Assembly (NCBI GenBank): GCA_027078415.1
Contig: JALWYX010000070.1
Span: 1 to 36,744, forward strand
From: Thermoanaerobaculia bacterium
Lineage (GTDB): Bacteria > Acidobacteriota > Thermoanaerobaculia > JALWYX01
DNA: 36,744 bases
Reading direction: 5' to 3'
The notes below the pieces were generated by a model. It had not been told where the DNA came from. It worked only from the letters and a program-made list of their open reading frames with translations, and made no database searches. A program made the translations under genes and the position numbers. Of the stretch, positions 1 through 36,744 are shown one piece after another. Every line of letters starts with the position of its first letter. Position 1 is the first letter of the stretch.

Positions 1-342
1 TGTTAACCTCTCAAAGCCTTGTTGTTGTTTAAATTGTCCTATCTTAACTCTGTAATTTTTTACAGGAATATCTATATAGAAATCTTTAAACGCTACTTTA
101 CCTTTGGCAAAATCTAATTGAAATTTATATTTAACCCCTTTTCTGTATTTGCCTTTCAGATAGAACCTAGCTCTTTTAAAGTTGAAACGGTCGTTATAGT
201 CGGTAAATGGCCCGCCTTTACCTGAAGAAAACACACCTTGTACGTGAAAGCCTATCGACGGGTTTTCTACAGCTATTAAAGGGTGCACAAATACTAATGT
301 AAGTAAAATTAGCTGCTTTATATTCTTTTTCTTCCTTCTCAT
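1..342 (-). CDS. Phosphate-selective porin O/P-type outer-membrane protein (N-terminal part, cut by window edge)
   Basis: The first 114 residues of a reading frame run off the left edge. It starts at ATG 342-340 with a basic n-region (MRRKKK), a hydrophobic stretch and a likely signal-peptidase site after PLIA (about residue 25). The mature part shows the pattern of OprO/OprP-like porins: an arginine-rich first strand (FNFKRARFYLKG), a strand ending in QLDFA, and the family-typical KIGQFKQQQGFERL near the edge (usual form RIGQFK-P-G-E). By family it would be a beta-barrel channel of the outer membrane; substrate cannot be told. It lies 21 nt downstream of the M24 peptidase on the same strand. 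No clear Shine-Dalgarno precedes the ATG. The assignment rests on motifs only; the barrel is not visible beyond the edge. Confidence 0.7.
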   Translation of the reverse strand, partial: MRRKKKNIKQLILLTLVFVHPLIAVENPSIGFHVQGVFSSGKGGPFTDYNDRFNFKRARFYLKGKYRKGVKYKFQLDFAKGKVAFKDFYIDIPVKNYRVKIGQFKQQQGFERLT

Positions 343-363
343 TAGTATCTAATTAGGACATTT

Positions 364-1548
364 TTATATAGGGAAACGTAAGATCTCTTCTTGTATATTG
401 CCGCTGACTTTTGCTTCGTTTTCGGTAAGATATACGTTAATTTCTAGTCTTATACCTATATCGCCAGGTATATATATACCCGGTTCTATAGAGAAACCTG
501 TCCAAGGTAGTAAAGTTCTTTCGTCGTGTGTTTCTAGATTGTCTAGATTGGCTCCTTGACCGTGGTCTTCGGTGTCTATAGAGTGGCCTGTACGATGGAT
601 AAAATATTCTCCATAACCGTGGTTTTCGATCACTTTTCTTGCTATATCATCGACTTCATACCCGCGTATTTCTCTGTGTGGAAAGTTCCTTCTTATAAAA
701 TGCAACGCTTCGTCTCTTGCTTTTTTTACTATAGAGAATATATTTCTCTCTTTATCGGTTGGCTGCTTTCTGAATATAGCAACCCAAGTTATGTCTGCAT
801 ATACCGCTTCTTTCTTGTTTAATTTTGCCCATAGATCTATTAAAACTAGGTCTTCAGCTTTTATAGGATCGCTCTTTTCATTGCTAGGTTGATAGTGGGG
901 ATCTGCAGCGTTTTTGGCTATTGCTACTATAGGAGGAGAGTTTGTAATTAACCCATTTTCTGAAAATTCCTTTAATATTTTTTGCTGAGCTGTATACTCG
1001 TCTATCTTTTTACCTTTGGATAAATTGAATGCTATGAAACGAAAAGTATCGATCATTATCTCGTACAGCAGCTCTGCAGATTGTAAATGGGTTTCTAGTT
1101 GTTCTTTTGACCATACTGCACAAAATTTTTGCACTAGATCAGCTGAGGATACCAACTTACAATTTGCTGAAGTAAGAAGCTCAACAGTACCGTAATCTAG
1201 CCGTGAAACTGATGGAATACGCGCTCTCGGAGAATATTGACACGCGACTTTCCTGTTGAGTAAGTATTTGGTAATGATCTTTTCATGCTCTTCCCACCGT
1301 AGATAGGTTTCCTTTCTTTCTCCTGGTAAGTGGTCGAGAATATAGGGTTCCAACTTGTGTACAATTTTTAGAGGTGGTTCATGTGCAAATATAATATAGT
1401 ATGCTCTTCTAGAAACGAACTTGTCTCCTAAACCTAGAAAATGATCAGAGATTGGGTCGCTTTTTTGGAAAACCCGAAATAACCAGCAATCTATCTTTTC
1501 GTCTTGTAAAGCCTTTTGGATAGATTTTAATTTTTCTACCGTTATCAT
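364..1548 (-). CDS. M24-family metallopeptidase (Xaa-Pro aminopeptidase-like)
   Basis: A 394-residue protein with the pita-bread fold of family M24, which removes N-terminal residues (often before Pro) from peptides. The five expected metal ligands are visible: Asp238 (LIDLWAK), Asp252 (YADITW), His322 (RTGHSID), Glu355 (FSIEPGIY) and Glu369 (IRLEINVY), so an active dinuclear metal centre is likely. The first ~150 residues match the less conserved N-terminal domain of aminopeptidase P/prolidase relatives. No signal peptide is seen, so it is probably cytoplasmic. Substrate (dipeptide versus longer peptide) cannot be decided. It is divergent from the GAPDH-like gene, with 52 nt between the starts, and has no strong Shine-Dalgarno before its ATG. 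Confidence 0.85.
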   Translation of the reverse strand: MITVEKLKSIQKALQDEKIDCWLFRVFQKSDPISDHFLGLGDKFVSRRAYYIIFAHEPPLKIVHKLEPYILDHLPGERKETYLRWEEHEKIITKYLLNRKVACQYSPRARIPSVSRLDYGTVELLTSANCKLVSSADLVQKFCAVWSKEQLETHLQSAELLYEIMIDTFRFIAFNLSKGKKIDEYTAQQKILKEFSENGLITNSPPIVAIAKNAADPHYQPSNEKSDPIKAEDLVLIDLWAKLNKKEAVYADITWVAIFRKQPTDKERNIFSIVKKARDEALHFIRRNFPHREIRGYEVDDIARKVIENHGYGEYFIHRTGHSIDTEDHGQGANLDNLETHDERTLLPWTGFSIEPGIYIPGDIGIRLEINVYLTENEAKVSGNIQEEILRFPI

Positions 1549-1600
1549 ATGATAAAAATTAAATACAGCTACATTATATAGTCAAAGGGAGGATAATCAA
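1549..1600. promoter_or_regulatory. Short divergent promoter region
   Basis: This 52-nt spacer separates two divergent starts and must hold signals for both. On the minus strand TATAAT reads at 1578-1573, about 25 nt upstream of the M24 start. On the plus strand GGGAGG at 1587-1592 is a good Shine-Dalgarno, 8 nt before the ATG at 1601. No convincing -35 boxes were found, so the promoter call is tentative. Confidence 0.35.
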
Positions 1601-2665
1601 ATGGGTAAAAAAATTATACACGTTATAGGTACAGGTACAATAGGAGAACCTCTTATAGGACTTTTTGTAGATTTTCGTGAGAAATTTGAGATAGACGAGG
1701 TAACTTTTCACAAACGTACTCCTTTAAAGGGGGATAGGGCTAAGATAGAGCATCTTATTGGGCGTGGAGCTAAATTGGCTGTGGACGAAGATAAAGTTAA
1801 AGATTTTGAATCTTTAGGGCACAAGGTAAGTTTTACTGCAGATGAGGCTATTGAAAGAGCGACGGTTGTTATAGATTGTACTCCTGCAGGTAATAAAAAT
1901 AAGGAAGAGTTTTACTTAAAAGCTGATGGTCCTAAGGGATTTATAGCCCAAGGAAGCGAGTTTGGATTTGGAAAGCCGTACGTTAGAGGGGTAAACGATA
2001 AGGCGCTTGTGCCTGGTGAGGATAGGTTTATCCAGGTTGTCTCTTGTAATACCCACAACATAGTTACTCTTATAAAAACGATTTGTGAAGATGACGATGG
2101 TTACATACTAGATAAGGGAGTTTTTGTATGTATGCGTCGATCTAACGACGTTACACAGACGAGCAAGTTTGTACCTGCTCCTATGGTAGGAACGCATGAT
2201 GATGAAACTTATGGAACCCATCACGCACGAGATGCTCAATATCTATTTGAAACACTCAATATAAAATTAAATCTGTTTTCAAGCGCTATAAAAATAAATA
2301 CCCAATATATGCACTCTCTATGGTTCAACTTTCTAATAAGTAGGAGTATGAGTAAAGAAGAACTTGTAGATAGATTGCTTGCGAACCCCAGAGTGGCTGT
2401 TACGGAGAAACGTTACGCAAATTTGATATTCAGTTTTGGTAGAGATCATGGGTATTACGGTCGTATTCTTTCCCAAACGGTGGTAGTACTACCAACTTTA
2501 GCCGTTAGAAATGGTAATGAAATATATGGCTTTTGCTTTACTCCCCAGGACGGCAATTCCCTTCTATCCTCTATAGCTGCTACTCTGTGGTTTATAGATC
2601 CTGACCCCGAGTATGTAGATAAAAGGCTTAATCCTATAAGAAGGTGGATATACCGCGAAATATAG
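1601..2665 (+). CDS. Type II (archaeal-type) glyceraldehyde-3-phosphate dehydrogenase-like oxidoreductase
   Basis: A 354-residue protein related to archaeal GAPDH. Visible features: Rossmann motif GTGTIG (residues 10-15), DCTPAGNKNKEEFY (92-105) matching the archaeal D-TP-G---K motif, GFIAQGSEFG for the usual IFQGGEK, the nucleophile segment VVSCNTHN with Cys149, the MRRSND block for archaeal RRAAD, and GTHHARD (205-211) for SHHAKD with the catalytic His. Family enzymes oxidise glyceraldehyde 3-phosphate with NAD(P) and phosphate. The residues after Cys149 are THN rather than the usual TTG, so a different aldehyde substrate is possible. The start is fixed by GGGAGG 8 nt upstream. The next gene begins directly after the stop, so the two are probably co-transcribed. 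Confidence 0.75.
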   Translation: MGKKIIHVIGTGTIGEPLIGLFVDFREKFEIDEVTFHKRTPLKGDRAKIEHLIGRGAKLAVDEDKVKDFESLGHKVSFTADEAIERATVVIDCTPAGNKNKEEFYLKADGPKGFIAQGSEFGFGKPYVRGVNDKALVPGEDRFIQVVSCNTHNIVTLIKTICEDDDGYILDKGVFVCMRRSNDVTQTSKFVPAPMVGTHDDETYGTHHARDAQYLFETLNIKLNLFSSAIKINTQYMHSLWFNFLISRSMSKEELVDRLLANPRVAVTEKRYANLIFSFGRDHGYYGRILSQTVVVLPTLAVRNGNEIYGFCFTPQDGNSLLSSIAATLWFIDPDPEYVDKRLNPIRRWIYREI

Positions 2666-3502
2666 GTGAAGTTATCTATAGGTGAGTACACAATTAAGGG
2701 TTATTCAAGAGGAGGAGAGGGTACCTGGTTTAAAATTACACCTCCAAAAATACTTTTAGATGCAGGAAAAGTGGATGTAAGCATGGTGGGAGTGGATAAG
2801 TTGGTAATTAGCCACACCCACCTAGACCATGTATTAGCTTTGCCGCTGGTTATTTCGTGGAACTTCCTCAGACTGTCTAAAGTGGTTTCTATATTTTGCA
2901 GAGACACCGCGGTAAAACCTTTACTTGAATATCTTAATGCAAGCTCTGTTTTAGATGGACGGTCCTTTAAATATGAGTTGTGTCCCTTAAGAGAAGGGGA
3001 AGTTTTTACAATCGGTGATAATTGGGGAATAAAAATATATAAACATTCTCATCATTATACTTCTATTGCAACAGTTTTAGTTAAGAAAAAAAAGCACCTA
3101 AAGAAGAAATATTCACATCTAAGCGGTAGAGATTTGGCTCACTTGAAAAGTAAGGGAGTTGAAGTGGAAGAGACTATTTTTACCGATGAAATTATTTATT
3201 TTGGAGATTGTGGGTATGACGTGTTCTCAAAGAAGTGGAGATCTAAAATAGTATTTATAGATGCTACTTTTCTAGACAGTGAGAAAGATAGAGCTCGTTT
3301 GTATAACCATCTAACCGTTGAAGAGGTTGTTTATGCATTGAATGAAAAAATTATAGAATGTGAGACTGTGATTCTACACCATCTAAGTTGGCGATATAAA
3401 GTTGACCAGGTTATACAATCTTTAAAAAGATATATAAGTTCCCCCACCTATGATATATATCTTTGGGCAGACAGACCTTATTGCTTATCTGAGTTTTTTT
3501 AG
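2666..3502 (+). CDS. Metallo-beta-lactamase-fold hydrolase, RNase Z-like
   Basis: A 278-residue protein with the MBL signature HTHLDH (residues 50-55), a later Asp in YFGDCG and a late His in ILHHLSW, consistent with a two-zinc centre. The KHSHHYTSIATVL segment followed by a Lys-rich stretch and GRDLAHLKSKG resembles the substrate-inhibitory part of tRNase Z proteins, where substrate is the tRNA 3' end. It is shorter than typical RNase Z (about 300 residues) and lacks an obvious exosite arm, so it may be a paralogue acting on another phosphodiester. It starts with GTG immediately after the upstream stop, without a well-placed Shine-Dalgarno, which suggests translational coupling. Its 3' end overlaps the convergent small gene by 18 nt. 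Confidence 0.7.
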   Translation: MKLSIGEYTIKGYSRGGEGTWFKITPPKILLDAGKVDVSMVGVDKLVISHTHLDHVLALPLVISWNFLRLSKVVSIFCRDTAVKPLLEYLNASSVLDGRSFKYELCPLREGEVFTIGDNWGIKIYKHSHHYTSIATVLVKKKKHLKKKYSHLSGRDLAHLKSKGVEVEETIFTDEIIYFGDCGYDVFSKKWRSKIVFIDATFLDSEKDRARLYNHLTVEEVVYALNEKIIECETVILHHLSWRYKVDQVIQSLKRYISSPTYDIYLWADRPYCLSEFF

Positions 3503-3766
3503 TATCTCTTCAGCTTTAGCCTTACGTTCACTCTCAGGTATTAGGTAATGAAGCCGAATTTCTGTCCTTCCTGTAGAAGGTACTACAATTATTTCGTTGC
3601 CATCGTTGTCCTTGAAACGTAGTAATCTGTCACCCAACGGTGATACCGTTTCTCTAAACAAACTGCTTTTTTTAATTTTTTCAATAAAATCCTCTACTGT
3701 TTCCTCTTCTAGATCCAGCATCCACCTGATGTTTCTAAAACAGCCGCCCGATTTCTTTAATTTCAT
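3485..3766 (-). CDS. Small conserved-looking hypothetical protein (93 aa)
   Basis: Not recognised. It is a charged soluble 93-residue protein with an acidic helix (DLEEETVEDFIEKIKK), a central beta-like part (RLLRFKDNDGNEIIVV, then RTEIRLHYLI) and a basic C-terminal helix rich in Lys/Glu. No signal peptide or membrane segment is seen. Its start overlaps the stop of the upstream gene by 4 nt, a typical operonic coupling, so it is likely a real third gene behind the Roadblock and V4R-like genes. Its last 18 nt overlap the convergent RNase Z-like gene. Confidence 0.6.
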   Translation of the reverse strand: MKLKKSGGCFRNIRWMLDLEEETVEDFIEKIKKSSLFRETVSPLGDRLLRFKDNDGNEIIVVPSTGRTEIRLHYLIPESERKAKAEEILKKLR

Positions 3767-5007
3767 TCGCGCGTAACTACTACTTCTGTATAAGCAGAAC
3801 CTGTACAGATACTTTTAGTTTCCTCTACTTTCCAACCTATCCCCTCTTTAAATAATTTTCTATAAAGCTCATCATTTAATGTTATCTCGCTCTCCCAATC
3901 GAGCTTATCTATAAGCACCATAAATGCTTGTGATGCTCCTCTTACAAAAAAGTTGTTAGGCTCTTTACAGTGTCCAAACCTAGCTAAATAATATGGTGCT
4001 TCATAGTTTATGTAAGTTCTTAGTACTAACAACTTGTTAGGCTCAAAATCTTTTATAACCCATTTACCGAACCCTAATGCTCTTGCTATACCTGTTAAGT
4101 AACTTATAAGAAGCTCAGGGTCGTTGGAGGGTTTACCATATAAACTTTCCCATTCTGCCGAAGTTAAAATACCCCCAAATGTATTAAATACACATACGTG
4201 TCCAGATTCTTTTGCTAGGTTAGCAAAAGGTTTTGTAAGAAACGGTTTGTTTTCCTCGAGATACTTTAAAGTTTCGTACGTTATACCGTTGTAGTAGTTA
4301 CTTAGATGCATCGTGACATATACACCAAAAGCTTCAACTAATCCTCTTTCATCACCCTTAACTCCAGCGGTAAATTCTTTTAACGCTTTTGCAACTTCTC
4401 GAACTTTTTCTTCGTACTTACCTGGCCTGTAAAGCATCTCTAGATTTTCACAGTACTCCCTATCTACTAAAGGGTATTCATCTTTAGGAGAAGATTGTAA
4501 ATCTATTGTAAAGTAACACTGTTCACTGTCGATCGCTATACACTGCGTTTCGTCGGTGGTTAGGGAAAAAGTGGGTAGATTGAACGATACCTCTATAGCA
4601 GCCCTTGCAAACCCAGCAGCTACAGGATCTGCAGGGTGGAACCGTTTAACAAATTCACCGTACTTTTGCTTCCACGAATACCCGTAGTGCAGAAATTCTC
4701 CAATAGCTTCTCCTTTGTTGGTTTCCCAAAAAAGATTTATTTTACCGTGTCCCATATTTTTAAAAATCGTTTTTGCTAAAGTAAGCTTTTCTATAGGAGT
4801 TGATACATCTGAATTGGATATTGCATCTGCTAGAAGTTGATACCACGCTCTGTAAGCGACGTTACTACGTAATTCATAAGACTTTTGAGGACCTAAAGTA
4901 TCTTCTATAGTTTGATCCAGAAAAAGGTTAAAATGGTGGCAGTGATAAACAACCGGTGTGTTCCATAGATACATTAAATCGGTTTTTCCTGAGCAAAAAC
5001 GACTCAT
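3763..5007 (-). CDS. Duplicated V4R-like protein of unknown function (414 aa)
   Basis: Not a family I can name with certainty. Two halves look alike: residues ~11-170 and ~219-412. Each ends in a matching block, ETQCIAIDSEQCYFTI (153-168) and ETKSICTGSAYTEVVV (396-411), and earlier pairs also match (GKINLFWETNKGEA with NKLLVLRTYINYEA; AAGFARAAIEV with VRGASQAFMVL). The first block, with Cys156 and Cys164 eight apart, is reminiscent of the C-terminal Cys pair of V4R small-molecule-binding domains and of thiazoline-carboxylate hydrolase relatives. The second copy keeps only Cys401. An HCHH cluster lies at residues 22-25. No signal peptide is seen. A strong Shine-Dalgarno (AAGGAGAG) precedes the ATG. 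It lies between the Roadblock gene and a 4-nt-overlapping small gene. Confidence 0.6.
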   Translation of the reverse strand: MSRFCSGKTDLMYLWNTPVVYHCHHFNLFLDQTIEDTLGPQKSYELRSNVAYRAWYQLLADAISNSDVSTPIEKLTLAKTIFKNMGHGKINLFWETNKGEAIGEFLHYGYSWKQKYGEFVKRFHPADPVAAGFARAAIEVSFNLPTFSLTTDETQCIAIDSEQCYFTIDLQSSPKDEYPLVDREYCENLEMLYRPGKYEEKVREVAKALKEFTAGVKGDERGLVEAFGVYVTMHLSNYYNGITYETLKYLEENKPFLTKPFANLAKESGHVCVFNTFGGILTSAEWESLYGKPSNDPELLISYLTGIARALGFGKWVIKDFEPNKLLVLRTYINYEAPYYLARFGHCKEPNNFFVRGASQAFMVLIDKLDWESEITLNDELYRKLFKEGIGWKVEETKSICTGSAYTEVVVTRE

Positions 5008-5023
5008 TTTATATCTCTCCTTA

Positions 5024-5617
5024 CTAAAAAGGTAGTTTCTGAAGTCCTAATATATATTTAACACCTTCTCGTACCTTTTCGATCTCTTCTTCAGTTAACC
5101 CCATAGGGTTGTGGAATTTTGAGACATCTATACCTGTTACAAGAGACAGTCGATCTAACGCTACGTGAGTATCTATGGAGTATCGTTTCAGAAAGTTTAT
5201 AAGTTTTACTCCCTCGTTTAATGCAGATGGCGTTACGGTTTTTAAGTGAGGCTCTATCTGTTCTATAAGATTTTTAAGCTCCATGCGCATTATACCTAGA
5301 CTTACCGAACGATTGAAAATAGTTACTATATCGAAATACTTGTTTATTTCTTTAACCAGTAGAACAAACGGTTGGCTCTCTATTGTTATTTGAACGTTCT
5401 CTGGTATATCTAGTTGTTTTATAACTTTCCTATTAGCTCTTATAAGATCCCCCAAATATCCTGCGGTGGATTCAGTATCTATTGAAGAGTGTGGCGATGT
5501 CCACGAGGAGTAAAGGTTACCGTCAGGAAATGTTAAAACAAAAACAGCCTGTAGGCCGTCAATATCTTTCACGTAACGCCGCATGGAAAATGGTAAAGAT
5601 ACAGCGCTATCCTTCAT
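5024..5617 (-). CDS. Roadblock/LC7-domain protein (MglB-like fold)
   Basis: The N-terminal ~115 residues follow the Roadblock/LC7 pattern: helix, then DGLQAVFVLTFPDGNLYSS, a helix with AGYLGDLIRANRKVIKQL, paired strands (NVQITIES, PFVLLVKEI, FDIVTIFNRSVSLGIMRMEL) and a closing helix. Such proteins dimerise and often act as partners of small Ras-like GTPases. About 75 further residues carry helices without a recognised domain. I chose the second of two adjacent ATGs (5617-5615), about 197 codons, because GGAGG sits at 5623-5627 with 5-nt spacing. A longer frame reaches a TTG at 5689 but would put this Shine-Dalgarno inside the gene. No GTPase gene is adjacent in this window. It leads a likely three-gene operon. 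Confidence 0.7.
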   Translation of the reverse strand: MKDSAVSLPFSMRRYVKDIDGLQAVFVLTFPDGNLYSSWTSPHSSIDTESTAGYLGDLIRANRKVIKQLDIPENVQITIESQPFVLLVKEINKYFDIVTIFNRSVSLGIMRMELKNLIEQIEPHLKTVTPSALNEGVKLINFLKRYSIDTHVALDRLSLVTGIDVSKFHNPMGLTEEEIEKVREGVKYILGLQKLPF

Positions 5618-5739
5618 CATTTCCTCCAACGCTATTGTATATATTTGGATTATACTATATTCAGCAGATAACACTAGCGTAAAGTACAAATTTTATATTG
5701 TAGGTATATTTTGTTCGTTGTTTGTTAGTATTTAGAGTT

Positions 5740-6912
5740 ATGAAAGTAGGAGAGTTGGTAAAAGGTACTGTAGAAGAGATAGTGTTTGGAGGCTACGGGA
5801 TTTTGCGAGCAGATGGGAAAATAGTTTTTGTGGATCGAGTTCTGCCTGGAGAGCAAGTGGAAGTCCTTATAACTAAAGTGAAGAAAAAGTATTGTTTTGG
5901 GAAATTGAACAAAGTTGTAAAAGCGAGTAAGCACAGAATAAAACCTAAATGTAGATATTTTGATGAATGCGGAGGATGTGATTTTCAACATGTTGTATAT
6001 AAAGAACAACTGCGGTTAAAAGTCAATGCTGCCATTGCAGTTTTACGTAAGATAGGGAAAGTAACGGTAAACGATTATCAAGTGTATCCCAGTGACGAAG
6101 TTTGGGGTTATAGAATTAGAACTAGGTTTCATCTAGAAAAAATAGGGAGTAAAGTAAAGGTAGGTTTTTTTAAAAAAGGAACCCGTGATCTTGTACCTGT
6201 AAGCGAATGTCCTATTGCGGATGAACAGATTAATTTAGCTTTAAAGAAAATAGAACGTAGATTGCTTTTGGAAAGTATAAGCTGCAATTTTGTAGATGTT
6301 TTAGCTTGGAAAGGACAACTTAGTGTTTATCCCCCTATAGGAGACCTTTCCTATCAGGAACTAGAGATAGATGTAGGAGAGTTTAGATACATAGTTAACC
6401 CGCGTGTTTTTTTTCAGGTAAATAAGTTTTTGTTAAATACCTTGATAAAACTGGTGGTAGGTAAAATTAAAGGAGATAACGCATTAGATCTGTATGCAGG
6501 GGTTGGTTTTTTTTCCTTACCATTAGCTAGGAGGTTTAAAGAAGTTGTAGCAGTTGAAGGAGACAAAACAGCTTATTGGTACTTGAAGAAAAACTCTAAA
6601 TTGTTTCCCAATTTAACTGCTATTCATAAAGATGTTGATAGTTATTTAACAACTATTACTTCTCCTTACGAGGTTGTAGTTGTAGATCCTCCCAGAACAG
6701 GTCTTAATAAAACAGCGAGAAAACATTTGTGTGAAATAGTTGCCCGTTCTTTAATATATGTATCGTGTAATCCATCGACTCTCGCTCGGGATCTTTTTGA
6801 ACTTTCTTCAGTTTTTGATATAGAAAGTGTGACTTTTGTAGATCTGTTCCCTCATACTTACCATTTAGAGAGTATTGTTGTGTTAGTCCCTCGTTTCTAT
6901 AGTAAATTGTAA
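5740..6912 (+). CDS. 23S rRNA/tRNA m5U methyltransferase, TrmA/RlmD family
   Basis: SAM-dependent enzyme that methylates C5 of uridine in rRNA or tRNA. Numbered from the ATG at 5740 (390 residues): an N-terminal TRAM domain (~1-60), four Cys that would hold a 4Fe-4S cluster (Cys71, Cys77, Cys80, Cys157), the Rossmann SAM site ALDLYAGVGFFSL (~248-260), the DPPRTGL motif (~316-322) and the nucleophile in SCNPSTLARDL (Cys343). All elements of RlmD (RumA) are present; the exact target uridine cannot be read. The frame continues upstream to a TTG at 5722, but the ATG gives the normal TRAM start. Neither start has a strong Shine-Dalgarno. It is divergent from the Roadblock operon and stands alone. 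Confidence 0.88.
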   Translation: MKVGELVKGTVEEIVFGGYGILRADGKIVFVDRVLPGEQVEVLITKVKKKYCFGKLNKVVKASKHRIKPKCRYFDECGGCDFQHVVYKEQLRLKVNAAIAVLRKIGKVTVNDYQVYPSDEVWGYRIRTRFHLEKIGSKVKVGFFKKGTRDLVPVSECPIADEQINLALKKIERRLLLESISCNFVDVLAWKGQLSVYPPIGDLSYQELEIDVGEFRYIVNPRVFFQVNKFLLNTLIKLVVGKIKGDNALDLYAGVGFFSLPLARRFKEVVAVEGDKTAYWYLKKNSKLFPNLTAIHKDVDSYLTTITSPYEVVVVDPPRTGLNKTARKHLCEIVARSLIYVSCNPSTLARDLFELSSVFDIESVTFVDLFPHTYHLESIVVLVPRFYSKL

Positions 6913-7134
6913 GACTTTTAAAATTTTATTTCAAAAAATATAGATTTTCTCAATACCTGATTCTTAAGTGTATTACTGCTAACACCTTGCGTAGTAGGAT
7001 AAAAACTTATCTACGCACTGTAGTAGTTAAGGTTGTTCTTAGTTTATTTTTAGAGTTAGACTTTTTTATTCTTTTTAAAGCTCTTTCTCTTCGTTTTTAC
7101 TGCTACTTCTTAATGTATTGAGAACTGTTTAAAA
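6913..7134. other. Non-coding stretch with a small inverted repeat
   Basis: No coding frame is visible between the methyltransferase stop and the selenoprotein stop; the two genes converge here. An inverted repeat, TGCGTAG at 6988-6994 and CTACGCA at 7011-7017, can extend inward with ATAA/TTAT after a four-base bulge. It may help end transcription from both sides, but no clean U-tract follows it. Confidence 0.35.
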
Positions 7135-7368
7135 TTAGGTCATCGCTCTAAGCTTTTCTATAATTTCTTCTTCTGTTGGAAAACGGCGTTCTTTTCTTTT
7201 TGAGAATATGATCTCGTCTCCTACGCTGACTTCAAACACCCCGTCTTTGCCTTTTACAAGTTCACTTTCTATTCCTATTGTTTCTTTTATTTTGGCTGCC
7301 AAACTGGCAGCTCTAGGATAATAGTTTCATACTACACAATACTCTATTTTTACTTTTTTGCTACTCAT
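7135..7368 (-). CDS. SelW/SelT/SelH (Rdx)-family selenoprotein with in-frame TGA (Sec14)
   Basis: Reading the minus strand from ATG 7368-7366 to TAA 7137-7135 gives 77 residues if the in-frame TGA at 7329-7327 is read as selenocysteine. The N-terminus is MSSKKVKIEYCVV-U, then NYYPRAASLAAKIKE. This matches Rdx thioredoxin-like proteins, whose redox motif CxxC or CxxU follows the first beta-strand and precedes Y-PRA--LA. The rest also fits the family: GKDGVFEVSVGDEIIFSKR, then RRFPTEEEIIEKL. Here the motif is Cys11-Val-Val-Sec14. Frame and similarity run unbroken on both sides of the TGA, codon use matches the neighbours, and a hairpin starts 15 nt after the TGA. Role by family: thiol/selenol redox protein. 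TATAAT boxes at 7389-7384 and 7381-7376 could promote it; no clear Shine-Dalgarno is seen. Standard gene calling would miss it. Confidence 0.85.
7295..7311 (-). promoter_or_regulatory. Candidate bacterial SECIS hairpin
   Basis: In the mRNA sense, GCUGCC-AGUUU-GGCAGC forms a perfect six-base-pair stem with a five-base loop inside the coding region. The stem begins 15 nt and the loop 21 nt after the UGA. Bacterial SECIS elements lie within the coding sequence just downstream of UGA, with a G near the start of a small apical loop; here G is the second loop base. Recognition by SelB is inferred, not shown. Confidence 0.6.
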
Positions 7369-7490
7369 ACTTTGAATTATATCATTATAGTTGGATATGG
7401 TGATATAGCTACGGTACTAATAGATTTGAGTGGTAAAATAGGACTATATTTTTTTAGAGTGTAATTTATGAGGTAAGGAAGTTTTGGTTT

Positions 7491-9260
7491 ATGAGTTTAA
7501 CTCCGGAGAGAATAGCCCAGATTTTGAGGAAACAAGGGATTATAAGTGATGAACATTATAAGATAATTTTGCAAGAAGCTAGGAAAATTCCGCGAAAATA
7601 CAGAGATAATCCCAGAGCTTTTGAGCAGAGGGCCAGAGGATACGAACTTATTTTGCAGTTAAATTTTCCTCATCCGGATGATCCTAGTAGACCTTTGAAC
7701 GAATTTGATATAGCGCAAGCTATTGCTAAAGAAGCAGGGTTACCGTTTGTTAGAATAGACACTTTATCGTTGAATGCTGATCTTATAGAAGCTAGTATTT
7801 CGCGTCCGTTTGCTAGAAGGCATCGTATGCTTCCTCTTGAGTTGCAAAACGGTAGGTTGAAGATCGCTATAGCCAATCCTTTTGACATAGAGGGTATAGA
7901 TTCTTTTAGAAACATTTGCGGTAGACCTTTAGAGTTAGTGGTTGCTTCTGAGCCTGAGATAATAAAGGCTTTGACAGAATTTTATGGTCTTAGACATGCG
8001 GTGAAAAAGGCGGAGAAGGATCTTAAGCAGGGTATAGATTTAGGTAATCTTGAGAGGTTGGTTCATCTTAAGGATGAGGCAGAGATAGAGTCGTCTGATC
8101 AGCACATTATAAATGCTGTAGAGTATATGTTGCAGCACGCGTATGCTACGAGAGCTAGCGATATTCATATAGAACCTAAGAGGGAGAAAAGTTTAATTAG
8201 GTTTAGAATTGATGGAGTGTTACACGATATACAAGAGATGCCCAAGGTTGTTCATAATGCTGTAATAAGTAGAATAAAGGCTATGGCTAGGTTGGATATA
8301 GCCGAGAAGAGACGGCCACAAGATGGAAGAGTAAAAACTAAAAAAGGTGATACTGAAGTAGAACTACGTATTTCGGTGGTACCTGTGGCTTTTGGAGAGA
8401 AGGTGGTTATAAGGATATTCGATCCTGAATTTTTTATGCAGGATCTAAGCAATCTAGGATTTTATCCAGACGAGCTTGAGATTTTCAGGGATTTTATTAC
8501 TCGCCCGCACGGTATAATTCTTGTAACAGGTCCAACTGGATCTGGTAAAACTACTACGCTTTACTCTGCTCTTAAAGCGGTATCTTCGCCTGAGGTGAAT
8601 ATTACAACTATAGAAGATCCTATAGAGATGATATATGAAGATTTTAATCAGATGGCGGTTCAACCTAAGGCAGGTATAACGTTTGCCTCTGCGTTGAGGT
8701 CTATTCTGCGGCAGGATCCAGATATTATAATGATAGGCGAGATAAGGGACCCCGAAACTGCTCAGTATGCTGTACAAGCTGCACTTACAGGGCATTTGGT
8801 TTTTTCTACTTTGCATACCAACGATGCTCCTTCCGCTATTCCTAGATTGGTAGATTTGAATATAGAAAGGTACCTGGTTACATCTACTCTGGTAGGTGTT
8901 ATGGCACAAAGGTTAGTTAGGAAGATATGCCCTCATTGCGGCTACGATAGATTTATGGAACAAGACGAGATCAGAGCACTTAAATTGAGTGTACCTAAGG
9001 GTAAAAAGGTTAGAGTTAGGGAGGGGAAAGGGTGTTTTGAATGTAGAGGCACAGGATATAAAGGAAGGACTGGAATCTTCGAGATTTTAAACGTCGATGA
9101 TACGATAAAAGAACTTATAGCAGAAGGTAAAGATGCACCTACTATTAAAAGAGAAGCTGTGCGTAGAGGTATGAAAACTCTAAGACAGTCTGCTTTACGT
9201 AAACTGGCTGAAGGTATAACAACTGTGGAAGAGGTTATAAGAATTACAGGGTTACAATAA
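7491..9260 (+). CDS. GspE/PilB-type secretion or pilus-assembly ATPase
   Basis: A 589-residue AAA-like ATPase that powers type II secretion or type IV pilus extension at the cytoplasmic face of the inner membrane. Visible: an N-terminal ~170-residue GspE-N-type region (AKEAGLPFVRI, then RHRMLPLEL), the ATPase N-domain (ASDIHIEP), Walker A GPTGSGKTTT (347-356), the Asp box ITTIEDPIEM, Walker B with IIMIGEIRD (412-420), the His box and a tetra-cysteine zinc site (Cys480, Cys483, Cys515, Cys518). The first ~60 residues, with a basic helix, add to the usual N-terminus. AAGGAAG lies about 10 nt before the ATG. No pilus or secretion partners are next to it in this window, so PilB versus GspE stays open. 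The PLP-enzyme gene follows after 17 nt. Confidence 0.9.
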   Translation: MSLTPERIAQILRKQGIISDEHYKIILQEARKIPRKYRDNPRAFEQRARGYELILQLNFPHPDDPSRPLNEFDIAQAIAKEAGLPFVRIDTLSLNADLIEASISRPFARRHRMLPLELQNGRLKIAIANPFDIEGIDSFRNICGRPLELVVASEPEIIKALTEFYGLRHAVKKAEKDLKQGIDLGNLERLVHLKDEAEIESSDQHIINAVEYMLQHAYATRASDIHIEPKREKSLIRFRIDGVLHDIQEMPKVVHNAVISRIKAMARLDIAEKRRPQDGRVKTKKGDTEVELRISVVPVAFGEKVVIRIFDPEFFMQDLSNLGFYPDELEIFRDFITRPHGIILVTGPTGSGKTTTLYSALKAVSSPEVNITTIEDPIEMIYEDFNQMAVQPKAGITFASALRSILRQDPDIIMIGEIRDPETAQYAVQAALTGHLVFSTLHTNDAPSAIPRLVDLNIERYLVTSTLVGVMAQRLVRKICPHCGYDRFMEQDEIRALKLSVPKGKKVRVREGKGCFECRGTGYKGRTGIFEILNVDDTIKELIAEGKDAPTIKREAVRRGMKTLRQSALRKLAEGITTVEEVIRITGLQ

Positions 9261-9277
9261 CATTTTAGGAGTTTTTT

Positions 9278-10573
9278 ATGAAAAAGAAGATTCATTTCGA
9301 GACTTTGATGATTCACGGTAAGATGGTAAGTAGCCACTGGCAATACAAAGATCACATAGTGCCTCCCATCTCTTCTTCAACGTCTTTTAGGCTAGAGAGT
9401 AGTGAACGTGGTGCTGAAGGGTTTAACAAATTTGCTAATCCCGAGTTTAATAGGCTTACTACACCTCCTATCTATATATACGATAGATTGGATGAACCTA
9501 ATAAAGGTATATTGGAAGAGGATCTTGCATTAGCTCATAACGCTGAGAGTTGCGTCTCTTTTTCTTCAGGCATGGCTGCTATTTCTGCTGCTATTGGGGT
9601 ATTGATAAAAAGCGGTGATAGTGTTGTGGTACACAAGACGTTGTATGGGTGTACTTACTCGTTGTTTTTCAATTGGTTCTCTTCTAGGCTAGGAGTGAAA
9701 GTGAAACAGGTAGATCTTACAAATCCAGAGGAACTAGACTACGTTTTAACACAAGATCCTACGGTGATGTTAGTATATGGAGAGTCTCCTACTAATCCTA
9801 CTTTGGATATACTTGATATAAAAGCTATATCTGAGATTGTAAAATTTCATAACGATAAGAGGAAGCAAGGAAGAAAAATATTTTTAGTTATAGATAACAC
9901 GTTTGCTTCTCCGTGGTGCCAACGACCTTTAGATAGAGGGGCTGACGTGGTTGTAGAGAGTTTAACAAAGCATATATGTGGGTTTGGTACAACTATGGGA
10001 GGAGCAGTGTTAGCACCTAGAATACTTGAACCAGATTTGTTGTTGTTTAGGAAAGATTTCGGAGGTGTTCTAGCACCGAGCGCCGCTTGGTCTATAACGG
10101 TATATGGTTTATCTACACTTGCCTTAAGGCTGCAAAAGCAGATAGAGACTGCTTATAAGGTAGCCAATTTTCTTGAGAGTTCCCCTAAAGTTGAAAAAGT
10201 TTTGTATCCTGGGCTTGAATCTCATCCTCAACATTCTTTAGCTAGAGTACAGATGGTTGCACCAGATGGCTCTTTTGCACCTGGTTCGATTATATATTTC
10301 GTTTTAAAAGGTAGAAACGATAGGGATAAGAAAGAAAAGGGAAGAAAAATTATGGACTTTATAGCTAGATCTTCCTACTCCATCACACTGGCTGTTTCTC
10401 TAGGGCAAACTAAAACTCTTATCGAACACCCTTCATCTATGACACATGCAGGTATAACGGTTGAGGAACAAATTAAGGCAGGTATCGAACCAGGTGGAAT
10501 CAGAATGTCTATAGGGATAGAAAACAGCGACGATATTATAGGAGACTTAGATGCAGCTTTCTCAATTATTTAA
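9278..10573 (+). CDS. Cys/Met-metabolism PLP enzyme (cystathionine gamma-synthase / O-acylhomoserine sulfhydrylase-like)
   Basis: A 431-residue fold-type I PLP enzyme of the trans-sulfuration family, which handles gamma- or beta-substituted amino acids such as O-acylhomoserine, cystathionine or methionine. Visible: the PLP-phosphate loop SFSSGMAAIS (~94-103), VIDNTFASPW with Asp206, and the Schiff-base Lys231 in VVESLTKHICGFG. Late Ser and Arg blocks (SLGQTKTLIEHP; GGIRMSIGIE) are conserved. The usual Y-R--NPT segment near residue 65-75 is replaced by IYIYDRLDEPNKG, placing it in a divergent subgroup, so the exact reaction is not assigned. The length favours sulfhydrylase or methionine gamma-lyase over the ~380-residue synthases. 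A Shine-Dalgarno (AGGAG) precedes the ATG, and it may share a transcript with the upstream ATPase gene. Confidence 0.8.
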   Translation: MKKKIHFETLMIHGKMVSSHWQYKDHIVPPISSSTSFRLESSERGAEGFNKFANPEFNRLTTPPIYIYDRLDEPNKGILEEDLALAHNAESCVSFSSGMAAISAAIGVLIKSGDSVVVHKTLYGCTYSLFFNWFSSRLGVKVKQVDLTNPEELDYVLTQDPTVMLVYGESPTNPTLDILDIKAISEIVKFHNDKRKQGRKIFLVIDNTFASPWCQRPLDRGADVVVESLTKHICGFGTTMGGAVLAPRILEPDLLLFRKDFGGVLAPSAAWSITVYGLSTLALRLQKQIETAYKVANFLESSPKVEKVLYPGLESHPQHSLARVQMVAPDGSFAPGSIIYFVLKGRNDRDKKEKGRKIMDFIARSSYSITLAVSLGQTKTLIEHPSSMTHAGITVEEQIKAGIEPGGIRMSIGIENSDDIIGDLDAAFSII

Positions 10574-10580
10574 TACTGTT

Positions 10581-10656
10581 CAACAAAGAATTGATTGTCA
10601 CATAGTAGCCGAGATCTTAACGGGTATATTACACCTATCTTCTATACTCTTTGTTG
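10581..10656. repeat. Inverted repeat between convergent genes
   Basis: CAACAAAGA at 10581-10589 is the exact reverse complement of TCTTTGTTG at 10648-10656, with 58 nt between. It lies in the 128-nt spacer between the convergent PLP-enzyme and phytase-like genes, so a transcription-ending role in both directions is possible. No U-tract or compact inner stem was seen. Confidence 0.35.
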
Positions 10657-10701
10657 TGAGTGGTGAAAATAGTTCTATCGAATAAAAATTTCAGCTGATA
10701 C

Positions 10702-11775
10702 CTATCTAAATTCTCTACTGTCCGACTTTGCTATTATTTTTCTCACTTCTTTTGGCAACTTGAGTCTAACAAGTAGATTTTGCTGTAGAGGAGAAAAATT
10801 GTCGTCCGTTATAAGGTATAAATATTTGTCTGAAATAAACATTCCTTCATAATTATCCCGGGGTATCGGTAACGAATTAAGATCGACAAGAAGTTTTTTC
10901 TTCATAGGAGTTACCTTTTCCGATTCTATAGATTCTAGTCCTAAAACATCGGTAGCGTTATTTGTGTAAGCTAAGAAAATGGAATTTTTAAAGCCGTAGC
11001 GTGTGGTAAATTCGCGCTCTAGAACTAAAAAGTGCGTTTCAGTTAGAGCGATAGCAGAAGTTACTCCTCTTACAGATACAAAATTTTTACCAAAATGTTG
11101 TATGGATATAGGTTCTGTGAGGTAGATATGCTCTTTTACCGGTATTCCACTTTTATAATCTATAAATAATACCCTAGACGGTGAACCGTTAAGAGTAGAT
11201 AAATCAGGTTTGTCTTGGTATAAATTTCCTTCTGTAAATAGAATTAAAGTGTTGTTTATATAATCTACAGCCTCCCACCCCATATTGGGTCTTATACCTT
11301 TTTTTTGTTTGCTTGGTAAGTAATAGGACGGATAACTGAACTCTCTTATAAAGTTACCTTCAAAATCAAATTCTCTTATCCAAGGTTTACCAAATTTTGT
11401 ACCTTCAGAGGTTACAACTATAGATTCTTCAAAAATAACCAATCCTTCAGGGTCAACTCTCCCCTTTGTAAATGGTTTTCCATCTTTATCTTTTAGTACT
11501 ATTATCCCTATAGGTGATATAGAATCGCTAAACGTTTTTGGTCTTAAGAATTTGTAAATACGGACAGGACCTTTTGAACCTCTATCATCTGACAAAGCGT
11601 AGATCATATCTCCTTTTACCTCTACCGCACTCAAACCTCCTAAATGAGGCAATTGAGAAATGTTGAGTATTGTTATTACCTTTTGCGACTTGTATTGGTT
11701 GCACCCTATAAGTGCTAAATATATTAGGATCGATGCTCGTTTAAACGGTAGGTACAAAATTTGTAAAACTCCCAT
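10702..11775 (-). CDS. Phytase-like esterase-domain lipoprotein
   Basis: A 357-residue predicted lipoprotein: basic n-region (FKRAS), short hydrophobic stretch and lipobox LIGC with the lipidated Cys at about residue 25. The mature part resembles the 'esterase-like activity of phytase' beta-propeller family: LGGLSAVEV, YALSDDRG, RVDPEGLVIF, NMGWEAVDY, FLVLEREF and DNYEGMF all fit its repeated acidic strand motifs. Family members occur in envelopes; a substrate is not established from sequence. The start is uncertain: GGAGG touches the ATG with no spacer, and the first ~17 codons overlap the upstream small ORF by 52 nt, yet the signal peptide needs a start near here. It is the last gene of the HMG-CoA reductase strand run. 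Confidence 0.65.
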   Translation of the reverse strand: MGVLQILYLPFKRASILIYLALIGCNQYKSQKVITILNISQLPHLGGLSAVEVKGDMIYALSDDRGSKGPVRIYKFLRPKTFSDSISPIGIIVLKDKDGKPFTKGRVDPEGLVIFEESIVVTSEGTKFGKPWIREFDFEGNFIREFSYPSYYLPSKQKKGIRPNMGWEAVDYINNTLILFTEGNLYQDKPDLSTLNGSPSRVLFIDYKSGIPVKEHIYLTEPISIQHFGKNFVSVRGVTSAIALTETHFLVLEREFTTRYGFKNSIFLAYTNNATDVLGLESIESEKVTPMKKKLLVDLNSLPIPRDNYEGMFISDKYLYLITDDNFSPLQQNLLVRLKLPKEVRKIIAKSDSREFR

Positions 11776-11987
11776 CCTCCAATCAAAATTTTGATTTTGT
11801 AACCTTCTTTTCTAAGAAACTCTATTCTATTTTTATCTACTTTGCCCGTTATTACATAGAGCTTTCCTCTCTCAAGCTTGTTAGGTATTTCTGTAGTTGT
11901 TTGGATATAATCTTTTCTTCTCTGTAGCCTATAAAATAGATAGGGAGATATATAGATTCTCTTATAAGATTTTATTTCCGTATTCAT
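11724..11987 (-). CDS. Small hypothetical protein (87 aa)
   Basis: Not recognised. It is a basic, Tyr-rich soluble protein (RIYISPYLFYRLQRRKDY, then GKLYVITGKVDKNRIEFLR and GYKIKILIGGWEFYKF). Codon use is typical of the window (AGA, ATA, AAA), and it fills the otherwise empty space between the DUF1015 and lipoprotein genes, which supports it being real. It overlaps the DUF1015 3' end by 26 nt and the lipoprotein 5' end by 52 nt. The second overlap is long, so either this stop or the lipoprotein start may be misjudged. Confidence 0.5.
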   Translation of the reverse strand: MNTEIKSYKRIYISPYLFYRLQRRKDYIQTTTEIPNKLERGKLYVITGKVDKNRIEFLRKEGYKIKILIGGWEFYKFCTYRLNEHRS

Positions 11988-13077
11988 ACCATATAAAACC
12001 TGAGAGTGGTTTTGGTAAAAAACGTGTAGATTTCGGGGGGAAAAGCTGTTTGTTTTTTATTTTCTCTACAAATTTTTCAATCTCAAGCGGAGGAAGGAGA
12101 ATAACGTTCTCTATATGACCTGCATTTAACATCTTTAGAAGTTTGGTTATATCAGCCTCATATAGGACGTTGTTTACGTCTTTTATTGCTCTATTTAACG
12201 TCTCTACCGGTAATTCCGTTGAAGGATGATCGTAAAGAATTACTTTCTCTTTGTTAATAACTGTTATCTTGCCGCTGGATAGTATAGATTGCAGTCTTTT
12301 TTCTACATCTTTATATGGCACTGTTTCTGTTATAGGTAGATCTAGATATATCTTCGTTTTTACTCCTCTGTGGATAGGAGCAATGTTTTTTATGTTTCTC
12401 ATACTGTCGATAACGGCTAGTTTTAACCATCTGTTATTAGACGAATTGTTGTATAGTTTAACTGCCTTGAAACGGTGGTGCCCGTCAGCTATAACTGCAA
12501 TTTCGTTCTTTAGATTGTGTTTTATCTGCTCGATTAGAGATCTTTTTAGGGGGGTTACAACATGGATTTGGTTTTTATTGTCTTTTGCGTAAAGCCACCT
12601 GCTATTTATGTTTTCTCTATTTAGCAAATCTGAGAGAAAGAAGTTTTTATCTTCTACTAGTAGATAGATGGGTTCTAAGTCTGCATTAAACGTTTCGAGG
12701 TGTTTTATTCTTTCTTGTAGAGGTTTATCGAGGGTGTTTTCGTGGGGATAGATTTTTGGATCTCGTACATCTACTAGCGCTATAAGAAATTTTTTTATTG
12801 TATCTCTACCTTTCAGAATAGAGTAGGTAAAAAAATACGGTTCCTCTGTGTTTATTATTTTTCCTTCTTTTTTCAGTTGCTGATACTTTGCAAAACTGGA
12901 ATGGAAAGTTTGTTCGTTAGGAGGAAATGGGCGTGTAAAAGTGACAAAGTTTAATCTCCCTCTTCCGGTAAGTTGCTTAAATGTTTCTTTGTCTATTTGA
13001 TCGTACGGAGGTGCTACGAATGAGGAGATGTCACCTTTTGATTTGAGATGAAAAGCTGTGAAAGAGTAGATTTCCAT
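11962..13077 (-). CDS. DUF1015-family protein
   Basis: A 371-residue protein with the family hallmarks: FVAPPYDQIDKETF near the N-terminus (residues ~21-34), IYPHENTLDKP (~108-118), the invariant-looking IADGHHRFKA (~195-204), and FPPKSTRFLPKPLSGFIWYE at the C-terminus. Members are cytoplasmic, widespread in bacteria and some archaea, often near serine/glycine genes, and biochemically unexplained; GHHR suggests an enzyme active site. It starts exactly one base after the HMG-CoA reductase stop (TAA-ATG), so translation is probably coupled. Its end overlaps a small downstream ORF by 26 nt. Confidence 0.85.
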   Translation of the reverse strand: MEIYSFTAFHLKSKGDISSFVAPPYDQIDKETFKQLTGRGRLNFVTFTRPFPPNEQTFHSSFAKYQQLKKEGKIINTEEPYFFTYSILKGRDTIKKFLIALVDVRDPKIYPHENTLDKPLQERIKHLETFNADLEPIYLLVEDKNFFLSDLLNRENINSRWLYAKDNKNQIHVVTPLKRSLIEQIKHNLKNEIAVIADGHHRFKAVKLYNNSSNNRWLKLAVIDSMRNIKNIAPIHRGVKTKIYLDLPITETVPYKDVEKRLQSILSSGKITVINKEKVILYDHPSTELPVETLNRAIKDVNNVLYEADITKLLKMLNAGHIENVILLPPLEIEKFVEKIKNKQLFPPKSTRFLPKPLSGFIWYEYGNKIL

Positions 13078-14622
13078 TTATCTATTTCTGCCGTATTTCT
13101 CATGGGATGAGACCCAGTCTAGGGAGGAGATGGCTGCTCCTAAAGATATCTCTCCTGCTAGCGCGGCACCTGCTACTATTTCAGCGAATTTTTTGACTTT
13201 TCCTTTGCCGTAACACCCCATTATCTCAAGACATTCTCGTTGAGTGGCTAATCCTGTACCTCCGCCGTATGTAGCTACTATAAGAGCGGGTATAGTTAAA
13301 GATATGTAAAGCGAACCCTCTGGGGTTACTTCTGTATATAAAATACCTGCTGACCCTTCCGAAATGTTGGCTACATCTTGCCCTGTTGCAATAAATATGG
13401 CTGTTAGTGCGTTAGGTGAGTGGCATCCGTTGTTGTTAGCGCCAGATATAATGGAACCTACGTTTGCTATACAAGAGTGGTAATGGAGAGTTTCTGGGTC
13501 TACCCTCATATGTTGAATAAGGAGATCTCGAGGTATTGTTGCTTCTGCTACTACCCTTTTTCCTCGTGTAAGCATGACGTTAACGTGTGAGGCTTTCTTA
13601 TCTGTGGCTAAATTTGATTCTAGGTAAAATTTCTTTATAGTGGGAACTTGCTCTAGTATCCATGAACACGCTGCAAATGTTGCTCTGCCTACCATGTTTT
13701 GACCAGCAGCATCTCCTGTATAAAAGTTAAACCTTAAATAGGCAAACTTAGATGCTAAATAGATTTCTATATCTAGTAATTTAGCTACCCTGCTAGTTGC
13801 TTCTGCCTCTTGAGCTATCTCCTTTTTGTGTTCCTCTACCCATTTCTTAAATTCCATAGCTTCTTTGGCTGATTCAAATATAAAAACAGGAGCACGTTGC
13901 ATTCTATCATCTAAGACTGTGCATTTAACACCACCTGAAAGATTTAAAATTTTTATTCCTCTGTTGTACGACGCCACCAACGTTCCTTCAGTAGTTGCAA
14001 GAGGTATAAGAAATTCTCCTTGAGCGTAATCTCCGTTGACTTTTAAAGGACCGGCGAACCCTAAAGGTACCTGTGCTACTCCTGTGAAATTTTCTATGTT
14101 TCCTTGCACTATAGTTGGATCAAAGGAATAATTGGTTATATGTTTAGGCTTGACTCCTGTAAATTGTTCAATGAATTTCCACCTTTTCTTAATTATTCTT
14201 TTAGAATAGTTGTTTTCTTTGTCATAAGGAATAGTGGTGGTTTTTTTAGATGGATCCTCTAGCGCATCTTCTACTCTTACCTCTAGAGTTCCATACTGTT
14301 TGGTAGTAAAAGCTATAGTTATTTTATGTTTACCCAAATCTAGCTTTTGCCTGTTTAAAACTTCTATAGTTAAAGAATCTCCTAACTTGAAGGTAAGGGG
14401 GTTAGAGGGTGTTATCTCTGTTACTTTCAATCGATCCCCGTTATCTAGCACCAGGTTTATGACGTCTAAAGGAATCTCTTCACCGTCAATCTCTATCCTA
14501 TTTATTTTCTCTAAAATTACGTTGTTTAATCTATTTTTTACTCTGAATTTAAATCCTTTACGGATATTTTGCAAACTTCCATAAGTGTAAAGTTGTCTTA
14601 ATATAAGTTGCGGGATTTTCAT
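13078..14622 (-). CDS. Class I hydroxymethylglutaryl-CoA reductase with extra N-terminal domain
   Basis: Reduces HMG-CoA to mevalonate with NADPH, the committed step of the mevalonate pathway to isoprenoids. In 514 residues the catalytic domain occupies ~135-514: [17 protein letters not shown] (substrate side), catalytic Glu212 in ATTEGTL, the cofactor motif GDAAGQNMV (303-311), Lys342 in TDKKAS, Asp416 in GQDVAN and the C-terminal His507 in SSHEKY. This is the class I (eukaryote/archaea-type) arrangement. Residues 1-~125 form a beta-rich soluble domain with no membrane anchor; I do not recognise its function. A strong Shine-Dalgarno (AGGAGGAG) precedes the ATG. DUF1015, a small ORF and a lipoprotein gene follow on the strand. 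Confidence 0.9.
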
Positions 14623-14648
14623 TTTTCTCCTCCTCGTTTAGATTCTAC

Positions 14649-14676
14649 TTTATATTACAACGGATAAGTCATACAA
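14649..14676 (-). promoter_or_regulatory. Candidate sigma-70-type promoter for the HMG-CoA reductase gene
   Basis: On the minus strand, TTGTAT (14676-14671) and TATAAA (14654-14649) are separated by 16 nt, placing a start near 14642, about 20 nt before the ATG at 14622. The same spacer serves the divergent AIM24 gene, whose plus-strand Shine-Dalgarno AAGGAGG lies just before 14712; TACAAT at 14672-14677 could be its -10 box. Confidence 0.4.
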
Positions 14677-14711
14677 TAGAACTGATAACTTTATTTAAGG
14701 AGGTAAATTTA

Positions 14712-15752
14712 ATGGCAAATTGGTATCTGGGTATCAGGGGTGAAAAAATAGGGCCTCTTGGTAAAAATGACGTGATCGCCAAGATACGTAATGGAGAAGT
14801 TGGTAAGGATGATTATATTTTTGGACCTGGTATGAGAAACTGGGTTCATATTAAAGATCATCCGGAGTTCGGGGAATACTTTTCTAGCGGCACTTTGGTT
14901 CCGCCTCCTCCAAGTCTGTCTAATGTTTCTGGTAGGACTACGAAAGCTCATGAGATAGATTACGAGTTGTTTGGTGAAGAGATGCAGTATGTGGAAATAA
15001 TCCTTGATCCTGAAGAAGCGTGTATAGCTGAAGCTGGTTCCCTTTTCTATATGGAAGATGGTATAGAAATGGAGACGATATTCGGCGATGGAACCGAGGA
15101 GAAAGGAATTGCTGCCAAGCTGTGGGGAGGAGTTAAGAGGGTGATCACTGGCGAATCCTTGTTTATGACACTTTTTGCAAATTTTGCTCGTGAAAGAAGA
15201 AGAGTCGCTTTTGCTGCACCTTATCCGGGTAAGATCGTTCCTTTAGACCTGAAAAAATTGGGAGGAGAGATAATATGTCAGAAAGACGCTTTTCTGTGTG
15301 CAGCTAAAGGTATCTCTGTGGGGATTCATCTTCAGAAACGTATAGGAGCTGGCTTTTTCGGTGGAGAAGGATTTATATTGCAAAAGTTAACTGGAGACGG
15401 TTGGGCTTTTTGCCATGCTTGTGGTACGATACTAGAAAGAACATTAGCGCCTGGACAAACTTTGCGTATAGATACTGGGTGTATAGTAGCTTATGAACCT
15501 TCTGTGGATTACGATATAGAACTGGTTAGAGGAGTTAGAAGCGGATTACTAGGGCTTGCTAAGAACGCTATTTTTGGAGGAGAAGGGCTGTTCTTTGCCA
15601 CTTTGAGAGGACCAGGTAAAGTGTGGCTACAATCTTTGCCATTCAGCAGATTGGCCGATAGGATATACGCTGCCGCTCCTAAATTAGGTGGTAAAGATAT
15701 GGGCGAAGGCTCCATTTTAGGTGGCATTGGTGATATGTTTATGGGAGATTAA
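14712..15752 (+). CDS. GYF_2-AIM24 fusion protein (TIGR00266-type)
   Basis: A 346-residue two-domain protein. Residues 1-~55 are a GYF_2-type module ([15 protein letters not shown], then [15 protein letters not shown]), known as a small interaction fold in envelope-linked proteins. A Pro-rich linker (~63-68) follows. From ~80 to 330 is an AIM24/TIGR00266 beta-sandwich with [47 protein letters not shown] and Gly-rich C-terminal loops. The function of bacterial AIM24 proteins is not settled. No signal peptide or membrane helix is seen. A strong Shine-Dalgarno AAGGAGG precedes the ATG. An aminotransferase gene follows after only 12 nt, so it probably heads the glycine-cleavage transcript. Confidence 0.85.
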
Positions 15753-15764
15753 CCTCTCAAAGAG

Positions 15765-17045
15765 ATGTTTAGCTCTCTTGAAAATCTGAATAGATCTCTT
15801 TTTGAGGAATGCCCCATTTTAGCAAACTTTATCTCTAGATTAGGTAGAAGCGCATTTTTCCCCCCTGATATACCAGAACAGGCAGCTGAAGCTAAGGGAA
15901 AAACTTTTAATGCTACTATAGGACAAATTACCAACGGGAAAGGCGCTATTTTGACTTTACCTTCACTTAAAAAGTGTATAAACGTATCCAATATCGATAC
16001 TGCACTTTTGTACTCACCCTTGCTGGGTATAGAGAGGTTACGTAACAGATGGTACGAAATTTCACAAACAAATAATGTCTCTGGTATAGCCGTTTCACGA
16101 CCTGTAGTAACTGTAGGATTAACACACGCTCTTTTTCTTGTAGCAGAGCTGTTTGTTGATGCTGGTTCTGTAGTAGTGTTACCCAAACCGTCGTGGGGCA
16201 ATTATTTTCATATATTTCAAAAAAACAGGGGGGCGGACGTTATATTTGGCCAAGCGTATAAGGGGAAAGAGTGGAACCTATACATGTATGAAGAATCTGT
16301 AAAAGGTGTGGCCAAGGGAGTACCCATCAGAGTAGTTGTAAATTTCCCCTCCAATCCGGGAGGGACCAACCTTTCTTTGGAAGAGCGTAGAGAATTTATC
16401 GCATCTCTTAAGAGAGTAGCAGATAAACATCCTCTGTTGGTTATATGTGATGATGCATACGAAGGATTTGTTTATGACTCTTCACCTGAAGCTTCCATAT
16501 TTTGGCAACTGCTTGGAATACACGACAATTTGTTCCCAATAAAGGTCGACGGTTTTACCAAGTTCCTCTCATTTTTCGGCGGAAGAGTAGGATTTATAAC
16601 TTTTCCTTTAGACCCTTCCTCCCTAGCTGTGAAAGCTTTAGAGAATAAACTGAAATTTCTTCTAAGATCAAGTGTGGGTTCTCCTGTTGCCATTGCGCAA
16701 GAGATAGCCGCAGAAGTATTGGATAGCGATAGTTGGGAGGTAGAAAAGCTTAAGTTGATCCAAGAGCTTAAAGTAAGATGGGAAAAATTACAAAGAGAAC
16801 TTGGATGCTTGGACAGTAGCATTGTAGAAGTTAAAAAGTGTAATTCGGGATGTTTTACTCTTCTAGAACTCAAAGGAACTTTAAAAGGTAAGGCGGAATA
16901 TTTAAGAAAACTTCTTTTGGCCAAAGAGGTTGGGTTAATTTCCGTGGATGATTCATTTTTGCGTATAGCTTTTTCGAGTATAGAGGTGGAAGATATAGAA
17001 CCTATGGTGAAGATTATATCTGAGGTCTGTGATCGATATGTATAA
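15765..17045 (+). CDS. Class I/II aminotransferase
   Basis: A 426-residue fold-type I PLP enzyme. Visible: the VGLTHALFLVAELF helix, VNFPSNPGGT with the PLP-ring Asn (~194), ICDDAYEGFVYD (Asp229/Tyr232), the Schiff-base Lys266 in VDGFTKFLSFFGGRVGF with Arg274, and the C-terminal FLRIAFSS carboxylate-binding Arg. It is divergent from standard aspartate aminotransferases and the amino-acid substrate cannot be assigned. Context is the main clue: 12 nt after the AIM24 gene, and its last codons overlap the gcvT start, so it is part of the glycine-cleavage operon. It may act on an amino acid linked to glycine, serine or glyoxylate; this is inference. The Shine-Dalgarno before the ATG is weak (AAAGAG). 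Confidence 0.8.
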   Translation: MFSSLENLNRSLFEECPILANFISRLGRSAFFPPDIPEQAAEAKGKTFNATIGQITNGKGAILTLPSLKKCINVSNIDTALLYSPLLGIERLRNRWYEISQTNNVSGIAVSRPVVTVGLTHALFLVAELFVDAGSVVVLPKPSWGNYFHIFQKNRGADVIFGQAYKGKEWNLYMYEESVKGVAKGVPIRVVVNFPSNPGGTNLSLEERREFIASLKRVADKHPLLVICDDAYEGFVYDSSPEASIFWQLLGIHDNLFPIKVDGFTKFLSFFGGRVGFITFPLDPSSLAVKALENKLKFLLRSSVGSPVAIAQEIAAEVLDSDSWEVEKLKLIQELKVRWEKLQRELGCLDSSIVEVKKCNSGCFTLLELKGTLKGKAEYLRKLLLAKEVGLISVDDSFLRIAFSSIEVEDIEPMVKIISEVCDRYV

Positions 17046-18090
17046 AACCCCTCTCTATCAATGTTACGGTAAAGCCAAACTTATAAATTTTGCTAATTGG
17101 GAGCTACCTGCATGGTTTTCCAACGCTAGAGAGGAACACGTGCAAACTAGAACAAACGCTTCTATATTTGATGTTTCTCATATGGGTAAGATAGTGGTAA
17201 AAGGTGATAGGGTTGGGGAAAAACTCGATCATCTGACTCCGAGGAAAGTTAGTACTTTGAGATTGGGAAAAGCAGCCTATACTGTGTTTCTTAATGAAAC
17301 AGGTGGTATAATAGATGACCTTATAGCGTACAGAGTAGCTAAGGATAGCTTTCTTTTGATAGTAAATGCCGCTAATAGAAAGAAAGTTGTCAATTGGATA
17401 AGGGGTAACCTACCTGAGTGTGAGCTACAAGATTTAACTTTTGATTTTGCGCTTCTTGCAGTTCAGGGCCCTAGGGTTCCTGAATTTATAAAGCTATCTA
17501 TAGATTTAAAACTGGAAAAAATAAAGCGGTTTGAGGTAGTAGAGTTGGAAAAATCTTTTTTCGTAGCTAGAACCGGTTACACGGGTGAAGATGGTTTCGA
17601 GATAATGTGTAGAGCAGATAAAGCTGTCAGTTTGTGGAACAGTTTTATCGATTTAGGTGTTACGCCTGCTGGTTTGGCTGCACGTGATTCGCTGCGTATA
17701 GAAGCTGGGTATCCTTTGTACGGCCACGAAATAAGCGAGAATGTGTCTCCATTAGAGGCTAACTTAGAGTGGCTTGTAGATTGGAAGAACAATTTTGTAG
17801 GACGTGAAGCACTTAAGAATAGGTCCGTTGTAAAAAGATTGGTAGGGCTTGTTGCCTTGGAGAAATCACCTATACCCAGAATTAACTACAGATTGTTCGG
17901 TCCAGATGGAGAGGAAGTAGGCTGCGTTACCAGTGGAACTTTTTCTCCACAAACAGCTAAAACTATCGCTATGGCTTACCTTAGTAATGAATACAAAGGT
18001 AATAAGGTATTTATGGATATTCGTAAGAGGAGATATGAATTTGGAATAGTTAAAATTCCATTTTATAAAGATGGCAAGTTCTTGATATAG
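17038..18090 (+). CDS. gcvT: Aminomethyltransferase (glycine cleavage T-protein)
   Basis: Transfers the methylene unit from aminomethyl-lipoyl GcvH to tetrahydrofolate and releases ammonia. Counted from the ATG at 17038 (350 residues): TPLYQCYGKAKLINFANWELP for the usual TPLY--H---GAK-V-F-GW-MP start, SIFDVSHMGKI (~42-52), GGIIDDLIAYR, the TGYTGEDGFEI motif (folate and catalytic region), GLAARDSLRIEAGYPLYGHE with the family Arg-Asp, and TSGTFSPQTAKTIAMAYL near the C-terminus. The frame extends to a GTG at 17029, but the ATG has a TGAGG Shine-Dalgarno 12 nt upstream and gives the normal start. It overlaps the aminotransferase gene by 8 nt; gcvH follows 10 nt later. Confidence 0.95.
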   Translation: MYKTPLYQCYGKAKLINFANWELPAWFSNAREEHVQTRTNASIFDVSHMGKIVVKGDRVGEKLDHLTPRKVSTLRLGKAAYTVFLNETGGIIDDLIAYRVAKDSFLLIVNAANRKKVVNWIRGNLPECELQDLTFDFALLAVQGPRVPEFIKLSIDLKLEKIKRFEVVELEKSFFVARTGYTGEDGFEIMCRADKAVSLWNSFIDLGVTPAGLAARDSLRIEAGYPLYGHEISENVSPLEANLEWLVDWKNNFVGREALKNRSVVKRLVGLVALEKSPIPRINYRLFGPDGEEVGCVTSGTFSPQTAKTIAMAYLSNEYKGNKVFMDIRKRRYEFGIVKIPFYKDGKFLI

Positions 18091-18100
18091 GGGGTATGAG

Positions 18101-18490
18101 ATGTATCCTGGTGATAGATATTACACTGTAGACCATGAGTGGGTTATGCAGATTGATAATGGTACAAGGTATAGGATAGGTATTACACATTTTGCACAAG
18201 AGTCTTTAGGTGATTTGGTATACGTTGAACTTCCACAATTGGAACAGGAATTTGAAGCCGGCGATGTTTTGGCGACGCTTGAATCTGTAAAAGCTGTGGC
18301 CGATGTGTTTGCTCCGATGAAATGTAGAGTAGTGGCTTTGAACGAAGAGGTGATAGATGATCCGTCTAAAATAAATAGCGATCCTTACGACGAAGGATGG
18401 CTCGTAGAGGTAGAATCGTTGGGTGATTTAGATTTTTCCGTATTTTTAACAGCTGAGAAGTATGAGGAACTTGTAAAAGAAGAGGAATAA
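18101..18490 (+). CDS. gcvH: Glycine cleavage H-protein
   Basis: The lipoyl carrier of the glycine cleavage system, shuttling the aminomethyl group from P- to T-protein. At 129 residues it has the family length. DHEWVMQ (11-17), GITHFAQESLGDLVYVELP (~27-45) and the lipoylation site LESVKAV with Lys64 are clear, followed by INSDPYDEGWLVEV, the conserved C-terminal block. It lies between gcvT and gcvPA, with one base between its stop and the next ATG. Confidence 0.96.
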   Translation: MYPGDRYYTVDHEWVMQIDNGTRYRIGITHFAQESLGDLVYVELPQLEQEFEAGDVLATLESVKAVADVFAPMKCRVVALNEEVIDDPSKINSDPYDEGWLVEVESLGDLDFSVFLTAEKYEELVKEEE

Positions 18491-18491
18491 G

Positions 18492-19835
18492 ATGTACAAA
18501 CATCCATATATTCCCTGTGGTTCTCAAGAGCTAAAAGAGCTTCTCGCAGCTGTTGGGGTAGACGACGTAGATAACCTGTTTAAGTCTGTACCCAAAGAAC
18601 TCTTTATCGATTCTCCTCCTATAGGTAAAGCTCTTGAAGTGGAGGAGATTAGAAAGCTTTTTCATACCCTCGCTTCTAAAAATAAATTTACGCTGGAGCG
18701 TTCTTTTATTGGAGGAGGGATATACAGGCACTTTGTCCCTCCACCTGTTAGGTATATAACCTCTCTTCCGGAATTCCTTACTATCTATACACCGTATCAG
18801 CCGGAGATTTCTCAAGGAATTCTTCAAGCGATGTACGAGTATCAAACACTTATTTGTCAACTTACAGATATGGAAGTATCAAATGCCTCTCTGTATGACG
18901 GTGCTACTGCATTTGTTGAGTCTGTATTTATGGCTAAGCGTGTTAGTAAGAAAGGTAATACTGTTGCTATACCTAAAAGTTTACATCCTCACTATAGAGA
19001 TACTTTGAAAACTTATATATCTAATTTGGAGATAGATATAAAAGAGATCGACTGGGATCCTATGACTGGAGAGATTGAGATAGATAAGCTGGGTAAGACG
19101 CTTTCAGATGAAGTATTTGCTTTAGCTGTACAATCTCCTAACTATTTTGGTGTTGTAGAACGTATAGACGCTGTTAGAAGTATATCTAAAGATATTATCC
19201 TTATTGTTGTTGTTACTGAGCCTCTTAGTATGGCCTTATTCAAACCTCCTGGTTTCTTCGGAGCCGATATTGTTACAGGTGAAGCACAAAGTTTCGGACT
19301 TTATCCCTCGTGGGGAGGGCCGTTAATTGGTTTTTTAGCAACTAAAGCTTCTCTAATTAGGCATCTACCTGGTAGGCTGATTGGAGAAACGGTAGATAAG
19401 GATGGTAAAAGAGCGTTTGTAGCTACTCTTTCTACCAGAGAACAGCATATACGCAGAGAGAGAGCTACTTCTAATATATGTACTAACCAAACGCTAGCGG
19501 CTTTGGCAGTTACAGTCTTCTTGTCTCTGTACGGTAAATGTGGTTTGCGTAAATTGGCTGAGAAAAACTACAATAGAGCTCATTTGCTCGCTAAAATGTT
19601 GAAAGATGCTGGTGTAAAAGTTACTTTTGAAGGAACATTTTTTAATGAGTTTGTTGTTGAAGTAAAAGATATAAAAAAGGTTTTTGCTAAAGCTCGTAAG
19701 GTTGGTATTTACCCTGGAATCGATTTGGCTAGATATTATAAGTATATGCAGAACCACCTTCTTGTCTCCGTTACAGAGCTGAATAAACCTGAAACTTTTG
19801 AAGAATTTGTAGATATATTGAGGGAGGATTTCTAG
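18492..19835 (+). CDS. gcvPA: Glycine dehydrogenase (decarboxylating) subunit 1
   Basis: First half of the split two-subunit P-protein, which decarboxylates glycine with PLP and loads the aminomethyl group onto GcvH. Its 447 residues match the normal subunit length. Landmarks: the PPPVRYITSLPEFLTIYTPYQPEISQG region (~76-102), EYQTLICQLTDMEVSNASLYDGATA (~115-139), GEAQSFGLYPSWGGP (~270-284) and REQHIRRERATSNICTNQ (~321-338). The PLP-binding Lys lies in the partner subunit. The stop overlaps the gcvPB GTG by one base, implying coupled 1:1 synthesis. Confidence 0.95.
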   Translation: MYKHPYIPCGSQELKELLAAVGVDDVDNLFKSVPKELFIDSPPIGKALEVEEIRKLFHTLASKNKFTLERSFIGGGIYRHFVPPPVRYITSLPEFLTIYTPYQPEISQGILQAMYEYQTLICQLTDMEVSNASLYDGATAFVESVFMAKRVSKKGNTVAIPKSLHPHYRDTLKTYISNLEIDIKEIDWDPMTGEIEIDKLGKTLSDEVFALAVQSPNYFGVVERIDAVRSISKDIILIVVVTEPLSMALFKPPGFFGADIVTGEAQSFGLYPSWGGPLIGFLATKASLIRHLPGRLIGETVDKDGKRAFVATLSTREQHIRRERATSNICTNQTLAALAVTVFLSLYGKCGLRKLAEKNYNRAHLLAKMLKDAGVKVTFEGTFFNEFVVEVKDIKKVFAKARKVGIYPGIDLARYYKYMQNHLLVSVTELNKPETFEEFVDILREDF

Positions 19836-21274
19836 TGAAGGTAGAAGAACCGCTGATTTTTGAAAAGAGCAAACCTGGTAAAATTGGAATACTTATAGAG
19901 GAAGAGGAAGATAGTTTTTTGCAAGAGATTGATCCAACGCTTTTAAGGGAAGAGATAAAGGGTTTTCCGGAGCTTTCAGAGCCTGAAGTAATTAGGCATT
20001 TTCATAGGTTAGCAAGGATGAACTGGGCTGTGACGCTAGGTATATACCCTTTGGGAAGTTGTACTATGAAGTATAACCCTGTTTTAAACGAGGAGGTAGC
20101 AGGGTTGAGAGGTTTTTTGGAGTTACACCCGGAGCAAGATATGGAGGATATTCAAGGAATTTTAGAGATTTATTGGAGATTGGAACAGCTTCTTTTGCAA
20201 CTTACAGGTATGGATGCAGCTACACTGCTACCGGCTGCCGGTGCACATGGTGAACTCACAGCTATAATGATGGTTAAGAAGTTCTTTGCGGAGAAAGGAG
20301 AGAACAGGGAGTTTGTTCTTATTCAAGACTCCGCACACGGTACAAACCCAGCTTCAGCTTCTATCGCAGGGTTTAAAACAAGAGAAATAAAATCTACTCG
20401 TTCAGGTATGCTAGATGTAGCTGCACTTGAAAAAGTTATGGATGAAAAGGTAGCTCTTATGATGATGACCGTTCCGAACACTTTAGGAATTTTTGAAACT
20501 CAGATTGTAGAAATAGCAGAAATAGTACATAGCAAAGGGGGATTTGTATATTGCGACGGAGCAAATTTTAACTCTTTTGTAGCGAAAATATTACCCAGCA
20601 GGATGGGTATAGATCTTATGCATGTAAACTTACACAAAACGTTTTCCACACCTCATGGAGGAGGAGGTCCTGGAGCGGGACCGGTGCTGGTGAAAAAAGA
20701 ACTCGAGCCGTTTCTACCTATACCTAGAATAGTTAAGGAGGATGGTAAATTTAAGGTAAGCTGTGATTTTCCTTTATCGATAGGTAGAATAAAGTCTTTT
20801 TTTGGCCAAACAGCTGTGATAGTGCGAGCTCTCGCTTATATACTCTCTATGGGCGGTGAAGGGTTGAAAAGAGTGGCAGAAGTATGTGTTCTTAACGCCA
20901 ATTATATAAGAAGAATGTTGGAAGAATTTTTTTATCTTCCTTATAAAAGCGATAGCTTACATGAAGTAGTCTTTTCCGATAAGTTCCAACGTGAAAAGGG
21001 TGTTACAGCTATGGATATAGCGAAAAGGTTACTAGATTATGGAGTCCATTCTCCTACCGTTTTTTTTCCTCTTATAGTAAAAGGTGCTTTGATGATAGAA
21101 CCTACAGAGACAGAGTCTAAAGAGGAATTGGATAGGTTTATAGAAGCTATGCGTAAGATAGCACAAGAGATCGAGGAGAACCCTGAAGTTGTTAAAACCG
21201 CTCCACATTCTACACCTGTTAAACGGTGTGATGAAGTTCTTGCAGCTAGGAGGTTGAAAGTTAGATGGGAGTGA
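19835..21274 (+). CDS. gcvPB: Glycine dehydrogenase (decarboxylating) subunit 2
   Basis: PLP-carrying half of the split P-protein, 479 residues. YPLGSCTMKYNP (71-82), PAAGAHGELTAIMM (~133-146), the Ser/His-rich DSAHGTNPASA (~165-175), YCDGANFNSF (239-248) and the Schiff-base Lys268 in NLHKTFSTPHGGGGPGAGP are all present. It starts with GTG, supported by AGGGAGG at 19821-19827 with 7-nt spacing. It ends the run gcvT-gcvH-gcvPA-gcvPB; no dihydrolipoyl dehydrogenase (L-protein) gene is in the window, so that subunit must come from elsewhere. A T-rich stretch follows the stop (21276-21295). Confidence 0.95.
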   Translation: MKVEEPLIFEKSKPGKIGILIEEEEDSFLQEIDPTLLREEIKGFPELSEPEVIRHFHRLARMNWAVTLGIYPLGSCTMKYNPVLNEEVAGLRGFLELHPEQDMEDIQGILEIYWRLEQLLLQLTGMDAATLLPAAGAHGELTAIMMVKKFFAEKGENREFVLIQDSAHGTNPASASIAGFKTREIKSTRSGMLDVAALEKVMDEKVALMMMTVPNTLGIFETQIVEIAEIVHSKGGFVYCDGANFNSFVAKILPSRMGIDLMHVNLHKTFSTPHGGGGPGAGPVLVKKELEPFLPIPRIVKEDGKFKVSCDFPLSIGRIKSFFGQTAVIVRALAYILSMGGEGLKRVAEVCVLNANYIRRMLEEFFYLPYKSDSLHEVVFSDKFQREKGVTAMDIAKRLLDYGVHSPTVFFPLIVKGALMIEPTETESKEELDRFIEAMRKIAQEIEENPEVVKTAPHSTPVKRCDEVLAARRLKVRWE

Positions 21275-21337
21275 CTTTTTTTATTTTTTATTTTGTCATA
21301 ATCTTATTATTGTAGGCTTTGTGAAGGAGCGTATGAA

Positions 21338-24118
21338 ATGCTTTTTAAGCGAGGCAAAGATAAAATAATACAAACAGCTGAAAAATATATAGCTAAGGGT
21401 AAGATAGATGCAGCTATAAAGGAATACCAAAAAATTTTACAAAAAAATCCTAACGATCTTGCTACCCTTAATAGGGTAGGGGATCTCTACGTACAATTAG
21501 GAAAAACTGACGAAGCTATCAAACTCTATCTCAAAGTTGCTCAAGCCCATGAGGAAGACGGCTTTTACACTAAAGCTATAGCTATGTATAAAAAAATACT
21601 TAAATACGATTCTTCTCTTGTAGTAGTTAACGAAAGGTTGGCGGAGTTGTATAAGAAACAAGGTTTGATAAGGGAAGCTGTGGCACAATACGCTATGCTT
21701 GTTGAAGCGTTTCTTTACAACGATAGAGAGTTGGAAGCTATATCGGTCTTGGAGAAATTGGTAGAGATAGAACCTAACGATTTACAGAGAAAGTTCCAGT
21801 TGGCGCAACTATACTCGAAGTACAACCAGGAAGAAAAAGCTTTAGCACAATACAGAGAGATGGCTCATATATTTTTAGAAGAAGGACATATAAATGAAGC
21901 TTTAAAAGTGTATGAAACTGCTATAAGAGAATACCCTGAAAATTTAGATTTTATAAAAGAAGTTGTACTATTTCTCAAAGAACGTAAATTGGTAGGTCCT
22001 GCTGCTAGACTCCTTTCAATAGCTGTTAGTGTTAACCCAGAAGCTGAAGTGATAGTAAAAGAGTTTAAGAAGAGTCGTGCAGAGAAGCCAGCTGCACAGG
22101 TCAGTACACCTGTGGCAGATAATGTTGTTCCTGAAGATGCAGTTGTAGAACGTTCTACCGTTGAGGAGGGTAGCCGAGTTGTTGACCAAGAAGAACTGGT
22201 GTATCAAGAGGAACCGGAATTGGTTAGAGAAGATGAAGTTGAGATAGTAGATGAATATGAAGAGCTTCCAGCTGCGGAGGAGGTTCCGGTAGAAGAAGGT
22301 GAAGGTGTTTATGAAGATACTTTAAGTGGGGTTGAATTGGAAGTGGATGTGGAGGAAGATCTCTTGCTTGAAGAAGACGTACTTGCGGTAGAGGATGAGG
22401 TGGTGTTTGAGGATGAAGTATTGGAAGAAGTTGAAGAAGAATCAGAAGAGGAAGTGTACGAAGTTGAAATAAGCGATGATATCGAGTGGAGCGTAGAAAG
22501 TAAAGAGGATGAAATCCGACAAGTACAAGACGTTGCTCAGCTAGAAGAGGTGGATTATGAAGCAAGGAAGAAGAAAGAGGAAGAGATAGTACAAGAAAAT
22601 GAGGAGGTGTTGTCAGAAAAGGAGTTGGTTGCCTCTATAGAGCTGGAGGAAGCAGTAGAAGAGGAAAAATACGAGGAAGATGCCTATTCTTCGGAAAGAA
22701 TATCTGATCTTTTAGAAGAAGCTAGAGGATTTCTTAAGTACGGTTTACTTAATAAAGTTGAAGAACGTGTCAACGAGGTTTTAGCTAAAGACGACTTTAA
22801 CACCGAAGCTATAAGTATTATGGTGCTTTTGTATTTGCGCAAAAAACAGGTAGAGAAAGTCATTGAATGGGCGGAACGTTTGTATCTTGCAGCTGAATAT
22901 ACAAATAATCAAACGCACTGGTTAGATGTAGTAGGAAAGCTGCAGGAGGCTGGTTTTACTATAAGAGGTAGTAAAGTTCTGCCTCCTAGGAGTAAACCGC
23001 TAGATAAAGAACCTGACGTTAGAGAGAGAGTTGTTGCGAACATAAGAGAGATAGAATCTAGACCAGCAAGACTCCCCAAAAAAAGTAGCGATAAAGATAC
23101 CCGTAAGGAGACCAAGAGAAAAGTATCTAAAAGACTCGATGATCTCGTAAGTGCAATCGTTACAAAAGAGAGTAAAAAAGGTGGGTCTAAACCTAGAACT
23201 AAGAAAGGAAAGAAAGCTGATCTTTTAAGTAGTATATTAGGGGGACAGGTTTCTAAGAAAAAGAGTAAAGTCGTTGAAGAGAAGAAGGTATCTGCTAAAA
23301 AGACCAGCGATCTGCTAGATGAGAAAAAGGAAAAGGTTCAGAAGGTCCCGAAGAAAAAAGTTGGAAAGAAAAAGAAAGTTGTTGATGATCTTGTTGCAGA
23401 TGTATTACTAGGTGGTAAAAAGGAGAAAAAAGAAAAGAAAACCGAAGGCAAAAAGGTTGTTAAACCTGAAGCTATCAGGGTGGATAAAGAACAAGATGTG
23501 GATATAGTGAGTGAGATTAAAGACATTCCAACCAAAGTTTTTTATCAGGAGATGCCAGAAGCTAAGCTGCCTAAAGAGGAGCCTTCGATTTTTGCCCAGG
23601 AAGATGCTATGTTCGATTTAGCTGCAGAGTTGGAAAAGGAACTGCTTGAAGAGGTTGGAGATATTCCGATAACTGAGGTAGAAGAGAAGGAACCTACCCT
23701 TGATGAGATAATATCTAGTTTTAAAAAAGGCATAGCTCAGCATTTTTCCGAAGAAGATTACCGTACTCACTTTGATCTTGGTATAGCTTACAAAGAGATG
23801 GGTTTGTTAGATGAAGCTATAAGCGAATTCCAAATCGCCGTTAAGAGCGAAGAACTTTTTGTGGATAGTTGTTCTTTGCTAGGTCAATGTTTTTTTGAAA
23901 AGGGTGAAATAGATCTGGCTATAAAATGGTATAAGAAAGCGTTAGAAGAAGCTAAAGAGCTTCCTCAAGAATCGATGCTTACTCTATTGTACGATCTTGG
24001 TAACATATATCTTGTTATGGGAGATAATGAAGCAGCTTATAAGACTTTCTCTCAATTGCACAAAATAGATCCTAACTTCGAGGATATCCAGGAGATAATG
24101 GCTCAATTTCAAAAGTAG
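21338..24118 (+). CDS. Large tetratricopeptide-repeat protein with acidic and Lys-rich linkers (926 aa)
   Basis: Order of parts: residues ~1-245, at least six tandem TPR-like helix pairs (AIKEYQKILQKNPND, AIKLYLKVAQ, AIAMYKKILKYD and so on); ~250-450, an extremely Glu/Asp/Val-rich low-complexity stretch; ~455-540, another helical repeat unit; ~580-710, a Lys/Ser-rich basic stretch; ~800-926, two or three further TPRs (TLLYDLGNIYLVMGDNEAAY near the end). No signal peptide or membrane helix is seen, so it is likely a cytoplasmic scaffold. TPR proteins of this style partner with pilus ATPases in some gliding bacteria (for example SgmX with PilB in Myxococcus); a link to the ATPase at 7491-9260 is speculative. 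AAGGAG lies 8 nt before the ATG. The lipoprotein gene follows after 39 nt. Confidence 0.75.
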   Translation: MLFKRGKDKIIQTAEKYIAKGKIDAAIKEYQKILQKNPNDLATLNRVGDLYVQLGKTDEAIKLYLKVAQAHEEDGFYTKAIAMYKKILKYDSSLVVVNERLAELYKKQGLIREAVAQYAMLVEAFLYNDRELEAISVLEKLVEIEPNDLQRKFQLAQLYSKYNQEEKALAQYREMAHIFLEEGHINEALKVYETAIREYPENLDFIKEVVLFLKERKLVGPAARLLSIAVSVNPEAEVIVKEFKKSRAEKPAAQVSTPVADNVVPEDAVVERSTVEEGSRVVDQEELVYQEEPELVREDEVEIVDEYEELPAAEEVPVEEGEGVYEDTLSGVELEVDVEEDLLLEEDVLAVEDEVVFEDEVLEEVEEESEEEVYEVEISDDIEWSVESKEDEIRQVQDVAQLEEVDYEARKKKEEEIVQENEEVLSEKELVASIELEEAVEEEKYEEDAYSSERISDLLEEARGFLKYGLLNKVEERVNEVLAKDDFNTEAISIMVLLYLRKKQVEKVIEWAERLYLAAEYTNNQTHWLDVVGKLQEAGFTIRGSKVLPPRSKPLDKEPDVRERVVANIREIESRPARLPKKSSDKDTRKETKRKVSKRLDDLVSAIVTKESKKGGSKPRTKKGKKADLLSSILGGQVSKKKSKVVEEKKVSAKKTSDLLDEKKEKVQKVPKKKVGKKKKVVDDLVADVLLGGKKEKKEKKTEGKKVVKPEAIRVDKEQDVDIVSEIKDIPTKVFYQEMPEAKLPKEEPSIFAQEDAMFDLAAELEKELLEEVGDIPITEVEEKEPTLDEIISSFKKGIAQHFSEEDYRTHFDLGIAYKEMGLLDEAISEFQIAVKSEELFVDSCSLLGQCFFEKGEIDLAIKWYKKALEEAKELPQESMLTLLYDLGNIYLVMGDNEAAYKTFSQLHKIDPNFEDIQEIMAQFQK

Positions 24119-24157
24119 CATAGCTGTATTTAGCTAAACAGTTGTGGCAAATAAGGT

Positions 24158-25162
24158 ATGGTAAGAGAATCGTTTCTATTCAGTGTACTCTTATACGTCT
24201 TTTTGGCATGTACGATGGAAGAGGAGTTTGAAGTTCACGATGTTATGATAGCATTCCTAGACGAAGGAATTGCTAAGGTAGAGACTTTTATTCTAGAGGA
24301 GGGAGATAATAATTTCGTTGCTGTTTTAGTTGTAAAGGGTAGATTGGAAGGTAAAGATGGTTTCTTTGCGCCGGTAAATAAAGTTAAACTTGGTCAAAAT
24401 GTTGTTCCAGCTAACCCTCTACCAGATCTTGAAAAATACAAATCGAAGGTCAGATGGTTTTTTTTTCAACAACTGCCTTCCAAGGTGCAGGTGCGTAGCC
24501 CGGATGAGTTACGTGGCGCTATAAGGTATAAAAAGGTTCTTATTCCTTATTGGGGTAATGCTACTAAAGTTTACGGAGATTTCTATCCTCTGCTGGAGCC
24601 GTATGTAGAATACTCAGAATTTAAAAAGTTGTTTGGCCCCGGTTTTGGTAAACTGTTTTTGGCTGCGTCTTTGGAATTCTATATTCCTGGTAAACCTGTT
24701 CCAGTAAAAGTATACAATTCTAGATCTTTAGATAGTATTTTTTCCGCTCCTGAATACCCTTATAAGGTTGAAAAAAAGTTGAAAGGTCGTTTTGGTAGCA
24801 AATTGTCCTCTTTTATAGGAGCAACTTACGTTGCTGATGCTTCGATGTTTAAAATGGATAAGCTGTTTATTAAATTTTTTGCAAATAAGCTTCTTTTTGG
24901 ATGTTCTTTGCTTTTGGAAGATTTTTTTGCATTACAACCTTATAAAGTGGTGGATAGAACTCTGGGTGGCTCGGAATGTGTGGCTGTTATAGACTATAGT
25001 AACTGGGGATACGTTGTATATGATAATGGTGATAGGAGGGTGGGGAAAGGGGATTGGTTTATAGGATGTAGCGAGCGTATATTTATAAGCGATTTTACAA
25101 ATTTTTTTCACCGTGGACAGAACTTTGAACTCTACTGTTTAGGAGGCAGCGATGGGAATTGA
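24158..25162 (+). CDS. Predicted lipoprotein of unknown function (334 aa)
   Basis: Not recognised. A short signal peptide (MVRESFLFSVLLYVFLAC) ends in a plausible lipobox, FLAC, with Cys18 as the lipid-bearing residue. The mature protein has an acidic start, then mixed alpha/beta character with many aromatic residues (RWFFFQQLP, EPYVEYSEF, LFIKFFANKLLFG) and a C-terminal part rich in Gly/Asp turns (YDNGDRRVGKGDWFIG). It may sit on the periplasmic side of a membrane. The Shine-Dalgarno is crowded against the ATG (AAGG, one base apart), but the signal peptide requires this start. It overlaps the isocitrate dehydrogenase gene by 11 nt, so the two are co-translated although functionally unlike. 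Confidence 0.6.
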   Translation: MVRESFLFSVLLYVFLACTMEEEFEVHDVMIAFLDEGIAKVETFILEEGDNNFVAVLVVKGRLEGKDGFFAPVNKVKLGQNVVPANPLPDLEKYKSKVRWFFFQQLPSKVQVRSPDELRGAIRYKKVLIPYWGNATKVYGDFYPLLEPYVEYSEFKKLFGPGFGKLFLAASLEFYIPGKPVPVKVYNSRSLDSIFSAPEYPYKVEKKLKGRFGSKLSSFIGATYVADASMFKMDKLFIKFFANKLLFGCSLLLEDFFALQPYKVVDRTLGGSECVAVIDYSNWGYVVYDNGDRRVGKGDWFIGCSERIFISDFTNFFHRGQNFELYCLGGSDGN

Positions 25163-26159
25163 AGTGGTGCTTATAAAAGGTGACGGTGTTGGCCCTGAGG
25201 TATCTAAATCGGTGGTAGATATACTGGATGCTGCTGAGTGTGGGATAGAGTGGATAGAAGTTGAAGCTGGACTCCCAGCTATAGAAAGATACGGTACGCC
25301 GTTGCCAGAGAATGTGATAGATATTGTAAAAGATAAAGGTGTGGCTCTTAAAGGGCCTGTAACTACTCCAGTTGGTAAAGGGTTTAGATCTGTAAATGTT
25401 ACACTTAGGCAGAGTTTAGATCTGTATGTGAATCTTAGACCTGTTAGAAGCTTACCAGGTGTAGCTAGTAGGTATAAGGATGTTGATCTGGTTATAGTAC
25501 GAGAAAACACAGAAGGACTTTATAAAGGTATTGAGTATGAGGTTGTTGATGGAGTAGTCGAAAGTATAAAAGTTATAACGCGTACAGCTTCTCTTAGGAT
25601 AGCGAAATTTGCTTTCGAATATGCTGTTAGAAAGGGAAGAAAAAAGGTTACTGCTGCGCATAAAGCTAATATAATGAAGATGGTGGATGGTCTTTTCCTG
25701 CAATGCTTTAGGGAGGTGGCTGAAAAGTATCCTGATATAGAGGCGGATGAAAAGATTATCGATAATTTGTGTATGCAACTAGTTTTAAATCCTGATAAAT
25801 TTGACGTTTTGGTCATGGAAAATTTCTACGGTGATGTGGTTTCTGATCTGGCTGCTGGTTTGGTTGGAGGTTTGGGTGTTGCTCCTGGGGCTAATATAGG
25901 GGATAAAATAGGTGTGTTTGAAGCGGTTCATGGTAGTGCTCCAGATATAGCAGGTAAAGGGATAGCTAATCCTATTGCACTACTTCAATCTGCTATACTG
26001 ATGCTAGAGTACCTGTCTCTAGATGAAAAAGCAGAACTTGTATATAAAGCCTTGTGTTATACGCTAGAGTGTAAAGGTATAAAAACTCCAGACTTAGGAG
26101 GTACAGCTACAACTGAGGAATTTACCAAAGCTGTTATAGATTCTCTTGAGAAAGTGTAG
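25152..26159 (+). CDS. NAD-type isocitrate dehydrogenase / isopropylmalate dehydrogenase family
   Basis: Beta-decarboxylating dehydrogenase of 335 residues. IKGDGVGPEV (8-17), TTPVGKGFRSVNVTLRQ (~75-91), LYVNLRPVRSLPG (~95-107), IVRENTEGLYKG (~116-127), the catalytic Lys in AAHKANIMK (~173-181) and MENFYGDVVSDLAAGLVGG (~218-236) with the metal-binding Asp residues are visible. Ser-x-Asn before the first Arg block and the absence of a Leu-rich substrate pocket favour isocitrate over isopropylmalate. HGSAPDIAGK has Asp-Ile where NADP enzymes have Lys-Tyr, so NAD use is expected. AGGAGG lies 5 nt before the ATG. Its 3' end overlaps convergent dsbD by 26 nt. Homoisocitrate or tartrate relatives remain possible. 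Confidence 0.85.
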   Translation: MGIEVVLIKGDGVGPEVSKSVVDILDAAECGIEWIEVEAGLPAIERYGTPLPENVIDIVKDKGVALKGPVTTPVGKGFRSVNVTLRQSLDLYVNLRPVRSLPGVASRYKDVDLVIVRENTEGLYKGIEYEVVDGVVESIKVITRTASLRIAKFAFEYAVRKGRKKVTAAHKANIMKMVDGLFLQCFREVAEKYPDIEADEKIIDNLCMQLVLNPDKFDVLVMENFYGDVVSDLAAGLVGGLGVAPGANIGDKIGVFEAVHGSAPDIAGKGIANPIALLQSAILMLEYLSLDEKAELVYKALCYTLECKGIKTPDLGGTATTEEFTKAVIDSLEKV

Positions 26160-27927
26160 ATCTATTATTGTCTAGTTTGGATAGAGCTTTTTCTATTTCA
26201 GATACAGAGATAAGTTCGCCGAAAACGTACTTTTCTCCTGAAGGATAATAAAGCACATAGAAAGGCACCCCTTTTTTCCCATGACTGAATAGAAATTTGG
26301 ATATCTCCTCGTTTTTGTTTGTCCAATCAGCTTTTAGCGGCTTAACCTTATACTTTCTAAAGAAATTTGCTACTTTTTCTGTATTCAAGATCATCGCTTC
26401 GTTAACTTTGCATGTCAAGCACCAATCTGCAGTAACATCCACGAATACCGGGAAACCCATAGATAGATATCGATCTATCTTCGAACTAGAAAACGGTTCC
26501 CATTCTATTATCGATTCTTTCTCGGTTCTAAGATCGTTGGAAATCTTTTTTCTACTTACCGTTGCTGCTTTGTCGTTAGTTACAGAGTAGATAGGAAAGA
26601 TAAAAGAAATCAAAGTAAGAGTAAGTGCTAAAGTTCTTTTTAACGACTGTAGGTTTGAGCTAAGCCATACGAAAAACGCGAGTATTATAAAAGACGTTTG
26701 TACTTTTGCTAAAGAGATGCTGTCTAGCTGTCCGTGCAAAATATAGAATATCCATACTATCGACAACAGGAGAAGAAAACCCATACTTTTTTTAAAACTT
26801 TCCATCCAGGGTCCCGGTTTGGGTAATATTTTAGACGCGTTTGGTTTTATAGCTATTATTATAAAAGGTAAAGACATACCTACTCCTATTGCAGTAAAAA
26901 TGGTAAAAGTTACATATGCTGGTGAAGCTATGGCGAAAGATACAGCTGTTCCAAGAAAAGGAGCAGAACAGGGTGTGGCCATAAGTGTCGCGAACATACC
27001 TGTTAGAAAATCTCCCACTATTCCTTCATGTTTTTTTGTTCCTAAAGCGTTTAGAATAAATTTAGGAGGTGATATTTCAAAAATTCCCCATAGATTCAAA
27101 GTAAAAAGTACTATTATCTCTCCTAGAAATACTACAAAACCGGGGTTTTGAAACTGTACTCCCCACCCTACACTTTTACCTGCTATAGTAGCTAGTATTA
27201 CAAAAATTGCTAGTAATATAAAAGAGAAAATTATTCCAAGGGAAGTTACTAGAGTACTAATTCTTACTTTTAGATTGTTCCCTTGAGACGCTTTTATAAG
27301 CGAAAATATCTTTAAAGAGAGAACCGGTAGAACGCATGGCATTATGTTTAGAATTAAACCTCCTAATATTCCAAAGAGAATGTAGATATATATTGACTTA
27401 GATGCGTTTTGGTGCTGTTTGATCCCGGTTTTTGCGGTTAAGTACGATACTTCTATCTGAAATTCTTCGTCGTCTGGAGGAAGACACTGTTTATCGTCGC
27501 ACGCCTGAAAAGTTACTTTACCTTTTATTATCTCCTTATCGTTCGTAATTTTTGATGGTGTTTTGAGAATAGCTGTAATTTTAACCTTTCCTTCGTAAAC
27601 AGAAAGTTCCTTTTCGGCAAAAGTAAATTTGGCTAGTTTTGCAGCTGGATACTTTGTATCTACTATTTGCCATTTCTCAGGAATCGAAAACTCTACTTTT
27701 GTAGGAATAAGAAATTCCTCTGTAGGTTTATTTGAATTTATATGCCACCCTTGTGCTATATCTAAAGTGATCGATACGTCTACCTCACTACCTGGTGCAG
27801 TTTCTACCTTTTTCGGTTCTACCAATACTGTAACCACCTCTTTGGAAGAAGCTAATACAGATATAGGTAGAATGACAACCGTTAATATAATTAGATAGAA
27901 TGTGTAAAAAGTAGTTTTGCTACGCAT
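26134..27927 (-). CDS. dsbD: Thiol:disulfide interchange protein DsbD (three-domain)
   Basis: Carries electrons from cytoplasmic thioredoxin across the inner membrane to periplasmic thiol proteins. In 597 residues: signal peptide ending near LAS-S (~26-28); N-terminal periplasmic domain to ~170 with Cys143/Cys148 in QACDDKQC; membrane domain ~178-450 with about eight hydrophobic segments and its Cys pair Cys198 (IMPCVLP) and Cys320 (ATPCSAP); C-terminal thioredoxin-like domain with Cys503 and Cys506 in DWCLTCK. All six redox Cys are present. No cytochrome-maturation or Dsb partner is adjacent. Its 3' end overlaps convergent isocitrate dehydrogenase by 26 nt. No strong Shine-Dalgarno is seen before the ATG. 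Confidence 0.92.
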   Translation of the reverse strand: MRSKTTFYTFYLIILTVVILPISVLASSKEVVTVLVEPKKVETAPGSEVDVSITLDIAQGWHINSNKPTEEFLIPTKVEFSIPEKWQIVDTKYPAAKLAKFTFAEKELSVYEGKVKITAILKTPSKITNDKEIIKGKVTFQACDDKQCLPPDDEEFQIEVSYLTAKTGIKQHQNASKSIYIYILFGILGGLILNIMPCVLPVLSLKIFSLIKASQGNNLKVRISTLVTSLGIIFSFILLAIFVILATIAGKSVGWGVQFQNPGFVVFLGEIIVLFTLNLWGIFEISPPKFILNALGTKKHEGIVGDFLTGMFATLMATPCSAPFLGTAVSFAIASPAYVTFTIFTAIGVGMSLPFIIIAIKPNASKILPKPGPWMESFKKSMGFLLLLSIVWIFYILHGQLDSISLAKVQTSFIILAFFVWLSSNLQSLKRTLALTLTLISFIFPIYSVTNDKAATVSRKKISNDLRTEKESIIEWEPFSSSKIDRYLSMGFPVFVDVTADWCLTCKVNEAMILNTEKVANFFRKYKVKPLKADWTNKNEEISKFLFSHGKKGVPFYVLYYPSGEKYVFGELISVSEIEKALSKLDNNRSTLSQENL

Positions 27928-27972
27928 AGTACTTACAATTACGTTTTTTTTAAAATTTCGGTTTTCTCAAGA

Positions 27973-27982
27973 ATGATATCAT
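27973..27982. promoter_or_regulatory. Perfect 10-bp palindrome in a divergent spacer (possible operator)
   Basis: ATGATATCAT at 27973-27982 reads the same on both strands. A related ATGAT...ATCAT pair follows directly at 27981-27996, overlapping a plus-strand TATTAT (27988-27993) that could be a -10 box for the aminotransferase gene. It is the only such element in the 94-nt or longer spacer between dsbD and the aminotransferase. The binding protein is unknown, and chance is possible in AT-rich DNA. Confidence 0.3.
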
Positions 27983-28033
27983 GATGGTATTATCATAGAG
28001 AAAATAATGTAGGTTCGAGCAGTGGTGAAAAGT

Positions 28034-29194
28034 ATGGTTACTAAGAGAGTGGAGTGTATAGGAGAATCTCAGACTTTGGAGGTAAAAGCGTTAGAGAGCC
28101 GGTTGAGAGCGGAAGGTAAAAACATTATATCTCTTAGCGCAGGTGAACCAGATTTTGATCCTCCTGAAGAACTACTTGTATTTGTACAAAAGTCGTTAGC
28201 AGGAGTGCAAAGGTATGAAGCTGTCGAAGGTTTGTACGAGCTTAGGATCAAAATAATAGAAGAGTACAATAGACGTTTTGATAGCTGTTTGGAGGTTGAT
28301 AACGTAATTATAACTGTTGGAGCTAAATCTGCGATAGCTTTGTTGTTTTTGGCTCTACTGGAAACTGGCGATGAAGCTATTGTAATCTCACCTTACTGGG
28401 TTAGCTATATTCCTCTGATAAGCTTAACGGGTGCTACTGTATCTGTGATAGATTCGTCTAAAGATAATTTTTTGCCTTCTATAGATAGCGTACTGGCTGC
28501 TATTTCTCCTGCGAGTAAACTTGTTGTTTTAAACTATCCTTCAAATCCTACTGCTCAAGTTGTGAGTGAAGATTTTTATAAAGAGTTAAGTACAGTTCTG
28601 GGAGGGAGAGATTTGATAGTTCTAAACGACGAAACCTATCTGGATTTTGTATACCCTCCGCTTGTTCCCGCATCTATTGCTACTTACTGGAACGATAATT
28701 TTGCTATCGTTGGATCGTTTTCTAAAAAGTTTGCCATTCCCGGCTGGCGTGTTGGATACCTTATAGCCAACAAAGTTATAATAAAAGCTGTAAAAAAACT
28801 GCAAAGCCACTTTTTTTCTCATCCATCTTCTATAGCTATGTATGGGGCTCTCGGTGCATTTAAGGTAGGGCAAAAATGGTTTGAAGAAAAGCTAAAAGAG
28901 TATAAAGATAGGAGGGATAAACTTGTCTCTTTTTTCGATGATCTGAACTGGAACTATTTACCTCCCAAAGGTACTTTTTATATTTTTCTTGATATAACTA
29001 GAGCGAAATCTTTAATAAACGTTAGTAGCTCTGTTGAAGTAGCTAAGTTTTTTCTCCAAGATTTAGGTATATCTGTTGTACCAGGTATTGCGTTTGGTAA
29101 CGATTCTTTTGTACGAATATCTTACGCTGTGGATAACAGTAAGCTTACTACTTTTATGGAAAGGTTTTACGATTGGTATAGGAGGGTACGATGA
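28034..29194 (+). CDS. Aspartate-aminotransferase-type PLP enzyme
   Basis: Fold-type I aminotransferase of the bacterial Ig subgroup, 386 residues from the chosen ATG. Landmarks (numbered from ATG): ISLSAGEPDFDPPEE (~32-46), the PLP loop VGAKSAIALL (~95-104), NYPSNPTAQ (~167-175), NDETYLDFVY with the Asp-Tyr pair (~198-207), the Schiff-base Lys231 in SFSKKFAIPGWRVGY and late FVRISYA with the substrate-carboxylate Arg. It probably transfers the amino group of aspartate, but other amino acids cannot be excluded. Two tandem GTGs at 28022 and 28025 would add four residues; the ATG is preferred because GGTGA sits just before it and family proteins start near here. The M2 peptidase gene overlaps its stop by 4 nt. 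Confidence 0.85.
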   Translation: MVTKRVECIGESQTLEVKALESRLRAEGKNIISLSAGEPDFDPPEELLVFVQKSLAGVQRYEAVEGLYELRIKIIEEYNRRFDSCLEVDNVIITVGAKSAIALLFLALLETGDEAIVISPYWVSYIPLISLTGATVSVIDSSKDNFLPSIDSVLAAISPASKLVVLNYPSNPTAQVVSEDFYKELSTVLGGRDLIVLNDETYLDFVYPPLVPASIATYWNDNFAIVGSFSKKFAIPGWRVGYLIANKVIIKAVKKLQSHFFSHPSSIAMYGALGAFKVGQKWFEEKLKEYKDRRDKLVSFFDDLNWNYLPPKGTFYIFLDITRAKSLINVSSSVEVAKFFLQDLGISVVPGIAFGNDSFVRISYAVDNSKLTTFMERFYDWYRRVR

Positions 29195-30981
29195 AGAGAT
29201 GGCTTGTTATACCGCTACTTTTTTCTAGCACGTTTTGTTTATTTTCTGAGGAAAAGGTTAACGAAGCTAAAAAGTTTATAAATGAGGCTGAAGAAAGGCT
29301 AGAGAAGAAATGGATAGAAGCAGAGAGGATTAATTGGATTTATCAAACTTATATCACTTACGATACTTCTCTTATAGCTAGCAACGTGAATGAAGAACTC
29401 TCTAATCTTACAATGGCTCTTATAAAAGATTCTACTAAATTTACCAATGTTATAAAGGATCCGGTTACCGACAGAAAGTTTAAACTTCTTCAAGTTAGCG
29501 TAAATCTTGCTACTCCTTCTGATTCTAGTAAAAGTAGCAGGTTAGCTAAGGTTGCTACTGAGATGGAGAGTATATACTCAACTGGTAAAGCGTGTGTAGA
29601 TGGTAAATGTTATTCGTTGGACGAAGCGATCAAAATTTTAGCTGATAGTAAGGATTATAAGTTGGCTTTGAAGTTGTGGAAGGGATGGAGAGACGCTGTA
29701 GGACCTAAGATAAAACCTTTATACTCGGAGTACGTTTCTCTTAGTAATCAAGGGGCTCGAGAAATAGGATTTGCCGATGTAGGAGAACTGTGGCGCTCTC
29801 GTTTTGATATGCCATCTGAGCGGTTTTTGGAGGTGGTTGACGCTTTGTGGCAGGAGGTTAAACCTCTGTATGAGAGTTTGCACTGTTACGTGCGAGGTAG
29901 ATTATCGGATTATTATGGCGACGATTTAGTCCCGAAAAGCGGTTATATACCTGCACATATACTTGGAAATATGTGGGCTCAAGATTGGAGTAACATTTAC
30001 CAAATCATTGCACCTCCAGAGTTTAGGAGAAAGATGGTAAGTATTAAAGAATCTTTAAATAAAAAGGGTGTTGATGAAAAAGGCATGGTTAAATATGCTG
30101 AGAATTTCTTTGTTTCTCTGGGGTTTGAACCGTTGCCCGATTCTTTTTGGGAACGTTCTATGTTTAAACGTCCTAGGGATAGAGAGGTAGTGTGTCATGC
30201 AAGCGCTTGGAATATAGATATGAAGGACGATTTACGTATCAAAATGTGTATATCTATAACGGACGAAGATTTTAAAGTGATACACCATGAGCTCGGACAC
30301 AATTTTTATCAAAGGGCTTATAAAGATCAACCTCCCCTATTTCGTGCTGGAGCTCATACCGGATTCCATGAAGCTATAGGTGATACTATTGTATTATCTA
30401 TTACACCTTCCTATCTTAAAGAAATAGGTCTAATAGAAGATATCCCCGAAGGTTGGGATTTGCCTTTTTTGTTACAGTTGGCGCTGGAAAAAGTTGTTTT
30501 TCTTCCGTTCGGATATCTTATTGATAAGTGGAGGTGGGAAGTATTCTCCGGTAAGATATCTGAAGAAAAATTTAACGAACGTTGGTGGGAACTACGTAAA
30601 GAATTGCAAGGAATAGCTCCACCTGTTGAAAGAACAGAAAAAGATTTTGATCCTGGAGCTAAATACCATATTCCCGCCAATGTTCCCTACATTCGTTACT
30701 TCCTTGCACATATATTACAATTCCAATTTCATAAAGCTTTGTGTGATTTAGCGGGATTTAAAGGTCCTCTTCATGAGTGTTCTATATATAAAAGTAGAAA
30801 GGCCGGGGAAAAATTTATAGAGATGATGCAGAAAGGTGCATCTGCACCGTGGATGGATACTTTAGCTGTTTTGACAGGTGCCAGAGAAATGAGTGCTAAA
30901 CCTCTTCTGATCTATTTTTCTCCCTTAAAAAAATGGTTGGACTCTGAGAATAAAAAGTACGGATATAAATGCGGTTGGTAA
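29191..30981 (+). CDS. M2-family peptidyl-dipeptidase (bacterial ACE homologue), exported
   Basis: Zinc metallopeptidase that removes C-terminal dipeptides from oligopeptides, homologous to angiotensin-converting enzyme. At 596 residues it has the single-domain length. A signal peptide (KRWLVIPLLFSSTFCLF) predicts export. The zinc site is intact: HEXXH at 366-370 (IHHELGHNFYQ) and the third ligand Glu394 in GFHEAIGD. Other ACE blocks are clear: WRSRFDMP, GYIPAHILGNMWAQDWSNIY (~251-270), FKRPRDREVVCHASAW, and PYIRYFLAHILQFQFHKALC near the C-terminus. It starts at an ATGA overlap with the aminotransferase stop, with GGAGGG 4 nt upstream. The next gene overlaps its end by 13 nt. Periplasmic peptide use is the likely role. 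Confidence 0.9.
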   Translation: MKRWLVIPLLFSSTFCLFSEEKVNEAKKFINEAEERLEKKWIEAERINWIYQTYITYDTSLIASNVNEELSNLTMALIKDSTKFTNVIKDPVTDRKFKLLQVSVNLATPSDSSKSSRLAKVATEMESIYSTGKACVDGKCYSLDEAIKILADSKDYKLALKLWKGWRDAVGPKIKPLYSEYVSLSNQGAREIGFADVGELWRSRFDMPSERFLEVVDALWQEVKPLYESLHCYVRGRLSDYYGDDLVPKSGYIPAHILGNMWAQDWSNIYQIIAPPEFRRKMVSIKESLNKKGVDEKGMVKYAENFFVSLGFEPLPDSFWERSMFKRPRDREVVCHASAWNIDMKDDLRIKMCISITDEDFKVIHHELGHNFYQRAYKDQPPLFRAGAHTGFHEAIGDTIVLSITPSYLKEIGLIEDIPEGWDLPFLLQLALEKVVFLPFGYLIDKWRWEVFSGKISEEKFNERWWELRKELQGIAPPVERTEKDFDPGAKYHIPANVPYIRYFLAHILQFQFHKALCDLAGFKGPLHECSIYKSRKAGEKFIEMMQKGASAPWMDTLAVLTGAREMSAKPLLIYFSPLKKWLDSENKKYGYKCGW

Positions 30982-32084
30982 CAGTACCTAAAATAGATGA
31001 TCCATTGGCAACTAATTTGCTTGTTAAAGTAGGTGCGGTAAACGGTATCGGTATTTACATGCATCTCTCCTTTGTTTTAGTTGTAATAGTACTTTATTTG
31101 CTCTTCGGTGGTAATATAGAGTCTTTTGTATTCTCCGTTTTGTTAACTTGTTTTATGTTTTTATCGGTTGTGTTGCATGCATTTTTTCACCTTGTTTATC
31201 TTAGAAAAGCGGGCATTAGAATGACCGAAACTTTAATATATCCTATAGGAGTAGTATCACGTTTCAATATTGTTCCCGATGGAGTAATAGAAGCTTTAAC
31301 ATTTTTAATAGCTCCCTTTGGAAGTATATTTGTAGGTACAGTTCTAATTAGCTTGTTAAACGGTAGTTGGCCTTCAGATCTCTTTGTTGTCAGCTACGAT
31401 AATCTGCTATTTTTCGTAGCGTTGTTTAACATTTTCTTGGGATTGTTTAACCTATTACCCGTTTTTCCCTTAGATGGCGCGAGGGTTTTGAGGGGTATAT
31501 TGTCTATCTTTCTACAGTATGAAACTGCTAGTAATATATCTATTTTTGTAGGTATTTTAATTGCTATACTCCTAACCCTTTCTTTTCCTGCTTCTCCTTT
31601 AAGTTGGATATTTCTATTTTTTGCTATTCTATCTGCGACAGCGGAAACCTCTATGACTAAAGTGATATCGTTAGTAGCAGGTAGACCTGTCAAGGAAGTT
31701 ATGGAAGTTGATTTTAAGACAATAAGTGTCGACGCGTCTCCGATAGACGCAGTAAAAGTATTAAAAAAGGTGCATCATGATTTCTTACCTGTTGTAACTG
31801 CAGGTGGTAACCCACGTGGAGTTATCAATTTAGAGCGCGCTCTTCAATTTACCAAGCTACAAAATAGGGGCATTTTACTAGATAATCTTAAGATTGGTAA
31901 TATAGCTATAAAGGTACCTGTTGTAGAACCGGAATCTATTTTGTGGGAGTATTTACCTGAGATAACTTCAACAACTACCCCTGCAGTTGTGTTGGTAAGT
32001 AAGAATGGTAACCTTATAGGTATGGTTACGCGCAATTCGGTAGAGAAATTTATGTTGATAGTGGATTTTTTACGCTCTAACTAA
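30969..32084 (+). CDS. Site-2-protease-like (M50) membrane protein with CBS pair; catalytic Glu missing
   Basis: A 371-residue membrane protein with the M50/S2P layout: GIGIYMHLSFVL first helix, helices to ~230, then two CBS domains (~245-295 and ~310-365). Active members cut substrates inside the membrane using HExxH and a distant Asp. Here the first motif reads VVLHAFFHLVYLRKAG: His70 and His74 remain but the catalytic Glu is Ala71. The second motif NLLPVFPLDGARVLRG with Asp169 is intact. So metal could bind but proteolysis should fail; a regulatory or scaffolding pseudoprotease sensing adenine nucleotides via CBS is one reading. The ATG overlaps the M2 peptidase end by 13 nt. Its end overlaps the convergent SRAP gene by 4 nt. 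Confidence 0.8.
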   Translation: MRLVTVPKIDDPLATNLLVKVGAVNGIGIYMHLSFVLVVIVLYLLFGGNIESFVFSVLLTCFMFLSVVLHAFFHLVYLRKAGIRMTETLIYPIGVVSRFNIVPDGVIEALTFLIAPFGSIFVGTVLISLLNGSWPSDLFVVSYDNLLFFVALFNIFLGLFNLLPVFPLDGARVLRGILSIFLQYETASNISIFVGILIAILLTLSFPASPLSWIFLFFAILSATAETSMTKVISLVAGRPVKEVMEVDFKTISVDASPIDAVKVLKKVHHDFLPVVTAGGNPRGVINLERALQFTKLQNRGILLDNLKIGNIAIKVPVVEPESILWEYLPEITSTTTPAVVLVSKNGNLIGMVTRNSVEKFMLIVDFLRSN

Positions 32085-32617
32085 CCAAAAGGTAAAGCAC
32101 GTCTTTTAAATATTTTAGGTAACTGAAACGTTAGAGCCGGATAAGAATAAGTTGTGTCTCCCTCTAACCAGGGGGTTATTTTTTCCTTTTTTACTATAAG
32201 AGGCATGCGTGAGTGAAGTTTAACAATTTCACTACTAGAAGGTATAGTTACTAATGCACTTTCGTAGTAGTTGTCTTCTACTAGTTTCGCTACAAAACCT
32301 ATGAAAAAGAGCTTTTCTCCCTTGACTTTACACTCTATGTTACTTCTTGTATCCTTAGATTTTACCCAGAAGGAAGTTGCAGGAGCTAAAGCAAAATGAA
32401 AATCTGATTTTCTTTTTGCTACAGTTTCTATCCGTATATTAAACCAGTTTCGTTTTCTACCTCTTAGCACCCATTCTGCTGTTATTAACCCATCTTTTGT
32501 AAGAAGCGGCAGTTTAGTGAATGGTCTAGCATGGATAGGTAGTCTGATCGCTATCTTTTTACCTAATGTTTCCTGTAGTTCTTTTATAGTTGTTTCTAAG
32601 TCGAATCTACCGCACAT
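32081..32617 (-). CDS. SRAP (HMCES/YedK)-family protein, divergent at the catalytic Glu
   Basis: SRAP proteins crosslink abasic sites in single-stranded DNA through Cys2, shielding them from cleavage. The start MCGRF with Cys2 is kept, so this ATG is secure. NIRIET (60-65) matches NARAET with the conserved Asn and Glu, and the late His135 in LHSRMPLIV matches HxRMP. The usual PADGFYEW block, whose Glu helps reverse the crosslink, appears here as PATSFWVK (79-86), so Glu is replaced by Val85. At 178 residues it is shorter than most (about 200-230). It overlaps the upstream PabBC gene by 11 nt and the convergent S2P-like gene by 4 nt. Confidence 0.8.
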   Translation of the reverse strand: MCGRFDLETTIKELQETLGKKIAIRLPIHARPFTKLPLLTKDGLITAEWVLRGRKRNWFNIRIETVAKRKSDFHFALAPATSFWVKSKDTRSNIECKVKGEKLFFIGFVAKLVEDNYYESALVTIPSSSEIVKLHSRMPLIVKKEKITPWLEGDTTYSYPALTFQLPKIFKRRALPFG

Positions 32618-34313
32618 TTTTAATTATAGCTGGAACAATCTTTCTCACAGAGTTACACAACATGATTTGATAATTATGTGTCTCTGAAACTTTAATTTTC
32701 TTTTCAGTACAAAAACCTCTGTCTAAAAGATAGCGCCTCATTATTCCATCCAAAAGTCCACACTCTAGAGGAGGAGTTATTCTCTGTTCATATTTTTCGA
32801 ATATTACGTTGAAATTACTACTCTCCGTTACGTAACCTGCTCCGTTTACGAATAACGATTCTACATTTTTACTCGTTTTATGAACTATCCTTCTGTCTGT
32901 TTTGAATCTTATAAATGGATCGTAAGTGTCTATAGGTGAAGGAGATATATGTAATTCTATAGGAGTTTCTAACGAGGATAGTTCGTAATGTTCAAGTTCA
33001 ATCTTACCTGAGTGGCTTATAAGAATGCGTACTTTGTAGGATCTATTTTTCGGGAGAGAGAGCTCGTTTAAGTACGAAAGAAGTAGTCTCTTATCAAAAA
33101 TAAAATTGAAAAATTTTGACGTTTTCTCGAGGCGTTTTATATGCATATCTAATAAGAACGGTTCTCCTTTTTCTATAAGAAGAGTGGTAATTATTTTAAA
33201 ATCGGGATTTTTAGCGCAGGGTAAAAAAGAAGATTTTATTAAGGTTTCTCGATACTCTTCGTCAGGTTTTGAGTCGTAACTAATACCTCCTCCTGTTCCA
33301 TATGTAAATACTTTATGTAAATTATCTATTATAGCCGTTCTTATAGCTACATTGAAACAGGCTTCTGCAGCTCCTGGCTTTATCCAACCGCTGATTCCTG
33401 AATAAACTCCACGTGGACTCACCTCGAGTCTATCTATTATTTTCGTTGTTTCTAATTTTGGCGCTCCTGTTACAGAAGCAGGAGGAAATAGTCCTTTTAT
33501 TACCTCAAAAAGTGATTTGTTGCTTTTACACTTTATAAGTGAGCTCATCTGGTAGGCGTAGGGTAACTTTGTTATATTGAACAGATCTACTTTTAATTTC
33601 GCATTTCCTTTTGTTGTGTAGTAGAAATCGTTTCTTATTACGTCTGTTACCATTATATTCTGGGATCTTTCTTTTTTGTCTAAATGTAAGAGTGCTGGGT
33701 TTTTATCTAAAGGTAGGGTTCCTTTTATAGGTTCTGAGATGTATAGATCTCCTTTTTTAAGGAGAAATAGTTCAGGTGATAAAGATAATATTGAAAAACG
33801 TGGAATTTTCATAAATAGCGGGTATTTAGCCGATGTGCTTTTCAGAAGGTCTAGAAAGAGGGAGAATTCGTCTCCTTCGAAAGCTCCTCTCGATCTGTAA
33901 GTTAGATTTAGTAAATATGTGTCACCTCTTTGGAGGTGTTGTTTAGTTTTTTCAACTAGTAAGGTATATTTATCCCTATCTACTTCTGGATAGATGGGCC
34001 CCAGGTAGTAATCTCTTTTGTTTTCGGGTAATTTACAAAGTGTACTAGGGGTGCTAAGTATGTAAAAAGCAGCAAGGGGTAGGACGTGTTGTTTGGGATA
34101 GGGATAGGATTGATTAAACGCTTTTGAAGTTTCAAAAGCGATATAACCTGCGGCCCAATATCCTCTTGAAGTGTATTTTTCCACTTTTTTTATAATTTCT
34201 GTTATCTCTGACAACTTGTTAGCTATTAGCAAATGGATGTAACTGTCCCATTTTAGGTATATACGTTCTTTTCCCGAGTTTATAGCTGTGAAAACCAAGG
34301 GAGCGTTGGACAT
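32607..34313 (-). CDS. PabB-PabC fusion: aminodeoxychorismate synthase component I and lyase
   Basis: Bifunctional enzyme for p-aminobenzoate, the folate precursor. Residues ~1-365 are the chorismate-binding PabB part: LLNLTYRSRG, ISEPIKGTLPLD, DVIRNDF, PPASVTGAPKLET and RGVYSGISGW, then YGTGGGISYDSKPDEEY. Residues ~370-568 are the PabC part (fold-type IV PLP lyase): LLDMHIKRLEKTSKFF, YVTESSNFNVIFE and TPPLECGLLDGIMRRYLL, with the PLP Lys probably in RFKTDRR. The glutaminase PabA is not in the window. This gene is followed by SRAP with an 11-nt overlap. The fused arrangement occurs in several bacteria. The start lies shortly upstream of a spacer leading to the tRNA-Ser gene. Confidence 0.9.
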   Translation of the reverse strand: MSNAPLVFTAINSGKERIYLKWDSYIHLLIANKLSEITEIIKKVEKYTSRGYWAAGYIAFETSKAFNQSYPYPKQHVLPLAAFYILSTPSTLCKLPENKRDYYLGPIYPEVDRDKYTLLVEKTKQHLQRGDTYLLNLTYRSRGAFEGDEFSLFLDLLKSTSAKYPLFMKIPRFSILSLSPELFLLKKGDLYISEPIKGTLPLDKNPALLHLDKKERSQNIMVTDVIRNDFYYTTKGNAKLKVDLFNITKLPYAYQMSSLIKCKSNKSLFEVIKGLFPPASVTGAPKLETTKIIDRLEVSPRGVYSGISGWIKPGAAEACFNVAIRTAIIDNLHKVFTYGTGGGISYDSKPDEEYRETLIKSSFLPCAKNPDFKIITTLLIEKGEPFLLDMHIKRLEKTSKFFNFIFDKRLLLSYLNELSLPKNRSYKVRILISHSGKIELEHYELSSLETPIELHISPSPIDTYDPFIRFKTDRRIVHKTSKNVESLFVNGAGYVTESSNFNVIFEKYEQRITPPLECGLLDGIMRRYLLDRGFCTEKKIKVSETHNYQIMLCNSVRKIVPAIIKNVR

Positions 34314-34386
34314 CCTCCAATTTATTTTAACAAAGTGTTTTTTAGGTCTGGGTTGTGCCTTTTTACTAAAGTTTGGTTTTGGATAC

Positions 34387-34395
34387 TGGTATAAT
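34387..34395 (+). promoter_or_regulatory. Extended -10 promoter for tRNA-Ser(UGA)
   Basis: TGGTATAAT matches the extended -10 form (TGn then TATAAT, hexamer at 34390-34395) and lies 9 nt before the tRNA 5' end at 34405, so transcription would begin about at the mature end. No good -35 hexamer was seen at the right distance, which fits an extended -10 promoter. Confidence 0.5.
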
Positions 34396-34404
34396 TTTTA
34401 AAAA

Positions 34405-34496
34405 GGAGGGGTGGCAGAGTGGTCGAATGCGGTGGTCTTGAAAACCATTGACCGCTTAACGGCGGTCCGTGGGTTCGAATCCCACCCCCTCCGCCA
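34405..34496 (+). tRNA. tRNA-Ser (anticodon UGA)
   Basis: A 92-nt gene including encoded CCA. Acceptor GGAGGGG (34405-34411) pairs with CCCCTCC, followed by discriminator G and CCA (34494-34496). The anticodon loop CTTGAAA places TGA at 34439-34441. A long variable arm (TTGACCGCTTAACGGCGGT) marks a serine-type class II tRNA; GGGTTCGAATCCC is the T arm. It reads UCA and other UCN codons. Confidence 0.95.
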
Positions 34497-34499
34497 AAG

Positions 34500-34551
34500 C
34501 AAATAATTTAACACTTTATCTATCTGTAGAAGATAAAGAGTTGATTATTTG
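34500..34551. terminator. Long imperfect hairpin between convergent tRNA-Ser and tkt (possible bidirectional terminator)
   Basis: CAAATAAT (34500-34507) pairs with ATTATTTG (34544-34551), and CTTTATCT (34514-34521) pairs with AGATAAAG (34531-34538), with a nine-base loop between and small internal mismatches, giving about twenty paired positions. It covers the last codons and stop of tkt. Neither side has a clean U-tract, so termination is inferred from position and symmetry. Confidence 0.45.
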
Positions 34552-36540
34552 TAACGCTTTTTCCGTTATATTTTTTTCAGTAAAGCCGAAGTATTCTGCC
34601 AGTTTTTTCCAAGGTCCGGAATAACCAAAACCTTCAACTCCGTGAACGTAAGTATTAGGACCAAGCAGGTCGTGCCATCCAAAAGGAACAGTAGCTTCTA
34701 TAGCTAATTTAGGTATATGTGGAGGGAAGAGATTTTTTACATACTCTTCTTCTTGCTCTTTTAATATTTCCCAGGAAGGCAAACTTACCAGTGTGTTAGG
34801 TATGTTTTGTGATTCTAGAGTTAGGTGAGTTTTATAAGCTAGAGGTAATTCTGAGCCGCTGGCTACGAGGATTATCTTTGGTGAAACTTTATTAGGTGGA
34901 GCAGAGACTGAATACCCTCCTTTTTTCATTCCTTCTCTTGCTTTTTGTATAGGTATATCCACAAAATCAATAGGTTGGCGGGTCAATATAATAGCAACTG
35001 GGTTTTTCCTCTCTATTGCTTCTTCCCATGCTACAACAGTTTCGTTTGCACATCCTGGACGGATAACGGTTAGATTGGGAATAGCTCTTAGAGCAGGGAT
35101 ATGAGCTTCTGGTTGGTGTGTAGGTCCGTCTTCACCTACGAATATGGAGTCGTGAGTAAAGATGTATATAACAGGTAGATTCATCAAAGCAGCCATTCTT
35201 ATGGCTGGCCGCATGTAGTCTGAAAAAACTAAAAAAGTACCACCGTAAGGCCTGTACATTCCACTCAGTGCTAATCCGGACAATATACTACCCATAGCAT
35301 GTTCTCGTACTCCAAAATGAAAATTTCTTCCTAGCCTGTTGTCTGCTGAAAATATCCCTCCACTCTTTATAACGGTATTGTTAGATTCGGAAAGATCTGC
35401 TGATCCTCCTATTAATTCAGGTATGTTAGCAGCTAGTTTTTGAAGAGTTTTCCCCGAAACTTTCCTAGTAGCTACAGGCGAATTGTCTACTCCAAAGACG
35501 GGAAGTTCTTTTTTCCACCCTTCCGGAAGCTTTTTTTGTAACCTTCTTAAAAGTTCCTTGTATTCTTTAGGATATTTTTCTTTATATATTTCTAGTTTAT
35601 TTTCCCACTCTTTTCTATACCGCTTTCCTTTTTCTCTAAGTTGATCGTATGGGCGGAAAGCTGATTCTGGAACGAAGAACTCTTTGTCTATTGGCCATCG
35701 AAACCTTTTCTTAGTTAGTATAGTTTCCTCCCTACCCATTGGCGCTCCATGGACCTTTTCCGAATCTTGCAAATTTGGACTTCCGTAACCTATGTGCGTT
35801 TTAATGATGATTAACGTCGGTTTATCTTTTATTTGTTCCGCTTTCTGAAGAGATAGATATATCTCTTCTAAATCGTTACCGTCTTTTACTTTGAGTACCT
35901 CCCACCCTTGTGCTCTAAACCTTGCTTCTACATCCTCGCTAAAAGCAAGACTCAGTTTGCCATCTATAGTTATATCGTTAGCGTCGTATAAAACTTTTAA
36001 GTTACCTAATCTGAGATGGCCTGCCAAAGAAGCAGCTTCGTAACTTATTCCTTCCATAAGATCGCCATCCGATACTATGACCCATACTCTAAAATCGAAA
36101 ATTGTAATACTATCTTTGTTAAATTCTGCTGCAAGTTTTTCCCTAGCTATAGCTAATCCTACAGCGTTACCAAATCCCTGACCTAGAGGACCTGTAGTTG
36201 TCTCTATTCCCTTTATTAGGCGTCTTTCTGGATGACCTGCGGTTTTTGAACCTAGCTGCCTGAAGCTCTTTAAGTCTTCTAAAGTTATCTCGTAGCCTGA
36301 TAGGTACATTAAGGAATACAACAGCGCTGATGCGTGACCACAAGATAGAATAAATCTATCACGATTAGGCCAGTCAGGTTTTTTTGGGTCTACACGCAAA
36401 AATTTAGTCCATAGAACGTGCGCCATGGGAGCTTGTCCCATAGGCGCTCCTGGATGCCCGGAGCGAGCTTTCTCTACCATATCTATAGCTAAAAATCTAA
36501 TAGTGTTTATTGCTGTCGTGTCGTTTGCTCCAAACTTCAT
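34516..36540 (-). CDS. tkt: Transketolase
   Basis: Thiamine-diphosphate enzyme moving two-carbon units in the pentose phosphate and Calvin-type cycles; 674 residues, the usual length. Visible: RSGHPGAPMGQAPMAHVLW (~26-44), ILSCGHASALLYSL (~68-81), TTGPLGQGFGNAVG, the ThDP motif VSDGDLMEGISYEAAS, FGVREHAMGSILSG with the catalytic Glu of the second domain (GSADLSESN precedes it), and THDSIFVGEDGPTHQPEAH. The C-terminal domain follows to a stop at 34516. It lies alone between two plus-strand tRNA-Ser genes. GAGG about 10 nt before its ATG supports the start. Its last codons are inside a hairpin shared with the downstream tRNA spacer. Confidence 0.95.
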   Translation of the reverse strand: MKFGANDTTAINTIRFLAIDMVEKARSGHPGAPMGQAPMAHVLWTKFLRVDPKKPDWPNRDRFILSCGHASALLYSLMYLSGYEITLEDLKSFRQLGSKTAGHPERRLIKGIETTTGPLGQGFGNAVGLAIAREKLAAEFNKDSITIFDFRVWVIVSDGDLMEGISYEAASLAGHLRLGNLKVLYDANDITIDGKLSLAFSEDVEARFRAQGWEVLKVKDGNDLEEIYLSLQKAEQIKDKPTLIIIKTHIGYGSPNLQDSEKVHGAPMGREETILTKKRFRWPIDKEFFVPESAFRPYDQLREKGKRYRKEWENKLEIYKEKYPKEYKELLRRLQKKLPEGWKKELPVFGVDNSPVATRKVSGKTLQKLAANIPELIGGSADLSESNNTVIKSGGIFSADNRLGRNFHFGVREHAMGSILSGLALSGMYRPYGGTFLVFSDYMRPAIRMAALMNLPVIYIFTHDSIFVGEDGPTHQPEAHIPALRAIPNLTVIRPGCANETVVAWEEAIERKNPVAIILTRQPIDFVDIPIQKAREGMKKGGYSVSAPPNKVSPKIILVASGSELPLAYKTHLTLESQNIPNTLVSLPSWEILKEQEEEYVKNLFPPHIPKLAIEATVPFGWHDLLGPNTYVHGVEGFGYSGPWKKLAEYFGFTEKNITEKALQIINSLSSTDR

Positions 36541-36542
36541 TT

Positions 36543-36571
36543 TTGACTACCTCTGTCTTTTTGTTTAAAAT
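36543..36571 (+). promoter_or_regulatory. Sigma-70-type promoter for tRNA-Ser(GCU)
   Basis: TTGACT (36543-36548) and TAAAAT (36566-36571) are 17 nt apart, the ideal spacing, and point to a start near 36578, about 9 nt before the mature tRNA end. It lies only 2 nt upstream of the divergent tkt start, so the tkt promoter must overlap it or the tRNA gene. Confidence 0.55.
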
Positions 36572-36586
36572 TTTCTTATAAAAGCA

Positions 36587-36680
<94 letters not shown>

Positions 36681-36744
36681 CAAAAGGTTAAATAGTTGAA
36701 AAAAGAGTTTGTGATTAAAAATATTAAATATACTCTTTATAAAC

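Follow-up and report, generated by a model that had tools for sequence, protein, structure and literature searches.

The stretch of DNA that was analysed, here called the window, is 36,744 nucleotides long and contains a seemingly empty gap between two plus-strand genes. The question raised by this gap is whether its minus strand carries a selenoprotein gene, one that standard gene calling would overlook, in which a TGA is read as selenocysteine (Sec), or whether that TGA is simply a stop. The features on which the question turns are these:

7135 to 7368, minus strand: selW-like gene of the Rdx / SelT-SelW-SelH family, 77 codons plus TAA, with a single in-frame TGA
7327 to 7329, minus strand: the TGA, assigned as selenocysteine codon, residue 14, in the CxxU motif C11-V-V-U14
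7295 to 7311, minus strand: candidate bacterial SECIS hairpin GCUGCCA-GUU-UGGCAGC, with a 7 bp stem, G as the first base of the loop and 22 nt from UGA to loop
5722 to 6912, plus strand: TRAM-domain RNA (uracil-5-)methyltransferase, convergent neighbour, outside the selenoprotein gene
7491 to 9260, plus strand: PilB/GspE-type secretion ATPase, divergent neighbour, outside the selenoprotein gene

When the minus strand is translated from 7368 to 7135 with TGA as Sec, the product is MSSKKVKIEYCVVUNYYPRAASLAAKIKETIGIESELVKGKDGVFEVSVGDEIIFSKRKERRFPTEEEIIEKLRAMT, with Cys11 and U14 as its landmarks, and the frame is closed by TAA. An earlier note on this DNA had identified the TGA at 7329-7327 with the second redox residue of a CxxU motif, and both the coordinates and the residues are exact in this translation. 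It had also held that similarity to the Rdx family continues unbroken across the TGA, which is borne out by matches of the read-through product above the cut-offs of three models, namely Pfam Rdx (PF10262; E=3.7e-20, residues 5-74), TIGR02174 (61.6 bits, cut-off 34.2) and NF041051, the NCBI model 'SelT/SelW/SelH family (seleno)protein' (90.1 bits, cut-off 88). The family match as a whole is far above chance. A six-frame search of the genome from which the window comes found a single Rdx-family copy, with one TGA inside. No good match to a -10/-35 promoter was found directly 5' of the start codon.

The gene is solitary, lying between the methyltransferase and the ATPase, and no functional link with these neighbours is seen. 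A homologue of the methyltransferase is close to selW in several relatives, and at one related locus (L053) there are homologues of two more genes from the left part of the window with their order kept; these shared neighbours support the orthology of the selW-like genes. The protein encoded at 1601-2665 on the plus strand has a homologue of 69% identity near selW at L053. It matches type II (archaeal) glyceraldehyde-3-phosphate dehydrogenase below the cut-off (85 bits, cut-off 185) and has no Pfam match.

The earlier note had named close relatives in which the frame stops or slips at the TGA codon as evidence that would count against a selenoprotein. The class search covered the genome itself and 60 further genomes of the same class (n=61), and selW homologues, all above the cut-off, were found in 49 of them. 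Every full-length homologue contains exactly one TGA, with the sole TGA-less match being a fragment at a contig end that starts downstream of the TGA position. In all 34 loci that were translated (34/34) the TGA lies at C-x-x-U and the frame continues past it, with relatives staying in frame for around 60 residues; they neither stop there nor change frame. Over 18 codons 3' of the TGA, this gene and six relatives disagree at only 1-4 second positions but at 10-14 third positions, and because second positions differ far less than third the protein is constrained beyond the TGA. The closest relatives with titles are from metagenome-assembled genomes of Acidobacteria and Thermoanaerobaculia (51-52% identity), with plasmid matches being remote (30-41%) and a scan of viral contigs returning no relative. 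The window itself is placed in Acidobacteriota, most probably in the class Thermoanaerobaculia. Because selB is above the cut-off in 57 of the 61 genomes, the co-occurrence of selW and selB within the class is uninformative.

Across a sample of the phylum the family was found in 94 of 297 genomes, mostly with one TGA. Six full-length, stop-free homologues that were read (L057-L062), one from genome G117 and the others from five family f29 genomes, have TGC at the Sec codon within the same motif, and these Cys-type Rdx proteins of Acidobacteriota carry CTQC. The counterpart of the TGA is thus a redox cysteine, and the two form a classical Sec/Cys pair, as in known selenoprotein families. No selB match was found at E<=1e-40 in G117, which is 99% complete, but the genomes of family f29 retain selB though their Rdx protein is of the Cys type. 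As these selB-containing genomes account for most of the Cys homologues, the choice between Sec and Cys is not simply set by the machinery. SelW-like selenoproteins are thus widespread in Acidobacteriota, with a natural Sec/Cys switch within the phylum.

The insertion of Sec at UGA by means of SelB and a downstream hairpin is the established mechanism in bacteria; in eukaryotic SELENOW the SECIS is located in the 3'-UTR. At this locus a hairpin at 7311-7295 starts 15 nt downstream of the UGA. In the published bacterial SECIS model the stem has 4-16 bp and the loop 3-9 nt, one of the first two loop bases is G, the loop lies 16-37 nt from the UGA, and the minimum free energy does not exceed -7.5 (PMC13188914). 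The hairpin of the selW-like gene falls within this model (7 bp, GUU loop, 22 nt, -11.5 kcal/mol), as do those of 33 out of 36 distinct sequences; none of the 36 lacks the loop G, and the base after it is U or G. Paired cells make up 94.8% of the stem, whereas 2000 shuffles gave at most 93.3% and slid partners 20-57%. Compensatory changes in the stem are seen at synonymous sites (C-G to T-A and C-G to G-C), and one further exchange of C-G to T-A replaces two alanines of the protein, one by valine and the other by threonine. Compared with synonymous recodings the hairpin is only modestly stronger (p ~0.04 for the sequence of the window; mean z = -1.2 over 27 sequences), and because stability alone gives moderate support, the case for a SECIS is built on the conserved loop G, the position and the covariation. 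No RNA family was found at the hairpin in Rfam.

The machinery that such a gene needs is complete in the genome, which is 1.96 Mb in size and 97% complete. The earlier note had argued that the host must encode SelA, SelB, SelD and tRNA-Sec, and that a genome without selB or selC would speak for a decayed gene or a sequence error. A tRNA-Sec with a UCA anticodon was detected (77.3 bits, with ARAGORN in agreement), together with selB (280.8 bits, above the cut-off), selA (392.6 bits) and selD (268.4 bits). The selD gene (G000:C35:10433-11329, minus strand, L047) itself has an in-frame TGA, at the active site G-G-G-U-A-S-K, with a hairpin 3' of it, and is a second, independent user of Sec in this genome.

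It could still be argued that an ordinary Cys-type Rdx gene has had its TGC turned into TGA, by decay or by an error of sequencing, as this would take a single step and homologues with TGC exist at the same site in the phylum. However, the TGA is kept at exactly the same codon in independent genomes across class and phylum, in dozens of genera, the frame beyond it is open and constrained, and the genome has all that is needed for the use of Sec, which leaves this explanation with almost no credence. The conservation of the TGA across the class was the ground for rejecting decay, a frameshift or an error of sequencing. It is also the case that read-through by itself leaves the inserted residue unnamed, and a genome-wide change of code or a suppressor tRNA could place Trp or Cys at the TGA. 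Set against this, TGA terminates ordinary genes in the window: the 25 main ORFs end in TAA (12), TAG (9) and TGA (4), and as TGA also ends ordinary ORFs a general code of TGA=Trp is unlikely, just as the earlier note had supposed in treating TGA as a normal stop elsewhere in the window. TGA=Trp was rejected on this evidence. The presence of a canonical tRNA-Sec(UCA), SelA and SelB, the SECIS-like hairpin 3' of the TGA, and the standing of the TGA residue in place of the Cys of CxxC make the reading as any amino acid other than Sec extremely improbable.

A further possibility does not contradict the reading as a selenoprotein gene, and would rather refine it. Competition between Sec decoding and termination is well established, and the TGA might be partly a stop. 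Two products would then arise, the full selenoprotein and a peptide of 13 residues, and read-through that depends on selenium would serve as regulation. There is no conserved sign of function for the short peptide, however, and this possibility is unlikely.

The minus-strand frame from 7368 to 7135 is therefore almost certainly a functional SelW-like selenoprotein gene with Sec inserted at the UGA. Ribosomes would read up to the UGA at codon 14, SelB-GTP with Sec-tRNA-Sec would dock on the stem-loop just 3' of it, and Sec would be incorporated instead of termination, giving a protein of 77 residues of the thioredoxin-like Rdx type with a Cys-Val-Val-Sec redox motif. The Rdx family has a thioredoxin-like fold. 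Similarity to structure 2ljk extends across the whole domain (E=1.2e-9), and there is likeness of sequence over the whole domain to mammalian selenoprotein W / C17orf37 and bacterial Rdx structures (2ljk, 2npb, 2fa8, 3dex), of which 2fa8 and 3dex are solved bacterial relatives. This similarity to solved Rdx structures suggests that the product may share the fold. Judged from homologous Rdx proteins, the product is probably a thiol/selenol oxidoreductase, which would form a reversible selenenylsulfide between C11 and U14 and might act in cytosolic redox control.

The biology of such genes is not new. SelW-like selenoproteins of bacteria are described in the 2005 survey of the Sargasso Sea and the 2006 survey of bacteria by Zhang and Gladyshev (PMC1088965, PMC1794560), and they have in common with this gene the Rdx family, the CxxU motif and a downstream bacterial SECIS, with the taxon alone being different, here Acidobacteriota and Thermoanaerobaculia-like. 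They are described there as having very few or no Cys-containing homologues in Sec-using bacteria, and in the 2006 survey three selenoprotein families are counted in Acidobacteria. A study of epsilonproteobacteria in 2015 noted that SelW genes in particular were omitted from annotation (PMC4607533), and ribosome profiling together with mass spectrometry has demonstrated that selW of Campylobacter jejuni (CJnc60) is translated past its UGA (PMC11955535). The present protein clears the Campylobacter-named model NF041051 (90.1 against 88 bits) and is similar in length to the Campylobacter jejuni / epsilonproteobacterial SelW (77 and 80 aa), but it comes from another phylum and the proof of translation is limited to C. 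jejuni. Thus the literature already covers the family, the CxxU motif, the frequent omission from annotation and the actual translation of a member in another bacterium, and the gene is a further SelW-like selenoprotein of known biology.

What else in the genome may depend on Sec was also considered. A formate dehydrogenase above the family cut-off was not found in the genome, with weaker matches of this kind having no TGA inside, and the peroxiredoxin-family genes likewise contain none, so that Sec may have very few users here, SelW among them. It is a tentative and rather doubtful suggestion that a small genome keeps the whole Sec system for little beyond SelW and SelD; if this were true, SelW would be what sustains the Sec trait here. 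The recovery of the gene, together with the spread of the family and the Sec/Cys switch in the phylum, is useful both for the annotation of selenoproteins and for the study of why Sec is retained.

Other observations concern the genome and the rest of the window. A gene of the HesB/IscA type (PF01521) was not found in the genome, which is 97% complete. A DsbD-like protein is encoded at 26134-27927 on the minus strand; its match to the rhodanese/DsbD-fusion selenoprotein TsoB is far below the cut-off and it has no in-frame TGA. At 13078-14622, also on the minus strand, there is a bacterial HMG-CoA reductase (Pfam 3.2e-127), for which the nearest type is the NADPH (biosynthetic) one. The third positions of the main ORFs differ between the strands (T 39% and G 20% on the plus strand, A 41% and G 13% on the minus strand) and GC skew is positive across most of the window, both of which probably reflect strand-biased replication.
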